From assembly GCA_025361565.1 (NCBI GenBank), contig JANYKN010000032.1, positions 62,001 to 126,000 on the forward strand: a stretch of 64,000 bases of DNA. Reading direction: 5' to 3'. The number at the start of each line of letters is the position of its first letter. Within the stretch, counting starts at the first letter, position 1. A program made the translations under genes and the position numbers. The DNA comes from Bacteroidota bacterium (GTDB lineage: Bacteria; Bacteroidota; Bacteroidia; Bacteroidales; NBLH01). This document shows positions 1-64,000 of the stretch, piece after piece. Under the pieces are notes generated by a model. That model was not told the origin of the DNA. It saw only the letters and a program-made list of their open reading frames with translations, and searched no databases.

Positions 1-791
1 TCAAGCATCAAGTATCTTATAAACAGAAGAAAACCTAAGATTAAGATCATTCTTCTATCTGCATTACTTTGTTGCGTTGAAATTTGTCGAAACCATTTAT
101 TAAAATATAAAAACAAGAACGCAATACCTAAAAAATATAGAAATCCAACAAAATCCCAGTTCTCGCTCTTTGAAAAAATAGTATTGGTTGGCACAAGCGA
201 AAATAAATAGTGGTTTTCTAAATCATTAATATCGTAACTATATGATAAAGAAACTATTGAAATTTGAATAGAGGAAGGTAATCCAAAATCTGATTGGAAC
301 GAATTTACCAAAAACTCATTCTCATAAGAATAATCATTTCTAATTAAAATAAGGCCAACCAGTTCAAAGTTTTTGTCATGAATGTTTTTTACATAATACC
401 ATGCATTGTTTAATTTTATGATACTATTGTTCAATTTCGATTCCGTAAATTTTGTATTTATTTCAACTGAATTATCAGTCCAAAATTTGAGTGAATCATC
501 TATGTAAATGAGTAAAATAAAGCCTTGTTCTTTTAATTGATTAAAGTTAAGTGCAGAAAAAGTTTCAAATAGATTAAGCTGGTTATTGTTGGATAAAGGT
601 TTAATCTTTTGCTCAGTTGATAGAAGGATTTTATCGATATCTTTTTCTTTTTGAAACAACACCTTTCTGAATTTTTCAATATCAACCTGATAATTTTCGG
701 GCTTTAGGGCGTTTCTTTCAATGATTGTGGCTATTACAATCAGAATAACTGCAATGATCAAAAATTTAAAACTAAATATAAGTTTTTTCAA
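1..791 (-). CDS. Membrane-anchored sensor-like protein, N-terminal part
   Basis: This reading frame runs off the left edge, so only about 263 N-terminal residues are visible. It starts with a hydrophobic helix (about residues 4-24), continues with a polar region of roughly 185 residues, and then has two further membrane helices near residues 211-228 and 245-262. That layout, with a large domain between helices, suits an extracytoplasmic sensor region of a Bacteroidota histidine kinase, but no kinase motif is inside the window, so this is inference. No ATG is in frame. The best start is a TTG at 789-791, 7 bases after the rlmH stop, which implies co-transcription with rlmH. Two in-frame stops lie shortly upstream, so the start cannot be much earlier. 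Confidence 0.6.
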   Translation of the reverse strand, partial: MKKLIFSFKFLIIAVILIVIATIIERNALKPENYQVDIEKFRKVLFQKEKDIDKILLSTEQKIKPLSNNNQLNLFETFSALNFNQLKEQGFILLIYIDDSLKFWTDNSVEINTKFTESKLNNSIIKLNNAWYYVKNIHDKNFELVGLILIRNDYSYENEFLVNSFQSDFGLPSSIQISIVSLSYSYDINDLENHYLFSLVPTNTIFSKSENWDFVGFLYFLGIAFLFLYFNKWFRQISTQQSNADRRMILILGFLLFIRYLML

Positions 792-798
792 TTTGCTT

Positions 799-1272
799 TT
801 ATTGATTATGATATGGCAACCCTTTTATTATAGTAAACGCACGATAAATTTGTTCAAGGAAAAAAAGCCTGATAATCTGATGCGAAAATGTCATTTTAGA
901 AAGTGAAAGTTTAAAATCAGCTCTATCATATATTTCAGTTGAAAAACCATATGCACCTCCAACAATAAAAATCAACTGTTTTATATTTTGATCAGTTTTT
1001 TTTAAAAGAAAATCAGCAAATCCTTCCGAAGTATATGTGATTCCTTTTTCATCGAGTATAATTACATAATCTCCTTGTGTAATGTACTTAATAATTTGCA
1101 TGCCTTCTTTTTTTTTGATTTCATCTATAGGCATATTTTTTGTGTTTTTGATATCTGGAATAAATATTTGCTCAAAATCGACAAAATGTTTGAGTCTGCT
1201 TTGATAAAGCTCAATTCCTTCATCAACAAACTTGAAAATTGTTTTACCTATACAGAGCAATTTTATTTTCAT
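799..1272 (-). CDS. rlmH: 23S rRNA (pseudouridine1915-N3)-methyltransferase RlmH
   Basis: RlmH is a small SPOUT-class methyltransferase that methylates N3 of pseudouridine 1915 in 23S rRNA using S-adenosylmethionine, acting on the assembled ribosome. The 157-residue product shows the family pattern: MKIKLLCIGK at the N-terminus, VIILDEKG, the cofactor-binding FIVGGAYGFS, and the C-terminal MTFSHQIIRL...GLPYHNQ. The frame can be extended to a TTG at 1299, but the ATG at 1272 gives the usual family length and N-terminus, so I chose it. The sensor-like gene follows 7 bases after its stop. In many Bacteroidota this gene lies close to DUF4783 and nadC, as it does here, though on the opposite strand. 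Confidence 0.96.
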   Translation of the reverse strand: MKIKLLCIGKTIFKFVDEGIELYQSRLKHFVDFEQIFIPDIKNTKNMPIDEIKKKEGMQIIKYITQGDYVIILDEKGITYTSEGFADFLLKKTDQNIKQLIFIVGGAYGFSTEIYDRADFKLSLSKMTFSHQIIRLFFLEQIYRAFTIIKGLPYHNQ

Positions 1273-1796
1273 CAATTTAAAAATCAGAAACTTTTCCAAA
1301 AATATAAAAATGATTGGTAAAAGTCACTTTTTATACACATGAATCCATGCTTTTCTTACATTTTTTCTTATTTCCAAGTCATTTTTTAAAATCTGAAAGT
1401 CAAAAATATTTGAGAATACAGATTTGAATATCATTTTATTAAAATAGCATTTAATATTTTTATTCTGAATGCGTTTCTTCCACGTTTTTATCGTTAACAT
1501 AAATCGTGCAAGATTTTCATTAAACCGGGATTTGAAATTAGCTTAAAAGTTATTTTTTTTACAATTATTTGGATAATCAAATAAATGAAATACTTAGAAT
1601 AATAATTTAAAGTTTTCAGAAGGAGCTGTTGTGAGTTTAATGTATTAGAGTACTTGATATTATGAGAAATGCCGGTTAAATTTCATGTTGCTTTTAAAAT
1701 TTAAATACCAATATTAAAATGAATGGATGGTTCAATTTTTGTTGCGCGAAATAATAAAATTATCAATTGTGCTTATTGCGAAAAACTACAATTAAA
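1273..1796. other. Intergenic region between divergent rlmH and DUF4783 genes
   Basis: About 520 AT-rich bases separate the two divergent genes. I see no convincing open frame, RNA fold or repeat here. The region must hold the promoters of both flanking genes, but no clear TAnnTTTG element could be assigned to either. Confidence 0.5.
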
Positions 1797-2192
1797 TTGA
1801 AAAATATAATAGCATACCTATTTATCATTTTTATTCTTTCGGTAACATCTCTGATTGAAGCACAAAATGTTTTTCCATCGGAGGTCAAGCAAGCAATAAT
1901 TTCTGGAAATTCGCAACATCTAGCTGATTTTTTCAATCAAAATATAGAATTGCTCATCAAGAATAAAGAAGATGTATATAGCAAAGCTCAGGCTGAGCAT
2001 ATCATGAAAGATTTTTTCAGCAAAAATATTCCCGATGATTTTATTATAGAAATCGATGACCAAAGCGATGGCGTTCATTATTTAATTGGAAATATGACAA
2101 CTTCAGGTGGTAAATTCAGGGTTTATCTGGTTTATCAGAACATCAAAGGCAAGTCGCTGATTAACAGGTTGAACATTAGTGAATACAATTAA
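1797..2192 (+). CDS. DUF4783 family secreted protein
   Basis: This is a small exported protein of about 131 residues, ending about 140 bases before nadC. It begins with a signal peptide (MKNIIAYLFIIFIL... cleaved near LIEAQ). The mature part, with the sequence QAIISGNSQHLADFF and a later FRVYLVYQNIKG, has the look of the DUF4783 family, which adopts an NTF2-like fold in known members; the biochemical role is unknown. No ATG lies in frame. A TTG at 1797 gives the most natural signal peptide, and another TTG at 1767 would add ten residues. The family is commonly found next to nadC in Bacteroidota. Confidence 0.8.
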   Translation: MKNIIAYLFIIFILSVTSLIEAQNVFPSEVKQAIISGNSQHLADFFNQNIELLIKNKEDVYSKAQAEHIMKDFFSKNIPDDFIIEIDDQSDGVHYLIGNMTTSGGKFRVYLVYQNIKGKSLINRLNISEYN

Positions 2193-2270
2193 TTACCATT
2201 TCCCAAAATTAAACGTGATCATTGCAAATTTAAAGTCCTTATCTACATTTTCATGTTTTTAGAATCCTAA

Positions 2271-2304
2271 TTGTTATTCTGTATCTCCAATTTCAATATA
2301 TTTG
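2271..2304 (+). promoter_or_regulatory. Bacteroidota-type promoter of nadC
   Basis: A TATATTTG element at 2297-2304 fits the Bacteroidota -7 consensus TAnnTTTG, and a TTG at 2271-2273 could be the -33 element at 23 bases spacing, slightly long. The nadC ATG follows 25 bases after the -7 element, giving a short leader without room for a riboswitch. Confidence 0.5.
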
Positions 2305-2328
2305 TAGCCACAATTAAAAAAAACAAAC

Positions 2329-3177
2329 ATGGTGGATTTTGATAAAATGATCGATGAGTTGATTGATAGGGCTATACATGAAGATATTGGAGATGGAGAT
2401 CATACATCATTGGCTTGCGTACCCGCTCATTCCCAGGGCGGGGCTCAACTTTTAGTTAAAGAGCCATGTATTATTGCAGGGGTTAATATCGCCCATAGAA
2501 TTTTCCGAAGAATTGATGAGAATATTATTATAAAACATATTATTAAAGATGGAACAAAAGTTGAAATTGGTGATGTTGTAATGGTGGTTTTTGGAAAAAC
2601 TCATTCTATATTACAAGCTGAAAGATTAGTTTTAAATGTGATGCAGAGAATGAGCGGAATAGCTACAAATACTGGGAGGTATGTTGAAAAACTTCACGGA
2701 CTTAAGACAAAAATACTCGACACCCGTAAAACTACTTTAGGTAACAGGGTTCTTGAAAAAATGGCAGTTCGCATTGGTGGGGGACAAAATCACAGGTTTG
2801 GTCTATTCGATATGATTTTGGTTAAAGACAATCATATTGATTTTGCAGGTGGAATAGAAATGGCTATTGTAAAAGTACAAGAATACTTAACGCTATTAGA
2901 TAAAAAAATACCTGTCGAAATTGAAGTCCGCAATATGACAGAACTTGAGGATGTTCTTAAGGCGGGTTTTGTAGATAGGATAATGCTGGATAACTTTTCA
3001 ATTCCTGAAACTATTGAAGCAGTAAAACTAATAAATGGACGTTTTCAAACTGAATCTTCAGGTGGGATAACTTTAAAAACTATCCGCGATTATGCAATGT
3101 GTGGCGTTGATTACATCTCTGTTGGAGGTTTAACACATCAGATAAAAAGTGTAGATCTTAGTTTAAAAGCACTTTGA
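2329..3177 (+). CDS. nadC: Nicotinate-nucleotide pyrophosphorylase (carboxylating)
   Basis: NadC converts quinolinate and phosphoribosyl pyrophosphate to nicotinate mononucleotide, CO2 and pyrophosphate in de novo NAD synthesis, in the cytoplasm. The 282-residue protein has the typical family length and motifs: EDIGDGDHTS near the N-terminus, MQRMSGIAT, the active-site stretch LDTRKTTLGNRVLEK followed by GGGQNHRFGL, VEIEVRN, DRIMLDNF and the C-terminal ISVGGLTHQIK phosphate-binding loop. The ATG at 2329 lies just after a recognisable promoter. No nadA or nadB is in the window, so quinolinate must come from genes elsewhere or from outside. Confidence 0.97.
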   Translation: MVDFDKMIDELIDRAIHEDIGDGDHTSLACVPAHSQGGAQLLVKEPCIIAGVNIAHRIFRRIDENIIIKHIIKDGTKVEIGDVVMVVFGKTHSILQAERLVLNVMQRMSGIATNTGRYVEKLHGLKTKILDTRKTTLGNRVLEKMAVRIGGGQNHRFGLFDMILVKDNHIDFAGGIEMAIVKVQEYLTLLDKKIPVEIEVRNMTELEDVLKAGFVDRIMLDNFSIPETIEAVKLINGRFQTESSGGITLKTIRDYAMCGVDYISVGGLTHQIKSVDLSLKAL

Positions 3178-3803
3178 TTTGAAAATGGGAATTATAATAT
3201 GTTTTAATAGAACGAGGTAGCAATCCTTGAGTTCAATCTTTTTTGTATACAAAACTGTTTTAGCCAGCGGACTTTCATAATCTTTTGCAGATTTTACTGA
3301 AATCGCCAAATCGAATTCGAAAACTATGTTTTTGTCATTTAATCAGTTTTTATGAAAATATTAAAAGAAAACCAGATAATAAAACCCAAAACAAATCTTA
3401 AATTTCAATCAATAAATCTTACAATAAGCTTCACCTAAAATGATTCCAATCTGACCATAACAACACTTTTGTACTTTCAAATTCAGATTACTTCATATTC
3501 AAGATAAAAGTGTGTTGTACTGAAAACATTGACAAGTAAACTTATAAAACAACCTGAAAATTCCGATAACTACACCTTTCTTTATCTATTGTACTTTCTT
3601 TTGGAAAAATACAATTCTCTAATATTTTTTTGTTATTTTTACTGATAAAGTTGAACAGCTAACTGATGCATTGATTTTGCAAATCATTCTTAATTTTAAG
3701 TTTATACACTTTTCATAAAAATAATTTTTATTAATAATTGAGCCTTGTTTATTTTCTCAATTGCTTTATAATTTGAGTTGATGCAGATTAAACGATAAAT
3801 ATA
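3178..3803. other. Intergenic region, no feature seen
   Basis: About 625 AT-rich bases between nadC and the hybrid kinase. I found no credible open frame, strong hairpin or repeat. It is longer than needed for the kinase promoter and may be decayed sequence. Confidence 0.5.
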
Positions 3804-5798
3804 ATGAGCAAAGAAATAAAATACATTAAGTCTTTTTTAGTTCTATTCATAACTGGTTTTACTATTCTCATGTTGAGTTCGTTAATATGGAATATTTACA
3901 AAGAAAATCAATCGGCCTATGAATTTGCAAAAGTAGAAGCCTTTGCAAGTTATAATAAAGATCTTTTGTATCGCCGCTGGGCCACAATGCATGGCGGTGT
4001 TTACGTTCCAATTTCCGAAACTACACCTCCCAATCCATATTTGGCTTTTATTCCAGACAGAGATATCATTACAAGTACTGGAAAAAAATTGACCCTTGTA
4101 AATCCTGCATACATGACAAGACAAGTATATGACATTGCAGAAGAGCAATATGGGGTAAAGGGGCATATAACGAGTTTAAAACCGATACGCCCAGAAAATA
4201 AGGCTGATGAATGGGAAACTAAGGCTCTAAAATTATTCGAAAAAGGAGAACAGGAATTTAGCAGTATTGAACAGATTGATAAAAAGGAATACCTAAGATA
4301 TATGCATTCAATGAAAGTTGAAAAAAATTGTTTGAAATGCCATGCAATACAAGGGTACAAGGAAGGAGAAGTTCGAGGCGGGATAAGTGTTTCAGTTCCA
4401 ATGGATAAGTATAATAAAATTGTAGTTGCTCAAATCAAGGATTTAACAATAACTCACTTTGTCATTTATTTATTAATTCTGGTTTTTGGCATATTGGGAT
4501 ATAAAAAAATCTTAAATGAAATACTAAAACGAAACTTAATACAAAAAAAGATTCTCGATAGCGAAGCCAATCTTCAGAGACAAAATAAAGAATATGCCTC
4601 ACTAAACGAAGAGTATAAATCTCAAAATGAGGAACTTTATAAAGCCAAGGAAAAAGCAGAAGAAAGTGACCTTTTAAAAACTTCATTCCTACAAAATATG
4701 TCGCACGAAATCCGAACACCTATGAATGCAATCATAGGTTTTGCCGGTTTACTGAACAAAGAAGAATTATCTGATGAAAAAAGGAAAAGTTTTTCAACAA
4801 TAATAATAAACAATACCAATCAATTACTTTCTGTAGTAACTGATATTCTTACCATATCATCGGTCGAAACCAAACAAGAAAAAACAACAATTCAGAAAGT
4901 TAATATTAACAACTTAATAATTGATTTACTGGCAATATATAAAACACAGGCCAGCAGCCAAAATATTTCAATCTATGTTAAACGGCAGCTGTCTGACAAA
5001 CAATCTGAAATTTATACCGACAATTCAAAAGTTACGCAAATATTAACTAATTTATTGACAAATGCATTAAAATTTACCCATAATGGATTTATTGAATTTG
5101 GGTACACCCTTGTAGAGACGAAAAACATTGCATCTAATCAAGCGATGAACCTACAAATGCAATTTTATGTAAAAGACACAGGAATAGGTATCGATTCAAA
5201 ACAACAGGATAAAATATTTGAACGTTTCAGGCAGGCAGATCTATCCATTACAAAGAAATATAGGGGAACAGGACTTGGACTTTCTATATCAAAAGGATTC
5301 GTGGAATTATTGGGTGGTAAAATCTGGGTTGAATCTAAGCCTGAAAAAGGCTCAACTTTTTATTTTACAATTCCATACAACCCAATTTATGAAGATTACA
5401 AGACAAGTTCAGGATTAAAACAGTTCGAAAAAACTTTAACAATATTAGTTGCTGAAGATCAGGAATTTAATTATCTTTTCATAGAAGAAGCTTTAAATGA
5501 TTTCAATTTAAAATTAATTCATGCAAAAGATGGAAAAGAAGCAATTGAAATCTGCAAATCAATCCCAGAAATAGATTTGATATTGATGGACATCAAGATG
5601 CCTGTAATGGATGGATATACAGCTGCAAAAATAATAAAAGAATTCAGGCCTGATTTACCAATTATTGCTCAATCGGCATATGCATTGGGGCATGAAATCG
5701 AAAAATACAATACTCCTGCTTTTAATGAGTATATTACAAAACCAATAAATGAAGATGAATTGAAACAAAAAATATTTAAATATATCAAAAAAGTGTAG
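3804..5798 (+). CDS. Hybrid sensor histidine kinase with heme-binding-like (DUF3365) sensor domain
   Basis: This is a membrane-bound hybrid two-component kinase of 664 residues. A helix at about 9-30 anchors the N-terminus; residues 35-205 resemble the DUF3365/Tll0287-like sensor domain and contain a c-type heme signature CLKCH (C176, C179, H180), pointing to redox or small-ligand sensing outside the inner membrane. A second helix lies at about 215-233, followed by a coiled coil. The HisKA box has the phosphoacceptor H301 in SHEIRTPMNA, and the ATPase domain shows NALKF, DTGIGI and GTGLGLSI. A receiver domain (about 545-660) has the phosphorylatable D596 in ILMDIKMPVMDG and the conserved lysine in ITKP. 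There is no output domain, so a separate regulator or phosphotransfer protein is expected. The IS element lies just downstream. Confidence 0.9.
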   Translation: MSKEIKYIKSFLVLFITGFTILMLSSLIWNIYKENQSAYEFAKVEAFASYNKDLLYRRWATMHGGVYVPISETTPPNPYLAFIPDRDIITSTGKKLTLVNPAYMTRQVYDIAEEQYGVKGHITSLKPIRPENKADEWETKALKLFEKGEQEFSSIEQIDKKEYLRYMHSMKVEKNCLKCHAIQGYKEGEVRGGISVSVPMDKYNKIVVAQIKDLTITHFVIYLLILVFGILGYKKILNEILKRNLIQKKILDSEANLQRQNKEYASLNEEYKSQNEELYKAKEKAEESDLLKTSFLQNMSHEIRTPMNAIIGFAGLLNKEELSDEKRKSFSTIIINNTNQLLSVVTDILTISSVETKQEKTTIQKVNINNLIIDLLAIYKTQASSQNISIYVKRQLSDKQSEIYTDNSKVTQILTNLLTNALKFTHNGFIEFGYTLVETKNIASNQAMNLQMQFYVKDTGIGIDSKQQDKIFERFRQADLSITKKYRGTGLGLSISKGFVELLGGKIWVESKPEKGSTFYFTIPYNPIYEDYKTSSGLKQFEKTLTILVAEDQEFNYLFIEEALNDFNLKLIHAKDGKEAIEICKSIPEIDLILMDIKMPVMDGYTAAKIIKEFRPDLPIIAQSAYALGHEIEKYNTPAFNEYITKPINEDELKQKIFKYIKKV

Positions 5799-5806
5799 AA
5801 AAAATC

Positions 5807-5814
5807 CGAAAGCG
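5807..5814. repeat. Left target-site duplication of the IS256 element
   Basis: CGAAAGCG, identical to 7270-7277 on the other side of the element. Without the IS the site would read TCCGAAAGCGGA, a small hairpin-forming palindrome. Confidence 0.8.
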
Positions 5815-5838
5815 GGAGACTGTAAAATAAATTCTGTC
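5815..5838. repeat. Left terminal inverted repeat of the IS256 element
   Basis: It begins GGAGACTGTAAA, similar to other IS256-family ends, and pairs with 7248-7269. A TAAATTTG promoter-like element lies just inside, at 5847-5854. Confidence 0.75.
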
Positions 5839-5869
5839 CAAAACAATAAATTTGTAAAGACAGAAAATT

Positions 5870-7081
5870 ATGGAATCCGAAGAGTTTAAAACAATGCGAG
5901 ACAGAGCCCTTGAGCAGTTGCGAAGCGGGCAATCCTTAACAGGTAAAGATGGTGTTTTCGCACCATTATTGAAACAGTTCATAGAGAGTGCACTAGAAGC
6001 CGAGATGTCCAGCCATCTGGATGATTTTGAGCGGATATCTGGCAACAAGCGCAACGGGAAGAAAAGCAAAACATTGAAGACCGGTTCGGGGGAAATTGAG
6101 ATTGCTACACCGCAAGACCGGAACAGCAGTTTCGAACCACAGCTGGTAAAAAAGCGGGAGACCGTCCTTGCCGACAACCTTGCACCCAAAATCATTGGCT
6201 TATATGGTCTTGGGATGAGTTTCAGGGATATATCCGGCCATATCAAAGAGATGTACGATGTTGAAATATCCCATTCCACGCTGAGTGAAATTACCGACCG
6301 GGTGATTCCCCAGGTGAAGGCCTGGCAATGCCGTGAGCTTGAGTCGCTTTATCCCATTGTATGGCTGGATGCGATGCACTACAAGGTCAGGGACGAAGGC
6401 AGGGTTGTAAGCCGTGCTGTTTATAATGTATTGGCCATCAATAAGGAAGGGCGGAAAGAACTTATCGGGATGTACATTTCGGAAAGCGAAGGTGCCAATT
6501 TCTGGTTGAGCGTTTTAACTGACCTTAAATCCAGGGGTTTACAAGACATCCTGATAGCCTGTATCGATAATTTAAATGGTTTTTCCGAAGCCATAGCCAG
6601 TATCTTTCCCGGTGTTGAAGTTCAATCCTGCATAGTCCACCAGGTGCGCAACTCCTTGAAATATGTTGCTTCCAAGGACCAAAAAACATTTATAAAGGAC
6701 CTCAAAAAAGTATATCAGGCTGTCAATAAAAACCTGGCCGAAGCCGAACTGCTCAACCTTGAAGAGAAATGGGGAAGCAAATATCCTGTGGTAATCAAAT
6801 CATGGAACAGCAATTGGGACAAACTCTCTGCCTACTTCCAGTATGACCAGCAAATCCGTAGGTTGATTTATACGACCAACGCAGTTGAAGGTTTTCACCG
6901 CCAAGTCAGAAAAGTAACCAAAACCAAGGGTGCTTTCCCTAACGATATGGCTTTGCTGAAGCTAATATACCTGGCAACAGAGAATATTTCAAGGAAATGG
7001 ACCCAGCCACTTCAAAACTGGTCACTTACAGTCCAACAATTACATATAAAGTTTGGTGAAAGGATGAAAATAGACCTCTAA
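5870..7081 (+). CDS. IS256-family transposase
   Basis: This 403-residue mutator-type (IS256) transposase catalyses cut-and-paste or copy-out movement of the surrounding element. The DDE catalytic residues are visible: D167 in VWLDAMHYK, D233 in ACIDNLNGF and E340 in NAVEGFHRQ, together with the family C/H signature in VQSCIVHQVRNS. The full family length is present with no frameshift or internal stop, so it may be active. The ATG at 5870 follows a possible internal TAAATTTG promoter at 5847-5854, which would leave a very short leader. Base composition is higher in G+C than the host genes on either side. Confidence 0.97.
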   Translation: MESEEFKTMRDRALEQLRSGQSLTGKDGVFAPLLKQFIESALEAEMSSHLDDFERISGNKRNGKKSKTLKTGSGEIEIATPQDRNSSFEPQLVKKRETVLADNLAPKIIGLYGLGMSFRDISGHIKEMYDVEISHSTLSEITDRVIPQVKAWQCRELESLYPIVWLDAMHYKVRDEGRVVSRAVYNVLAINKEGRKELIGMYISESEGANFWLSVLTDLKSRGLQDILIACIDNLNGFSEAIASIFPGVEVQSCIVHQVRNSLKYVASKDQKTFIKDLKKVYQAVNKNLAEAELLNLEEKWGSKYPVVIKSWNSNWDKLSAYFQYDQQIRRLIYTTNAVEGFHRQVRKVTKTKGAFPNDMALLKLIYLATENISRKWTQPLQNWSLTVQQLHIKFGERMKIDL

Positions 7082-7105
7082 TTTTTAATCCCAAAAGCAA
7101 AGAAA

Positions 7106-7184
7106 GGGCAGGATTTGAATTCTGTCAAGGGTATATAAACGGCTCCGTTCCTCCGCCGCCCTTGCCAGAATTCAAATCCTCCCC
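7106..7184. repeat. Long inverted repeat inside the 3' part of the IS256 element
   Basis: Arms 7106-7131 and 7159-7184 are complementary over about 26 bases with few mismatches (core GGATTTGAATTCTG / CAGAATTCAAATCC), separated by a 27-base loop rich in G+C. It lies between the transposase stop and the right end of the IS. It could act as a terminator or as a barrier to read-through into the element. Confidence 0.75.
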
Positions 7185-7247
7185 AAAAAAGCTTTTAAGA
7201 TTTAAAATTCGAAAAATTAATTAAATTTGTATGAAATAAATAAATCA

Positions 7248-7269
7248 GACAGAGTTTAGATTACACTCC
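7248..7269. repeat. Right terminal inverted repeat of the IS256 element
   Basis: Read inward on the complementary strand it starts GGAGTGTAATC and ends CTCTGTC. It matches the left end with three mismatches and a 2-base gap. Confidence 0.75.
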
Positions 7270-7277
7270 CGAAAGCG
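7270..7277. repeat. Right target-site duplication of the IS256 element
   Basis: CGAAAGCG, the second copy of the 8-bp duplication seen at 5807-5814. Confidence 0.8.
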
Positions 7278-7344
7278 GAAAACACTGGAAATATTGACAT
7301 TCTGAACAGCTCCTGAAATACTTATCAATTCCACGATTCAATTA

Positions 7345-7986
7345 TCATGGAGCAAGCCTTTCAATCAGCCATTTTCCTTCTTCTAACCTGTATTGAATCC
7401 TGTCACTTAAACGATCTGCTCTTCCCTGCCAAAACTCAAACAAATTCGGTTTAATAATATAACCGCCCCAAAATATTGGTCTGATTAACTTTCTGTTATG
7501 AAGACTTTCTTTCAACTCCTCCATCTTTTCATTCAAAAAATCGCGACTAGGAATTATTTGTGATTGTGGGGAAATAATGGATCCAATTTGACTATCAACC
7601 GCCCTGGAATTAAAATAATTATCAGAAACAGTAGAACTCAACTTTTCAATAATACCCTCAATTCGTATTTGACGATCAAGCTTTGACCAAAAGAAAACTA
7701 CTGAAACATTAGGATTATTCTTTATCTGCTGGCCTTTTTTACTAGAATAATTAGAGTAAAAAATAAAACCTTCCTCGCTTACACCTTTTAACAGAACAGC
7801 CCGTGAACTGGATTTTCCACTTTCACCAACGGTTGATAATATCATGGCATTAAAATCGTCAACACCCGATTCTTCAGCAAAATCAATCCAATTAACAAAC
7901 TGATTGATTGGATTTTCAACAACATCATTTACATCCAATTCTGCATAGGAATAACTTCTGTTGTATTTTGATAAATCTCTAAGCAT
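7345..7986 (-). CDS. pdxH: Pyridoxamine 5'-phosphate oxidase
   Basis: PdxH is a cytoplasmic FMN enzyme that oxidises pyridoxamine or pyridoxine 5'-phosphate to pyridoxal 5'-phosphate, the last step of vitamin B6 synthesis and salvage. The 213-residue product shows the family pattern: RAVLLKGVSEEGFIFYSNY, SKKGQQIKNNP, the FMN-contacting RQIRIEG, and the C-terminal dimer and substrate region EFWQGRADRLSDRI...W.IERLAP. The frame extends to an ATG at 8034, but the ATG at 7986 (MLRDLSKYNRSY) matches the usual length and N-terminus of the family, so I prefer it. It stands alone downstream of the ettA terminator. Confidence 0.95.
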   Translation of the reverse strand: MLRDLSKYNRSYSYAELDVNDVVENPINQFVNWIDFAEESGVDDFNAMILSTVGESGKSSSRAVLLKGVSEEGFIFYSNYSSKKGQQIKNNPNVSVVFFWSKLDRQIRIEGIIEKLSSTVSDNYFNSRAVDSQIGSIISPQSQIIPSRDFLNEKMEELKESLHNRKLIRPIFWGGYIIKPNLFEFWQGRADRLSDRIQYRLEEGKWLIERLAP

Positions 7987-8091
7987 AGTTGGGTTATTAT
8001 AATATATTAAGTTCACTGACTGCCCTAAATACATTGAATGCCTAACGTATTTAAAGTGCTAAAGAAAATGATTAATCTAATTATGAAATAA

Positions 8092-8118
8092 AAGTGCAAG
8101 TTTTAATTCCTTGCACTT
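8092..8118 (-). terminator. Rho-independent terminator after ettA
   Basis: A perfect 9-bp stem (AAGTGCAAG / CTTGCACTT) with a 9-base loop lies 16 bases past the ettA stop. On the minus strand it is followed by a T-rich stretch. Confidence 0.75.
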
Positions 8119-8133
8119 CAAGTATTTCTTAAA

Positions 8134-9810
8134 TTAAACTGTTAATTTCCTATATTTGATTCTTTGAGGCCCGGCATCGCCTAATCGCTTTTTACGATTC
8201 TCTTCATACTCAGAATATGAACCCTCAAAATAATGAACTTGCGAATCTCCTTCAAAAGCTAAAATATGAGTAGCAACTCTATCGAGGAACCATCTATCGT
8301 GTGAAATAATTACAGCACAACCTGCAAAATTCTCAAGACCTTCTTCGAGCGCCCTTAATGTATTGATATCGATATCATTGGTTGGTTCATCAAGCAATAG
8401 AACATTGGCTTCTTCTTTTAAAGTTAAAGCTAAATGCAGCCTGTTTCGTTCACCACCTGATAAGATACCACACTTTTTTTCCTGATCAGCGCCCCCAAAG
8501 TTGAACCGGCTCACATAGGCCCTTGAATTTATTAGGCGGGTGCCCAGTTTTATTTCCTCTCCTCCACCTGAGATAACCTGATAAACCGATTTTTCCGGAT
8601 CTATATCAACGTGTTGTTGATCTACATAACCAATCTTAACTGTTTCACCTATTTTAAAATCGCCTTTGTCTGCCTTTTCTTTTCCCATAATCATTCTAAA
8701 GAGCGTAGTTTTACCTGCACCATTTGGTCCAATTATTCCAACAATTCCTGCCGGTGGAAGTTTAAACTCCAGATTATCGAACAATAATTTATCTCCAAAA
8801 CTCTTTGAAACGCCTTGTGCATCGATTACAATGTCACCCAAACGAGGTCCATTGGGAATAAATATTTCCAGATTTTGCTCTTTATCTTTGGTATCCTGAT
8901 TCAATAATTTATCATAAGCACCAATACGTGCTTTGGCTTTGGCATGACGGCCTTTTGTTCCCATTCTTACCCATTCCAACTCTCGCTCAAGCGTTTTTCT
9001 TCTTTTCGATTCTGTCTTTTCCTCTTGCTCTAAACGTTTTGTTTTCTGTTCGAGCCATGAAGAATAGTTTCCTCTCCATGGTATACCTTCTCCTCGATCC
9101 AGTTCAAGTATCCAACCTGCCACATTATCAAGAAAATACCTGTCATGGGTGATGGCTATTACTGTGCCTTTGTACTGTTGTAAGTGCTGTTCCAACCATT
9201 GAACCGACTCCGCATCAAGGTGGTTTGTTGGCTCATCAAGTAAAAGAACATCAGGTTCCTGCAATAAAAGTCTGCATAAAGCCACCCTCCTGCGCTCACC
9301 TCCAGAAAGATGCTTTATTATTGCATCTTCAGGTGGACAACGCAAAGCATCCATGGCCCGTTCGAGCTTATTGTCCAATTCCCAACCATTGTGATGTTCG
9401 ATTAAATCGGACAATTCCCCTTGCCTTTCAATGAGTTTATTCATCTCATCGTCTGACATGGGCTCGGCAAACTTCAAATTAACTTCCTCGTATTCCTTTA
9501 AAATAGCTACAATTTCGGCTGTTCCTTCTTCAACAATCTGCCTTACAGTTTTGTTATCATCCAATTTTGGCTCCTGTTCAAGCATTCCAACAGAATATCC
9601 TGCAGAAAATGCTACTTCTCCATCGAATGATTTTTCTGTACCAGCGATAATTTTTAAAAGGGTCGATTTTCCTGAACCATTTAATCCGATGACACCAATC
9701 TTGGCCCCGTAGAAAAAAGATAAGTATATATTATTTAAAACTTTTTTTTGAGGTGGAAAGGTTTTGCTAACACCCACCATTGAAAAGATTATTTTTTTAT
9801 CGTCAGCCAT
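8134..9810 (-). CDS. ettA: Energy-dependent translational throttle protein EttA (ABC-F)
   Basis: This is a soluble ABC-F ATPase of 558 residues that binds the ribosomal E site and couples translation to ATP level. Two nucleotide-binding domains are visible: Walker A GLNGSGKS (42-49), signature LSGGERRRVAL and Walker B LLLDEPTNHLD in the first; GPNGAGKT (around 360), LSGGERNRLHL and LLLDEPTNDID in the second. The first domain carries the long arm insertion around YEEVNLKFAEPMSDDEMNKL that marks EttA rather than Uup or antibiotic-resistance ABC-F proteins. There are no membrane helices. It appears to be a single-gene unit ending in its own terminator. Confidence 0.96.
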   Translation of the reverse strand: MADDKKIIFSMVGVSKTFPPQKKVLNNIYLSFFYGAKIGVIGLNGSGKSTLLKIIAGTEKSFDGEVAFSAGYSVGMLEQEPKLDDNKTVRQIVEEGTAEIVAILKEYEEVNLKFAEPMSDDEMNKLIERQGELSDLIEHHNGWELDNKLERAMDALRCPPEDAIIKHLSGGERRRVALCRLLLQEPDVLLLDEPTNHLDAESVQWLEQHLQQYKGTVIAITHDRYFLDNVAGWILELDRGEGIPWRGNYSSWLEQKTKRLEQEEKTESKRRKTLERELEWVRMGTKGRHAKAKARIGAYDKLLNQDTKDKEQNLEIFIPNGPRLGDIVIDAQGVSKSFGDKLLFDNLEFKLPPAGIVGIIGPNGAGKTTLFRMIMGKEKADKGDFKIGETVKIGYVDQQHVDIDPEKSVYQVISGGGEEIKLGTRLINSRAYVSRFNFGGADQEKKCGILSGGERNRLHLALTLKEEANVLLLDEPTNDIDINTLRALEEGLENFAGCAVIISHDRWFLDRVATHILAFEGDSQVHYFEGSYSEYEENRKKRLGDAGPQRIKYRKLTV

Positions 9811-9905
9811 AATTGTATTTGAAATTAAAATTTGATTTTATAGAAAAAACGGAAACAAAATTAACAAATTCAGTGTGAATAACCCACAGTTTAATAATTA
9901 TTTTC

Positions 9906-10676
9906 TCATTTCATTTCCTGGATATGTATTTCAATTTCTTCGTCATTCCGCAACAGATCTATAAGTTTCTGAGTGCTGGACTCGCCATAATGATAAGGAT
10001 AAAGTATCTTGGGCTTAAATGCTTTGGCGGCATCAGCAACCATTTCGGGTGTCATTGTATATGGCAAATTCATAGGCAAAAATGCAATATCAATATTTTT
10101 CAGGGCTTTCATTTCAGGGGTATTTTCTGTATCGCCGGCAATGTATATTCTTTTCCCATCAATAATTAAAATATAGCCATTTCCTTCACCTTTTGGATGG
10201 AAAAACTCACCGTTTTCGCGCTTATTTACAAGATTGTATGCCGGAAAAGCTTCAACAATAATATTCAGGAGTTTTTGTTTATCTCCATTTTTCATGACAA
10301 TTGTATTGCTCAGACTATCTGCACTTTCCTTGCATTTTTGAGTAAGAATAATGATGGTACTCTCTTTTAATAGCGGTTTAATCGCCTTTAAATCCATATG
10401 ATCAGGATGATGATGGGTAATTAAAATCAAATCTGCTTTAGGAAGTAGCGAATAGTCAGTAAGCGCTGAAAATGGATCGATATAGATTACTTTACCACCA
10501 TATTTGAATATGAGAGAGCTATGGCCAACAAAGGTAATTTCAATATTCCCTTTTTTAGTTTTTATCACATCAGTTACCAATTCTTTTTGTGCCATCATTT
10601 TATTTGTCATTATAGTCAAAGATAATACAAGATATACCATGACTTTAATTTTTGAACATGTTATATACTTTTTCAT
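9906..10676 (-). CDS. Exported metallo-beta-lactamase-fold hydrolase
   Basis: This 256-residue protein has an N-terminal hydrophobic segment (about residues 10-28) consistent with a signal peptide, followed by a metallo-beta-lactamase fold. The metal-binding motif HHHPDHMD is present, then IAGDTENTPEM and a late LYPYHYGE that fit the UPF0173/UlaG-like branch of the superfamily. Such enzymes hydrolyse lactones, phosphodiesters or unknown substrates, so the substrate cannot be named. The gene is not part of an obvious operon. Export is unusual for the UlaG-like branch but common in Bacteroidota homologues. Confidence 0.85.
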   Translation of the reverse strand: MKKYITCSKIKVMVYLVLSLTIMTNKMMAQKELVTDVIKTKKGNIEITFVGHSSLIFKYGGKVIYIDPFSALTDYSLLPKADLILITHHHPDHMDLKAIKPLLKESTIIILTQKCKESADSLSNTIVMKNGDKQKLLNIIVEAFPAYNLVNKRENGEFFHPKGEGNGYILIIDGKRIYIAGDTENTPEMKALKNIDIAFLPMNLPYTMTPEMVADAAKAFKPKILYPYHYGESSTQKLIDLLRNDEEIEIHIQEMK

Positions 10677-11077
10677 TGTAGAAAAGTTTAGTTCTATTGA
10701 TTAATTAATACTTAAAGAAATTGATTAGCAAGTTAATACAATTTTAACTAATTATAAAATCACTTGTTAAATCTTTTCTAACTTAGATTGATATGATTAC
10801 ATTAAAATTCAGTATTTTTTTTTGCACCAGAACTTATCTAAAGAATATTTTAGATTAATTTAAAAAAAATAAAAAAACTTCTTCTTCTATTTTTCGACTT
10901 AACTACGAATAGAAGAGAAGTTCTTTACACTTTAAAATTCTAATGGATTTGTAATAAAATAAATTGTATTTGATTTATTCAGACCCCAACAATAGCCGAA
11001 CAATGCCTATGATCTTACAATACAATAACTTACAAATGTAATTGAAATGCTAATATTTTTTACTTTTGTTTTAATTA
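10677..11077. other. Intergenic region holding the MBOAT operon terminator
   Basis: About 400 AT-rich bases between the metallohydrolase start and the MBOAT stop. Apart from the hairpin at 10876-10922 no open frame or RNA fold stands out. Confidence 0.5.
10862..10922 (-). terminator. Probable terminator of the MBOAT operon
   Basis: Arms 10876-10891 and 10908-10922 pair over about 15 bp with one bulge (AACTTCTTCTTCTATT / AATAGAAGAGAAGTT). On the minus strand the hairpin is followed by a run of Ts broken by one A. It lies about 155 bases past the MBOAT stop. Confidence 0.7.
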
Positions 11078-12772
11078 TTAAAATTGGAAATAAATAAAAG
11101 GCTGAACATCTGCTGATTTGAATTGAATAACCAATTGTACTAAAATAACGAATACAATTAATTTAAGCAGATAAGGCGATTTGATATAGCTCTCCTTGAT
11201 TTTTAAATTCCAGTTCCCTGGTGTTGAATGCATTGCAAAGCCAATTACCAGCAAAATCACCCAAAGATACCTTACTTTTAAAAATGGAAATGCATACGCA
11301 AAATCCATATCCGTTGTAATATTACCTACTATTGACCAGGCTACATGAAAAGCATCTTCAACCTGATTTACAATGATAGTTTCTGTTCCGGCAGTAACTT
11401 CCTTTTTAATTCTTAGATTATTGCCAGTTTCGGCTAATGGTTGTTTTATTGTATCAACTAATATATCATTTCTAAACATACTAACGATTAACGTGTTGTG
11501 TCCCTTTGAATGGACAATTTTTGCTTCAGTACGCTTATTTATTGCTATGTCTTCAACATGTTTATAAACTTCGTGATTTAAATCATTGGCACGGAAAAAT
11601 ATCCATAGAAAAACAACAAAATGAAAAGTAACAAACCACGAAATCGCATTGGTAGGTAATCTATTGGGAACTTTATCGAGCACTTTTTTTGTCGCTTTAT
11701 GGATTGCAAGCCCAATTCCATGCCAAGCTCCCCAAAAAACAAATTTCCATGAAGCTCCATGCCAAAGTCCCCCAAGAAACATGGTAAGAAAAAGATTTAT
11801 GTAAGTACGCACTTTACCTTTTTTATTTCCTCCCAATGGAATATACAAGTATTCACGCAACCATGAGGACAAAGATATATGCCAACGCCGCCAAAAATCG
11901 GTTATATTCTTCGATTGGTATGGGAAATTAAAATTGATTCCCAAATCAAATCCCATTATCATTGCTATACCAATTGCCATATCCGAGTATCCCGAAAAAT
12001 CACAATATATTTGGAGCGTATATCCATATACGGCCATTAAGTTTTCAAAACCAGAATACTGCGAAGGATTGGCAAAAACCAAATCATTATATTGCGAAAT
12101 GTAATCGGCAATAATAGCTTTTTTAAACAATCCAATCATTACCATCCATAAGCCTGCATAAACATCTTCTTTCTTTATAGTTATTGGTTTTGCAACCTGT
12201 GGTAGAAAATAGTTTGCCTTAACAATTGGACCAGCAACCAGTTGTGGGAAAAAAGTAATAAAAAAAGCATAATCCAGAATATTCCTTGTTGGTTTGAGTC
12301 TTTCCCAATAAATTTCAAGTATATAACTTACAGATTGAAAGGTATAAAACGACACCCCAATGGGTAGAAATATATCTAGCGGCTGAAAATTAGTTCCTGT
12401 TATTGCATGAAAATTTAAGAGTAGGAAATTGGTATATTTAAAATGAAATAAAAGACCAAAGCTGATGCAAAGCGATATGATTAAGAATAACCGTTTATAT
12501 ATTTGTTGTTTTGCTTTTGTAATAATGATTGCAAAACTATAATCGGCAAATGTGGTGAATATTAACACCCACAAATACCAACCACTTGATTTATAATAGA
12601 ATAATAAACCAAAGGCAATAACGAAAATGGTAACTGAAATTTTGTTTTTATGTATGAGCGCATAAATTGCAATAAAAAAGACGAACAAAATTAAAAAAAC
12701 TCCGCTATTAAACATCATAGGGGAGCTTTTGTCATAGCCAAACAGAAAATCTATATATCGTTGTAAGTTCAT
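11078..12772 (-). CDS. MBOAT-family O-acyltransferase (AlgI-like)
   Basis: This is a polytopic inner-membrane acyltransferase of 564 residues with many hydrophobic helices. It carries the MBOAT/AlgI core: FFPQLVAGPIVK, the FWRRWHISLSSWLREYLY block, and the catalytic-histidine region LGGLWHGASWKF...WGAWHGIGLA. AlgI-type proteins pass acetyl groups across the membrane to extracytoplasmic glycans or other acceptors, usually with an SGNH partner. That partner is encoded 6 bases upstream (12779-13558), so the pair probably O-acetylates an envelope or exported polysaccharide. The acceptor is not evident, since no glycosyltransferase genes are nearby. An insertion-like hydrophilic stretch lies around residues 400-470. 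Confidence 0.93.
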   Translation of the reverse strand: MNLQRYIDFLFGYDKSSPMMFNSGVFLILFVFFIAIYALIHKNKISVTIFVIAFGLLFYYKSSGWYLWVLIFTTFADYSFAIIITKAKQQIYKRLFLIISLCISFGLLFHFKYTNFLLLNFHAITGTNFQPLDIFLPIGVSFYTFQSVSYILEIYWERLKPTRNILDYAFFITFFPQLVAGPIVKANYFLPQVAKPITIKKEDVYAGLWMVMIGLFKKAIIADYISQYNDLVFANPSQYSGFENLMAVYGYTLQIYCDFSGYSDMAIGIAMIMGFDLGINFNFPYQSKNITDFWRRWHISLSSWLREYLYIPLGGNKKGKVRTYINLFLTMFLGGLWHGASWKFVFWGAWHGIGLAIHKATKKVLDKVPNRLPTNAISWFVTFHFVVFLWIFFRANDLNHEVYKHVEDIAINKRTEAKIVHSKGHNTLIVSMFRNDILVDTIKQPLAETGNNLRIKKEVTAGTETIIVNQVEDAFHVAWSIVGNITTDMDFAYAFPFLKVRYLWVILLVIGFAMHSTPGNWNLKIKESYIKSPYLLKLIVFVILVQLVIQFKSADVQPFIYFQF

Positions 12773-12778
12773 ACAAAA

Positions 12779-13558
12779 TTATCTTAAAGGTTGAAGTATG
12801 GTTGTATTAGGACTGTTTTTACTTTTTGTTAATGGCATTTTTAGTACTATGGGCTTCATGCTTTTATTCATTACCCAAGAGGCAATAGAATCCATCCACA
12901 TAGATGCCGATTCGTGTGTTGGATGCGCCCCATCTTTAAACCGCTTATAATTCAGATTCTTTGAAGGAAAATAATGCATTGGCCCTACATTGTTCAATAT
13001 CATATCATTAATACCTGTATCTTCTTTCCAGTTCGGAGGCCCAACCCATACATAGCTAATAGTATCTATATCCTTCAACATTTTTTTTACATACTTATTT
13101 CTTTTACGGATAATGTCACTTACAAACATCTCATTGGCACCGACAACAAGCATAATGAATGTAGGTTTATATTGTTTTATAAAATAACTGAGCGTGTCTG
13201 AATTGCCGAAATAGTCAGTTGTGGAGCTATACCAAATAATTGTTCTTAAATCGTGATGGTTAAATGCCGTGTAATCTTTTAAACGAAGCATCAAACCTTC
13301 TAGCATCGAATCGCCGATTATCATGATTCGTTGCGAAGTGGTATCCATAGGTTCTTGTTTTTGCACTTTATTTACAGTATCGCGCCTTGTAATAGATTTT
13401 CCATAGGGATCATCAGGGATTCCTAAAATAAATTCTCTTATTTTTGTTTTTTTGATTATTACTCCACCAATCCGAGCTTCGTAGTCAGAAAAAGAATAAA
13501 TAGTTAATATGGCGGCTGTTACGATTAACATCCCAATCACTTTCCAAATCAAATTCAT
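12779..13558 (-). CDS. SGNH-like membrane-anchored protein, partner of the MBOAT acyltransferase
   Basis: The 259-residue protein has an N-terminal membrane anchor (about residues 4-23) and an SGNH/GDSL-hydrolase-like domain outside the cytoplasm. Visible motifs are IMIIGDSMLEG with the putative nucleophile S84, GANEMFV as the N-containing block, and DGAHPTHES with D209 and H212 as the rest of the triad. DUF459/AlgX/PatB-like proteins of this type finish transfer of acetyl groups delivered by an MBOAT protein. Adjacency to the MBOAT gene supports that role. The esterase gene lies just upstream, so the three are likely one transcript. Confidence 0.87.
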   Translation of the reverse strand: MNLIWKVIGMLIVTAAILTIYSFSDYEARIGGVIIKKTKIREFILGIPDDPYGKSITRRDTVNKVQKQEPMDTTSQRIMIIGDSMLEGLMLRLKDYTAFNHHDLRTIIWYSSTTDYFGNSDTLSYFIKQYKPTFIMLVVGANEMFVSDIIRKRNKYVKKMLKDIDTISYVWVGPPNWKEDTGINDMILNNVGPMHYFPSKNLNYKRFKDGAHPTHESASMWMDSIASWVMNKSMKPIVLKMPLTKSKNSPNTTILQPLR

Positions 13559-13570
13559 GATATTACTTCC

Positions 13571-14362
13571 TTACTTTTTTTGAATAAATAACCATTCCAA
13601 TAAATCACCCTCTTTAAATGCTTTAAACCAACAACCATGTCCAACATTAACATATTCCGTATATTTTGGATATCCTCCAGCTATTTTTACTGCATTAATT
13701 AAATTTCTTGTATTTTCAACTGGCACTACTTTATCTGCTGAACCATGGAACGCCCAAATAGGTATGTCTCTATAATTTATTGCTTTTGTACTATCACCTC
13801 CACCACAAATTGGAATTGCCGCTGCAAACTTTTCAGGAAATCTCGAAATGACATCCCATGCACCATATCCACCCATTGAAACACCAATAACATAAATTCG
13901 AGTTGTATCTATAGAATTCTCTTTTACAATCTCATCTAGCAATTTAATTGTCAACATCAATGTCTTAGAGCAAGCTTCAGGCATTGAATGTCCAGTTTTA
14001 GTCCAATTCAAGTTAACCCATTGTTCATTCAAGGGACATTGAGGTGCTATTACAAAAGCTGGATATTTTCTTTGGTTTTTTATATTCAAAAATAAATCCC
14101 GAATATGTAAAGTCTGTGATTCATTATCAGAACCTCTTTCACCCGCTCCATGAAGAAATAAAATTAAAGGATAAAGGGTTTCTTGCCCCTTTCCTTCAGT
14201 ACTTCTATTTAAATCAATCGGAAATAAAATATTGTAAAACAGAGAATCTGCATTAGTTTTAAAAACTTTTTTTATAAACTGATTTTGTGCAACAATAAAA
14301 TTGGAAATCATGGAAAATAACAACAACCCACAGACTTTACCAATATTAGAAAATTTGCACAT
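13571..14362 (-). CDS. Exported alpha/beta-hydrolase, carboxylesterase/PHB-depolymerase-like
   Basis: This is a 263-residue exported alpha/beta hydrolase of the prolyl-oligopeptidase/phospholipase-carboxylesterase group. A signal peptide spans about residues 1-25 (ending IVAQ). The oxyanion-hole region LILFLHGAGERG, the nucleophile elbow GVSMGGYGAWD (S162), and the acid and histidine in HGSADKVVP (D210) and NVGHGCW (H242) complete a plausible triad. Related enzymes cleave feruloyl or acetyl esters or short polyesters. Position at the head of the MBOAT/SGNH operon suggests a role in removing acyl groups from the same glycan, which is inference. Confidence 0.88.
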   Translation of the reverse strand: MCKFSNIGKVCGLLLFSMISNFIVAQNQFIKKVFKTNADSLFYNILFPIDLNRSTEGKGQETLYPLILFLHGAGERGSDNESQTLHIRDLFLNIKNQRKYPAFVIAPQCPLNEQWVNLNWTKTGHSMPEACSKTLMLTIKLLDEIVKENSIDTTRIYVIGVSMGGYGAWDVISRFPEKFAAAIPICGGGDSTKAINYRDIPIWAFHGSADKVVPVENTRNLINAVKIAGGYPKYTEYVNVGHGCWFKAFKEGDLLEWLFIQKK

Positions 14363-14483
14363 TTATATCGAAAAAAAAGAAAACCAAAAGTAATTAAATT
14401 ATTGAAATTCCAGAATTGGAAAATGGATATCAGAAAAGCGGATTCAACAATAACTTGGTGAGTTTTTATACAATTTCAATATG

Positions 14484-14524
14484 TTTTAGCAAAGAGGAGT
14501 TTAAAAAATCGCTCTTTGCTAAAA
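14484..14524. terminator. Strong hairpin between two operons, probable terminator
   Basis: A perfect 13-bp stem (TTTTAGCAAAGAG / CTCTTTGCTAAAA) with a 15-base loop lies between the esterase start and the amidase module. It most likely ends the module's minus-strand transcript, although the better T-run follows on the plus strand. Confidence 0.6.
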
Positions 14525-14657
14525 CTTATATTTTTTTACAAAATGTCAAATCTAAATCTATAATCTAAGTCTTATTATTAATTTATTCTGTATTTCGAAC
14601 TAATAAGACTTCAACATTTGAATATTACTGATTTTTTGTGTGTTATTGAATGAAATT

Positions 14658-15128
14658 CTATCCAGCAGCAGTGTCATCACCAAATTCGTCAGACTGAACA
14701 TTTTGTTGCAAAAAATTTGTATTTTCTGAAATCACCTCTGTTTTTTTTCTGTCTGTTGAAGTCATGTGATGCATTACCTTTGAACCAAAATAAAATGCAA
14801 TCATCATCTGAAAAGCCACCATCAATTCATGTATTTGATCTTCAAAACCAATAATTCTAACTGTAACAAGTTCAAGAACTACAACAATAAACAACAATGA
14901 AAGTGTAAGTGTTCCACGAAATACGCCTCTAGGCATATCGAAAGTTTCACCAACATAAGGGTTTGGATTATCCTTGCTCCAATTACCAAAAGTGTATTTT
15001 TTTAGGAGCATAATAAAAAATACAAGAACTATAAGCAGCCAAATACCAATCGGAGCGAATACCTGCCAAATAAATTGATTGTAATTCTCCGCAAAGAATT
15101 TAATGGCGTCCATATTTTGATTACCCAT
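14658..15128 (-). CDS. Small polytopic membrane protein of the amidase module
   Basis: I do not recognise this 156-residue protein. It has at least two strong membrane helices (about 24-45 and 71-95), probably a third around 103-120, and a charged, polar C-terminal tail ending DEFGDDTAAG. It is the last gene of a tightly packed four-gene set that starts with a cell-wall amidase. A small multi-helix protein in that setting could form pores (holin-like) or anchor a complex, but no family assignment can be made from sequence. The ATG at 15128 follows the preceding stop by 27 bases. Confidence 0.75.
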   Translation of the reverse strand: MGNQNMDAIKFFAENYNQFIWQVFAPIGIWLLIVLVFFIMLLKKYTFGNWSKDNPNPYVGETFDMPRGVFRGTLTLSLLFIVVVLELVTVRIIGFEDQIHELMVAFQMMIAFYFGSKVMHHMTSTDRKKTEVISENTNFLQQNVQSDEFGDDTAAG

Positions 15129-15155
15129 TACTAATAGTTTGTTTAGTTTCTAAAT

Positions 15156-15590
15156 TTATTTTCCTATTAAAATTCCTGCAATAAATGCAATAACAACACC
15201 TGCCAAAGAAAGTTGCGTATATAATTTTTGCTTTTTTTGCTTTTTTATCAGAAGATCTACATCATTTGTACAGGTTTTCCAATTGTTGATATAATAATCC
15301 CTGTCTTTCTTATAGTCCAAAATCAGACTGTCCTTTACCAAATCTTTTTCTTGCATCACTGAAACCTTTTGCCTCAACTCACTTGAAATTTCTTCTTCAA
15401 TCTGAAGTTTTTTTGCTGATATTATTGCTTTTTTAACTTGACTGTCTTTCAAAATCCACAATGTGTCAGCACCTGGTTCAATTGTTTTTGAATTACCCGG
15501 CAGAATTAACTCGGGATAGGTTTGAGCAAAAACCGAAAACCCGGAAATCAAAAAGATAAAAATTAAAATATTTTTTACCATAAACTTCAT
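15156..15590 (-). CDS. Exported coiled-coil protein with C-terminal membrane anchor
   Basis: This 144-residue orphan has a signal peptide (about 1-22, ending VFAQ), a charged helical middle (about 50-120, heptad-like, KDSQVKKAIISAKK and onwards) and a C-terminal hydrophobic helix (about 124-143). The predicted layout is a periplasmic coiled coil tied to the inner membrane at its C-terminus. That recalls spanin-like or scaffold proteins, but the topology differs from classic phage i-spanins, which are anchored at the N-terminus. Its start codon follows directly on the stop of the preceding gene, so the two are translationally linked. Confidence 0.75.
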   Translation of the reverse strand: MKFMVKNILIFIFLISGFSVFAQTYPELILPGNSKTIEPGADTLWILKDSQVKKAIISAKKLQIEEEISSELRQKVSVMQEKDLVKDSLILDYKKDRDYYINNWKTCTNDVDLLIKKQKKQKLYTQLSLAGVVIAFIAGILIGK

Positions 15591-16004
15591 TTAATCGCCA
15601 AATAAATTGCGAACTTCCTTTTTGGTGTCGTCAGTAGACATTTGATTAACGGACTGTTCTACTCTTTTTTTCTTTAATTCAAGTACCTCCATTTTAGCAT
15701 CAAGAAGCTGAATTTCCTTATCAAGATCTGATATTCGTTGTTCTTTAGATTTAATTTGCTGGTCTAAGCCTGTACGGTGAACAATTTCTTGGGATTTCAA
15801 CTGTGAATATTTCTCTTGAAATTCCCTTAAATCTTTGTTCCCAAACAGCATGTTTTTAATAGCCATATATGGAGCTGCAACAGCTGCGAGTATCATGGCA
15901 AAACCTCCGGGAGACATGTTATCGAAAGCGCCCTGATCATAGGCAATACCTACAACTATTAGAATAACCAATACAATCAGGCCAACTATTAACCATTTAT
16001 TCAC
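15591..16004 (-). CDS. Two-helix membrane protein with long coiled coil
   Basis: This 137-residue orphan has two membrane helices near the N-terminus (about 4-22 and 33-52) followed by a long heptad-rich stretch (about 57-120, with KSKEQRISDLDKEIQLLDAK) and a charged tail. The coiled coil should face the cytoplasm if both helices cross the membrane. It is the second gene of the amidase module, 14 bases downstream of the amidase and directly adjoining the next gene. Holin-like or scaffold roles are possible; nothing in the sequence decides. Confidence 0.75.
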   Translation of the reverse strand: MNKWLIVGLIVLVILIVVGIAYDQGAFDNMSPGGFAMILAAVAAPYMAIKNMLFGNKDLREFQEKYSQLKSQEIVHRTGLDQQIKSKEQRISDLDKEIQLLDAKMEVLELKKKRVEQSVNQMSTDDTKKEVRNLFGD

Positions 16005-16018
16005 GTTCGTTCTTTTAA

Positions 16019-16834
16019 TTATATATTTTCAATATACTTAGCGAATACCCAACCTTCAACTTCAGTAGTCACTTTATACCATCCTTTTGATTCTTCAAGT
16101 ATTTTAACTTTCGCACCTTTTTTCAGTGGCATTGCAACTTTAGCTCCATCGTTCGTAGGTGTAAACCTAATATTTAAAACGTCAGCACTTACTCTGCCAA
16201 CTTCAGGTAATTCAGCAGCTTCATTGGTACTTCTCTCTTCATTAAGCAATTTATTCCTTAATCTATCAAGAGGAAAAGCTGGTCCTGGATCTTGCTTACG
16301 CAGAGGAGCAATTTCTTCGTGGCCTAAAATTGTTTTAATCCCATAATTATCAATAATCAATTGGCAAAGCTCATAAACTGTCTGGATTTGCTCTTCAGTA
16401 TATGTATGCCAAAAACGTGGCTGGGTTTCATTCCTATGTGTGGCTTCTATAACATCACTTGGATTAAAAGCACTTCCAAACCATGAACGATAAACATTTC
16501 CACTTTTTGTCAATGGTCCAGAGTTAACAATTTCAATACCGATAGAGTATTTATTCATCCCAATTCTATTGCCGTATGAGCTTTTACCAGCATGCCACGC
16601 CTCAATATTAAAAGGCACTAATTGAGTGATCGAACCATCTCTGTCAACAATTAAATGCGCCGATGCACGAATCCTGGGATTAGTAAGTGTATTTAAAGCT
16701 GGCTTAAAAGGTCCGGCAGTATAATGGATTACTATAGTATCGGGCAAACCCTTTTCAAACTCGCCACTATGATTTGGCGATTTAACAAAGCTCTTAACAT
16801 TTTCGCCTTCTATAAAATGCTCTTTAATTTCCAT
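16019..16834 (-). CDS. N-acetylmuramoyl-L-alanine amidase with SH3 domain
   Basis: This 271-residue peptidoglycan amidase belongs to the Amidase_2 (PGRP/AmpD-like) fold, which cleaves the bond between N-acetylmuramic acid and L-alanine. Likely zinc ligands are H37 in VIHYTAG, H172 in LGHEEIAP and D182 in KQDPGPAF. Residues 208-271 form a bacterial SH3-type domain (VLNIRFTP...GWYKVTTEVEGWVFAKYI), which usually binds cell wall. No signal peptide is present, as in phage endolysins and AmpD. The frame can be extended to a TTG at 16858, but the ATG at 16834 is preferred. It heads a four-gene set with three small membrane or coiled-coil proteins, an arrangement reminiscent of a lysis cassette. Confidence 0.9.
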   Translation of the reverse strand: MEIKEHFIEGENVKSFVKSPNHSGEFEKGLPDTIVIHYTAGPFKPALNTLTNPRIRASAHLIVDRDGSITQLVPFNIEAWHAGKSSYGNRIGMNKYSIGIEIVNSGPLTKSGNVYRSWFGSAFNPSDVIEATHRNETQPRFWHTYTEEQIQTVYELCQLIIDNYGIKTILGHEEIAPLRKQDPGPAFPLDRLRNKLLNEERSTNEAAELPEVGRVSADVLNIRFTPTNDGAKVAMPLKKGAKVKILEESKGWYKVTTEVEGWVFAKYIENI

Positions 16835-17108
16835 ATAAGAAGTGTTTTTTAAAATCAACCACTAAAAGTAATACTTTTTTTTATCAAAATAAAATCGATT
16901 TTCTGTAACGGGCATCATACTTTTTGTCAAACACCAATGCCACCGCTTAACAACAATCTTTTCAACAAGATATTAAACCTTTAAATTTGGTAACATTTGA
17001 TAATAATCTATTAATTTTATAATTACAAAAAATTAATTTCATGAAGACTGAAAATTCCATTTAATGGAATATGAATCTTATTCATTCTAATAATTTTACT
17101 TCGACAAT

Positions 17109-17909
17109 TTAACTGTCCTTCTCCTTTTTAAAACCTCGGATTAAATCAGATCCAATTAAATCAAAAAAAACCACATTCGGAGGCCCCTCATAACCAACCC
17201 GCTCTCTTTGATATATCACCACTACCCTATCATCAAAAGGACTTAACAAATATCCTGGAACATAGGCGCCAAGTATTAATGAATAGTCATCACTTTTCTG
17301 ATTGTAAATTTCCTTTTCTCCTAGTTCTGGTGAAGCAAATTTTATTTCAACTTCTTTAATTACATCAAATCCAAAATCAGGATCATTTTCGGTTTTAGCT
17401 TCTAATATAACTTCGTAATCATTTCCTTTATAGGATGTTTTTCCTGATTTAAGCGCAAATGTTTTTGTCTGTATGATTTGAGATTCACTTAAGCTTTTTT
17501 TGAATAATGCATAATTTTTCTTCCAAATTTCCCCAACGTTACCTTCTGATGTTTCTTTGGGTTTCCATGACCACGCCACTTTATTATTAACAATATCAAG
17601 AATAACGATTTCAAACCAGTAAAGGCCACTACCTTCGTCGGCTGGTTCAATGATGTATGCAAACAAACCATTTTTAGACCAACCAATTGGATAAATTTTA
17701 TCATACAAAATATCTGTACCTTTTTTATTATACACCAATTCTAATGGGATTTGGTATTCCTGTTTATCAAAATCAATGTTGGCATATTGACCTATTCCAT
17801 TGCTATCGGGATTACCATTGTTGCTATTATCAGTGTTATCATGGTTACAAGCCATCAAAATGGAAGCAAAAAGTATAATAACAGTAATGAATTGTTTCAA
17901 TTTTCTCAT
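17109..17909 (-). CDS. Lipoprotein of unknown function
   Basis: This 266-residue protein starts with a lipoprotein signal peptide (lipobox SILMAC, C21) followed by an Asn/Asp/Gly-rich spacer. The rest alternates short beta-like segments, with ILYDKIYPIGWSKNGLFAYI and later VVIYQRERVGYEGPP, which could be a propeller or beta-sandwich. I recognise no family. It has no close operon partners. Confidence 0.75.
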   Translation of the reverse strand: MRKLKQFITVIILFASILMACNHDNTDNSNNGNPDSNGIGQYANIDFDKQEYQIPLELVYNKKGTDILYDKIYPIGWSKNGLFAYIIEPADEGSGLYWFEIVILDIVNNKVAWSWKPKETSEGNVGEIWKKNYALFKKSLSESQIIQTKTFALKSGKTSYKGNDYEVILEAKTENDPDFGFDVIKEVEIKFASPELGEKEIYNQKSDDYSLILGAYVPGYLLSPFDDRVVVIYQRERVGYEGPPNVVFFDLIGSDLIRGFKKEKDS

Positions 17910-18640
17910 CCGTTTCTTTTTTTCTTTAGCTTAAAATAAACGATATTGATTTTTTTCAAATAGCATTAAACCGATTAGAGCCTTTATAAGGCTCACCGAA
18001 TCATAAAACCTATCATCTTATTACAAATCATTTTTAAAACACCCAGATAATCTTTAAAATTACAAATTGTATTTATAAAGTTTACCATAAAATGCTTCTC
18101 ATAAATTAATTGTTTACTTTTCCAATGTCTAATTTATTCAAGGTCAAAGATAGGAATTTTTCATTTATACTTTACAAAATGTTAGTTTTTTTTTCCTTTT
18201 GTCAAATAAAATTTCAGGTAAATATCTCACAACAAACCAAAATTCAATAAATAAATACCTCATAGACTTTTATAAAATCAGAAACTTGCTTTAAGATATT
18301 ATTGTTATTTTTTTTCAATTTCAATTCAGATCAATTAAATTTTCAATATTGAAATATGTAATTCTATAAATAATACAACGGCCATTTTTGCTAAGATTAT
18401 AACAGAGAATCAATAACGCTATCCATATTTATTAAGCAAAAACATAATTCGTATTTCATTGATGGTTCGAAATCCAAATTGGAGATTAAAGAATGAAAGT
18501 TTAAAATTAATATCAAATATGAAAGCCGTAATTATTGGATATAATTTTTGCACAAAGAATCGTTTAGATTTGCCCATTTGGTGAAAATTTCATCAACGGG
18601 CAAATTATAATTCAATTAAACTAAAACAATATAAAATCGA
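17910..18640. other. Long intergenic region
   Basis: About 730 AT-rich bases between the lipoprotein start and the mscL stop. No credible open frame is seen. The one notable element is the hairpin at 18568-18605 near the mscL end. Confidence 0.5.
18568..18605. terminator. Hairpin after mscL, possible terminator
   Basis: An 8-bp outer stem (ATTTGCCC / GGGCAAAT) encloses an inner imperfect stem (TTGGTGAAA / TTTCATCAA). It lies 36 bases past the mscL stop. Neither strand shows a clean T-run, so termination is only probable. Confidence 0.45.
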
Positions 18641-19039
18641 TTACTTTTTTAATAAGTCCCTGATTTCAGACAATAATACTTCTTGATTTGAAGGAGCTGG
18701 TGGCTCTGCTGGTGCGGCAGCTTCTTTTTTCTTCATTGAATTCATTGCTTTAATCACTATAAAGATGGAAAAAGCAACAATTAAAAAATCAAATGATACC
18801 TGTAAGAAATTCCCATAATTGATGGAAACAGCCGGTGCAGTTCCAACCGCATCTTTCATCACAATTTTCAAGTCACTAAAATTGACGCCTCCAACTAAAA
18901 GTCCAATCGGCGGCATAATAATGTCATTAACTATTGATGAAATTATTTTCCCAAAAGCTGCTCCAATAATAATACCCACAGCCATGTCAACAACATTGCC
19001 TTTCATTGCAAAGGCTTTGAATTCTTTAATAATACTCAT
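18641..19039 (-). CDS. mscL: Large-conductance mechanosensitive channel MscL
   Basis: MscL forms a homopentameric inner-membrane channel that opens under high membrane tension and releases solutes during osmotic downshock. The 132-residue protein shows the conserved N-terminal helix and TM1 ([27 protein letters not shown]), the periplasmic loop containing [14 protein letters not shown]2 (about 77-98) and a charged C-terminal helical bundle ending in [13 protein letters not shown]. All parts and the usual length are present, and it is a single-gene unit. Confidence 0.97.
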
Positions 19040-19389
19040 GTTTTTAAATTTAATGATAAATAAATGATTTAAAACTATTTTACAATTAAGGCACTTTCAA
19101 TTTTCCATTATAATGTATTATGCTTCGTGCGAATTCATTTATAATACTCAAAATTAATAAATCATTTTTAAAATAACACCATTCGTTTCTCTTGGTAAAA
19201 AAAGATTATTGCATACAATTTTAGGTTTCAATTATAATTAAAAGCCAAATTCGAAAACAAAAATCATTATGGCTGAATATATTAACCATCAATCAAAAAA
19301 ATTCGGGTTTTGATAATATTAATATTTTAAAACATACTATTCTAAACAAAACAAATTTAATTTTGATGCGTTTTTAAAATAAAAAAAAG
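19040..19389. other. Intergenic region, no feature seen
   Basis: About 350 AT-rich bases between the divergent mscL and the small secreted protein gene. It must hold both promoters, but none could be assigned with confidence. Confidence 0.45.
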
Positions 19390-19854
19390 ATGAGACAGTT
19401 GCTTTATGTTTTCTTACTATTGTTGCTTTTAAATTATTCTGCAACAACCTATGCACAAATGGCTCTTGCAGTTTCAAAAAACGAAAATGGCTCAACAGTG
19501 AAATACAGTCTCCAGATTGGTTCAACTTTGGATGAAGCTTATGCTAAAGCACAATCTGACTTAGAAGAACAAGATTTAAAAAATGTTTTTGTTTTAAAGA
19601 GCACTGAAAATACCGGACATATTTTAAAATCAGGAAATTATGTTTTAATTGTTTCTTCAAGAAAAATATTAGGTGGTAAATTCTTTGTCAGTTATGGTTT
19701 GGGAGTAAGCCCAACTTCAAGAGAAGAAGCTATTCAAAGAGCAATTGTTCATTTGAAAGAGAATGATTGGGGTTATGAAAATAATTTTGGTTTTGCAATT
19801 GAAAAAGAAGGCAAAATTGAAACTTTCAATATTCCGGAAGAACCAAAAAAATAG
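19390..19854 (+). CDS. Small secreted protein of unknown function
   Basis: A 154-residue protein with a clear signal peptide (MRQLLYVFLLLLLLNYSATTYAQ). The mature part is made of two segments with a similar look, one around SLQIGSTLDEAYAKAQSDLEE and one around GVSPTSREEAIQRAIVHLKE, each an alpha-helix next to short strands. I recognise no family with confidence. It stands alone ahead of the tRNA-Ser gene. Confidence 0.7.
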   Translation: MRQLLYVFLLLLLLNYSATTYAQMALAVSKNENGSTVKYSLQIGSTLDEAYAKAQSDLEEQDLKNVFVLKSTENTGHILKSGNYVLIVSSRKILGGKFFVSYGLGVSPTSREEAIQRAIVHLKENDWGYENNFGFAIEKEGKIETFNIPEEPKK

Positions 19855-20029
19855 ATTATACGGCATTATTAAAAGAATATCATCTGCTAAAAGCATTTAA
19901 TAAACTTTTTTGGGAAGCATAATTAAAAAAATGAAAACGATAAAAGCCTAGATATCAAGCAGGATTTAATATTTATTTTTATTTAATGGTATATTTTGCA
20001 AAATAATTTTCTTCGTATCAAAAATTTTA

Positions 20030-20037
20030 TACTTTTG
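20030..20037 (+). promoter_or_regulatory. -7 element of the tRNA-Ser promoter
   Basis: TACTTTTG matches the Bacteroidota -7 consensus TAnnTTTG and ends 5 bases before the first base of the mature tRNA. No clear -33 TTG is seen at the expected distance. Confidence 0.6.
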
Positions 20038-20041
20038 CAGC

Positions 20042-20129
20042 GGAGAAATGGCAGAGCGGTCGAATGCGGCGGTCTTGAAAACCGTTGAGTGTAACAGCTC
20101 CGGGGGTTCGAATCCCTCTTTCTCCGCCA
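20042..20129 (+). tRNA. tRNA-Ser (anticodon UGA)
   Basis: The 88-base gene folds as a class II tRNA. The acceptor stem GGAGAAA pairs with TTTCTCC, the anticodon loop is CTTGAAA with anticodon TGA, a long variable arm follows (TTGAGTGTAACAGCTCC region), the T-loop is GGTTCGAATCC, and the CCA end is encoded. UGA reads UCN serine codons, mainly UCA. Confidence 0.97.
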
Positions 20130-20130
20130 G

Positions 20131-20171
20131 AACCCCGAAACCCACTTTATTTAGTGCTTTTCGGGGTTTTT
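20131..20171 (+). terminator. Terminator after tRNA-Ser
   Basis: AACCCCGAAA pairs with TTTTCGGGGTT across a 20-base loop and runs straight into Ts, two bases past the tRNA CCA end. Confidence 0.8.
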
Positions 20172-20510
20172 CAATAAAAAACGGATCAGTATCGGGTCAT
20201 TCAGGGCCAAGCAATATTCCTGGAGATTTGATTTTTTAAATATAAATATTTGATAATCTAAAAAGAAAAAAAACTTTTAACAAATCCTATTTTTTTTTGT
20301 AAACTTAGATTGCATCATCTTCCTTTTCTATAAACTATTGTTTTATTGCAGGTTAGATATAAATATAATTTTTAAATTCCAGTCTTTAATAATACCAAAA
20401 ATTACATCAGTTTGCCAATTAAAGTTAGAAATAAAATCCTTTAAAATTTGGTTTATTTCTAACTTTTTTAATCTATATTTATATGTTTAATCATATAAAT
20501 TATTTGCCTA
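20172..20510. other. Intergenic region, no feature seen
   Basis: About 340 AT-rich bases between the tRNA terminator and the thioredoxin-like/OmpA gene. No credible gene or fold was found. Confidence 0.45.
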
Positions 20511-23276
20511 ATGCAAAACTATTCTGCAAAGCTCACTGCAATCATATTTTTTACCTTTCTATCATTCATTCGAATTTCTGCTCAAGTCAATTTTCTGGAA
20601 GTTTCAATCGAAGAACTAATTGAAAAAGCAAAACAAGAAAAGAAGCCCGTTTTCATCTTTCTATCCGATAATAAAAACGAAAGCTTTTGGATGGAACATA
20701 ATGTATTCAACGACCCAGCTATTGGTGAGTTATATGAACGTAATTTTGTATGTGGTATTTTTTATGGACAAATAAATTATACTAATCTAAGCACCGACAA
20801 ACTAAAGATTACAAAATACCCTTATTTTTTGTACTATGAACCCACGTTGCAATCTGGATATAGGGCCTCAGGCGGATTAACCAAGGAAAAAATTTATGAC
20901 TACGGAAAAGCGATGGCCAATGAATTCAAACTTTTAAACGCTGTTCATCAACAGATTAATCCAATCGACTCTAATACAAGGGAAACAAGCTATCAAATTC
21001 TAGATAATGATGGACGATATACGCTTGGAGTAGAAGGAAGTCGTTTAATGTATGGTTATCCATATCCAAACTCAACTTCGCATTTTGTAATCAATGCTGG
21101 TGGTAAAATGGCAAGCAATTCACCTCGGTTTTTAATAACTAGCGACATAGAATTTTCTGATTATCTCGAAAAGAAAAGTTTTTTTGATAAAATATTTGGA
21201 ATTTTTAAGAAAAAAAAAGAAAAAACGAAACTTAAATCATATAGTAATGTGAAATATTTAAGTGATACCCTTTTGATTCGTTTTGACGAGAACAATTCCA
21301 TGCATTCCACCATCGATTATAGATTCAATGGACTGAAAATTACACAGAAATTAAGCCCTTTAAATTCAAAGTTGGAAGCTTGCAAAGCAAACGATAGTAC
21401 TCGCTATTATCAGGTTGATTATATAATTGAAAACGATAGCAACATATCTATTAAAGCAGGCATTTTAGTATTGTTTGACATGATGATTGACAATAACGAT
21501 GCAGCACAAATGGATGCGTTCAGCACAGATTTGGCAATAAAAACAAGGCCAGAATTGACAAATAAAAATACCAAATTGCGTGGTAAATATGCCAAATATA
21601 CAAATGTTGATCATATAAATCGGATTCTAGTATATCGTGACACTAAAACGACAAAAAGTTTGACCGGCGACTTTCATTTGTCTTCCGAGCCGGATGAAAT
21701 CCACATTGGTTCATGGCCGATCTTGTTTTCAGTTTTATGGGATGTACCGAAGATTAAAGTTGGTACAAAATATTTCGATAGTGCTGTACTTTTAAAATGG
21801 GATACCATTGCATTGGAATCAGGGTCTAAACGGACTTATACTTCAACTTTCGGGCTTTACAATAAAGGAGTATTAGAACTTGTACCAGCCGGAACTAATT
21901 TTACGGGAACGACCAAAACGGGTAGTCGCGTAAAACTAGGAAAGCCCGATTTTACGGTAAGCCCCGATACGATTTACGAAGGGCAAACAGCCTTGCTAAA
22001 ATGGAATGTGGATAATCCATTAGTCGCGGATATTTATGTTTCGGCCAAATCAAAAACAAAACAACGGAATCAGGGCAAGATGAGCATAAGCCCAAAGAGC
22101 ACGACCATTTATTACTTACAGTTGATTGACCATGGAAAAGAAATAGCCAATGTTAATACAAGAGTGGTGGTTCTTAAAAAACCTGCGGAAATAATTCCTG
22201 AAAAAATAAATTTCGATGGCAAATTTACCATAGGTTCTGATAATAAGCCTATTACTTACGGTTATCCGTTCCCATATTCTACTTCGTATTTTCAATTGAA
22301 TTATAAAAAGGAATACTTTAGCAACAACAGTTCACTTGATAAAACAAAATATCTTGAGGGAATGCAGAACCTTAATATGGCTAAAGAAAAGAGAAATGTG
22401 GTTACTTACAAAAGCACTGATTTTGAAATCATCCAGCGCCTGATTCCTCTGGATGAAAAATATGAAATCACAGAGCCTGCAATGGCCCTATATTTCAGGT
22501 GCGAATATTGCGTGAAAAATCTAAAAAATGCAAAATCCTACTTTGGGTTTAAACAAATCCTGGATTTTTCATCCTTCGATGCAGACAAACTTCAACTACA
22601 GGTTAATGAAAAACCTGCCAAATTTAATATTACTTATACCGATGCAAATATTCCCGATTTATTAGTATTAAGCGACAAGCATGATAACAATGGAATTAAG
22701 CTGTTTACAACGGTTAAAGGAGGCGAAAAACCAAAATCTGTATCTGTTGGGGACTGGCATTTTTTGAAAAACCTGAAATTAGAAATCAATTATTCCGACA
22801 GCAGTTTTTACAAAAATCCTGCAGCTTTAATCAGCTGGCAAAAAAGTATTTTGCCTTACGATAGTGCAAAATTTGTGTTTATCATCGGAACAAATCAAAA
22901 TCAAAAACTTCAATACCTATACAATCAATCGGAGGAGATTAAATCAATGAGTATCAATTTTGAAACAAGCCAATACAAAGTGCCAGAAGATAAGATAAAT
23001 GAAATAATTAATTTTGTGAAAGACAGCACATTTGATTTTATGGTACTCGAAGGTTTTTCAGATAATAGGGGCAAATTGGAAACCAATTATTTATTGTCGA
23101 AAAAAAGGATTAATAATATTATGGAAATAATTACCCATAAAACAGATATCAAAAAAAATCAGATTCTTAATCAAGTGCATGGCGAGTTCTTTTCAAACCA
23201 AAAATCAAATAACCTGGAAGTTGATGATAAAGAAGAAAGGAAAGTTAAGATTGTGCTTTTTAGGGTTTTGAAATAG
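20511..23276 (+). CDS. Exported multidomain protein: thioredoxin-like fold, duplicated module, Ig-like domain, OmpA-like C-terminus
   Basis: This 921-residue protein has a signal peptide (about 1-24). Residues 30-145 resemble a thioredoxin fold (EKKPVFIFLSDN...WMEHNVFND...YPYFLYYEP) but lack the CxxC pair. Two copies of an unknown module follow, recognised by GYPYPNSTSHFVIN and later GYPFPYSTSYFQLN. Between them is an Ig-like segment (about 483-560, YEGQTALLKWNVDNP). The last 110 residues look like an OmpA peptidoglycan-binding domain (INFETSQYKVP...LEGFSDNRGKLETNYLLSKKR). The likely location is the periplasm or outer membrane, bound to peptidoglycan. I do not know the modules' function; the combination is unusual. 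Confidence 0.8.
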   Translation: MQNYSAKLTAIIFFTFLSFIRISAQVNFLEVSIEELIEKAKQEKKPVFIFLSDNKNESFWMEHNVFNDPAIGELYERNFVCGIFYGQINYTNLSTDKLKITKYPYFLYYEPTLQSGYRASGGLTKEKIYDYGKAMANEFKLLNAVHQQINPIDSNTRETSYQILDNDGRYTLGVEGSRLMYGYPYPNSTSHFVINAGGKMASNSPRFLITSDIEFSDYLEKKSFFDKIFGIFKKKKEKTKLKSYSNVKYLSDTLLIRFDENNSMHSTIDYRFNGLKITQKLSPLNSKLEACKANDSTRYYQVDYIIENDSNISIKAGILVLFDMMIDNNDAAQMDAFSTDLAIKTRPELTNKNTKLRGKYAKYTNVDHINRILVYRDTKTTKSLTGDFHLSSEPDEIHIGSWPILFSVLWDVPKIKVGTKYFDSAVLLKWDTIALESGSKRTYTSTFGLYNKGVLELVPAGTNFTGTTKTGSRVKLGKPDFTVSPDTIYEGQTALLKWNVDNPLVADIYVSAKSKTKQRNQGKMSISPKSTTIYYLQLIDHGKEIANVNTRVVVLKKPAEIIPEKINFDGKFTIGSDNKPITYGYPFPYSTSYFQLNYKKEYFSNNSSLDKTKYLEGMQNLNMAKEKRNVVTYKSTDFEIIQRLIPLDEKYEITEPAMALYFRCEYCVKNLKNAKSYFGFKQILDFSSFDADKLQLQVNEKPAKFNITYTDANIPDLLVLSDKHDNNGIKLFTTVKGGEKPKSVSVGDWHFLKNLKLEINYSDSSFYKNPAALISWQKSILPYDSAKFVFIIGTNQNQKLQYLYNQSEEIKSMSINFETSQYKVPEDKINEIINFVKDSTFDFMVLEGFSDNRGKLETNYLLSKKRINNIMEIITHKTDIKKNQILNQVHGEFFSNQKSNNLEVDDKEERKVKIVLFRVLK

Positions 23277-23348
23277 AAATATAGCTTTGAATTACATTGT
23301 GGTTGAGAATTAAAGGATTAAATATGTAAAATTCAGATATTTATAAAG

Positions 23349-24347
23349 TTATTTCTGATTAAAAGTCCAAGACAGTTCAACATCCTTCCCTTTAATCAAG
23401 TAATTGTTATTCAAAAAAGTGCATTTAATCCTTATTTTATCAATCTTTTTATCAGTAATTGGAAAGCTTTCTGTGATTTCTATGCCTTCATTATAAATAA
23501 TTACAGGATTGTTGTCTTCAACACGTTCTCCCTGCATTGTTTGTTCTTTAAGTGGAGACGTTTCTTTATCTTCATAGACCAACCCGGTAGATAAAACCAA
23601 CATAGAATATTCATCAAAATATTTTGGAGGGATTTTGAGATTTACTTTGTAAGATGCTGGATTAGAAAGGCTATCCATAGTAAATGAAAGATTTTCTTTA
23701 ATTATGTTTTCGAAATTATCCACCATTTTTTGAAGCTTTTTTTCGGAGTTTTTCATGCTTTGCCATGATGAAATTTCCTCACCATAAAGCCTTTGGTAAA
23801 ATTTGGCTATTTCAGCTTCTAGCTTAGTACTAAATGGGCCGTTATAAAATTTTTTCTGAGTCAAGCTCTCATAGGCTGATTGCTTAAAATCAAGATTGGT
23901 GCCTTCAGCAACTGCACAAGGGATTCTTTTAAAAATCATTGCCCTGGTTTTTTCCTTGAAGTATATCTCTGAAGCAAAATAATAAACTTCAATTCTTGAA
24001 TCGCATTTTATAGACTGGATTTCGGTTACTATTTCTTCATCGTTATAAAAATGTAGCTTTTCATAGTGTTTTTGTGCAAACTGAGCATTTGATTTTTCTG
24101 CAAAAGGCCCCATGGTAACCAATGTTCTTTTAAGATTTATTTGCAAGGCTTTGACAAAATCTTCTTGAGTTCCTGATTTAATTTCAGGATATGATTTTAC
24201 TATTTTATAAACCGGAGCATTTAGGTTTCTATCAACAACAGTTTCCATTTTAATGCAAAACCAATAGCGGGTAGAACTCTTTTGGGCAATTAATAAAAGG
24301 TTTGGTAAAAAGCAAATGAATATGATAAGGGATAGTATCTTTTTCAT
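23349..24347 (-). CDS. Exported protein with tandem SPOR-like repeats (332-aa paralogue A)
   Basis: This 332-residue exported protein (signal peptide about 1-21) is a paralogue of the gene at 38465-39463: same length, and both begin their mature part with a YWF motif followed by MET or MQL. Two repeats of the pattern GT..DF......L....GPF.....A are visible (KSGTQEDFVKALQ...MGPFAEKSNAQFA and AEGTNLDFKQSAY...NGPFSTKLEAEIA). The GPF...A pattern recalls SPOR-type peptidoglycan-binding repeats, but that is inference. The C-terminal third looks like a beta-sandwich, with the shared segment GERVEDNNPVI. It follows the TPR-CAP gene by 40 bases, so they are probably one operon. Confidence 0.75.
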   Translation of the reverse strand: MKKILSLIIFICFLPNLLLIAQKSSTRYWFCIKMETVVDRNLNAPVYKIVKSYPEIKSGTQEDFVKALQINLKRTLVTMGPFAEKSNAQFAQKHYEKLHFYNDEEIVTEIQSIKCDSRIEVYYFASEIYFKEKTRAMIFKRIPCAVAEGTNLDFKQSAYESLTQKKFYNGPFSTKLEAEIAKFYQRLYGEEISSWQSMKNSEKKLQKMVDNFENIIKENLSFTMDSLSNPASYKVNLKIPPKYFDEYSMLVLSTGLVYEDKETSPLKEQTMQGERVEDNNPVIIYNEGIEITESFPITDKKIDKIRIKCTFLNNNYLIKGKDVELSWTFNQK

Positions 24348-24387
24348 AATGGTTTTTATTAGATTATATTTTTTTTGCGACCATTGC

Positions 24388-26736
24388 TTAAATCCTTAAA
24401 AAAGTTACAGTATATTCATAATTCTTATTATGGTCCACATTTGAAATTTTTACCTTAACTTTAGGTTCTTTATCGTTTTGTATAAAAGTTAATCCGGATG
24501 TCCAGACGATGCTATTCAATCCATAACCTTGCTTAATAAGTTCTATTCTAACATTAACTGCTTTGCCATTATAATAAACTTCAACTTTTGCTTTTGAGAA
24601 ATCAGCTTCTGTCATTGAAAACGACCATCTGTAGTGATTAAATTCCATTGGTGAATAATCGGCTGGCGGAAAAGTTACATATTCTATGGAATAAGCTGAC
24701 ATCAATGAATCTGAATAATTCTGATTATCAATAAAAGAAGTAGATAAAGTCCATAAACTCATTGAATTATCCGTAGATCCGTGCCCAAATACCCTTCTAT
24801 TAGGCAATAGTATCCATCTGCGGTGTCCAACAGAAGTATTAAATAAACCATCGTCACGAATCTGACCTGATAATGAACTGGTGCTATGATAACCCAGACC
24901 AAGGTTTGAATGAGAAGCGCCTGTTTGTCCGTCCATACTGAAACATTTCCACGAGCCATCGGGATTATGACTCAAATCGTCACTTGCAGCCATAATAAGC
25001 GCAGCTTTCTGGCAATAATAATTCAGGGTATCTGAAAGAATGCAATCATCAGGCAAGCCTGCTAATCGACGAAAATAGTTTAATCGTTTCAAGAATAATA
25101 TCTGAGCTGTATCTGAGATTCTCCCTGCAATGCATTTTTTATACGCACCAGTCCAGGCCAATAATTCATCATTAACATTGCTTGTGAGGTAGTTTTCATT
25201 ATAATCCGCAATAACTAGTTGTCGTTTTAATTCTAAGATATTCTTATTTTCAGGATAGCGTTTTCGCTCCCAGTTTATAATCCGAATAGCCAACGAATAA
25301 TTCTTTTGATGGATTAATCCTGAAATAAATTCCTTTGAGTACGAAATTTCATGATTTTTCAATTTTAGGTTGCCTTGCAAAAAATCATTAAAGAAAAAAA
25401 TCTTTTGCCATGTTTCATAATTGCAAATTGCAGTATTGTATTCATTAATTATTTGTAGGACAAGTTCGTTCAAATATTTTTCAATATTGTTATTTTTTGG
25501 ATAATTCGCTTTAAGATATTTTATAGCATAAGCCCTGAACAGGAAATTTTTTGTGCAATTTTTATTCCCGACAGCATCGCTAATAATCTGTGCGTAATTT
25601 GAATTATTCTGCAATCTAGACTTAACATCAACAAACATCTTAAAATATAGTTTTTGAGCAGAATCATTATTGTTTAGGATTGACAATTCAATGTAATTGA
25701 TCAAGATAGAATCCATTTCAATTTCTGTTTGCTTATGAAAAGATTCTGAATGAAAGCTGGCTCTTTTTATGATATTGAGCAGTTTAGCAATTAATGTATC
25801 GTATTTTACCCCATTTTTCCCATAATAATAGCCATATTCATAAACGCCATTGTTATAATTATATCTATGCGGATTATACGATTTTCTGATAATGGTATCC
25901 ATAAAGGAACATTTTAGTTCAACTAAATCGTTTCCGGCATCTAAGACTTTTATTGCTAAATCAATTAATTCAATAATGCTATCGGCCAATTGCAAACTGG
26001 TTTCTCTTTTGGTTTTAAATGATTGAACCAATGATATTTTCAATTGATTTTTTTTACCAAAAAATTCAAAAGCTTTGTTATAGGTTTCAACAGCTTTGGA
26101 CGAAAGTCCATTTTTAAGTAAATAATCTGTTAGCCAGACAAAGCTGGAAATCAAACAAGTATCAATCTTAGCGCCTTTACAATGTTTTTTATATAATTGA
26201 GAAATTGCAGTATCTATTTCAGTTAATTCTTTTTTATCATCGGAACTCAGCATCCATTTCGTTTTTTCAAATTTTTCTTCTGGATTATAATCTACCTGAA
26301 GTAGTAAATCGTAGAGAGAAATCAGATTGAATATTTTATTTTTGGAACGGTATTCTTGTATCGTTTTTCGCGCATTCTCAAGTATAAATTGTATTTCAGT
26401 TGTATGGGCTGACTGATAGGATGAATCTTTATCCTTTTTTTTTAGGTTCTTCAACAAACGCAATGATTTTTCAGAAGAAGCTTTATATTCAACAGCATAT
26501 TTAGGTATTTCTTTTAGCTTTATATAGCTGAGTGCCTGGTATAAATAGGCATCCAGGAATTTTGAGTCCTTTTGCAAGGTAGCTTCCGATTTGGAGATGC
26601 ATTTCTGATATTTGGATGTAAGATATAAGGTTTTTATTTCACTGTCCTGTGCCTGAATAAAATTTGAAAATTGAGTATCTATAAAAATGATAAGGATGTA
26701 TGAAAATCTAAGCATGTAAACAAATTTTGTTTTCAA
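24388..26736 (-). CDS. Exported TPR-like protein with C-terminal CAP/SCP domain
   Basis: A 782-residue exported protein with a signal peptide at about 1-29. Residues 30-540 are helical and partly TPR-like (LYLTSKYQKCISKSEATLQKD and similar). Residues from about 545 to 700 form a CAP (SCP/PR-1-like) domain with RLNYFRRLAGLPDDC, DDLSHNPDG (H590) and SVGHRRWILLPN (H638). Bacterial CAP-domain proteins are secreted and of mostly unknown activity. A C-terminal beta domain (about 700-782) follows. It lies upstream of the SPOR-like paralogue A. Confidence 0.83.
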   Translation of the reverse strand: MKTKFVYMLRFSYILIIFIDTQFSNFIQAQDSEIKTLYLTSKYQKCISKSEATLQKDSKFLDAYLYQALSYIKLKEIPKYAVEYKASSEKSLRLLKNLKKKDKDSSYQSAHTTEIQFILENARKTIQEYRSKNKIFNLISLYDLLLQVDYNPEEKFEKTKWMLSSDDKKELTEIDTAISQLYKKHCKGAKIDTCLISSFVWLTDYLLKNGLSSKAVETYNKAFEFFGKKNQLKISLVQSFKTKRETSLQLADSIIELIDLAIKVLDAGNDLVELKCSFMDTIIRKSYNPHRYNYNNGVYEYGYYYGKNGVKYDTLIAKLLNIIKRASFHSESFHKQTEIEMDSILINYIELSILNNNDSAQKLYFKMFVDVKSRLQNNSNYAQIISDAVGNKNCTKNFLFRAYAIKYLKANYPKNNNIEKYLNELVLQIINEYNTAICNYETWQKIFFFNDFLQGNLKLKNHEISYSKEFISGLIHQKNYSLAIRIINWERKRYPENKNILELKRQLVIADYNENYLTSNVNDELLAWTGAYKKCIAGRISDTAQILFLKRLNYFRRLAGLPDDCILSDTLNYYCQKAALIMAASDDLSHNPDGSWKCFSMDGQTGASHSNLGLGYHSTSSLSGQIRDDGLFNTSVGHRRWILLPNRRVFGHGSTDNSMSLWTLSTSFIDNQNYSDSLMSAYSIEYVTFPPADYSPMEFNHYRWSFSMTEADFSKAKVEVYYNGKAVNVRIELIKQGYGLNSIVWTSGLTFIQNDKEPKVKVKISNVDHNKNYEYTVTFLRI

Positions 26737-26925
26737 AATCCAATTCGATATTCAAAACCAATGATTATTACGTGATTAAAGCGCCAGAAAATAGAAATAA
26801 AATATATATTTGAAAAAGGGGTTCAACTTTAAACTGAGCAGACCCCTGTGAAAGTTTCATTTACACAAAACTATGGATAGTGTCTATTTATTTTTAACTA
26901 TAGCAGTTTCATAGTAGATTAATAG

Positions 26926-27894
26926 TTAATTTTTTTGTCCTTTAATCACTAAATGCGCATCACCAAGGCTCTGTGTAATGTTTTTTGTTTGAACATTAAA
27001 TGTTTGCTTGAGATATTTGCTTAATTTTCTAGCAAATTCATTTGCTGACATTGGTAAATTATTATCTTCCACATCAAAAAGCGGAATATTTACATTAAGT
27101 CTAATCTCATTTTCAGTTTGCTTAACAATCCTTGACAATCCATTGACACAATTTTTCTTGGACCAATCAACTATAATAGAACTTAGTTCATCTTCATTTT
27201 GTCCAAATTCTTGATCTAAATCAAACCCTGCATCATCGAATACTTGAACACGAAGAAAAATTTCACGACCGTTTTTATTTACTTCGTTAAAATACAATTG
27301 CATTTGCGATTGTAAATTATTGATGTGGGTAAGTACCGCTTCTTCCAATAATTTTGCAATAATTTTTTCGGCTGAATTTGGCCCTATGCCAGATGCCGCT
27401 CCGATCTGCTTATTCGTATAAGCATCTTTAGCCTGAATATTGAAACTAATGGCTGATAAAGGACCTCCAGCCTTTTTTACATTGTATGTGAGTTCAAGAT
27501 ATATGTCTGGTTTTGCTCGATATAATATTTCATCTAAAATACTCTTAGAAATTTCTCCACCATTTTTATTTTGAATAATGTTATCTTCTCCCTTATCTTG
27601 ATCTACAGATTTTAAAGACTGTTCCAAGTCCAGTAAAGGAAAGCCTCTTTCAGAGAAAAGTTCACCAATTTTACTAATAACTAGCTTTAAATCAGGATCA
27701 TAAACAAATGCTTTTACATAATCCGGGATGTAATTGGTTGAACCTTGATTGTTTATTATTTCCAGATATCCAAGTTCCTGAAGCAATGCATTACTAGGAA
27801 CAACCATTATTGAAGGCTGGATTGCTTTTGCTTGACTATATGAATAATAAGTTGTTAAGAAATAAATAATCAGTAAAACAAATAAATTTTTCAT
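26926..27894 (-). CDS. DUF6175 family secreted protein
   Basis: This 322-residue exported protein (signal peptide about 1-22) resembles the Bacteroidales DUF6175 family: early PSIMVVPSNA, then KAFVYDPDLKLVISKIGELFSERGFPLLDLEQSLK, a central YLELTYNVKKAGG, and late VFDDAGFDLDQEFGQNE and NANEFARKL-like segments. The function is unknown. Related genes in Bacteroides lie beside a small lipoprotein-like gene resembling the one at 27906-28421. It is the last gene of a five-gene operon whose other members are all exported proteins. Confidence 0.8.
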   Translation of the reverse strand: MKNLFVLLIIYFLTTYYSYSQAKAIQPSIMVVPSNALLQELGYLEIINNQGSTNYIPDYVKAFVYDPDLKLVISKIGELFSERGFPLLDLEQSLKSVDQDKGEDNIIQNKNGGEISKSILDEILYRAKPDIYLELTYNVKKAGGPLSAISFNIQAKDAYTNKQIGAASGIGPNSAEKIIAKLLEEAVLTHINNLQSQMQLYFNEVNKNGREIFLRVQVFDDAGFDLDQEFGQNEDELSSIIVDWSKKNCVNGLSRIVKQTENEIRLNVNIPLFDVEDNNLPMSANEFARKLSKYLKQTFNVQTKNITQSLGDAHLVIKGQKN

Positions 27895-27905
27895 GTGTAA
27901 GTATT

Positions 27906-28421
27906 TTAATTTATTCCAAATTTTTTCTTTATTCCAGATGACTCTAATTCTTTAATTAATAGATCCCGATAAAGAGTTACAGTAATGGCAACTTTGTATT
28001 GTTTACCAATTTTTATCCTATCATTTGCTTCTAATGTACAATTGGGATTGACACATTGAACATATTTAGAATACCCACCTTTATCTGAAAAAAATTTACT
28101 AAAATACTCCTGGTTGCTATTTTTAATGTCATTATCTAGAATTGGACGTAAATCGCTTGAGTTTACATTTAAACTGCTTGTAAATCCTTTGAATAAAAGT
28201 GCATGAACAGCATTTTTACGAGCATTATCTTTTGCCAAATCAATATTTTTTCCTATTCCCCAAACTTTAGCTATAACCGTTCCTTGTTTGCCTATATCCA
28301 TTATATCAGCCTGATAGTCAGATTGACTAAATGCAGATGTTTTACACGAAACAAAAAGTAGGCACAAAACAAATAAATCTAAAATTAAATTTCCTTGCTT
28401 TATCATTTGCTTAAAATTCAA
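27906..28421 (-). CDS. Small lipoprotein of the DUF6175 operon
   Basis: A 171-residue lipoprotein with lipobox LLFVSC (C26). The mature part contains GTVIAKVWGIGKNIDLAKDNARKNAV and RIKIGKQYKVAITVTLYRDLL, a pattern like LPP20-type lipoproteins and like the small protein next to DUF6175 genes in Bacteroides. It lies between the 571-residue protein (overlapping 11 bases) and DUF6175 (11-base gap), so translation is linked. The role is unknown; an outer-membrane-anchored helper is plausible. Confidence 0.78.
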   Translation of the reverse strand: MNFKQMIKQGNLILDLFVLCLLFVSCKTSAFSQSDYQADIMDIGKQGTVIAKVWGIGKNIDLAKDNARKNAVHALLFKGFTSSLNVNSSDLRPILDNDIKNSNQEYFSKFFSDKGGYSKYVQCVNPNCTLEANDRIKIGKQYKVAITVTLYRDLLIKELESSGIKKKFGIN

Positions 28422-30126
28422 ATTGTAATGAAATATTTAAAAAATTATTTCCTGAAACAACAATGTTTTTTGGATATTGGGTGAAATTCGAATAGGAGCC
28501 GATACCTTTTGTATTTGAAAAATTCCTGTTTGAAAAAGAATATGATGGTACCAATTTCAGGTTATAAGTCAAATTTATTGGAAGTTTTATCCCTGCCTGA
28601 AAATACATAATTTGACCATATTTAGCATCAGCAACTTCATCTTTAAAAAAAACTTTTACTATTGGCAACATTTTATACCAATCAGCGGCTGGCAATATTT
28701 CAGGATTTAACATTTCATCAATTTTATTTTTATCACTATAGCTGGTTGTTTCTATATAATAGCCAAAAAATGGTACCAATTGGATTCCTGGTAAAATGAA
28801 AATTTCATACTCAAAGCCAATTCCTAAATTATAAGAATTTAATTTGTTTGCATCAACAAAAGTTTTTCCATTTGCTGTATATTCATTAAAAACAGGGCTT
28901 TTATCTTCCATATTATTAAAATAATTTCCTTCAATAAATAATTTTAAATGAACTAGATCTGATGTTTTTAAAAGCTTATAGACACTATAAGATATTTTTG
29001 CACTTAAACCTGAGGCTGGTTGTTGCAAGTAACCAATTGAAATCGAAACACCTTTGTCTGTATGAGGTTTGATGAGCATTCCTTCATCACAATTACCCCA
29101 ATTTACTTTATAGAATGAAGATAATGTTGAATTACCATCTGAATAGACTCTATTGTCTGCAACTTTTTTGGCCCTTAGCACACATGTTTTTTCCCATTTT
29201 TCATTTCTATTCTCATATACGAAGCACAATTGATTAGGCTTTAAACTCTCTTTTTTCCCAATATTTGAAGTTATTGGATTTTTTGAATAAATCGAATTTT
29301 TTACTGTAAACGGTTCATATTTATCTCCAATAGCAATTAGTAACTGTTCAAGAGAATTACTTAAAAGATCTACAAACAATGCATCATTCGATTTTTGATT
29401 TGAAGATGAATTTAATTGTGTACCCTCAGATTTAGTCGAATATTTACCTATATAATTTAAATCATAATTATAACTGTCTACAAAATTGGGATTATCTAAT
29501 TCCTTTGTCCAATTATCAGTAAAATAACTGTAATTTTTATCATCCAAATTAATTTGATACAAATATGCGGTGACCGTAGCTTGATAACCATTTTTATCCC
29601 TTCTCATTGGTGTTGAGCCAATCAATGCATTTTTAGCATCGTCTTTGTTGTAGAACTCTTCCATAGTAATTATTTCATTAAAATCTATTACTATGATGTA
29701 TGTGCTTTTTATCAGTTTTTTAAACCATATTTCATCGGCAATTTTGCTTTCTACGCCCCTTTGAGTATTTTTCAACAAGTCTATCTCGTTATCGGATAAG
29801 TTATATTTTGCACGAGAAATAAACTCATCTTTTGATTTCCATGTATGAAGTGATTTTGCAGCAATTTGTTTATTGCTGATTTGGTTTATAATTTCGCTTG
29901 TATTTAGAGATTTTGGGGCTATTTCAAAATCTGGAATTGGATTATAAAAATACTTTGATGGAACCAAAATCTTTGAAAAATTTTGGTTAATTAATGAATT
30001 ATACGAAGTATTGTTTGAGATATAAACTGGCGAAATAGTGTTACGATGGTATTCTGTTTGATTTTCTTGCGAAAATATATTAGTGAAACTTGAAAGCATC
30101 AAGATAAAACAGTAAACTTTTTTCAT
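28411..30126 (-). CDS. Outer-membrane protein of the DUF6175 operon
   Basis: This 571-residue protein has a short signal peptide (about 1-19). The N-terminal half is soluble-looking and includes the segment LKPNQLCFVYENRNEKWEKT, which resembles Bacteroides hypothetical proteins of the type PITSNIGKKESL. The C-terminal half (from about residue 365) is a string of amphipathic strands such as VSISIGYLQQPASGL and ends in LNISLQFEF, a terminal-Phe beta-barrel signature. The likely location is the outer membrane. The function is unknown, and adjacency to DUF6175 and a lipoprotein suggests an envelope complex. Confidence 0.78.
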   Translation of the reverse strand: MKKVYCFILMLSSFTNIFSQENQTEYHRNTISPVYISNNTSYNSLINQNFSKILVPSKYFYNPIPDFEIAPKSLNTSEIINQISNKQIAAKSLHTWKSKDEFISRAKYNLSDNEIDLLKNTQRGVESKIADEIWFKKLIKSTYIIVIDFNEIITMEEFYNKDDAKNALIGSTPMRRDKNGYQATVTAYLYQINLDDKNYSYFTDNWTKELDNPNFVDSYNYDLNYIGKYSTKSEGTQLNSSSNQKSNDALFVDLLSNSLEQLLIAIGDKYEPFTVKNSIYSKNPITSNIGKKESLKPNQLCFVYENRNEKWEKTCVLRAKKVADNRVYSDGNSTLSSFYKVNWGNCDEGMLIKPHTDKGVSISIGYLQQPASGLSAKISYSVYKLLKTSDLVHLKLFIEGNYFNNMEDKSPVFNEYTANGKTFVDANKLNSYNLGIGFEYEIFILPGIQLVPFFGYYIETTSYSDKNKIDEMLNPEILPAADWYKMLPIVKVFFKDEVADAKYGQIMYFQAGIKLPINLTYNLKLVPSYSFSNRNFSNTKGIGSYSNFTQYPKNIVVSGNNFLNISLQFEF

Positions 30127-30136
30127 AAACGATATA

Positions 30137-31249
30137 TTAAATATTGAGGAATATTAATCCGATATTAAACCCATAATCATTGTTGTAATCACGGTAAATT
30201 TCCTTATTTGCCGGCCCTTCCTTTAAACCTTCATTATGCCAAGGAACATAATAGAAACGAGTATATATTCCGAAGTTAGGTTTTTTCTCCGATCCAAAGT
30301 GATTATATAATAAGATTGCCCCAAACCCAGCTGTAAAGCCAGTACCTTTATAATTCTCAGTTTGAATAAGAGTATTATTACTGTCAAAATAGCTGATTTC
30401 GGAATCTATTTTGTAAAAACTTACTGCAGGTGCTGGTATAAAATTGAAGTTCTTCTTTACCTCGTCAGGGAAGAACTTTGCTTTGTAAACAAAATAGCTT
30501 TGTAAATTCGAATAAAATTCATCAATTTGCAATCCAATTGAATTACTTTTAACTTTATAGCTACCATTCGTTACATTATTTGCATCAATTATATAATTTG
30601 TATTTAATACAGTTTCGTCAGATTCCTCATAAGTCAAGGCCCCAATTAAAACAGAATATCTTTTTTTATTTAATGAATAATCGGCAGTATTTATATCCGT
30701 TTTTTTGTAAAATGGGCCCAATAAAGCTAATTTATCCAAATAATTTGCCTTATTACCTTTGGTGAGATAAATGTATCTTCGAATATTCAATAATCCCAGC
30801 ATGTCAAATTTAGTAGAGGTATAATTTGAATACTTCGAAGAATTTACATTAACCTGATTTTTCTTTATACTTTTTGCCAAAGGCAAAAATGTGCGTTGCC
30901 ATCTGATAACTGGCAAGTAAACTTCAAATGTTAAATAATAATCTACAAAGTTTATTTCAGTGGCAGGCAATACATCATTCTCGTATACTAATTTATTACC
31001 CTTCGAAGAAAAATCAGCTGATAAATTTAATGCAATTAGAGTTCTGAGTTTTTGAAGTGTAGTTGGTTCATCTTCTTTAAAAACATTTGTGTTTATAAAA
31101 TATGAATTGTAATTTAAAACATTGCTTATATTGTTTTTATCAAAGCTTAAACCCTTGCCTGTAGAGAATGTTGTAATTTCATTTTTTGCAATTTGAGCAA
31201 CTAATTGAAAATTAGAAATTAACAAAAGAAATATGAAATTTTTTTTCAT
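30137..31249 (-). CDS. Probable outer-membrane beta-barrel protein
   Basis: A 370-residue exported protein (signal peptide about 1-18) made of alternating hydrophobic and polar strands. Its last residues, YNNDYGFNIGLIFLNI, look like a final barrel strand. I recognise no family. It lies 10 bases upstream of the 571-residue barrel protein, so it belongs to the same operon. Confidence 0.72.
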   Translation of the reverse strand: MKKNFIFLLLISNFQLVAQIAKNEITTFSTGKGLSFDKNNISNVLNYNSYFINTNVFKEDEPTTLQKLRTLIALNLSADFSSKGNKLVYENDVLPATEINFVDYYLTFEVYLPVIRWQRTFLPLAKSIKKNQVNVNSSKYSNYTSTKFDMLGLLNIRRYIYLTKGNKANYLDKLALLGPFYKKTDINTADYSLNKKRYSVLIGALTYEESDETVLNTNYIIDANNVTNGSYKVKSNSIGLQIDEFYSNLQSYFVYKAKFFPDEVKKNFNFIPAPAVSFYKIDSEISYFDSNNTLIQTENYKGTGFTAGFGAILLYNHFGSEKKPNFGIYTRFYYVPWHNEGLKEGPANKEIYRDYNNDYGFNIGLIFLNI

Positions 31250-31283
31250 GGAATTTATTTTAAAACATTAGCAATTATTTATA

Positions 31284-31775
31284 TTATTCCCATATTTTAT
31301 ATGCAATCCCGATATTAATAGTACTTAGATTATAACCAAGATCCTTGATTTCTAACCATTTGTAATTCTGAAAAATTTGAAACCTATTAATGTCATAAGT
31401 TATAAATGGTGTCATACAAAATGCTTGTCTATTTTCTATGTTAACCCAAGCGTATCCAACATCACACCCTACAGCAAAGTTGTTTATAATGTAATATTTA
31501 AGTCCCATTTCTAAAGTATAAATTGTAAGTGGATTTATCGGAGCAAGTACAGGATCTAAAATGTTATTGTTTTTTTGATTGAACCATATTCCAGTCAATC
31601 TAATGCCAGAGAATCCAAATCGATGTTTCGGATCTTTATAATATCCAATTTGTCCACCATATGAGAAAGAATAAACCGAATTAATACTCTTATTAACTGG
31701 CATACCCCCGAAAATAGCTATTTGCCCTTTGACATTAATTGCGAATAGACATATAAGTATTGTAATATATTTCAT
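31284..31775 (-). CDS. Small outer-membrane beta-barrel-like protein
   Basis: This 163-residue exported protein has a signal peptide (about 1-17, ending NVKGQ) and strand-rich sequence (FGFSGIRLTGIWF, YALGLKYY-like segments), ending IGIAYKIWE. It looks like a small eight-stranded barrel, in the manner of OmpW/porin-family orphans. It is the first gene of the DUF6175 operon, 34 bases ahead of the next gene. The function is unknown. Confidence 0.7.
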   Translation of the reverse strand: MKYITILICLFAINVKGQIAIFGGMPVNKSINSVYSFSYGGQIGYYKDPKHRFGFSGIRLTGIWFNQKNNNILDPVLAPINPLTIYTLEMGLKYYIINNFAVGCDVGYAWVNIENRQAFCMTPFITYDINRFQIFQNYKWLEIKDLGYNLSTINIGIAYKIWE

Positions 31776-32031
31776 TGTATAAAATTTATATAATTTAGAA
31801 CCTCTTTAATAAAACAATACAAATATGTTATAAATTAAGTCTTCACAATAAAAGAATCTGTTAAACAAAATATTATAGCTTATTGAATTGTAAATTGTGG
31901 ACAATTGTAAAATGAAGCTGCAATAAGAATTGGCTTATTGAATAATAGAACACACTAATTTCAATATTTTCAGGTATAAAGAAATAAATATTTAGCAATA
32001 TCCAATTTTAAAACAGCTTCCTTATAAATGA

Positions 32032-33360
32032 TTATCTACCTCTAAGGAATAAATCTGTTAGATTATATTCATTAATTAAGGCTATATCTTTTGGTATTGC
32101 ATAAAATTGGTCGTTGGAACCAAAAAATAATGTTTGATATTTAGTTAAAGATTCGGCTTGTGTACCAATAGTAACTAATTTTTCTTTTTTAGCGGTATCC
32201 CATATCGCAACACCTAGAAAACCACCATACGCCACACCTAAATAATCGCCCGAACCAGAGAAAAACATTCTTCTGGGAACAAATAGTGCAGATACATCAC
32301 CCCCAACACTAAAAGTGATTGTCTTGGATTTTTCTTCTGTATTGTTAGTTACTGTTTTGTTTCCAGCCAAATTATCCTTGACTTTCTCAATAAATTGACA
32401 ATTATTATCTTTATTTTTATAGGTATCACCTATAAGACTGTAAATTGAAATACTTTTATTTTTACTATAGTAAACGGCTAAATCATCATTAACACTTATA
32501 CATAAATGATCTGGGTCTTCTGCAATATTATTGGTTAAATTAACAATTGGATATATTTTAGAAAAGTCACTTGAAATCATAATTAAGTTAGATACTTGCT
32601 TATTCCATTCGTCTAATCTTTCAGTAGTTATTTTTCCTTCTTTAGCATAATTTTCAACATCAGTTCTATATTTTAGTTCCTTTTGATCTTTTCCTTCGCC
32701 ATATACAAATTTGAATTCTTTATCCTGTTCCAAACCAATAATCAAATTATTTTTTGAATCAAAAACCAGTACCTCTTTAAGGATATTCCTTTGTTTTTCA
32801 TTTATTATAAAATCTGTTTTTAAAAATTCTTTTTTTAAAGCTCCAGTTTTAGAATCAATAATTGCAATTGAATTTTCTTTTTCATCAGTAAAAGCGGCCA
32901 ATGTTCCATCATTGTTAATTGCAAATGATTTGAATTTTTTGTAATAAGGTTTCACAATCGTTTCTTGCCAGTTATTCAGATCAATGAGAGTAATTTTTTC
33001 TTTATAGGAGACTACAAGAACAAGGTCTTCTGTTAACTTTAAATCGGGTATACCTTTAAAACCAGAAATTCTTTTGGTTTCTTTATTTGATGAAAAATCC
33101 CAAAAGACAACGGCACTTTTTAACATGCCGCCCATAAGAGATGCATCTCCTGTTTTTACAAGACTTTCTGAAACAATACAAATCCCTTTAGGCCCAGTTG
33201 AAGTCATGTAAACCAGCGTATTAAAAGGACATACCATTTCACCAACTGGGGGTTCAATTATACTATCAGGTAGTACTTCATTAAATAATGATTGTGAAAA
33301 AGAAAAATTACTAATAGCCATAAGAATACCTAATACGAGATACGAAATAATTTTTTTCAT
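32032..33360 (-). CDS. Exported beta-propeller-like (WD40-like) protein
   Basis: A 442-residue exported protein with a signal peptide at about 1-22. The mature part has propeller-like repeated blades, such as SAVVFWDFSSNKETKRISGF, VVSYKEKITLIDLNNWQE, FAINNDGTLAAFTDEKENSIAIIDSKTG and GYLGVAYGGFLGVAIWDTAKKEKLV, the SA/FS-WD pattern of WD40-like proteins. Such proteins usually scaffold other components. It is on its own, between the DUF6175 operon and a two-component system, and no partner can be named. Confidence 0.75.
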   Translation of the reverse strand: MKKIISYLVLGILMAISNFSFSQSLFNEVLPDSIIEPPVGEMVCPFNTLVYMTSTGPKGICIVSESLVKTGDASLMGGMLKSAVVFWDFSSNKETKRISGFKGIPDLKLTEDLVLVVSYKEKITLIDLNNWQETIVKPYYKKFKSFAINNDGTLAAFTDEKENSIAIIDSKTGALKKEFLKTDFIINEKQRNILKEVLVFDSKNNLIIGLEQDKEFKFVYGEGKDQKELKYRTDVENYAKEGKITTERLDEWNKQVSNLIMISSDFSKIYPIVNLTNNIAEDPDHLCISVNDDLAVYYSKNKSISIYSLIGDTYKNKDNNCQFIEKVKDNLAGNKTVTNNTEEKSKTITFSVGGDVSALFVPRRMFFSGSGDYLGVAYGGFLGVAIWDTAKKEKLVTIGTQAESLTKYQTLFFGSNDQFYAIPKDIALINEYNLTDLFLRGR

Positions 33361-33989
33361 AAAAATTAATTTTACTGCCTTGAGGAACTTCCAGCATGTT
33401 TTTTAATAATTTATAGAAATATAGGAACAAAAATAATGTGAACCTCTGCACTTGAATGTGCAACAATATTTTCGTAATTATATAAGCACCTGTAACTTAA
33501 TATTTAAGTATTTGTAAGAATAAAGCTGGATTCTTTCCAGATTTCCAACTAAAATTTGCAACTTGATTATCAGTTATCCCGTCTAGTTAAAGTTTCAAAT
33601 GCATTCAATTATTCATTTAAAATAGCGGGTTTAATTAATTGTCATTATTTTGATTTGATATGTATTTCAGCTATTAATTAGTCATAAAATTATTACATAA
33701 TAAAATATCCTGTAAGTAGGAAGATCCCTACCTTTTAAATAATATAGAAATAATATGTATTGAAAAATGATGGATATCATTTTGATCACTTAATGGAATA
33801 CATAAACTGTTATTCCCTTAAATTAAATAGAGATTATGAAGAGTAATATTTTTATGGTGGTTATATCTAAATGTTATAGGGAAATCTTTCAGGTGTAATC
33901 TATTTTGAAATATTCAGTCTTATTATTTATAGTGTTCTTTATACTATGATATTAAGTTTACATAGAAGAGAAAAACACGCACCAAACTC
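33361..33989. other. Intergenic region, no clear feature
   Basis: About 630 AT-rich bases between the propeller gene's start and the LuxR regulator's stop. Apart from a weak hairpin at about 33715-33740 I see no feature. Confidence 0.45.
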
Positions 33990-34622
33990 TCATTTATTTA
34001 TAATCCCCAATTCCATCGCTTTTATTACCGCAAGCATAATATTTTTTACATGCATTTTACGTACAACATTATATTTATGCTTTTCTACTGTTTTAACATC
34101 AATTTTCATTTCTAATCCAATCTCTTTTTGAGACAATCCTTTGTGCTGGTATATCAATAATTCTTTTTCTCGCTTTGTTAACCTGGCGCTAATTTCGGAG
34201 GATTTTGATGTTGCATCAAGAAGTTTGGACACTTCGGGATCAAGGTAGTATTTACCTTCCCAAATGTCTAGGATTTTTTCTATAAATTCGTTATTGTCCA
34301 TTTTTTTGAGGAAAATACCATCCACCTTTAAGGAGATCATTTCTAACAAATAAACAATGTCGGTATGAGAAGTCAAAACTACGGTTTTAATATTTTTTGA
34401 TTTTGAAAGCTTGGCAATTTCATATCCTCCAATATCAGGCATTTCCCAGTCTGTAATTACCAAATCAATTTTCTCATTTTCAATTATTTCAATGGCAAGC
34501 TTTCCTGATTTTGCTGAACTCACCTTTGTAAAATCAAAACTTTCATCCAAAAGAGTTTGCAGTCCAGAAAGTATCATTGGATGATCGTCTGCCAACAATA
34601 TATGTATACCTTGTTTGTTCAT
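33990..34622 (-). CDS. LuxR-type (NarL/FixJ) response regulator
   Basis: This 210-residue response regulator has a receiver domain with the acidic pair in LLADDHPMIL and phosphoacceptor D58 in LVITDWEMPDIGG, and a C-terminal LuxR-type helix-turn-helix (about 146-190, LTKREKELLIYQHKGLSQKEIG...DVKTVEKHKYNVVRKM). It binds DNA and controls transcription after phosphorylation. Its start overlaps the stop of the sensor kinase by 4 bases (ATGA), so the two form a pair. The targets are not visible. Confidence 0.93.
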   Translation of the reverse strand: MNKQGIHILLADDHPMILSGLQTLLDESFDFTKVSSAKSGKLAIEIIENEKIDLVITDWEMPDIGGYEIAKLSKSKNIKTVVLTSHTDIVYLLEMISLKVDGIFLKKMDNNEFIEKILDIWEGKYYLDPEVSKLLDATSKSSEISARLTKREKELLIYQHKGLSQKEIGLEMKIDVKTVEKHKYNVVRKMHVKNIMLAVIKAMELGIINK

Positions 34623-36748
34623 GCTATTGGAATTTCGATACTTATTTCACATCCGATTTGCTCTTTGCTTTCATCTTTAATGACGCCATTTATCGAGTAT
34701 AAACGATTATGAATTTCGGCTAAACCTCTGTCTCTTGGAGACTTTTGTGGATCGTAACCAATGCCGTCATCGTTATACATGAAATTGAGTCTGTTGTTTG
34801 CAATATGACAATTTATTCCGACTTCAGTTGCTTTTGCATGATTATTTGTATTTTGCAACAGAAGTTGAGTAATTCGATACAAGTGAGTTTGAATTTCCAT
34901 ACAGACTACATTCCAATCTATTTCGATGTCAATATCACACAAAACATCAAAAGCATACAGATTTTTTTGTTGGAATAAAAAAGCCTTTAATTTAATAACG
35001 TATGGTGCTATTACTGTTGGTGCTTTCAGTACAGATTGAATATTACGCAGTTTATGATCAATATTCTCCAGTGCTAAAATCTCGTTGGCGAAAAATGTTT
35101 GTACATCTTTGATTTTTATTGACTTGGTCGCACCAATAATTTCATTTGTCAGGCTGTGCAATTCTCTCTCAGTTTCAATCAATGTTTTCTCTTTAATATT
35201 GAATTTTTCAGTTATTAGTTGTTGTGTTTCAATTTGCAATTGCAACTCCTTCCTTTGTTTCACGTTATAATATGAAAATATGCCACCAATAATCAGGGTA
35301 ACGGCAGTTATGAAAATAAATAGTAGTCTTCGGTTTGCAGATTTTATTTGGTATTTTTTTATTTGATTCTCGTTTTTTAGCATTAGATTTTCTTTCTCCT
35401 TTAAATCCGTTTCATGAATTTCGCGCATGGCATAAGCAATGTTCATGTTTTGTTTTTGATAAACGGAATCTTTGAATTTTTTAAATTGTGTGTAGTTAAA
35501 ATAAGCTTCCTTGAAATTATTTTTTTTAAAACTGACATCTGATGCAATCTGATAAGAGTTGGCTATTTTATCATTATTCTTGAACTTTAAGGAAAGATCT
35601 ATTGAAAATTTCGAATAAAATTCAGCGCTGTCCAACATATTTATTGAATTATAAGCCTTCGCCAAATTATAAAGTGTAATAATTCGATTTCCTTTATTAT
35701 TTGACTTAATATAATTGTTCAAAGCCAATTTAAAATTGGAAATTGCTTCTTTAGGCTTCCTTTCCAAAATATTTATTTCACCATAATTGTTGTAACTTAT
35801 TCCAATCAGGTCAAGTATATTATATTGTCTGGCCATTTGCATACACGAATCCTGATAGAGCTTGGCTAATCTAGAATTTAAGTTTTGTACATAAAAATCT
35901 GCAAGTGTAGTATACATCCAAGGCAATTCTTCATTCATTTTATATTTTTTAAATCCTTGAATAGCCATTTGAAAGTTTCGTAAAGCCTCAATATTAAAGC
36001 TGGGATCGAATTGTCTATTTAAAAAATAAGAACGGCCAATGAGCCTATATACTTCATATACTCCAAATTCAAAGCGAGTTTTTTTTAAGCACTGGATCGA
36101 CTTTTCATACATTTCAATGGCTTGTGCATAGACTCCATTTTCAGCATAATTTCTACCTTTGAATTTATAAATCAATGCAAGCAATATTTGATTGGGAACC
36201 TTAATTGTATCCTTGACAAAATACTCTTCAGCATGTTTTAAATAATTCATGGACATACTGAAATTGTTCATTCTATATTGAATGACACCAAGATAGTAGT
36301 TCTTGAAATTTTGCAAATAACCAGAAATAATTTCCTTCTTTTTTTTTGGATCCGAATTGAAACATTTTACTGCTTTCGTATAATCTTTTAGTTCAGTAAA
36401 TGCAGCTCCCTTCAAATACAAACCGTAAAGTCTTGAATCTTCATCTTTTATAAATTCAGCAATTGCTATTATGCTGTCGCATCGTACAGGCAAGCCTACT
36501 AAAAAAACTCCAGTAAACAAACGGCCTTCTGTATCTGAAATTATTTTGATTAATTGTTGATGGATTTTATTTTCATTCAGACTTTGTGCATTACTAATGT
36601 ATGGAATAGTCATAAAAATGATACATAGAAGCTTTGTCCTATGAAGATATTTTTTAGTTACATTCTTTAAATTCAAATATAAATTGCACGATCTCCAACC
36701 TCTTTCTTTGATATGTAGTAGTGAAAAGTTTAAAAGAAGATCAAGCAT
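34619..36748 (-). CDS. TPR-containing sensor histidine kinase
   Basis: This 709-residue kinase has an N-terminal signal or membrane segment (about 36-55), TPR repeats in the extracytoplasmic part (about 60-440), one membrane helix (about 475-495), a coiled coil and a C-terminal HATPase domain. The ATPase shows QNTNNHAKA (N box) and NDDGIGYDP (G1). In the expected HisKA_3 position, ERELHSLTNEI has LHS instead of the usual LHD, so the phosphoacceptor H is plausible but its acidic neighbour is lost. The pair partner is the LuxR regulator that overlaps its stop. Start choice is uncertain, since the signal-like segment begins about 35 residues in. Confidence 0.87.
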   Translation of the reverse strand: MLDLLLNFSLLHIKERGWRSCNLYLNLKNVTKKYLHRTKLLCIIFMTIPYISNAQSLNENKIHQQLIKIISDTEGRLFTGVFLVGLPVRCDSIIAIAEFIKDEDSRLYGLYLKGAAFTELKDYTKAVKCFNSDPKKKKEIISGYLQNFKNYYLGVIQYRMNNFSMSMNYLKHAEEYFVKDTIKVPNQILLALIYKFKGRNYAENGVYAQAIEMYEKSIQCLKKTRFEFGVYEVYRLIGRSYFLNRQFDPSFNIEALRNFQMAIQGFKKYKMNEELPWMYTTLADFYVQNLNSRLAKLYQDSCMQMARQYNILDLIGISYNNYGEINILERKPKEAISNFKLALNNYIKSNNKGNRIITLYNLAKAYNSINMLDSAEFYSKFSIDLSLKFKNNDKIANSYQIASDVSFKKNNFKEAYFNYTQFKKFKDSVYQKQNMNIAYAMREIHETDLKEKENLMLKNENQIKKYQIKSANRRLLFIFITAVTLIIGGIFSYYNVKQRKELQLQIETQQLITEKFNIKEKTLIETERELHSLTNEIIGATKSIKIKDVQTFFANEILALENIDHKLRNIQSVLKAPTVIAPYVIKLKAFLFQQKNLYAFDVLCDIDIEIDWNVVCMEIQTHLYRITQLLLQNTNNHAKATEVGINCHIANNRLNFMYNDDGIGYDPQKSPRDRGLAEIHNRLYSINGVIKDESKEQIGCEISIEIPIA

Positions 36749-37004
36749 AGTAATTCATTAGTAATAAAAATCAAATACTTTTAATTTAAGATCAGAATAT
36801 TGGGTTATATTCTAAAACCAATTGTACTAAAATATAATAAATTTCAATCAATAGAAAATTTTTCAACATAGATATACCGTAGCTTTTAATTTAGGAACAA
36901 AACTACTTCCTTGAATTACAACACCTAAATAAAGGGATCGCTTAAATCCTTCTAGATATTCCATAAAAAACATTTTAAATCCAAAAAAAATAAATTCTTC
37001 TCAA

Positions 37005-37418
37005 TTAATTTATCAATTCCACAGTTGGTTTATTGCCGAATCGTTGACTGGCATATTTTTCAATTACTTCTTTCCATCTCATTGCATCAACAGGTTTTAA
37101 AAGAAAATTAAATGGGAAATATTCATAGAATTTTGCCGCATGCTTTGTTTCCTCTGAAATAAAAATAATATCCAAATTTAGTTCCGGCATCTCCTTTAAC
37201 TCATCCAGAAGTCCAAAGCCATCTTTTATGGGTAAATTTATATCTATAATCACTAGATGTGGCCTATGGTTAAATATCATTATCCTGGCATCATCTACAT
37301 TGCCCACTTCGCCAATTATATATATGTTTTCAATCATTTTAAGATGCAACCTTATATTTTCACGCACAGCGGTTACGGAATCAACAATAAGTACTTTAAT
37401 GATTTTAGTATTTTGCAT
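37005..37418 (-). CDS. CheY-like single-domain response regulator
   Basis: This 137-residue protein has a receiver domain with the phosphoacceptor D59 in LVIIDINLPIKDG, the conserved T/S-like and K positions (IIFISEE, FLLKPVD), and no output domain. It probably acts by phosphotransfer or protein contact with the kinase located downstream. The frame can be extended to a TTG at 37436, but the ATG at 37418 fits best. A phased repeat lies at 37557-37625, about 150 bases upstream. Confidence 0.9.
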   Translation of the reverse strand: MQNTKIIKVLIVDSVTAVRENIRLHLKMIENIYIIGEVGNVDDARIMIFNHRPHLVIIDINLPIKDGFGLLDELKEMPELNLDIIFISEETKHAAKFYEYFPFNFLLKPVDAMRWKEVIEKYASQRFGNKPTVELIN

Positions 37419-37556
37419 TTTTGAAATGAATAACAAATAATTTGAATGTTATTTACCTTATTTGATTTTTGAATATTCATATTTGTTTAGTCCAATACAG
37501 GAATAAATCGATTTTCATTATCTAAATTAGGATATTTAATATTCAATAAAGAAGAA

Positions 37557-37625
37557 TTTGGAGCTGGATGTCCGAAACAGCATGTTTTGAGGACGAAACC
37601 AAGGTTTTGGAGTACGAATCCGATA
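37557..37625. repeat. Imperfect phased repeat upstream of the response regulator
   Basis: The motif CGAA(A/T)C occurs at 37573-37578, 37594-37599 and 37615-37620, exactly 21 bp apart. Each of the last two copies is preceded by TTTTG(G)AG. A period of 21 bp is two turns of the helix, so repeated binding sites for one regulator are plausible. The repeats lie about 150 bases ahead of the response-regulator start. Confidence 0.5.
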
Positions 37626-37657
37626 AGTTAAAAATTTATTTAATTGTTAAATGAAAG

Positions 37658-37693
37658 CCTCTGAACATGCAGGCCGATCTGTATGTTCAGAGG
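37658..37693. repeat. Perfect 11-bp inverted repeat
   Basis: CCTCTGAACAT (37658-37668) pairs with ATGTTCAGAGG (37683-37693) across a 14-base loop. On the minus strand it could terminate the small gene at 37890, as the following sequence is AT-rich but not a T-run. Confidence 0.6.
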
Positions 37694-37889
37694 TATAAAG
37701 TTTCCATTTGCTTATATACAAGTTAAATGCCTGATAAATAAACCAATAACAAGATGTTTAATCCATATTAAATCATCATTCGCTTTAAATCCCTAAGCCG
37801 ACTACTTGTCGCAAGGTATTAACCTTATAACCAGTAAGCAGCAGCCTGCTTAGTTCCAACTTATGTTGATATTGTTCGATAAGCATCCT

Positions 37890-38165
37890 TCATGCCCATT
37901 TCTTCACAAAGTAATTTTCCGATTTATCATCAAAATAAATATAGTTGTTTCCATCTGGTAAGCAGGGAGTATAACCATATTCTAATGACAATTCCGAATT
38001 ATTGAAAATTAGATTAACTATGTTTTCGTGAACATAAATCAATATGCATTTTATTCTATCATAGAAGTCAGTTTCCGATTCCAGAAATATAAAATCCAAC
38101 CAATTTGAACCCATCTCCGAATAGAATTTGTTGAAATCAACCTCCTTATTTTCAAAAAATCCCAA
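37890..38165 (-). CDS. Small hypothetical protein, doubtful
   Basis: A 91-residue acidic reading frame with aromatic-rich sequence (NWLDFIFLESETDFYDRI, YTPCLPDGNNYIYF). It begins with a TTG; the first in-frame ATG is at 38114, giving 74 residues. No family is recognised. It may be a small real gene or the remains of a longer one, since it sits in an otherwise gene-poor 1-kb stretch. Confidence 0.4.
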   Translation of the reverse strand: MGFFENKEVDFNKFYSEMGSNWLDFIFLESETDFYDRIKCILIYVHENIVNLIFNNSELSLEYGYTPCLPDGNNYIYFDDKSENYFVKKWA

Positions 38166-38464
38166 ATAATGATATACCTCTCATTTGTACATTATTATTT
38201 CTGCGAGTTGGTTTTCAAATTCCGGATCAATAAAATTGGCTCCACCAGAAAAGCTCGACAAATGAATGTTTTAAACGTTAGTTTATGCTTTTAACTCATT
38301 TTTGTCGAACCGAAAAAAGTAAAACAAAAAACATTGTCCAATATTTTGTACTTCTATATGTTACATTGTGAAACTTATTTATCACTTTTGAATAATTTTT
38401 AATACAAATTTTGTCTTTAAATGGTTTTTTGTCATTTTTAGTCAAACCTTAATAAATTGGATGT

Positions 38465-39463
38465 ATGAACAAGCTTATTTGGATTTTTCTTTTTTGCTTT
38501 TTGTTAATACAATTTGAATTACCCACAAATTGCTACAGTCAACAGGAGAATGTATATTATTGGTTTACCATGCAATTAGGGAAAATGCTTGATAAAGAAA
38601 CAAGTACAAACCGGATTTTTGTAAAAAACATTGAAAAAGAAATAATTTCCGGCACATACGAACAATTCCTGAAAGAACACTTACTTGGTCTTAAGTCTGG
38701 CAAAATTGCAATTGGCCCTTTTTCAGGAATTGCACAGGCAGAGAAATCCCAACTATTATACAAATATGCTGGAAGTAATATTGATGTTCCTGCAAAGGAA
38801 TTGATTTCGACTGAAGATGATTCTTTGTATAACTTTTTCTTCACAAAGCCATTTTCAGAAGACTTTCAACAAGAAATTAATTTTGAGCGTATTCCCTCAC
38901 GCATTACCAACGGCACTAAAGATGAATTCATGGAATTATTGAATGAAGGACTTCATTTTGAAAGATTGGCAATTGGGCCATTTAACAGCTATGAAACAGC
39001 AGAAAAATCAAAATTTGCATATCTAAAAAATACTGAATCAGGATCAGATAATTCTCAGGATTCATTAAATAATCTAGATTTAAAAATAATGTCAAAAAAG
39101 TGGAAATCCTTAAATCTGGAAATAACAAAACAGTCTGACAATAATGAAATTAACAAATTCGCCTATCGATTTAGTACAAAATTTCCAAGAAAATACTTTG
39201 TCAGCGATGCCTTTCAAATCATTACAATAACATCATATTACAAGGATTCTTTTCATAATTCAAGTTCAAGTTTTACACTACAAGGCGAAAATGTTTCTGA
39301 CAACAATCCTGTTATTTCATTCGAAATGGGCACAGTATATATCAATGTTCTTTATTTTGACATGCTTAAAGCTGCAAAAATAAATGGCTTTTTAATAGAG
39401 AGTTTTATATATAACAATTCTGAAATGATAGAATTAGATCCGATTTATATTACTGTAAAATAG
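38465..39463 (+). CDS. Exported protein with tandem SPOR-like repeats (332-aa paralogue B)
   Basis: A 332-residue exported protein (signal peptide about 1-25, ending NCYSQ) with the same length and plan as the protein at 23349-24347. Two repeats are visible: SGTYEQFLKEHLLGLKSGK with IAIGPFSGIAQAEKS, and NGTKDEFMELLNEGLHFER with LAIGPFNSYETAEKS. The shared segment ENVSDNNPVISFE is near the C-terminus. The GPF...A pattern suggests SPOR-like peptidoglycan binding, which is inference. It is a single-gene unit. Confidence 0.75.
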   Translation: MNKLIWIFLFCFLLIQFELPTNCYSQQENVYYWFTMQLGKMLDKETSTNRIFVKNIEKEIISGTYEQFLKEHLLGLKSGKIAIGPFSGIAQAEKSQLLYKYAGSNIDVPAKELISTEDDSLYNFFFTKPFSEDFQQEINFERIPSRITNGTKDEFMELLNEGLHFERLAIGPFNSYETAEKSKFAYLKNTESGSDNSQDSLNNLDLKIMSKKWKSLNLEITKQSDNNEINKFAYRFSTKFPRKYFVSDAFQIITITSYYKDSFHNSSSSFTLQGENVSDNNPVISFEMGTVYINVLYFDMLKAAKINGFLIESFIYNNSEMIELDPIYITVK

Positions 39464-39570
39464 AATTAATTATGATGAAACATAAATATCAGATAAGTTT
39501 CCATCAACATACTTTACCTATTGATTGAATCTTCAAATTCAAAATGAAACATTCATTAATCTTTCATTTT

Positions 39571-39601
39571 TTGTAACTTTTCAAAAAAGATTCTATATTT
39601 G
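39571..39601 (+). promoter_or_regulatory. Bacteroidota-type promoter with no gene behind it
   Basis: TTG at 39571-39573 and TATATTTG at 39594-39601, 20 bases apart, match the -33/-7 consensus well. A terminator follows about 40 bases later, so the promoter should drive a short RNA. Confidence 0.5.
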
Positions 39602-39606
39602 CTCAA

Positions 39607-39674
39607 CATACACAATCTTCTCACCTTACAATGAGAAACGGATGCTGTCAATTTTGGCAGCATCTTTTATTTTA
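39607..39674 (+). ncRNA. Candidate small RNA, about 65 nt
   Basis: A transcript starting about 6 bases after the -7 element would end at the hairpin at 39641-39664. The RNA would be roughly 65-70 nt and lies between two convergent genes. It also contains a short frame (ATG at 39631, 18 codons) without a clear ribosome site, so a tiny peptide cannot be excluded. Confidence 0.35.
39641..39672 (+). terminator. Rho-independent terminator of the candidate small RNA
   Basis: GATGCTG pairs with CAGCATC, with an inner CAA/TTG, and is followed by TTTTATTTTAT on the plus strand. Confidence 0.7.
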
Positions 39675-39721
39675 TATAAATGATTGATTGATAATTGGAA
39701 AAGCTGTATATTAAAATATTT

Positions 39722-40201
39722 TCAACCTCTGATATTGTCTTTTCTTACCCTATCCAAATCCCTTTTTGAGTCACGATCTTTAATATCATCGCGTTTATCT
39801 GAAACTTTTTTCCCTTTTGAAAGTGCAATCTCAATTTTAATAAATCCCTTTTCGGTGATAAAGAGTTTGGTAGGGACAATGGTTAAACCAGCCGTTTTTA
39901 CTTTTTTTGAGAGTTTATCCAACTCACGCCTTTTAAGGAGGAGTTTACGTTCACGTTTTGGATCGTGGTTGGCATATCCACCATGTGAATATTCGGTAAT
40001 ATTCATTAAAAGATAAAGCTCGGGCTTATCGGGTTTTTTATAATTGGGGATAAAACGGCAATAGGCATCAACCAAACTGGCATGGCCCGCACGGATTGAT
40101 TTTATTTCTGTTCCACACAATTGGATGCCAGCCACAAATTTCTCAATAAATTCAAATTGGAAACGGGCTCTTTTATTTTGTATGAAGATATCTGATGCCA
40201 T
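39722..40201 (-). CDS. smpB: SsrA-binding protein SmpB
   Basis: SmpB binds tmRNA and brings it to stalled ribosomes for trans-translation. The 159-residue protein starts with NKRARFQFEFIEKFVAGIQL, has the conserved GTEIKSIRAGHASLVDAYCRF and the loop HDPKRERKLLLKRRELDKL, and ends in the basic tail (KKVSDKRDDIKDRDSKRDLDR region) that enters the mRNA channel. A possible TATTTTTG promoter is at 40231-40238 on the minus strand. Confidence 0.97.
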   Translation of the reverse strand: MASDIFIQNKRARFQFEFIEKFVAGIQLCGTEIKSIRAGHASLVDAYCRFIPNYKKPDKPELYLLMNITEYSHGGYANHDPKRERKLLLKRRELDKLSKKVKTAGLTIVPTKLFITEKGFIKIEIALSKGKKVSDKRDDIKDRDSKRDLDRVRKDNIRG

Positions 40202-40334
40202 ATATTAAACTCCCCTAATTTATGGGTTTGCAAAAATACAAAATAAAACTTTTGCGACATACATAAAAACCTAAATAACTGAATTAAAACTGCTTTTACG
40301 TGTAAATAAGTTTCAGTATAGCAAAAAAACACAG

Positions 40335-40342
40335 TACTTTTG
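40335..40342 (+). promoter_or_regulatory. -7 element ahead of miaA
   Basis: TACTTTTG fits TAnnTTTG and lies 40 bases before the miaA ATG at 40383. Confidence 0.4.
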
Positions 40343-40382
40343 TAATTGATAACTAGAGGGATTAAGGCAATTTTTAGCAATA

Positions 40383-41330
40383 ATGAAAGATTTAATTGAT
40401 GCAGCAAGTTCTTATGATTTAATTACCATATTAGGCGCTACAGCCGGGGGAAAAACGTCATTTGCTGCAAATTTAGCTCATTCTTTGCAAGCTGAGATTA
40501 TCAGTGCCGATTCCAGACAGGTTTATCGGAATATGAATATTGGAACAGGAAAGGATTATGAAGATTACCAGATTAATGATGAGCGTATTCCGGTACATTT
40601 GATAGATATTTTAGAGCCGGGAGAAAAATACAATGTATATCAATTTCAAAAAGATTTCATTAAGGTTTATAAAGATATTAAAAGCAGGAAAAAAAAAGCA
40701 ATTCTTTGTGGAGGTTCTGGTTTGTATATTGAGTCTGTTGTAAAAGATTATCAATTAATTACAGTGCCCGAAAATGAAGAATTTCATCAGAAGTTTGAAG
40801 CAAAATCAATTGATGAGTTGATACCTGTTTTGGAATCGTATAAACAATTACACAATGTTTCCGATACGAGTGATAAACAAAGATTAATCCGTGCAATAGA
40901 AATAGCTGAATACTATTCAAATAATCCTGATGAATCAACAACACCGGGGAAAATGAAGCATCTGGTGCTGGGCATACAATTCGATAGGAATTCGCGCAGA
41001 AAACGGATAAGTGAAAGATTAAAACAAAGACTGGAAAATGGAATGATTGAAGAAGTTCAAGGATTAATTGATTCGGGAGTTAGCCAAGAAACATTGATTT
41101 ATTATGGACTTGAATATAAATACATTACCTTATATTTGCAGGGTAAAATCACTTACGATGAAATGTTCAGACAGCTTGAGACTGCTATTCACCAATTTTC
41201 AAAAAGGCAGATGACCTGGTTTAGACGAATGGAACGAAATGGAACTGAGATTAACTGGTTGGAAGGGACAATGAGTATCCTTCAGAAAATGGAAACGGTT
41301 TACGAAATACTTAAAAAAAAGAATAATTAA
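40383..41330 (+). CDS. miaA: tRNA dimethylallyltransferase MiaA
   Basis: MiaA transfers a dimethylallyl group to N6 of A37 in tRNAs that read UNN codons. The 315-residue protein has the P-loop GATAGGKT (18-25), SADSRQVYRNMNIGTGK, HLIDIL, LCGGSGLYIESVV and the C-terminal RQLETAIHQFSKRQMTWFRR motif. The following pseudouridine synthase gene starts 18 bases after its stop, so the two RNA-modification genes are probably co-transcribed. Confidence 0.96.
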   Translation: MKDLIDAASSYDLITILGATAGGKTSFAANLAHSLQAEIISADSRQVYRNMNIGTGKDYEDYQINDERIPVHLIDILEPGEKYNVYQFQKDFIKVYKDIKSRKKKAILCGGSGLYIESVVKDYQLITVPENEEFHQKFEAKSIDELIPVLESYKQLHNVSDTSDKQRLIRAIEIAEYYSNNPDESTTPGKMKHLVLGIQFDRNSRRKRISERLKQRLENGMIEEVQGLIDSGVSQETLIYYGLEYKYITLYLQGKITYDEMFRQLETAIHQFSKRQMTWFRRMERNGTEINWLEGTMSILQKMETVYEILKKKNN

Positions 41331-41348
41331 TTGCATTAATCAAATTAT

Positions 41349-42197
41349 ATGTCAGAATTTTATAAAAAAAACAAGAAAACTTCAAGTACAAAGCCTGATC
41401 CTGAAAAGGGTAAATTTGTTAAAAAAAGCTTTGATAAGAAACCTGAAGAAATAAAACCGGTTCAAAAAATCGATCCTTTGGCTCCCTTACGGTTGAATAA
41501 ATATATTGCAGCGTCAGGAATTTGCTCAAGGCGCGAAGCTGATGAACTGATCAAATTAGGACAAGTTAAAGTTAATGGAGTTACTGTTGTGGAGGTTGGA
41601 ACCAAGGTTTTAATTACCGATAAAGTTGAACTAAACAAGAAAGTGCTAAATCCTGAGAAAAAAGTATATATCCTATTAAACAAGCCAAAGGATTATGTTT
41701 GCACGTTGAGTGATCCTCATGCCGAAAAAACAGTGCTCGATTTAATACATCATACCGGCAACGAACGAATTTACCCAGTTGGCAGGCTTGACAAAAACAC
41801 AACCGGCGTTCTGCTTTTAACAAATGATGGCGAGTTGACCAAAAAACTGACTCATCCATCATATAATAAAAAGAAAGTATACCATGTAGTGCTTGACAAA
41901 GACGCTACCAAAGCCCAATTGCAAGAAATTTTGGAGGGAATTGAATTAGAAGATGGTATTATAAAAGCAGATTCTATAAGTTTTGTAGATGAAAGCGATA
42001 AGAGCCAAATTGGAATTGAATTGCATTCTGGCAGAAACCGCATTGTCAGAAGGATATTCGAGCACTTTGGCTTTCGTATCGAAAAACTCGACAGGGTTTA
42101 TTTTGCAGGATTAACTAAAAAGAATGTACCTCGTGGGAAATGGCGTTACCTTGCTGAAATGGAAATTTCGATGTTGATGATGGGCTCCTATGAATAA
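41349..42197 (+). CDS. rRNA pseudouridine synthase (RsuA/RluB family)
   Basis: This 282-residue enzyme isomerises uridine to pseudouridine in rRNA. A basic, low-complexity N-terminus (1-45) precedes an S4 RNA-binding domain (LRLNKYIAASGICSRREADEL...GQVKVNG) and a catalytic domain with the aspartate D148 in VGRLDKNTTGVLLLTNDG. LILNKPK-like and GRNRIVRRIFEHFGF motifs fit the RluB/RsuA group. Which rRNA position it modifies cannot be read from sequence. Bacteroidota RluB homologues often have such charged N-terminal extensions. Confidence 0.94.
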   Translation: MSEFYKKNKKTSSTKPDPEKGKFVKKSFDKKPEEIKPVQKIDPLAPLRLNKYIAASGICSRREADELIKLGQVKVNGVTVVEVGTKVLITDKVELNKKVLNPEKKVYILLNKPKDYVCTLSDPHAEKTVLDLIHHTGNERIYPVGRLDKNTTGVLLLTNDGELTKKLTHPSYNKKKVYHVVLDKDATKAQLQEILEGIELEDGIIKADSISFVDESDKSQIGIELHSGRNRIVRRIFEHFGFRIEKLDRVYFAGLTKKNVPRGKWRYLAEMEISMLMMGSYE

Positions 42198-42387
42198 AAA
42201 TGCATTTATCTTAAATTGATGAACTTACTTTAAAAAGGTAAAAAGCCACGAATTCACGAACTGTTAATTAATATATCAATATTTTACGAATATATATTAT
42301 TTCACAAAATCCAGAAACGATGTTTTTGGAGTGGACTCATTGATTTAAATATTTTAAGATAATCCCACTTTCAAAATCAATATTTAC

Positions 42388-43632
42388 ATGAGTAAAGTAT
42401 TTCTGTGCCTGATGTTTCTCGCTTCTTTATACATGATCTCAAATGGTCAAACTTTAAAAAAGGAAGAAAGCAAAGAAAAACTTATAGCTGAAATTGATAG
42501 CATTCTCCAAAGTCAGGTTGATAGAGATAAAATTCCCGGTGCGGTAATCCTAATCAAAAAAGACAGCCAGATTATTTACAGGCAAGCCTTCGGATTTGCC
42601 CAGAAATATGATTTCAACCATCAAAAGCTCAATCCACCTGAAAAAATGTCGGCTGAGCATCTTTTTGATATCGCTTCATTAACTAAAGTAATTGGCACTG
42701 CAACATCAATTATGTTATTGGTTGACAAGGGGCTCGTCAATGTTGATGATCCTGTTGGAAAATACATCAAAGACTTTAATACACCAGAAAAGAAAAATAT
42801 AACGCTACGGAATTTACTTACACACACATCAGGTTTGTGCGAATGGTATCCCCTTTATTATCGATCTGCAAATAAGGAGGAGTGTTACAGATTAATTAGT
42901 GAATTGCCACTCAAATATCAAATTGGTAAAGGTCATCATTACAGCGATTTGGGATATATTATATTAGGCGAAATTATTGAAACTGTTAGTGGTTTGACAT
43001 TGGAACAATTTATGAAACAAAATATTTTCGTCCCTTTGGCAATGAATAACACAACCTATAACCCCCTTTTAGGTAATTTTAAAAAAATAGCAGCCACATC
43101 ACCCGGTAATCCATATGAAAAAAGAATGGTTTATGATTCTATACTTGGATTTAAATTTAAGGAAATTGATCCTGACCAATGGAATGGCTGGCGAAAGTAT
43201 ATGTTAAAAGGCGAAGTAAACGATGGCAATACATGGTATGCCAATGGAGGAATTTCAGGTGCTGCAGGATTGTTTTCTACCATTGATGATTTGCAGAAAC
43301 TGCTTGATATGCTGATTAATAATGGAAAAGTTGGACCGATTCAGTTTATTTCGGAAAAAACTTTAAACGCATTTTTTACAAAGGACAAATTCAAAAACGG
43401 TCTTGGGTGGATAATGGATACGAACAACTCGATTATGAAGAACTCGCCTGACGGAACCTTTGGCCACACCGGATTTACAGGTACAAGTATTGTTGTTATT
43501 CCTAAATATAAAGCTTCAGTAATACTCTTAATTAATCGACAAAATATGGGTTTGATAAATAATAAAGAATATTACGGTTTGAATTCATTGAGGCAACAAA
43601 TATTTAAATCTGTTTTAGATTATTGTAAATGA
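42388..43632 (+). CDS. Exported serine hydrolase (class C beta-lactamase-like)
   Basis: This 414-residue exported protein (signal peptide about 1-20) belongs to the beta-lactamase class C/penicillin-binding-protein-like hydrolases. The nucleophile pair S97-x-x-K100 is in DIASLTKVIG, the second motif is the Tyr of HHYSDLGY, and the third is GHTGFTG. Members include esterases and D-aminopeptidases as well as beta-lactamases, so the substrate is unknown. It is a single-gene unit facing the YciI gene. Confidence 0.92.
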   Translation: MSKVFLCLMFLASLYMISNGQTLKKEESKEKLIAEIDSILQSQVDRDKIPGAVILIKKDSQIIYRQAFGFAQKYDFNHQKLNPPEKMSAEHLFDIASLTKVIGTATSIMLLVDKGLVNVDDPVGKYIKDFNTPEKKNITLRNLLTHTSGLCEWYPLYYRSANKEECYRLISELPLKYQIGKGHHYSDLGYIILGEIIETVSGLTLEQFMKQNIFVPLAMNNTTYNPLLGNFKKIAATSPGNPYEKRMVYDSILGFKFKEIDPDQWNGWRKYMLKGEVNDGNTWYANGGISGAAGLFSTIDDLQKLLDMLINNGKVGPIQFISEKTLNAFFTKDKFKNGLGWIMDTNNSIMKNSPDGTFGHTGFTGTSIVVIPKYKASVILLINRQNMGLINNKEYYGLNSLRQQIFKSVLDYCK

Positions 43633-43645
43633 ATGGTCCTTCGTA

Positions 43646-43936
43646 CTACTCAATTTTCGCTAGTCGAAATGGTTTAATCTCGACTTTTTCCCAAACTCCT
43701 TTTGTTATATAGGGTTCGTCTTTTAGTCTTTCATCGAGTGCTTGCCTGTCAGTAAACTCATATAAAATTGTGGATCCAATCATTTTTCCAGTTTCATCAA
43801 GGATTGCACCGCCAAATAAAAACTTGCCTGATTTTTTCAGCCAAGCTATTTTTTGGAGATGTTCTTCACGAACTTTTAACCTGCGATCGAGAACATCTGG
43901 ATCTGTTCCGTCATAAGCTATTAGTAGAAATTGCAT
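43646..43936 (-). CDS. YciI family protein
   Basis: A 96-residue YciI-like protein (ferredoxin-like alpha/beta fold): MQFLLIAYDGTDPDVLDRR, REEHLQKIAWLKKSGKFLFGGAILD, EFTDRQALDERLKDEPYITKGVWEKVEI. The conserved His of REEHL is present. Biochemical roles differ among members, so no reaction can be named. Confidence 0.9.
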   Translation of the reverse strand: MQFLLIAYDGTDPDVLDRRLKVREEHLQKIAWLKKSGKFLFGGAILDETGKMIGSTILYEFTDRQALDERLKDEPYITKGVWEKVEIKPFRLAKIE

Positions 43937-44392
43937 AATATCCTTTTTATAATCTGGTTCGAATAATCTTCCATCAGATTTGATTTATAAAAAATTGAAC
44001 TATTTCATCTAGGCAATCGCATTTAAAATATTGTCAAATAATAATTTAAGAAAGCCTTTTTTAATAGACTTTACTTTTTTGGCTACCACCCAAAAAAGTA
44101 ACAAAAAAGGTCACCGCTGCCGGTAAATTTGCTAAAACTACGCCACAAAAGGCTAAAATCTTGAATGTTGCCGAAGCATATTATTGCGATGCTTATTGTT
44201 TACTACTGGCAACGTCAATCTTTTTTTAACGCCTTTTTCTTTGTAGTTTACTCGCTTTGCTCATGAGAAAAGTTCTTAACGCAATTTCCCAGATGCGGCT
44301 CAAGTACGCATAATCACCATAGGTTCACTATGTATCGGTTCACGCTAATTTTTTTTTGTTGGGATTGCGCAGATTATTTTATTGATTATCAA
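43937..44392. other. Intergenic stretch with higher G+C and nested hairpins
   Basis: The segment from about 44079 to 44360 is richer in G+C than other spacers. It holds a nested fold: GTTGCC (44167-44172) with GGCAAC (44208-44213), and AAGCAT (44174-44179) with ATGCTT (44189-44194). I found no uninterrupted frame. It has the look of a dispersed Bacteroidota intergenic repeat or of a structured RNA. Confidence 0.45.
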
Positions 44393-44710
44393 TTATTTTC
44401 CAAACAATCCTCCTAAATTTGGCAGCATACCCTGTGCTACTTTGCTCATTTCAACTTCCTGGGTTTCTTTGGCTTTTTCCAACGCTTTGTTTATGGCCAC
44501 AATGATCAAATCTTCAATTTCGGATTTGTCTTTGCTTTGCAACAATTGATCAGAAATGTCAATATTTACAATTTTTAAATTGCAGTCGGCTTTAACTTTA
44601 ATCAAACCACCTTCAACTTCGGCATCAACAAAAATATTCGAAAGTTGTTTTTTTGTTTCTTCCATTTGCTTTTGGGCTTCCTGAATTTTGCCCATAAAAT
44701 CGCCTAGCAT
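44393..44710 (-). CDS. YbaB/EbfC family nucleoid-associated protein
   Basis: A 105-residue DNA-binding protein of the YbaB/EbfC family: GKIQEAQKQMEETKKQLSN (long helix), VEGGLIKVKADCNLKIVNIDI and the C-terminal KALEKAKETQEVEMSKVAQGMLP. It forms dimers and binds DNA along the nucleoid. A TACATTTG promoter-like element lies upstream at 44736-44743 on the minus strand. The recombination genes recR and dnaX that often accompany it are not nearby. Confidence 0.94.
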   Translation of the reverse strand: MLGDFMGKIQEAQKQMEETKKQLSNIFVDAEVEGGLIKVKADCNLKIVNIDISDQLLQSKDKSEIEDLIIVAINKALEKAKETQEVEMSKVAQGMLPNLGGLFGK

Positions 44711-44819
44711 ATTTTTAGTTTTAAGTTTTGCTTTACAAATGTATGAAGATTTTGGTTATATGACATTAAATAATCAGAACTACACTTGCATAATATAACA
44801 CCAGTTTAATTTTCATTTC

Positions 44820-45485
44820 TCAATTCACTTTCCGTGATAAATAAACCTCAAAATACACTTTTTGATTTTCAATATGATCGTCCATGCCTATAAACACATA
44901 ACTTTCAAGCAATTCGAAACCATTACTGTGAAGCATATTTTTTACGTGATCGTTCGTATGCCTGTAAACTAATAATCCTTGATCATTATTTATCTTGCTA
45001 TAAATGCCGGTTATTTCGGTTTCACTAAAATTGCCTAAATACTTTGATTCCATTGGAAAAGTGGTAAAACAAAAATATCCCTGAGTTTTAAGTTGTTTGC
45101 TAACTTTCCTTACGATATGTTCAAAATCACCAACTAAATGAAACACCGCATTTGAAATGATATGATCGAATTCAATATCAGGGAAATGTAAATCATGACT
45201 AGCCAAATCTGAAAACACTACCTCTTCAGCAATTTTCTTCTGACTGCAAAGCCGTATCATTTCTGCCGAACCATCAACACCATAAATCTTTAATCCTGCA
45301 TTTTTAAATGGGATTGAAGCTGCTCCGGTTCCCATTCCTATATCAAGCAAGGAATCACCTTTTCTGACAAAAGGCTTCATCAGGTTAAATATGATTTCCG
45401 GGCCTTTCCAGTTTCTATCTGCTATATAATTATCGTAACCAGGTGCAAACTCATTGGTCAGTTTTAATGTATTTTCTGAATTCAT
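44820..45485 (-). CDS. Class I SAM-dependent methyltransferase
   Basis: This 221-residue methyltransferase shows motif I LLDIGMGTGAAS, motif II KIYGVDGSAEM and FDHIISNAVFHLV around motif IV, so the S-adenosylmethionine fold is clear. The acceptor is unknown. It is a single-gene unit; its downstream and upstream neighbours do not suggest a pathway. Confidence 0.9.
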   Translation of the reverse strand: MNSENTLKLTNEFAPGYDNYIADRNWKGPEIIFNLMKPFVRKGDSLLDIGMGTGAASIPFKNAGLKIYGVDGSAEMIRLCSQKKIAEEVVFSDLASHDLHFPDIEFDHIISNAVFHLVGDFEHIVRKVSKQLKTQGYFCFTTFPMESKYLGNFSETEITGIYSKINNDQGLLVYRHTNDHVKNMLHSNGFELLESYVFIGMDDHIENQKVYFEVYLSRKVN

Positions 45486-45532
45486 TTTTATTGTAAAATT
45501 AGGAATTACTTTGGGAAATTGGGATTAAAAAA

Positions 45533-45560
45533 GCCGCTGAATTTCAGTGGCTTATTTTTT
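45533..45560. terminator. Bidirectional terminator-like hairpin
   Basis: GCCGCTGA pairs with TCAGTGGC (one G-T pair) and is followed by TTATTTTTT on the plus strand. It lies between the methyltransferase start and the ferredoxin stop, so it most likely ends the minus-strand ferredoxin transcript as well, helped by the A-run on the other side. Confidence 0.65.
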
Positions 45561-45561
45561 T

Positions 45562-45581
45562 AGACGCACGATGGTGCGTCT
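45562..45581. repeat. Perfect REP-like palindrome
   Basis: AGACGCAC GATG GTGCGTCT is a perfect 8-bp stem with a 4-base loop and a following CTAC. Sequences of this kind recur as dispersed palindromes in many bacterial genomes, including Bacteroidota. It adjoins the terminator at 45533-45560. Confidence 0.7.
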
Positions 45582-45612
45582 CTACGGTAACAAATATGAA
45601 ATGTGTGTTCTT

Positions 45613-46485
45613 TCAAACCCATTCTTCCCTCAAAACTTCACCTTGAATGGAAATCACCATCCATTTAATAGGCACTTTGCGTGTGGCATTTGCAACTGCT
45701 TGTTTTGCCATTTGCAACAATCCACCACAGCAAGGAACTTCCATAATCATAACAGTCAATGTGTTGATATTGGCTTCGTCAACCATCCTTGTCATTTTTT
45801 GAACATATGATTCCATTCCATCATCCAGCTTTGGGCAGGCAATTGCAAGTCCTTTACCTTTTAGGAATTTCTGATGAAAATTACCGATAGAAAAGGCTAC
45901 ACAATCAGCAGCAATCAAAACATCAGCATTTCTGAAATAAGGTGCAAGCGGATTAATCAAATGCATTTGAACCGGCCATTGTTTTAATTCCGATTGGCCA
46001 CTCACCATTTCTGTATTATCCAAAGATAAATCTGATGCTTCAAAACTCATCATTTTGGAGCCGGGACAGCCACCACCCTGGTGATTGTGTTCCATTTTAT
46101 TTGAATGTACTTCCATAATTACTTCGTTTATATTGAATTTTATCTTGTTTTCATTATTTTTTAAAAATAGAACTCCTTCCTTTAAAAATTCGATTTCGCC
46201 ATGTTCTTTTAGGTGTTTAAGATGAGCAATTACGGTTGCTTTTCCCTTATCAACCATGATTTCCATAACTTTGGTTTCGTCGTATGGTTCAGCTTCGCGT
46301 TTTTCAATTTCAATTGCACCGGTTGGGCAATGACCAAGACAAGCACCTAAACCATCGCACATTAAATCGCTGATTAACCGAACTTTGCCATCAATTATTT
46401 GTAAAGCACCTTCGTGGCAGTTTGGAACACAGTCGCCACATCCATTGCATAAGTCTTCATCTATTTTTACAACTTCACGTAACAT
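45613..46485 (-). CDS. Two-cluster ferredoxin-domain iron-sulfur protein
   Basis: This 290-residue protein has an N-terminal ferredoxin domain: C13, C16, C19 and C23 for the first cluster, and C43, C49 and C53 for the second, in which the usual middle Cys is replaced (CDGLGACLGHCP). The C-terminal part has further Cys-containing motifs (ADCVAF, AIACPKLDD, EVPCCGG) typical of a conserved anaerobe family that probably transfers electrons. It is divergent from the Crp/Fnr gene across a 112-base spacer that holds a perfect palindrome, which suggests control by that regulator. Confidence 0.87.
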   Translation of the reverse strand: MLREVVKIDEDLCNGCGDCVPNCHEGALQIIDGKVRLISDLMCDGLGACLGHCPTGAIEIEKREAEPYDETKVMEIMVDKGKATVIAHLKHLKEHGEIEFLKEGVLFLKNNENKIKFNINEVIMEVHSNKMEHNHQGGGCPGSKMMSFEASDLSLDNTEMVSGQSELKQWPVQMHLINPLAPYFRNADVLIAADCVAFSIGNFHQKFLKGKGLAIACPKLDDGMESYVQKMTRMVDEANINTLTVMIMEVPCCGGLLQMAKQAVANATRKVPIKWMVISIQGEVLREEWV

Positions 46486-46511
46486 AATTTTAAATTTTTG
46501 AATTTGAGATG

Positions 46512-46519
46512 CAAAGATA
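46512..46519 (-). promoter_or_regulatory. -7 element of the ferredoxin gene
   Basis: TATCTTTG on the minus strand fits TAnnTTTG. The palindrome centre lies about 44 bases upstream of the predicted start point. Confidence 0.5.
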
Positions 46520-46542
46520 GAACACTTGATCTTGAAAAATCG

Positions 46543-46556
46543 GTAACAATTGTTAC
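46543..46556. promoter_or_regulatory. Perfect 14-bp palindrome, probable Crp/Fnr operator
   Basis: GTAACAATTGTTAC is fully symmetric and sits between the ferredoxin and Crp/Fnr genes. The half-site spacing fits a Crp/Fnr dimer. It overlaps the TTG (46550-46552) that could be the -33 element of the regulator gene, and lies near -44 of the ferredoxin promoter, so it may repress one and activate the other. It could also serve another family member such as HcpR. Confidence 0.6.
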
Positions 46557-46576
46557 AATAAAAGAGTTTTTTATCT

Positions 46577-46584
46577 TAATTTTG
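46577..46584 (+). promoter_or_regulatory. -7 element of the Crp/Fnr gene
   Basis: TAATTTTG fits the Bacteroidota consensus and lies 13 bases before the ATG at 46598, leaving a very short leader. Confidence 0.5.
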
Positions 46585-46597
46585 AAAAAAATCCTTT

Positions 46598-47266
46598 ATG
46601 GAATCCAATTTATCAATCTGCTCCTTGTTTAAAGGACTAAATCCCCAAGATTTAGATAACATATTTATGGATATCCCCTATAATGAAAAAAAATACAATA
46701 AAGATGAAATAGTTGCCCATGCCGAAACTGAAGTAAAAAATTTACAAATTCTGATTGAAGGAACTGTTAGGGGCGAAATGATGGATTTTTCTGGGAAAAC
46801 GGTAAAAATTGAAGATATTGAAAGTCCAAATTTACTTGCTCCTGCTTTTTTGTTTGGAAAAAACAACAAATTCCCTGTAACAATTATTGCCAACAGTAAG
46901 TCGAAGATTTTAAATATTCAAAAGCACGATTTTATAACCATGTTACAGAAAAGCGAAACTGTATTGAATAATTTCCTCGATAATATTTCAAGCAGGGCAC
47001 AATTCTTATCCAATAAACTCCGATTCCTTGCTTTTCAAACCATTAAAGGTAAAATTGCACATTATATTCTTGAAATTTCGAATAAAACTGGCATGAATGA
47101 AATTATACTTCCAAAATCGCAAAATCAGTTGGCAGAAATGTTTGGAGTAACGCGCCCTTCACTTGGACGCGCGGTTCGTGAGTTAGACAATGATGGTTTT
47201 ATCAAGGCAAATGGTAAAAATATTGTTATTCTTGACAAAGTGCGATTGAGTAAATTGCTGAAATAA
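46598..47266 (+). CDS. Crp/Fnr family transcriptional regulator
   Basis: A 222-residue regulator with an N-terminal cyclic-nucleotide-binding-type beta-roll (about 15-125), a long dimer helix and a C-terminal winged HTH (about 170-215, SQNQLAEMFGVTRPSLGRAVREL). No cluster-binding Cys set typical of Fnr is visible, so the signal could be nitric oxide, heme or another ligand; an HcpR-like role is possible. It is divergent from the ferredoxin-domain gene, with a palindrome between them. Confidence 0.92.
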   Translation: MESNLSICSLFKGLNPQDLDNIFMDIPYNEKKYNKDEIVAHAETEVKNLQILIEGTVRGEMMDFSGKTVKIEDIESPNLLAPAFLFGKNNKFPVTIIANSKSKILNIQKHDFITMLQKSETVLNNFLDNISSRAQFLSNKLRFLAFQTIKGKIAHYILEISNKTGMNEIILPKSQNQLAEMFGVTRPSLGRAVRELDNDGFIKANGKNIVILDKVRLSKLLK

Positions 47267-47396
47267 AAAATACTTTTACTATAATTTGAAATTTTATTAT
47301 CAAAGTTTTGATTATGGTTAAAAATTAAATTTATTTCTTTGCAATTACAAATTTCGAGAAAAATTAAGCGATTGCATTTAATTAAAAATAATTATA

Positions 47397-49436
47397 ATGA
47401 ACGAAAGTATTGCAAAAAAAGCAGCTGACAATATCCGTATTCTTTCAGCTTCAATGGTTGAAAAAGCAAAATCAGGACATCCTGGGGGCTCCATGGGCGG
47501 TGCCGATTTTATCAATATCCTTTTCAACGAATTTTTGAACTTTAATCCGGATCAAGCGGATTGGGTGCTTCGCGACAGGTTTTTTCTTGACCCAGGACAT
47601 ATGTCGCCTATGCTTTATTCGGTTTTGACTTTAAATGGTTTTTTTTCGCTAGAAGAATTAAAACAGTTCAGGCAATGGGGTAGCCCAACAGCCGGCCACC
47701 CGGAATTGGACGTAAAACGTGGAATTGAAAACACCTCCGGCCCATTGGGACAAGGCCATGCCTTTGGAATTGGTGCTGCCATTGCCGAGCGTTTTCTAGC
47801 TCACAAGTTTGGTGAATTGATAAGCCATAAAACCTATGTTTATATTTCGGATGGTGGAATCCAGGAAGAAATTTCACAAGGTGGTGGACGAATAGCAGGC
47901 TTTTTAGGCTTGAACAACCTCATCATGTTCTATGATGCAAACGACATACAACTTTCAACAAAAGTAGAAGAAGTAACATCGGAAGATACTGCAAAAAAAT
48001 ATGAAGCATGGGGATGGCGCGTAGTTACCATCAATGGAAACAATGCAGATGAAATCCGTGTTGCTCTTAAAAATGCCCAATCTGAAAAAGAAAAACCAAC
48101 TTTGATAATCGGCAAAACCATTATGGGCAAAGGTGCTGTTGATATATCAGGCAATTCATTTGAAAATAAAGTTTCTACCCATGGTCAACCATTGAGTGCT
48201 GCAGGTGCTTCTATTGATAAAACCGTTGAAAACCTTGGTGGAAATGCTCAAAATCCATTTCAAATTTTCCCTGAAGTAGCTGAATATTACAAACAGGCGC
48301 AAAACAAAAAGCGTGAATATGTAAAAACGCTAAATCAGAAATTTGATGCATGGAAAGCTCAGAATCCAGAACTTGCAGCTAAATTTCAAAACTTCATGGA
48401 CAGGAAACTTCCAAATTTGGATTTTAGTTCCATAAAACAAGATGAGAACACAGCAACCAGAGGCGCTTCGGGAAATGTATTGGCTTACTTGGCCGAACAT
48501 GTTGAAAATATGGTGGTTGCTTCGGCCGATTTATCCGAAAGCGACAAAACCATTTCATTCCTTAAAAAAACAAAAGCTTTTGTTAAAGGCGATTTTTCAG
48601 GCTCATTTTTACAGGCTGGCGTTTCGGAATTGACCATGGCGGCCATATGTAACGGAATGGCTTTGCATGGTGGCGTTATTCCCGTTTGTGCTACTTTCTT
48701 TGTGTTTTCGGATTATATGAAACCAGCATTGCGCTTATCTGCTTTGATGGAAATCCCTGTTATTTATTTATGGACACACGATTCTTTCCGTGTGGGCGAG
48801 GATGGCCCAACGCATCAACCTGTTGAGCATGAAGCACAACTGAGGTTAATGGAACAATTAAAAAACCACAACGGACATCAATCGGTATTGGTACTTCGCC
48901 CTGCTGGAGCAGCTGAAACAACAGTTGCATGGGAAATGGCTTTAAACAATGCACACTCTCCGTCTGCACTTATTTTGTCGCGCCAAAACATGAAGGAAGT
49001 TGAGCTTTGGGATTTCTTGTCCTATTACGACAGAGCAAAACAAGCCAAACAAGGTGCTTATATTGTCTGGGAATCAAATAGAGGCGAAAGTCCTGATTTG
49101 GTGCTTGTGGCAAATGGTTCAGAGGTTGCAACTTTATTTGAAGCTTCTGTATTACTTCAAAAAACCAAATCATTAAAAATCAGAATAGTATCGGCAATTT
49201 CTACTGGTTTGTTTTTCACTCAGCCAAAGGAATATCAACAAAAAGTGATTCCTTTTAATGTTAAAACAATTGGATTGACAGCAGGTTTGCCAAGTACTTT
49301 AATGAATTTAGTTGGATCAAATGGTTCTGTTTTTGGGTTGGATCATTTTGGCTATTCTGCACCGGCAGGTGTTTTGGATGACAAATTTGGATTTACCCCC
49401 GCAAAGGTTTGCGAATATATTTTGTCTTGTTTGTAG
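47397..49436 (+). CDS. tkt: Transketolase
   Basis: Transketolase moves two-carbon ketol units between sugar phosphates with thiamine pyrophosphate in the non-oxidative pentose-phosphate pathway. The single 679-residue chain shows the N-terminal SGHPGGSMGGADF, PLGQGHAFGIGAA, the TPP/metal motif YVYISDGGIQEE...FYDANDIQ and the C-terminal EDGPTHQPVEHEAQLRLM. Many Bacteroidota carry split transketolases; this one is full length. It is followed by a terminator at 49461-49489, and pgl and zwf lie 1.5-4 kb away. Confidence 0.96.
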   Translation: MNESIAKKAADNIRILSASMVEKAKSGHPGGSMGGADFINILFNEFLNFNPDQADWVLRDRFFLDPGHMSPMLYSVLTLNGFFSLEELKQFRQWGSPTAGHPELDVKRGIENTSGPLGQGHAFGIGAAIAERFLAHKFGELISHKTYVYISDGGIQEEISQGGGRIAGFLGLNNLIMFYDANDIQLSTKVEEVTSEDTAKKYEAWGWRVVTINGNNADEIRVALKNAQSEKEKPTLIIGKTIMGKGAVDISGNSFENKVSTHGQPLSAAGASIDKTVENLGGNAQNPFQIFPEVAEYYKQAQNKKREYVKTLNQKFDAWKAQNPELAAKFQNFMDRKLPNLDFSSIKQDENTATRGASGNVLAYLAEHVENMVVASADLSESDKTISFLKKTKAFVKGDFSGSFLQAGVSELTMAAICNGMALHGGVIPVCATFFVFSDYMKPALRLSALMEIPVIYLWTHDSFRVGEDGPTHQPVEHEAQLRLMEQLKNHNGHQSVLVLRPAGAAETTVAWEMALNNAHSPSALILSRQNMKEVELWDFLSYYDRAKQAKQGAYIVWESNRGESPDLVLVANGSEVATLFEASVLLQKTKSLKIRIVSAISTGLFFTQPKEYQQKVIPFNVKTIGLTAGLPSTLMNLVGSNGSVFGLDHFGYSAPAGVLDDKFGFTPAKVCEYILSCL

Positions 49437-49460
49437 ACAAATTCCGAAATTAACAACTTT

Positions 49461-49489
49461 AAAAAGGCATTTCAACTAATGCCTTTTTT
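49461..49489. terminator. Bidirectional terminator between tkt and the LRR gene
   Basis: AAAAAGGCATT pairs with AATGCCTTTTTT across a short loop; T-runs follow on both strands. It separates convergent genes. Confidence 0.85.
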
Positions 49490-49512
49490 GCTTTAATTCA
49501 AGGGAAACTTTT

Positions 49513-50751
49513 CTACAATTTCACGTCACACTCAGGCAACCAGCTTTTAATCAGCTCCTTCTTTTGAATAGACATTGAATTACCTCTGACATCAAAATTT
49601 TTCAACTGGCTTAAACGATTAATTTCATCAGGGAGATACGACAATTGATTTCTGGAAAGGTTCAAACTGGTTAAACTCATTAATCGGCCTATTTCACCTG
49701 GGATATCGGTTATTTTATTATCGCTCAAACAAAGTGATTGCAAACGGCTAAGTCTGCCAATTTCTATTGGTATCTCGTTTAATTGGTTACGTTGTATCGA
49801 TAAATTTTTCAAATTTATTAAAAGTCCAATGTCTGGAGAAAGTTTCTCCATTTTGTTTCCATCCAAAATGAGCACCTTTAAGTCATATAATGATGCCAAT
49901 CCATCAGGAAGCTTGAAAATCTGGTTATTGGTCAAATCAAGCTTTTCCAGCAATTGAAGGTTTGCCACTTCGTTGGGTAATTTTGAAATATAGTTATCTC
50001 TGAATGAGACAAACTGTAAGTTTTTAAGTTCCCCAATCTCCTTGGGAATTACAAGTAACTTATTACCTGTTGCATCCATATGCCTAAGTTCTTTTAACCT
50101 GACAATTTCAGGAGGCAGCACTGTAATATTATTATAGCTAAATATTAAAATCTTAAGACTTGGATAATTAAAAATATCTTTTGGCAACTCTGTTAACTGA
50201 CTTTTGCTAATATCCAAGGCTTCAATTTCGCCGGAAAGTGCCTGAGTGGTTTCAGCCAATTGATATTCCTTTCCTGTAGAATCGATAAGGTAATTAATTT
50301 TATTCATGCTCACTTTCGCAAATCCGGTAATGGGATCGAAATTGCTTGCGTGATCATACTTGTAATCAATGATTAACCGTCCACTTTTGTCAATATAGCC
50401 ATACTTTTCGTCTTTATAAGCCATGGCAATTTTATCATCATAAAAATAAAATGCATCGATAATGGATTTGCTATATTTCAATTCCTTGTCATCCAACTTA
50501 ATTTTTTGTTCCAATTCTCTTTGATGCTTCTTGAGGTTTTTTAAGCTGTTGGATTTCCACAACTTAGCTTCATCTTTATTTGTTTGAGACGGGGCTACTT
50601 CATAGGCCTGATCGAAATTTTCAAGCGCTGAAATATAATTCTGATTACTGAAAAGTTGCTTACCTTGTTGCATCAATGAAAGGTAATCCTGCGCAATGGA
50701 TTGCATTCCAACCAAACACAGGGATGAAAGGCAAAATAGGATTGTTTTCAT
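49513..50751 (-). CDS. Exported leucine-rich-repeat protein with WG repeat
   Basis: A 412-residue exported protein (signal peptide about 1-20). Residues 24-80 look TPR-like, residues 100-165 contain a KWG/WG-like repeat (YKDEKYGYIDKSGRLIID), and residues about 180-400 hold about nine leucine-rich repeats of about 23 residues, such as LKNLSIQRNQLNEIPIEIG. LRR proteins of this sort often mediate protein contact. The target is unknown. It is a single-gene unit. Confidence 0.88.
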   Translation of the reverse strand: MKTILFCLSSLCLVGMQSIAQDYLSLMQQGKQLFSNQNYISALENFDQAYEVAPSQTNKDEAKLWKSNSLKNLKKHQRELEQKIKLDDKELKYSKSIIDAFYFYDDKIAMAYKDEKYGYIDKSGRLIIDYKYDHASNFDPITGFAKVSMNKINYLIDSTGKEYQLAETTQALSGEIEALDISKSQLTELPKDIFNYPSLKILIFSYNNITVLPPEIVRLKELRHMDATGNKLLVIPKEIGELKNLQFVSFRDNYISKLPNEVANLQLLEKLDLTNNQIFKLPDGLASLYDLKVLILDGNKMEKLSPDIGLLINLKNLSIQRNQLNEIPIEIGRLSRLQSLCLSDNKITDIPGEIGRLMSLTSLNLSRNQLSYLPDEINRLSQLKNFDVRGNSMSIQKKELIKSWLPECDVKL

Positions 50752-50880
50752 GGTTTTTTATACTAGATTTAGTAAATGCAAATTTATGATGCTTGATGGA
50801 TTAATCGTAAAAAAATGTGTCCGATGATGGTTTTTAGTTGATATATGGTTCGGAATTGTTTGTGATTTTTATAATTCGTG

Positions 50881-50913
50881 AGACTTTCCAAGTTTTAAAA
50901 ACTTGGAAAGTCT
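50881..50913. repeat. Long perfect palindrome upstream of the LRR gene
   Basis: AGACTTTCCAAGTTTT pairs perfectly with AAAACTTGGAAAGTCT around one central base, a 16-bp stem. It is 30 bases past the pgl stop and may serve as its terminator. The ACTTTCCAAG palindrome type recurs in Bacteroidota spacers. Confidence 0.75.
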
Positions 50914-50942
50914 ACATTAACACTTTCACCAACTTAAAAAAT

Positions 50943-51683
50943 TCACGACACACTACTGTCCAATTCCTCAGCTGCCAAATCATCCAAAAACCAAATCACT
51001 TCGCCACCAATAGGTTGAACCATCGAAGCAGGAAGTTCTTCTCTTTCTATTTTTCTTTCAATAATAGATGAAACCATTTCTGCTTTGGATTTTCCGGTAA
51101 CTAAAAATGCAACCGCAGAAGCATGGTTGATTAATTTGAATGTTGCGGTTATTCTTTTTTGATGACTATAAGGGTTTTCTCCAACTTCAAAAAGTTTATT
51201 ACTTTTAAAAAGATTTTGATTGCCTGGAAATATTGATGCTGTATGTCCATCATCGCCCAACCCCAGCATAATTAGGTCAAATTGCGGAATTCCTTCAATT
51301 GATCGAACATGCTGTTTAACTATTTCAGAGTAGCGATCCGATTCATTGGAAGGCTCATTTTCGCCCATTATCCTGAATATGTTTTTTCTGGGAATCGGAA
51401 CGAGTTCCAGCAAACTTTCATTTGCCATCCTAAAATTACTTTCTTCATTTTCAGGCTCAACACATCGTTCATCGCCCCAAAAAATGAGAATTTTTCCCCA
51501 TGGGATGCTATCTGTAAAATTGGCAGCCAAATATCTAAAAACGGCTTTTGGAGTGGATCCTCCTGATAAAACCAAAGAAAAGTATGAATCTGAATTTTTT
51601 CCTTTAATACTTTCAATCAATTGTTCCGCAAACCCAAGCGATAAATCATCGATGCTTTTAAATATCTTAATGACATGATCCAT
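50943..51683 (-). CDS. pgl: 6-phosphogluconolactonase
   Basis: Pgl hydrolyses 6-phosphogluconolactone, the second step of the oxidative pentose-phosphate pathway. The 246-residue DevB-type protein shows the expected FSLVLSGGSTPKAVFRYLA, FWGDERCVEP, QFDLIMLGLGDDGHTASIFP and the later RITATFKLIN. The frame runs to an ATG at 51722, but the ATG at 51683 (MDHVIKIFKS) fits the family better. It lies downstream of zwf on the same strand and is likely co-transcribed. Confidence 0.94.
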   Translation of the reverse strand: MDHVIKIFKSIDDLSLGFAEQLIESIKGKNSDSYFSLVLSGGSTPKAVFRYLAANFTDSIPWGKILIFWGDERCVEPENEESNFRMANESLLELVPIPRKNIFRIMGENEPSNESDRYSEIVKQHVRSIEGIPQFDLIMLGLGDDGHTASIFPGNQNLFKSNKLFEVGENPYSHQKRITATFKLINHASAVAFLVTGKSKAEMVSSIIERKIEREELPASMVQPIGGEVIWFLDDLAAEELDSSVS

Positions 51684-51806
51684 AAATAATAAATAAGTTA
51701 ATTGGGAAATAATGTTTGTCATTGAATAAATATCATTTTACGATAAATCCATTCTTTTAGTTTACCTGTTTAAGCAGTTTTGAGAAATTTCTAATTTCTT
51801 AAAAAA

Positions 51807-53324
51807 TTAAAGTTCGCAGTAAATCCCATCATCCGACAAATTTTTACACGGATACCGCCATGTCAATTCTTTATCTTCAATCAGGTCGTCCGCTTTGTCA
51901 GGCCCCCAGGTTCCGGCAGGATATCCATAAAGTGGAATATCCTTGTCATTTTTCCAGCTTTCAATTACTGGAGAAAGGAATTTCCATGCCTCGATAACTT
52001 CTTCTGAACGGGCGAATAAAGTGGAATCGCCTTTCATTGAATCGTATATAAGCCGCTCATATGCCGATGGAATTCTTTGATGTGCAAGCTCCGAATAATG
52101 AAAATCCATATTCACAGTCTGTACTTCAAAACCTGTTCCCGGTATTTTCATTCCAAATTTCAACAAAATACCTTCGTCAGGCTGAATCCTGATTACCAAT
52201 TGATTGTTGCTATTATTAAATCCTTTTGCAAAAAGAAAATGAGGCGTAGCTTTAAAGTGTATTACCACCTCGGTAACCCTTGTTGGTAATCGTTTTCCAG
52301 TACGGATATAAAAAGGAACTCCTCCCCACCTCCAATTATCAATATAGAATTTAATGGCAGCATAAGTTTCGGAAATAGAATTGGGATTCACCCCTTCTTC
52401 TTCTCGATAGCCAATAATCTTTTCCTTTTTAATGGTCGATTCCAGATATTGACCCCGAATGGTATTGGTTTTCACATCTTCGGCACGAATTGGGCGTAAA
52501 GATTGAAACACTTTTAATATTTCGTTCCGAATGGCCATCGGTTCAAGCGATGAAGGCGATTCCATTGCAGTTATGGCAGCTACCTGCAATAAATGGTTCT
52601 GAATCATATCGCGCAAAGCACCAGAAGTATCATAATATCCGCCCCTCTTTTCTACACCAATACTTTCAGCAGAAGTAATTTCAACATGATGAACATAATT
52701 GCGGTTCCATAATGGTTCAAAAATCCCATTCGAAAAACGGGTCACCAATAGGTTTTGAACAGTTTCTTTTCCCAAATAATGATCAATTCTAAATATTTGA
52801 TCCTCACTCCAATGTTTCAACAACAGGGTTTTAAGCGTTGTTGCCGATTCCAAATCATAACCAAATGGTTTTTCAATAATCAAACGTTTCCATCCTTTGT
52901 CCTGATTATTTAATCCTATATCGGCCAAATGTTCAGGAATAATTCCATACAAACTTGGCGGTGTTGATAAATAGAAAATGGTATTTTCGCCGATGTTCTC
53001 CTTTTCCCTTAATTTTATCAGCCGCTGATTAAGCGATTGATAAGTCAAGGCATCGTCGAACTTTATGGATGTGTAATAAATTTTTTGGACGAACTCCTCG
53101 ATCTTGATTGTATTATCAATTTCTTTAAATTCTTCGATTGCTGATTTCATTGAACTCCTGAACTCATTATCAGAAAATTGTGACCGTGAAACGCCCATGA
53201 TTGCAAACCTTTCCGGAAGCAAGTTCTGAACAAAAAGTGAATACAAGGCAGGAACCAGCTTTCTTTTTGTCAGATCGCCAGAAGCTCCAAAAATTACATA
53301 TATATGATTGTCAGCATTTTTCAT
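51807..53324 (-). CDS. zwf: Glucose-6-phosphate 1-dehydrogenase
   Basis: Zwf oxidises glucose 6-phosphate to 6-phosphogluconolactone with NADP(+). The 505-residue protein shows the Rossmann motif FGASGDLTKRKL (12-23), the active-site RIDHYLGKE (around residue 180) and the conserved LFVYGRTGKR-like segment PFYIRTGKRLPT. It precedes pgl on the same strand. 6-phosphogluconate dehydrogenase (gnd) is not in the window. Confidence 0.97.
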   Translation of the reverse strand: MKNADNHIYVIFGASGDLTKRKLVPALYSLFVQNLLPERFAIMGVSRSQFSDNEFRSSMKSAIEEFKEIDNTIKIEEFVQKIYYTSIKFDDALTYQSLNQRLIKLREKENIGENTIFYLSTPPSLYGIIPEHLADIGLNNQDKGWKRLIIEKPFGYDLESATTLKTLLLKHWSEDQIFRIDHYLGKETVQNLLVTRFSNGIFEPLWNRNYVHHVEITSAESIGVEKRGGYYDTSGALRDMIQNHLLQVAAITAMESPSSLEPMAIRNEILKVFQSLRPIRAEDVKTNTIRGQYLESTIKKEKIIGYREEEGVNPNSISETYAAIKFYIDNWRWGGVPFYIRTGKRLPTRVTEVVIHFKATPHFLFAKGFNNSNNQLVIRIQPDEGILLKFGMKIPGTGFEVQTVNMDFHYSELAHQRIPSAYERLIYDSMKGDSTLFARSEEVIEAWKFLSPVIESWKNDKDIPLYGYPAGTWGPDKADDLIEDKELTWRYPCKNLSDDGIYCEL

Positions 53325-53576
53325 CGTTATAGCTTAATTTGAATTTAGTACTTATAATTTTAGTCAATTAATAATTGCCCATTATTATGATTTTTTAATA
53401 TGGGCAAGCAAATTAATTTGTCTTTTGATTTATAAAGATCTCTAAATTTAAAAAATTATTTAATCTTTAATGTTATCTAAAGTTTATAAAGTTTGTAAAG
53501 CTTGAACTTTACACAGAATTAAAGTAGCAAGTAATTTAATATGTTTATAAACATAAAAATTTTAAATTACTTTCTA

Positions 53577-53584
53577 TACATTTG
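53577..53584 (+). promoter_or_regulatory. -7 element ahead of the CCG-domain protein gene
   Basis: TACATTTG fits TAnnTTTG and ends 14 bases before the ATG at 53599, so the leader should be very short. Confidence 0.5.
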
Positions 53585-53598
53585 CAAAAACCGAAAAT

Positions 53599-54321
53599 AT
53601 GATAGTTGATTTATTTATTCCCTGTTTTATTGACCAATTTTATCCTCAAACAGGGCACAATGTTGTGAAGATATTAAAAAAAGTTGGTGTTGAAATCAAT
53701 TACAATCCAAAACAAACCTGCTGTGGGCAACCAAGTTTCAATAGTGGATATTGGAAAGAAACTTTGCCTATTACAAAAAAGTTCATGAAGGATTTTCCTA
53801 ATGATCGTTTGATTGTTAGCCCTTCGGCATCATGTACAGGGTTTTTGAAAAATTATTTACCTGAATTATCTAAAGAAGAATCTTATTTAAAAGAACATGC
53901 AAGACTTAAACGGAATTTAACTGAATTGACCGATTTTTTAGTTAATCATCTTAAGGTTGAAGATCTTGGTGCTGAGTTCCATGCCAAAGTCACTTATCAC
54001 GATGCCTGTACAGCTTTGCGGGAATATGGTATTAAAACTGAACCACGCAAGCTGCTTGCAAAAGTGAAAGGTCTCGAATTGGTTGAAATGAGCGAATCAG
54101 ATGTTTGTTGCGGTTTTGGAGGGACTTTTTCGGTAAAAATGGAACCAATATCAATTGCCATGGTCGAACAAAAAGTTCAGCATGCACTAGATTCTGGAGC
54201 AGAATACATCGTTTCAACCGAAGCTTCGTGCTTATTAAATATTGATGGTTACATTAAAAGAAATAACTTACCTATAAAATCAATTCATATAGCAGATATT
54301 CTGGCTTCGGGTATAAATTAA
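53599..54321 (+). CDS. CCG-domain (LutA/YkgE-like) iron-sulfur oxidoreductase subunit
   Basis: A 240-residue protein with the two cysteine-rich CCG motifs of the LutA/YkgE/GlpC/heterodisulfide-reductase family: the first around KQTCCGQPSFN with PSASCTGF, and the second around YHDACTALR with DVCCGFGGTFS. LutA is part of the lactate-oxidation complex with LutB and LutC, but no lutB or lutC is next to this gene, so lactate use is not proven. The protein is soluble and probably binds an Fe-S centre. Confidence 0.88.
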   Translation: MIVDLFIPCFIDQFYPQTGHNVVKILKKVGVEINYNPKQTCCGQPSFNSGYWKETLPITKKFMKDFPNDRLIVSPSASCTGFLKNYLPELSKEESYLKEHARLKRNLTELTDFLVNHLKVEDLGAEFHAKVTYHDACTALREYGIKTEPRKLLAKVKGLELVEMSESDVCCGFGGTFSVKMEPISIAMVEQKVQHALDSGAEYIVSTEASCLLNIDGYIKRNNLPIKSIHIADILASGIN

Positions 54322-54338
54322 ATATTTAACGGATGGTT

Positions 54339-54716
54339 TTATCCTTTTTCTTCCCAAAGTTTTTTGGTAAGTCCGATAATATAGTCGAGATCTTTTTGAT
54401 TGAATCCTAGTTTTTGAGAAATAGATAAACAAAGTTCATATTCCTTTTCATGAACCTGCCCATCACTCATTGCAATATATACAATATCAGCTAATTGATC
54501 TTCCTTTTCTTCATTATTTAACGGAACAATAAACTTCAATTCATCCGCTTTTTCAATAATTGAAGCAACAGTATCTTTATTAAGTCCATAGTCCTCAGCT
54601 CGAACTGACAAGAACTCCTTTTCATGTTCATCCAACAATCCGTCGGAATATGCAACGGCAACTAAATTTGCAAAATGCTCCTCTTTAACAGTTCTTCCCA
54701 TAGTTCCTTGTCCCAT
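54339..54716 (-). CDS. TerB-like protein
   Basis: A 125-residue protein of the TerB-like all-helical fold: HFANLVAVAYSDGLLDEHEKEFL and IVYIAMSDGQVHEKEYELCLSI are the two metal-binding-type acidic motifs. TerB occurs in tellurite-resistance loci, but isolated single-domain copies like this are common and their role is unknown. The other ter genes are absent. Confidence 0.85.
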   Translation of the reverse strand: MGQGTMGRTVKEEHFANLVAVAYSDGLLDEHEKEFLSVRAEDYGLNKDTVASIIEKADELKFIVPLNNEEKEDQLADIVYIAMSDGQVHEKEYELCLSISQKLGFNQKDLDYIIGLTKKLWEEKG

Positions 54717-54745
54717 TGTTTTGTATTATTAAAATTATAAAATAT

Positions 54746-54958
54746 TTAATTCGACTGCAATACTCCTTCAGGTTCCGTTGATTTATTTTCAAATTTATTC
54801 TTTAAAATAATAATATAAGCAATTGCCTGAGTAAAAATCATTGAAACAAAAAACAACCATTCAACACCGGGTTTATACTTTTTGCCAAAAGATTCGGACA
54901 AGATTGATGAAAAACTATACCATGAAATAAATACAATTACTATAATTATTTCTGTCAT
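54746..54958 (-). CDS. Small membrane protein of unknown function
   Basis: A 70-residue protein with two membrane helices (about 3-17 and 32-52) and a short charged tail. It overlaps the stop of the preceding gene by 4 bases (ATGA). No family is recognised. Confidence 0.65.
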   Translation of the reverse strand: MTEIIIVIVFISWYSFSSILSESFGKKYKPGVEWLFFVSMIFTQAIAYIIILKNKFENKSTEPEGVLQSN

Positions 54959-55356
54959 TTAGAATCGGCCCTGCTAACATTTAAAAAATGAAACAAAAAT
55001 CCTTTTTCTGCTTCAATGTCCAATACTTTTACATTAAAATGAACAAACTGTTTCTTGAAATTTTCGAGTGTGTATAAATCGTTAAATATTTTACTTCCAA
55101 TCAAGTTTTCAACTGCCTTTTTAAAATCATCAAAATCTTCTAAAATAGTTTTTCCGAATATATCAAATCCATCATTGTGCATAACCAGCACCTTGTTTTT
55201 AAGTGCAACGTCTTTTTCGATAATAAAACGCATATCATATTTATCTTCAGCTTTTAGCTCAAAATCATAGATTTTATCTTTTTCGGTATAGTTTTCGACC
55301 AAATAATTAACAAAATTACTGATTCTTACTGGTTTATCATCAATAATTAATTTCAT
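54955..55356 (-). CDS. Small cytoplasmic protein of unknown function
   Basis: A 133-residue soluble protein with alternating strands and helices (VLVMHNDGFDIFGKTIL, LYTLENFKKQFVHFNVKVL). No family is recognised. Its stop overlaps the start of the small membrane-protein gene, so the two are probably linked in function. Confidence 0.65.
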   Translation of the reverse strand: MKLIIDDKPVRISNFVNYLVENYTEKDKIYDFELKAEDKYDMRFIIEKDVALKNKVLVMHNDGFDIFGKTILEDFDDFKKAVENLIGSKIFNDLYTLENFKKQFVHFNVKVLDIEAEKGFLFHFLNVSRADSK

Positions 55357-55441
55357 AGCGGTTTATGGTATTGATTTTCAATTCAAAAATACACAAATCC
55401 TGACTTTTTGAAAAAAATAAATAACCTAAATTAAATTTCTT

Positions 55442-56200
55442 TTAAAGAATGTAAGGTATAATTGCTTTTCTTTCATTCGGATAATCCGGAAAATATTGCA
55501 GATACCATTTGTGATGGTCAAGAGCCCGAGGCAATAAATTAACAATTGTCCAAATTGAAAAAGACAATGCAGCCAGATTCCAGGCCATTACTGCAAATCC
55601 AATCCATTCTAAAATCTCTCCAAAATAGTTAGGACATGAGATCCATTTAAAAAGTCCCTTTCGAGGAATTTGATATCCATTTGTTGAACTTTTTCTCAAG
55701 CTTATCAAAATCCGATCTGATGAAATATTGATTATCATCCCGAAAACAAAAAGAATAAATCCAAGAATCAACCGAAATGAATCATTCAATTCAAATATCT
55801 TGTAATCTGGCATTTGACCAATAGCAATTCCATTAAACGATGCATTGACTAGGTTAAATAAAATACCAAAAATGATGATTAAAAGTGGCATTTTCTTTCC
55901 TTTTGTCTTAATTTTGAAAGGAAAAACCAGTGTGCGGTTAATATAATGAATGAACCACATTAAAAACAATACGGTAGCGATTGCATTGTAGTTATGAAAA
56001 AAAATGAAATAATAGCTTAAAATAATTAAAGATGGAATTTCCATAATAACCCAACCTGTTTGGTTCGAAATTGTTGGCCCCCAGCCTTTGCGCATATGTC
56101 GCCCATATGGCTGTTTTACAAATAAAAGTACCGGGAATAACAATAGGGCAAAAATAATCCATACGATGATTAGGTTTTCAAATGTTTTTGGGTCAATCAT
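55442..56200 (-). CDS. Steroid 5-alpha-reductase-like (3-oxo-5-alpha-steroid 4-dehydrogenase) membrane protein
   Basis: This 252-residue polytopic membrane protein matches the C-terminal steroid-5-alpha-reductase fold: GYQIPRKGLFKWISCPNYFGE, EWIGFAVMAWNL and LPRALDHHKWYLQYFPDYPN with the ER/AIIPYIL end. Family members reduce delta-4 double bonds of 3-oxo-steroids, polyprenols or related lipids with NADPH. It overlaps the upstream 3-beta-HSD-like gene by 8 bases, and an exported START-domain gene is just ahead of that. A steroid or other polycyclic lipid substrate is plausible but not shown. Confidence 0.88.
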   Translation of the reverse strand: MIDPKTFENLIIVWIIFALLLFPVLLFVKQPYGRHMRKGWGPTISNQTGWVIMEIPSLIILSYYFIFFHNYNAIATVLFLMWFIHYINRTLVFPFKIKTKGKKMPLLIIIFGILFNLVNASFNGIAIGQMPDYKIFELNDSFRLILGFILFVFGMIINISSDRILISLRKSSTNGYQIPRKGLFKWISCPNYFGEILEWIGFAVMAWNLAALSFSIWTIVNLLPRALDHHKWYLQYFPDYPNERKAIIPYIL

Positions 56201-57200
56201 TTTGGTCTTTTTTAGGATTTTTAATCTTTAGATATCCATTATTTAAAAACCAACTTAGAGAATCTGTAAAAGTTTCCTCGATTGGCCGGGGTTTAAAGTT
56301 CAACTCAGATATTGCTTTTTGATTATTCACCATTTTGGGTGAATGGGCTACAATAGTCAATGATTCTTTGGTATAAAGGGCTTCGGTCCCAGTTATTTTA
56401 CTATAGATATTAATGAATGGAAGCCCCGCCCATGCTAAAAAATTGGGGATTATAGTGGGTTCTTTTCTTTTGACCTGGGTACAAATTAAGCTTGCAATTC
56501 CTACAAGGCTCTTCCATTGATTGGTCAATAAGTATCTTTCACCATTTCTACCAAGTTCCATGGCATTGATTGCTGCATCAACAACATCCCTAACATCTGC
56601 CCAATGGTAGCCACCTTTAATTAAAAAAGGCATTTTGCCTTCAGCAATTTCAATGATCATTTGCCCCATTAATGAAGGAATATAATCGAATGGTCCTATA
56701 ACACCTGATGGATTTAAAATAATTGCATTCAATCCACGTTTACAACCATCAATTACCAACAATTCTGAGTTTGCTTTGGATTGATCGTAATTAAAAGCTT
56801 CTGTTCCAACCAATGGATTATCCTCATTTAGCATTAAATCTGACGATAAATTACGCAATGCATGGATTGAGCTGAAGTGGATTAATCGCTTTATTTTATG
56901 GCTGATACAAGCTTCTATTACATTCCTTGTTCCTTCAATATTTACTTTAAATACGTTTTCTTTTGAATTGCTGCCAATTGAAATAATTGCCGCTGTGTGG
57001 TATACAAAATCAGTACCTTCAACAAGCTTGTTAACCACAATATTATCTAAAATATTTCCTTTAACTTTTTCAACATCAAGGTCCGCAAGTGATTTATCTG
57101 AAGTATGGATGAGCACTTTAACATGATGCCCCCTTTTAATCAATTCCCTGCAAAGATTATTTCCAATATGTCCACTTGCACCTGTTATACCGATTACCAT
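56193..57200 (-). CDS. NAD(P)-dependent epimerase/3-beta-HSD-like dehydrogenase
   Basis: A 335-residue extended short-chain dehydrogenase: the nucleotide motif GITGASGHIGNNL (4-16), S110/S111 in IHFSSIHAL, and the catalytic Y138-x-x-x-K142 in FNYDQSKANSE. It fits the NAD-dependent epimerase/3-beta-hydroxysteroid-dehydrogenase group. Overlap with the 5-alpha-reductase-like gene and proximity to the START gene favour a hydroxy/oxo change on a lipid substrate, although nucleotide-sugar epimerases share the fold. Confidence 0.88.
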   Translation of the reverse strand: MVIGITGASGHIGNNLCRELIKRGHHVKVLIHTSDKSLADLDVEKVKGNILDNIVVNKLVEGTDFVYHTAAIISIGSNSKENVFKVNIEGTRNVIEACISHKIKRLIHFSSIHALRNLSSDLMLNEDNPLVGTEAFNYDQSKANSELLVIDGCKRGLNAIILNPSGVIGPFDYIPSLMGQMIIEIAEGKMPFLIKGGYHWADVRDVVDAAINAMELGRNGERYLLTNQWKSLVGIASLICTQVKRKEPTIIPNFLAWAGLPFINIYSKITGTEALYTKESLTIVAHSPKMVNNQKAISELNFKPRPIEETFTDSLSWFLNNGYLKIKNPKKDQND

Positions 57201-57222
57201 ATTATAAAGTATCTAGAAAAAT

Positions 57223-57912
57223 TTAAAACGTTTTTTCCTGAATGTAAGAAAGTTGGGTATTTTTGTATTTATTCGTTTTTACAACTTTCGACATATTTAA
57301 TATTGTATTAAAAGGGCCTTTGTCAATAGCCATATTCACCAGCCAAACAGGAATATCACCACCTAAATCAATTGATAATTCGAACCTTACATCAACAATT
57401 CCTTCTCTGGCAGGTGTAAATTCCCAAACAGACCTGAGTTTAGGAACCCGAACGAGATCCTCCTTAACCGGAATATAATCAGGCCATCCTTCCGAGTCAA
57501 TCCTTACGATTCCGGAAGTTTTATCTTGTTTCATTTTTGCGTGAGTAATTAAATCCCTGTTACTTACAGGCCATGGAGCTTCAGAAATATTGTAATAAAT
57601 CCATTCAAAATCGTTAATTACTTTAAGGAGTTTGGCACTTTTATTAGCATAAATCCACAAATGATGGTTTTCAGAATCCTTAACCATGCTTACCAAAGGG
57701 CCCAAATTGGTACTCATTTGCATTAATCCCAATACTTCCCTAGTCCGGGACCCTTCAACTGTTCTGATATATATTTTAACACCTTCCTGATTGCGTGTTA
57801 GCTTCCATCCACTTGCATTTTGCGAAAAAACACAAAAGGGAATTATTGTAATCAATATTAGATGTATCAACAACTTCATAATCTTATAACTGTCCAAAAC
57901 ACTAAAGTACAA
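57223..57912 (-). CDS. Exported START-domain protein
   Basis: A 229-residue protein with a signal peptide (about 1-30; the start MKLLIHLILIT would be residue 12) followed by a START-type lipid-binding domain: GWKLTRNQEGVKIYIR, LWIYANKSAKLLKVIND, YYNISEAPWPVSNRDLI and VWEFTPAREGIVDVRFELSIDLGGDIPVWLVN. START domains hold hydrophobic ligands such as sterols or phospholipids. It lies 22 bases upstream of the 3-beta-HSD-like gene in the same direction, so it is probably the first gene of the operon. It may bind or carry the same ligand. Confidence 0.9.
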   Translation of the reverse strand: MYFSVLDSYKIMKLLIHLILITIIPFCVFSQNASGWKLTRNQEGVKIYIRTVEGSRTREVLGLMQMSTNLGPLVSMVKDSENHHLWIYANKSAKLLKVINDFEWIYYNISEAPWPVSNRDLITHAKMKQDKTSGIVRIDSEGWPDYIPVKEDLVRVPKLRSVWEFTPAREGIVDVRFELSIDLGGDIPVWLVNMAIDKGPFNTILNMSKVVKTNKYKNTQLSYIQEKTF

Positions 57913-58191
57913 ACAAAATCGGAATATGAAAGAGGTGTTTGAATCAACCTATTAAGTTTGGAGATAATAAGCATGAACAATTTTAGAGCTGTTGAATTTA
58001 AGATCAGTCAATAAAATAATTAAATATGAAATTCACAATAAAACCATTCTGTCTTTATAATTTTATTCAATTATGATGATAAATAAAGCAATAGAAAAAT
58101 ATATTAAATTTGAAAAAAAGTAGTTTAGATTAAACAATACTATTGTAATTTTGTATAACAAACTCAATAAAAAATCAAACTAAAATTAACC

Positions 58192-60108
58192 ATGAAAAAA
58201 TTAATATTATTATTAGGAATAATCCTTAACCTTTTCGCCCTGATGGGTCAGGAAAAAAACATATTAGTTGAAGATAACTTTTCCGACAATTCATATAAAT
58301 GGTGGATAGGCCGGAGTCCGATTGGAAAGTGCGAAATAGCTCACGGAGAGTACATTATCAGCTACACAGGGACTAAATCATGGTCATCGAATATTGATGC
58401 TGAATTGAACTCAGTTCAGGATTTCGTTATCGAAAGTAAAATGAGCAGGATAAGCGGTACCGATGAAAATGGGTATGGATTAACCTGGGGAAAAGGCAAC
58501 GATGGGTTTTACAATTTTATAATCACTCCCAAAGGAAAGTTTTATGTAAGAAAAGTAGAACGTGGAAAAAAAGGCCAATATTTAATTGATTGGAAAAAAA
58601 CACCATATATCAATGCCAATGCAATTACCAATAAACTAAAAATCCAAAAATCCGGACAACAACTTCTATTCTTTATTAACGACAATTTGGTAGCAACCAT
58701 TCCTTTTCAACCTTTTTATGGAAATCAATTGGGATTTATGCTTTATCAACGGCAAGAAATAGCCTGTGAATATATGCTGGTTTATGGAAGCGGAAAAAAT
58801 TTAGTTGTAAACAACAGTAAAAACCAACAGGTTGTGGTGGCTGCGCCCGATTTAAGAGTTTTACAGATTGCGATTAAAGACGATCAGGATATTGAAAATC
58901 TGAGTTCGTCATATGGCAACGGAAATTCAATTATTGAGCCTGGAGAATCAATTGAAGTCACTGCATTTGTTCAAAATTATGGAAGCTTGGCAGCAAAAAA
59001 CATTGAAGCAAAAATAGCGCTGGATCTGGACGATAGGAATATTTCATTTCCTGACGAATACAAAACTTTTGATTTAGGCGATATTGAAAGTGGAGATTAC
59101 AAAAAATTGCAGTTCTTCTTCTTTACCAGCCGTAAATATGCTTCAGACGATATTCCTTTCAAAATAATTTTAAAAGAAAAAAGTGGCAGTTACACAAAAG
59201 AACAACCACTTGGTCTAAAAATGAACGAGCGAACCACCAATATTGTAGATGTAAATATCGGGAAAATTGATGTTAAAAAAGATTCGGAAATGAAACAAAT
59301 TCAGGAAGTTATAGAACTTGCAGATGTTGACAAAAATATTCCTGAAACCAAATTTAACGGAGAAAATACGCTTGCCGTTGTCATTGGTATTGAAGAATAT
59401 AAATATGCACCTTTGGTTGATTTTGCAAAAAGAGATGCACAGGTATTTTACAAATATGCTTCATCGGTTTTTGGAATACCAAAAGAAAATATTTATTTTT
59501 TAAGTAATAACGAGGCCACTCTGGGTGAATTTGACAAAATATTTTCGCGTGACGGCTGGCTGTCGCGCAGAACTGTTCAGGATCAAAGCAATATTATTGT
59601 TTATTATGCCGGACATGGTGCTCCTGATGTTAAAACTCAATCCGCATACTTAATTCCTTATGACATTGATCCAAACTATGCAAAAACAGGATTTAGTGTC
59701 AATGAATTATACTCTTCCCTTTCAGCACTTCAGGCAAAATCGGTCACTGTTTTTCTTGATGCCTGCTTTTCCGGAAAAGGTAGAAATGAAAAAATGTTGA
59801 TTTCTGATGCCCGTTCTGTAATCATAAAAACCGAAAATTCAGCATTTTCGGCAAAGAATATGTCAGTAATGGCCGCAGCAAGCAATGATGAATATAGTGC
59901 AGCTTATCCGGAAAAATACCATGGAATCTTCACATACTATTTATTAAAATCATTGCAAAAAAATGCCAACTCATTAAAAACCACAAGTATAAATGATTTT
60001 TTCAACAACATCAAGGTTGATGTTTCTAAAAAAGCCGGATTTCTGGACAAAGAACAAAACCCAACACTTGTTGGAAATGATAAGGACAGGGCAGTAATCA
60101 TGTATTAA
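58192..60108 (+). CDS. Exported caspase-like (peptidase C14) protein with N-terminal LamG-like and CARDB-like domains
   Basis: A 638-residue exported protein with signal peptide at about 1-19. Residues 24-200 look like a concanavalin/LamG-type domain (DUF1080-like; FSDNSYKWWIGRSPIG, DGFYNFIITPKGKFYVRK). Residues 215-345 resemble a CARDB-type beta-sandwich (GNGNSIIEPGESIEVTAFVQNYG). From about 375 to the end is a caspase domain with the dyad H475 in YYAGHGAPD and C525 in VFLDACFSG. It could be a secreted protease or a signalling protein; the substrate is unknown. A TAATTTTG -7 element is at 58146-58153. Confidence 0.88.
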   Translation: MKKLILLLGIILNLFALMGQEKNILVEDNFSDNSYKWWIGRSPIGKCEIAHGEYIISYTGTKSWSSNIDAELNSVQDFVIESKMSRISGTDENGYGLTWGKGNDGFYNFIITPKGKFYVRKVERGKKGQYLIDWKKTPYINANAITNKLKIQKSGQQLLFFINDNLVATIPFQPFYGNQLGFMLYQRQEIACEYMLVYGSGKNLVVNNSKNQQVVVAAPDLRVLQIAIKDDQDIENLSSSYGNGNSIIEPGESIEVTAFVQNYGSLAAKNIEAKIALDLDDRNISFPDEYKTFDLGDIESGDYKKLQFFFFTSRKYASDDIPFKIILKEKSGSYTKEQPLGLKMNERTTNIVDVNIGKIDVKKDSEMKQIQEVIELADVDKNIPETKFNGENTLAVVIGIEEYKYAPLVDFAKRDAQVFYKYASSVFGIPKENIYFLSNNEATLGEFDKIFSRDGWLSRRTVQDQSNIIVYYAGHGAPDVKTQSAYLIPYDIDPNYAKTGFSVNELYSSLSALQAKSVTVFLDACFSGKGRNEKMLISDARSVIIKTENSAFSAKNMSVMAAASNDEYSAAYPEKYHGIFTYYLLKSLQKNANSLKTTSINDFFNNIKVDVSKKAGFLDKEQNPTLVGNDKDRAVIMY

Positions 60109-60222
60109 TCTAAAAATTAGCTATTTGAAAAATTGAGTATTGAAATAATATATATATATTTATTATTTTAGCATTCAAATATTAAGTAATTAAAAAGTCA
60201 GAGCATTTCAAATTCTATTATT

Positions 60223-61080
60223 ATGATAAAAAAGTCCCTGTTTTATTCAATGATTATTTCATTTACTATCCTTGTAATATCCTGTAACAGTAGCAATGAG
60301 AAAAATCAAACATCAAATTCGAACAATACAACAAATGGTTATGATAGTGCGCAAGGAAAAAGTTTTGTTTATACCAAGTACAAGCTTCCTCTTTCGGTAG
60401 AAGTATATAAGTTTTTAAAAACAAAAAATGTTCAATTCAACAAACAATATTTGTTAGGGATTAATAGCCAGGACAAATATTTTACTGAAGAAAAGAGAGC
60501 TTTGGCTTTAGGTACATATTCGTCAGATTTGGTATTTGCAACTATATTTGATCAAAGCCAAGAGGCAGTTGAATACTTTGATGTTTCAATTGAGTTGGCA
60601 CATAAATTAGATATTGAAGACGGTTACAGTACAAATCTTCTGGACAAAGCTTACAAAAACATTGAAAACTCTGACTCACTTAATTATATTGCAGGCGAAG
60701 CATATTGGAAAACTTGTACTAACCTCGAAAAAAATGACAGAACCAATATTTTGCCGCTTATTGTAATGAGTTCTTGGCTTGAAAGCATGCACACACTATC
60801 AAAAGCCTCAATTGGCAGTTCATCAGAAACTGGATTGTTTATTGAACTTGATAATCAAAAAGAGAATCTTGTTAATTTAATTGCATACTTTAAGGATGTT
60901 ATTTCGACACAAAAAAAATCTGAACTAACAGAAGTTTTGGAAAAATGGGCAAACAAACTCGATCAAATTCTTGCCAAATACAATGAAATTAAAACAACAG
61001 ACAAAAGCAATTTAGGAATTGAACAATTTGAAAATGTAATTTTTCAAATTGAAGATTTAAGATCTCAAATTATTGAATAA
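60223..61080 (+). CDS. Lipoprotein of unknown function
   Basis: A 285-residue lipoprotein (lipobox LVISC, C21) with a Ser/Asn-rich spacer and then a mainly helical domain (LPLSVEVYKFLKTKN, YSSDLVFATIFDQSQEAVEYFDVSIELAH). No family is recognised. It lies between the caspase-like gene and the SPOR-like gene and could be a partner of either. Confidence 0.75.
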   Translation: MIKKSLFYSMIISFTILVISCNSSNEKNQTSNSNNTTNGYDSAQGKSFVYTKYKLPLSVEVYKFLKTKNVQFNKQYLLGINSQDKYFTEEKRALALGTYSSDLVFATIFDQSQEAVEYFDVSIELAHKLDIEDGYSTNLLDKAYKNIENSDSLNYIAGEAYWKTCTNLEKNDRTNILPLIVMSSWLESMHTLSKASIGSSSETGLFIELDNQKENLVNLIAYFKDVISTQKKSELTEVLEKWANKLDQILAKYNEIKTTDKSNLGIEQFENVIFQIEDLRSQIIE

Positions 61081-61463
61081 ATACAATAATTTCTTTAAAT
61101 CTCAGTTTTATTTTATTATAACCATTTAAATAAGGCTGAATTATTATTCACACAATTAATCCATCTGTAAAACAATCAATTATATATTGACTTGATTATT
61201 TTATAGATGGCTTTCCTAACCAAACCAAATAAAAACCAAATTTACAAATGTAAATTTCGGAATTATTTTTTTCACTTCTAAGTCATAATAATTCAAATAG
61301 TTGGCACATTGGTATAGTTTTCGTATTTGAACAAGGATGAAATATTTTACATAATGTATGTAATTGTTTAATAATTATAATTATATTTGACACCTTGAAA
61401 ATCTTAATTGATAATCAGTAAATTATAATAGATATTGATTAGACTTTCAAAAAACTTTTTCAC
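61081..61463. other. Intergenic region with a possible promoter
   Basis: About 380 AT-rich bases. A TATATTTG element at 61382-61389 could be the -7 element of the SPOR-like gene at 61464, but the nearest TTG is at a short spacing. Nothing else stands out. Confidence 0.4.
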
Positions 61464-62774
61464 ATGAGAAAATTATTAATTAGCCTTTTGGTATTATCAG
61501 TATTAATGCCAATAAATGTTATTCATTCTCAGGATGAATACAAGCTGAAAGAAATAAAAGAACAGCTAAATAAAGCGGACCTCAAACAAATTGAAAAGGC
61601 GGAAAAATATTTGGCTTCGGCAAATGATCAAATGAATGCAGCTCAAGAGATTGGAGATGTTGGTAAAAATAAAAACAAAGCATTCAATAAAAAAATAAGT
61701 GCTGCAACAGATTTTGGTAGTGCTCACAAGATTATTTATAATGTTTATCTCGAAAATGTTCAAAAACTTTCGGCTGTTGCTAGTGGAGAAAATTCAGGAA
61801 AATCAAAGAAAAATATAGATGAAGCCTCGAAGCTATTTAAAGAAGCAAAAAAGAAACGTGAATCATCTTTAAAAGTTGATGTGCTTGAAAAAGCTTATGA
61901 ATTACTTGAACAAGCAGTTGATTTAGAAAAGAAGGCAATTACAGGACTTTCAGAAACCTATGCTTTGTTAACAAATACAGGAAAAAAGGTCTCCAATGAA
62001 AAAGTTGTAAAGACTGAAACAAATCAAACAAACAACAAGGTTGGTAAAAAGGAGGTTGATGAAGTAAAAAAGGAACCTGTTGATGATAAAATTGTTGGAA
62101 AAAACGAGGTAACTAAAACTGACAATAGTAAAATCAATGATAATGAAAAAAAAGACGAGATTGTAAAAAACAATGTAGTTGATGAAACGAATCAAATAAA
62201 AGAACAGGAAATAAAAGGTGTATATTTTAAAATTCAAATTGCAGCATCAAAAACAACTTTGTCTGTTGAACAATTAAATGCTATTTATAAAACCAATGAA
62301 GTTTTCAGTGTTGATAAAGATGGGGAATGGTATAAATATTATGTAGGTCAAAGGTTTAAAATATATGATGAAGCACTTGCATACAAGAACAATTTAAAAA
62401 TAAAAGGAATCTTCATCATTGCATATAAAGATGGCAAAAGGGTTTCTATGGAAGAAGCCTTAAAAAAGGACGATGAGAAAAAAGAGATAGTTGAAATCAA
62501 AAAGGATGTTCCCTTGGAAATTAAAAAAAACCAGGAGGTACAAACTGTTTATCGGTTGCAAATTGGAATATCTACAAAACCGTTGAGCCAAAAAGAAATA
62601 AGTGAGTTTAAAAGTGCAGGAAAGCCAGTATTGTCAATCGACCATGGAGGTTGGTTCTCATATAATATAGGGGATTTTAATACAGAAAAAGAAGCGCAGA
62701 ATTTTAAAAAAATAAAAGGTTTATCTGATGCTGTTGTTGTAAAATTTGCAAACGGAATACTTATTGAAGAATAG
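61464..62774 (+). CDS. Exported SPOR-like repeat protein
   Basis: A 436-residue exported protein (signal peptide about 1-22, ending IHSQ). Residues 25-165 are helical and coiled-coil-like; residues 165-250 are low-complexity Lys/Asp/Asn-rich. Two SPOR-like repeats close the chain: FKIQIAASKTTLSVEQL...WYKYYVGQRFKIYDEALAYK and YRLQIGISTKPLSQKEI...WFSYNIGDFNTEKEAQNFK. SPOR domains bind peptidoglycan lacking stem peptides, so the protein is likely periplasmic or outer-membrane associated. The stop codon TAG is the start of the folded element behind it. Confidence 0.85.
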   Translation: MRKLLISLLVLSVLMPINVIHSQDEYKLKEIKEQLNKADLKQIEKAEKYLASANDQMNAAQEIGDVGKNKNKAFNKKISAATDFGSAHKIIYNVYLENVQKLSAVASGENSGKSKKNIDEASKLFKEAKKKRESSLKVDVLEKAYELLEQAVDLEKKAITGLSETYALLTNTGKKVSNEKVVKTETNQTNNKVGKKEVDEVKKEPVDDKIVGKNEVTKTDNSKINDNEKKDEIVKNNVVDETNQIKEQEIKGVYFKIQIAASKTTLSVEQLNAIYKTNEVFSVDKDGEWYKYYVGQRFKIYDEALAYKNNLKIKGIFIIAYKDGKRVSMEEALKKDDEKKEIVEIKKDVPLEIKKNQEVQTVYRLQIGISTKPLSQKEISEFKSAGKPVLSIDHGGWFSYNIGDFNTEKEAQNFKKIKGLSDAVVVKFANGILIEE

Positions 62775-62852
62775 TGCCGCCAAATCTACATTGTGATCAT
62801 AACTGTTATAATAGGGGGAAAACGTTGTACAGTTATTTAAAGATTTGGCACT
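62773..62852 (+). ncRNA. Structured RNA element at the SPOR gene stop codon
   Basis: The left arm AGTGCC...AAATCT (62773-62787) pairs with AGATTTGGCACT (62841-62852), with a GCC bulge, and encloses an inner stem AACTGT (62801-62806) / ACAGTT (62829-62834). The fold begins at the stop codon and is followed by a terminator. It could be a 3'-UTR stability element, a regulatory RNA or the end of a lost mobile element. Confidence 0.4.
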
Positions 62853-62854
62853 AA

Positions 62855-62882
62855 AAAGGTCTGCAAAATGCAGACCTTTTTT
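62855..62882 (+). terminator. Rho-independent terminator of the SPOR gene
   Basis: AAAGGTCTGC pairs with GCAGACCTTT around a short AAAAT loop and is followed by Ts. Confidence 0.85.
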
Positions 62883-63091
62883 ATTTGTATTTATATACAA
62901 TACTCTTCTATCATTCAATTAAATAAACAAAAAATTGAATGTCGAAATTTTATGATTATTAAATATTAATATTATATTTAAGCTTTTAAATGTGACTTTA
63001 AAACACAATAGAACATGTGTGTTCTGTCTGATTTTAAGCATATTAAAAAATAAAGAAATAAACATTATGTTTTAACTAAATAATAACAAAA

Positions 63092-64000
63092 ATGAAAAAA
63101 ATAAGTTTGACAATTTTATTGTCTTTTCTAATTGTTTCTGTTTTCTGTCAAGTAAAAATGAAACAAAAAGAGAAACAAACATTCTCAACCAATGGCAAAA
63201 GTATTACTGTTTATGCCACCGCTGAAGGTACAAATCAAAGACTAACACAGATTGATAAAATAAACTTTACAAAAGCCGAACAACCTATAGAAACTAACTT
63301 TTCAGTTTTTGTAGCTCCAGATAAAACATTTCAAACTTTCCTAGGTATAGGAGGAGCAATTACGGATGCCAGTGCCGAAACTTTTGCAAAATTATCCAAA
63401 GAAAAACAACAGGAATTGCTGGATGCATACTATAACAAAACAACAGGAATTGGATACTCCCTTGCCCGCACCAACATTCATAGTTGTGATTTTAGTTCAG
63501 GTAGCTATACATATATTGAAGATGGAGACAAAGATTTAAAGACTTTTAACATCGACCATGATAAAAAGTTTCGTATTCCTTTAATTAAACAAGCAATTAA
63601 AACCGCTGGTGGAAAACTCTTATTATTCGCCAGCCCTTGGAGCCCACCTGCCTTTATGAAAGACAACAACAACATGTTAAAAGGAGGTAAATTATTGCCC
63701 GAATACTATCAGGCTTGGGCAAATTATTATACAAAATTCATTAAAGCATATGAAAGTTTAGGAATACCAATCTGGGGAATATCAGTCCAGAATGAACCAA
63801 TGGCTAAACAAACTTGGGAATCATGCATTTACACAGCCGAAGAAGAAAGGGATTTCCTGAAAAATTATTTGGGACCAATTATGCAAAAGCAAGGTTTTGG
63901 AAATAAAAAAATTATTGTTTGGGATCATAACCGCGACCTGATTAACCATAGGGCAAATGTAATTTTTGACGATCCAATTGCATCAAAATATGCTTGGGGT
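63092..64000 (+). CDS. Glycoside hydrolase family 30 protein, N-terminal part
   Basis: This partial gene (303 codons seen, cut by the window edge) encodes an exported GH30 enzyme. A signal peptide (about 1-20) is followed by VYATAEGTNQRLTQ and FLGIGGAITDASAE, LARTNIHSCDFS, LFASPWSPPAFMK and the acid/base region ISVQNEP (E235), all typical of GH30. The nucleophile is beyond the edge. GH30 enzymes include glucosylceramidases, beta-1,6-glucanases and xylanases; this fits the glucosylceramidase/beta-1,6-glucanase side best, by overall pattern. A partner SusC/D pair is not visible. Confidence 0.93.
   Translation, partial: MKKISLTILLSFLIVSVFCQVKMKQKEKQTFSTNGKSITVYATAEGTNQRLTQIDKINFTKAEQPIETNFSVFVAPDKTFQTFLGIGGAITDASAETFAKLSKEKQQELLDAYYNKTTGIGYSLARTNIHSCDFSSGSYTYIEDGDKDLKTFNIDHDKKFRIPLIKQAIKTAGGKLLLFASPWSPPAFMKDNNNMLKGGKLLPEYYQAWANYYTKFIKAYESLGIPIWGISVQNEPMAKQTWESCIYTAEEERDFLKNYLGPIMQKQGFGNKKIIVWDHNRDLINHRANVIFDDPIASKYAWG

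Follow-up and report, generated by a model that had tools for sequence, protein, structure and literature searches.

A START, SDR and steroid 5-alpha-reductase-like operon of a Bacteroidota bacterium as a candidate system for modifying a sterol-like lipid

The window, which is the whole stretch of 64,000 nucleotides analysed here, carries an operon of three genes that encode a START-domain protein, an epimerase-type SDR and a homologue of steroid 5-alpha-reductase (5AR). The SDR and 5AR genes form a conserved pair in relatives, the 5AR is split from the gut-type cluster, and statistical links tie the 5AR to several of its neighbours and, in Myxococcota, to oxidosqualene cyclase. We tentatively propose, at somewhat less than an even chance, that the operon modifies a sterol-like lipid acquired from outside, by oxidation, 5-alpha-saturation and 3-keto reduction.

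The operon and its three proteins

The preliminary description had presented the three genes as one set, and the coordinates, strand, spacing and families were all borne out by the open reading frames, Pfam and searches against solved structures (Table 1). The START and SDR genes are separated by a gap of 22 bases, and the SDR and 5AR reading frames overlap by 8 bases. The START gene was present as described, but its supposed start at TTG 57912 gave way to ATG 57879, which is likelier because the resulting N terminus, MKLLIHLILITIIPFCVFSQ, resembles a signal peptide by eye and because an in-frame ATG lies at the matching place in the START relative of locus L102. The order START-SDR-5AR recurs in L102, with identities of 63, 66 and 69%, respectively, and L129 and L147 have a more distant START gene (28-29% identity) next to the SDR-5AR pair, indicating that the arrangement is more than chance.

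Table 1. Genes of the operon, all on the minus strand according to the open reading frame list
Feature	Coordinates	Strand	Length
START-domain protein, predicted exported	57223-57879	minus	218 aa
Epimerase-type SDR	56193-57200	minus	335 aa
Steroid 5-alpha-reductase homologue (5AR), integral-membrane type	55442-56200	minus	252 aa

The signature motif noted earlier for the reductase (GYQIPR...SCPNYFGE) was found in the 5AR, which matched Pfam Steroid_dh at 8.1e-50 (169.1 bits against a cut-off of 22.6). Its best match among solved structures was PbSRD5A (7c83, 4e-62), human SRD5A2 also matched (7bw1, 2.8e-39), and enoyl-CoA reductase was far behind (3.3e-16). In a 145-row alignment, E54 and Y86 corresponded to E57 and Y91 of the catalytic Q-E-Y of SRD5A2, and all eight NADPH residues (N158, D162, R169, N191, E195, R225, H229 and Y233) were kept, taking the NADPH-contact residues of SRD5A2 as named in an excerpt of PMC7815742. 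The Q of Q-E-Y is Q56 in human SRD5A2 and M53 in the window 5AR, and the replacements Q56A and Q56L abolish the activity of the human enzyme according to the same excerpt. By its Steroid_dh domain, E, Y and NADPH residues, the protein is assigned to the SRD5A family as a member that lacks the Q. With these residues kept and with PbSRD5A, which reduces progesterone according to that part of PMC7815742, as the nearest solved relative, the steroid-type chemistry suggested earlier for the reductase is supported.

The SDR likewise belongs with the epimerase/3-beta-HSD family, as had been suggested (Pfam Epimerase 3.3e-30, 3Beta_HSD 1.4e-24). It has a TGASGHIG nucleotide motif and the expected YxxxK, present as YDQSK, and its S110, Y138 and K142 are invariant among 18 aligned SDR sequences. 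The best NCBIfam model was SdmB, which matched over the full length with 210.6 bits against an equivalog cut-off of 600, and the hopanoid-associated epimerase HpnA was nearly tied at 205.3 bits against 367.65; none of the NCBIfam steroid equivalogs was reached at its cut-off, and both models also matched 9/9 aligned SDR relatives. A fold search returned sugar epimerases and reductases at Z 32-36, with no steroid enzyme among the 50 matches listed, and the modelled fold is not diagnostic, as it does not discriminate function. A sphingolipid reading of the SDR was set apart by size, because the Bacteroides 3-ketosphinganine reductase BT_0972 (30.99 kDa in the available part of PMC9278070) is smaller than the 335-aa SDR.

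Both profile and fold place the third protein in the START lipid-transfer family. It matched Pfam START at 4e-9 (36.6 bits against a cut-off of 22) and the Xanthomonas START protein of PDB 3qsz at 8.2e-33 with 32% identity, and 3qsz was also the top match of its predicted model (pLDDT 92.9), with a Z of 26.5 and an rmsd of 1.4 over 179 aligned residues. The model matched STARD5, STARD4, StarD13, StAR and CERT at Z of about 20-21, a carotenoid-binding protein at Z 17-18 and phosphatidylcholine transfer protein at Z 16.9; sterol- and ceramide-binding START domains thus match it about equally. Its signal-peptide-like N terminus, as judged by eye, suggests that it is exported. In a genome of the same genus (G167), genes for TerB (69% identity), orf133 (35%) and START (49%) stand in the window's order, with the SDR-5AR pair missing between orf133 and START and with a different SDR upstream of START, indicating that the pair is a unit gained or lost beside the START gene and that START is independent of it. 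Another genome of the genus (G062) has neither the pair nor START.

The SDR-5AR pair and its neighbours in relatives

The best 80 of at least 579 5AR relatives were taken as a set of loci, and a pair was counted where an SDR match of at least 60 bits lay on the same strand and within 400 bases of the 5AR. As a result, an SDR stood beside the 5AR in 57/80 of these best loci; L142 was scored as unpaired, though an open-reading-frame-based look showed an SDR neighbour. Within the same best 80 of at least 579, START and MMPL genes occurred in 8 loci each, a LolA-like gene in 10 and a sulfotransferase gene in 8 (5 at 52% identity or above, 3 at 28-29%). All six genes, namely those for SDR, 5AR, MMPL, LolA-like protein, START and sulfotransferase, are found in L125, L131, L134, L138 and L170, of which L131 was the source of the queries used for MMPL, LolA, sulfotransferase and the second START and matches itself, and L134 has broken SDR and sulfotransferase frames. 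The MMPL protein of these relatives also matches the Pfam sterol-sensing domain, and the sulfotransferase is a Sulfotransfer_3 enzyme, homologues of which (38-42% identity) lie directly behind a CysN-like gene in 4/4 loci read, where the Cys genes and a transporter were named by eye. Two of the genomes with these CysN-type loci (G060 and G106), as well as G173, also carry a gut-type 5AR. The window genome gave no sulfotransferase match at 1e-20, and its best MMPL match was at 24%.

Across 198 genomes of the order, a 5AR match was obtained in 39, which comprised 15 of group A (the window's own included), 23 of gut type (33-41% identity) and one with a 64-residue fragment (G083), which was placed in neither group and counted among the 183 others. 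Group A comprises G000, G172, G155, G152, G067, G102, G179, G100, G136, G075, G153, G052, G125, G039 and G131; its full-length matches showed 47-53% identity, the window's own aside, the matches in G039 and G131 were fragments, and the pair was seen in 9/15 fetched group A loci, several others being cut by contig ends. With related genomes treated as independent and kinship ignored in all Fisher values, a sulfotransferase of at least 46% identity was present in 6/15 group A genomes and 1/183 others (p 4e-7), START in 10/15 and 28/183 (p 3e-5), and an MMPL orthologue, defined by at least 645 bits (24 genomes), in 7/15 and 17/183 (p 5e-4).

The gut-type label was inferred from gene layout (5AR, flavin reductase and classical SDR): a flavin reductase was present in 15/19 gut-type loci and a classical SDR in 12/19, and no window-type SDR, START, MMPL or sulfotransferase was found in these 19 loci. 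A related sulfotransferase lies further out from the gut-type locus of G106. In a 5AR tree rooted on human SRD5A2, which included duplicates and had weak deep nodes, the window 5AR was listed beside L102 and belonged to a clade (0.99) comprising 85 group A rows, and the sister of this clade was the SDR-paired Myxococcota 5AR of G250 (0.99); L161, L133 and L046 were group A rows just outside it. The 19 gut-type rows formed one separate clade with a support of 1.0, and PbSRD5A grouped with two reductases from Myxococcota bearing an oxidosqualene cyclase (OSC). M occupies the first position of Q-E-Y in 89/93 group A, 19/19 gut-type and 30/30 Myxococcota-survey rows, duplicates included. The preliminary description had pointed to the bile-acid enzymes of gut Bacteroidota and to phylogeny as a check; the window 5AR falls in a different clade from the reductases assigned to the gut type by layout, which keep flavin reductase and classical SDR partners of their own, and the suggested link is not supported. 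Thus, not every Bacteroidota 5AR should be read as a gut bile-acid enzyme.

Sterol synthesis genes and the 5AR family

In the window genome (98% complete), two family searches found none of the known types of sterol or hopanoid cyclase; they returned one distant DxDDT cyclase-like protein of 599 aa (51.5 bits) and a single SQS/PSY gene. The latter is part of a cluster that by eye looks carotenoid-like, and the phytoene-synthase-like gene and the operon are on different contigs. De novo synthesis of sterols or hopanoids, for which the cyclase and squalene-forming SQS/PSY genes were sought in the two family searches, was therefore rejected for this genome, and the hopanoid product suggested earlier is disfavoured on the same findings. 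A carotenoid-like product, the other lipid named at the outset, is conceivable. The DxDDT cyclase-like gene was considered as a supplier of substrate and found no support, being present in 2/15 group A genomes and 7/183 others (p 0.14, kinship again ignored). Such a gene is nevertheless present in G198, which is the genome of the closest relative (L102).

Among 60 genomes with group A reductases, a cyclase match exceeded the cut-off in 12. The 53 Bacteroidota among them yielded no known type of sterol or hopanoid cyclase; six of them gave weak matches (22-93 bits), four of which were DxDDT proteins of about 600 aa. Strong matches (174-475 bits) came from six of the seven non-Bacteroidota; in two the motif was DxDDT, as in squalene-hopene cyclases, and in four it was DCTAE, as in oxidosqualene cyclases.

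In 140 Myxococcota genomes, a 5AR of the window's family was present in 53 and an OSC in 18, and the 5AR occurred in 15/18 genomes with an OSC versus 38/122 without (Fisher p 3e-5, kinship ignored). An OSC was called at 35% identity or above and at least 217 bits, which retained 18 of 23 matching genomes (the cyclases of G258, G302, G349, G361 and G375 were taken to be of other kinds); the matches in G263 and G311 were partial or split, and the DCTAE motif was read in four OSCs (G235, G236, G240 and G242). Counting all 23 cyclase genomes, the 5AR was present in 17/23 versus 36/117 (hand count). The 5AR and OSC genes adjoin in G263. An SDR stood beside the 5AR in 2/15 genomes with both OSC and 5AR (G240 and G250), where some contigs end nearby; the eight SDR-paired genomes seen in this survey were G240, G250, G244, G251, G325, G339, G359 and G379, of which only G240 and G250 have an OSC. 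Since the co-occurrence with OSC comes mostly from 5ARs without SDR, the sterol link holds for the 5AR family and less for the pair. Taken together with the sulfotransferase, MMPL and START neighbours in relatives, this link makes the sterol-like class of substrate proposed in the preliminary description reasonable, although its hopanoid and bile-acid versions were not supported.

Proposed role and comparison with known systems

Inferring the substrate, the direction, the export and the order of steps, we propose that the START protein would bind a hydrophobic molecule in the periplasm and pass it to or from the membrane. The SDR would oxidise a ring-A 3-hydroxyl to a ketone, possibly shifting the double bond to delta-4, and the membrane 5AR, if its activity resembles that of PbSRD5A, would use NADPH to reduce the conjugated delta-4 double bond to a 5-alpha product, after which the SDR would reduce the ketone again. 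The net result would be the conversion of a delta-5-3-hydroxy or delta-4-3-oxo sterol to a flat 5-alpha-stanol or 5-alpha-steroid. The reaction proposed for the SDR is plausible because 3-beta-HSD/isomerases of the PF01073 type occur in bacteria, as stated in an excerpt of PMC11722256. In some relatives, and not in the window genome, the product might be sulfated and moved by a chain of MMPL, LolA and START proteins. A fuller version, in which environmental Bacteroidota have a dedicated uptake of eukaryote or algal sterols, convert these to 5-alpha-stanols by the SDR and 5AR and, in some lineages, sulfate them and place them in the envelope via MMPL, LolA and START, is in our judgement unlikely, though worth stating.

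We counted for the acquired sterol the nearness of PbSRD5A, the kept residues, the pair in 57 of the best 80 of at least 579 loci, the six-gene loci, the co-occurrence of sulfotransferase and START, the CysN-type layout, the OSC link in Myxococcota and the L102 order. Counted against it were a window genome in which no sterol source, sulfotransferase or close MMPL was found, M53 in place of Q56, an SDR under the steroid equivalog cut-offs, an OSC link that runs through unpaired 5ARs, START without the pair in G167, and the ACP and acyltransferase neighbours in L103, L106 and L111.

These last neighbours bear on a serious alternative, which we hold to be less likely than the acquired sterol, namely that the SDR and 5AR act on the hydroxyl and conjugated enone of an endogenous non-sterol envelope lipid, polyketide- or isoprenoid-derived, that is moved by START. 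Genes for an ACP, an AcpS-like protein and an acyltransferase precede the pair in L103, L106 and L111, and in L103 the SDR gene begins 23 bases after that of the acyltransferase. Also in the vicinity are genes for a sulfotransferase, for a BtrH_N protein and for a protein whose B12-binding and radical SAM matches stay below threshold, and putative ketosynthases and an ammonia-lyase, read by eye, stand further upstream in G199. Such a lipid would also fit the failure to find a known type of sterol or hopanoid cyclase in the 53 Bacteroidota among the 60 genomes searched, and lipids of other kinds, too, are handled by pairs of MMPL and LolA-like proteins. On this alternative, the MMPL and LolA-like proteins of some relatives would help transport. 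However, the polyketide-type neighbourhood is confined to 3/80 loci (the best 80 of at least 579), the best solved relatives of the 5AR are steroid reductases, far ahead of enoyl-CoA reductase, and the sulfotransferase, which is the extra enzyme with the best conservation, is similar to those of gut-type PAPS clusters.

In animals, an oxidise-saturate-reduce route on polyprenol is attributed to DHRSX and SRD5A3. A comparable route, which likewise takes a single SDR and a single enzyme of the SRD5A family and needs no sterol, would let the SDR convert polyprenol to polyprenal, the 5AR saturate the alpha bond and the SDR reduce the product. We consider such a dolichol-like route very unlikely, because the 5AR is close to SRD5A2 and PbSRD5A among the solved structures compared and because its distribution is patchy (15/198 genomes of the order and 4/296 of a phylum sample at E 1e-58), which is ill-suited to a core glycan carrier. 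Even less credit can be given to modification of bile acids or host steroids in the gut: the reductase superfamily is common to the gut 5-alpha-reductases, but clade and partners are separate, and nearly all of the 80 named records closest to the window 5AR carry titles that we take, by their isolate codes, to denote uncultured or environmental isolates.

Should the substrate of the operon be a sterol, the present results would name bacteria and enzymes able to make 5-alpha-stanols, which are environmental markers, outside the gut and would suggest that sterols are handled by bacteria that do not synthesise them; if the sterol-uptake reading were true, they would extend to sterol use without synthesis and to the genes behind the 5-alpha-stanols of lakes and sediments. 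With a non-sterol substrate, the SDR-5AR pair would point to an undescribed envelope lipid of Bacteroidota that has carriers of its own. 5-alpha-reductases outside the gut have already been noted, as the available part of the review PMC12789469 cites Han et al. 2023 for their presence in Bacteroidetes, Saprospirales, Chitinophaga, Sandaracinus and others. Literature matches listed for genes of 5-alpha-stanol formation comprised biomarker and unrelated work; among those listed for START, steroid reductase and Bacteroidetes jointly, the operon was not described, although it may still be published, and no description of such reductases paired with SDR and START was found among the matches listed.

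Compared with known systems, the window operon shares with the gut 5AR/5BR/3-beta-HSDH cluster the reductase superfamily, the presence of dehydrogenase partners and M-E-Y, whereas that cluster has flavin reductase and classical SDR beside a 5AR of another clade and the window has an epimerase-type SDR and START, so that the operon does not belong to it. PbSRD5A aligns with the window 5AR over nearly the whole length and has identical E, Y and eight NADPH residues, with Q where the window protein has M. The START protein has the same fold as 3qsz and differs in its signal-peptide-like start. SdmB, the dehydrogenase of sterol C-4 demethylation, is the top model for the SDR, yet the match is far under the cut-off, and the two family searches found no sterol synthesis in the window genome. 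The sulfotransferase homologues of relatives can be likened by layout, directly behind a CysN-like gene, to the BT_0411-BT_0416 cluster, in which BT_0416 makes cholesterol sulfate (excerpt of PMC9417993). By family, the MMPL proteins that some operon relatives add can be likened to BstA of the BstABC sterol transport system of Methylococcus, which belongs to the MMPL family according to the available part of PMC10942540.

Sterol- and sulfation-related contexts of 5-alpha-reductase homologues

In a Myxococcota genome (G263), an oxidosqualene cyclase gene was found to adjoin the gene for the steroid 5-alpha-reductase homologue (5AR), and the two are a candidate for 5-alpha-sterol formation by a sterol-making bacterium. 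In genome G106, a sulfotransferase gene, surrounded by CysN- and CysD-like genes, lies about 6 kb away from a gut-type cluster of 5AR, flavin reductase and SDR genes, an arrangement that may tie sulfation to 5-alpha-reduction.

Coordinates of the features
Feature	Location	Strand	Basis
5AR gene with adjoining oxidosqualene cyclase gene	G263, contig C127, L241 4010-5907
Gut-type 5AR/flavin reductase/SDR cluster and sulfotransferase	G106, L219 1-10074
638-aa protein with caspase domain (Peptidase_C14)	window 58192-60108	+	domain match
403-aa ORF, IS256-type transposase-like	window 5870-7081	+	by eye
Radical SAM/DUF116-polyprenyl-synthase fusion/599-aa DADDT protein cluster	window's own genome, contig C36, L003 3327-9681

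Genes beside the SDR-5AR pair and the window operon

The genes adjoining the SDR-5AR pair of genome G199 (L264 and L103) were identified mostly by eye as including those of ACPs, ketosynthases and an ammonia-lyase; on the same basis, the cluster they form is read as being of the type II polyketide or aryl-polyene-like kind. The caspase-domain gene is the divergent neighbour of the minus-strand operon.

A cluster with a possible terpene cyclase gene in the window's genome

One protein of this cluster is a fusion of DUF116 with polyprenyl synthase. The 599-aa protein, which carries the DADDT motif and gives a weak squalene-hopene-cyclase match, could be a class II terpene cyclase of an unstudied kind, and a cyclase-like gene of this type is present in 9 of the 198 genomes of the order.
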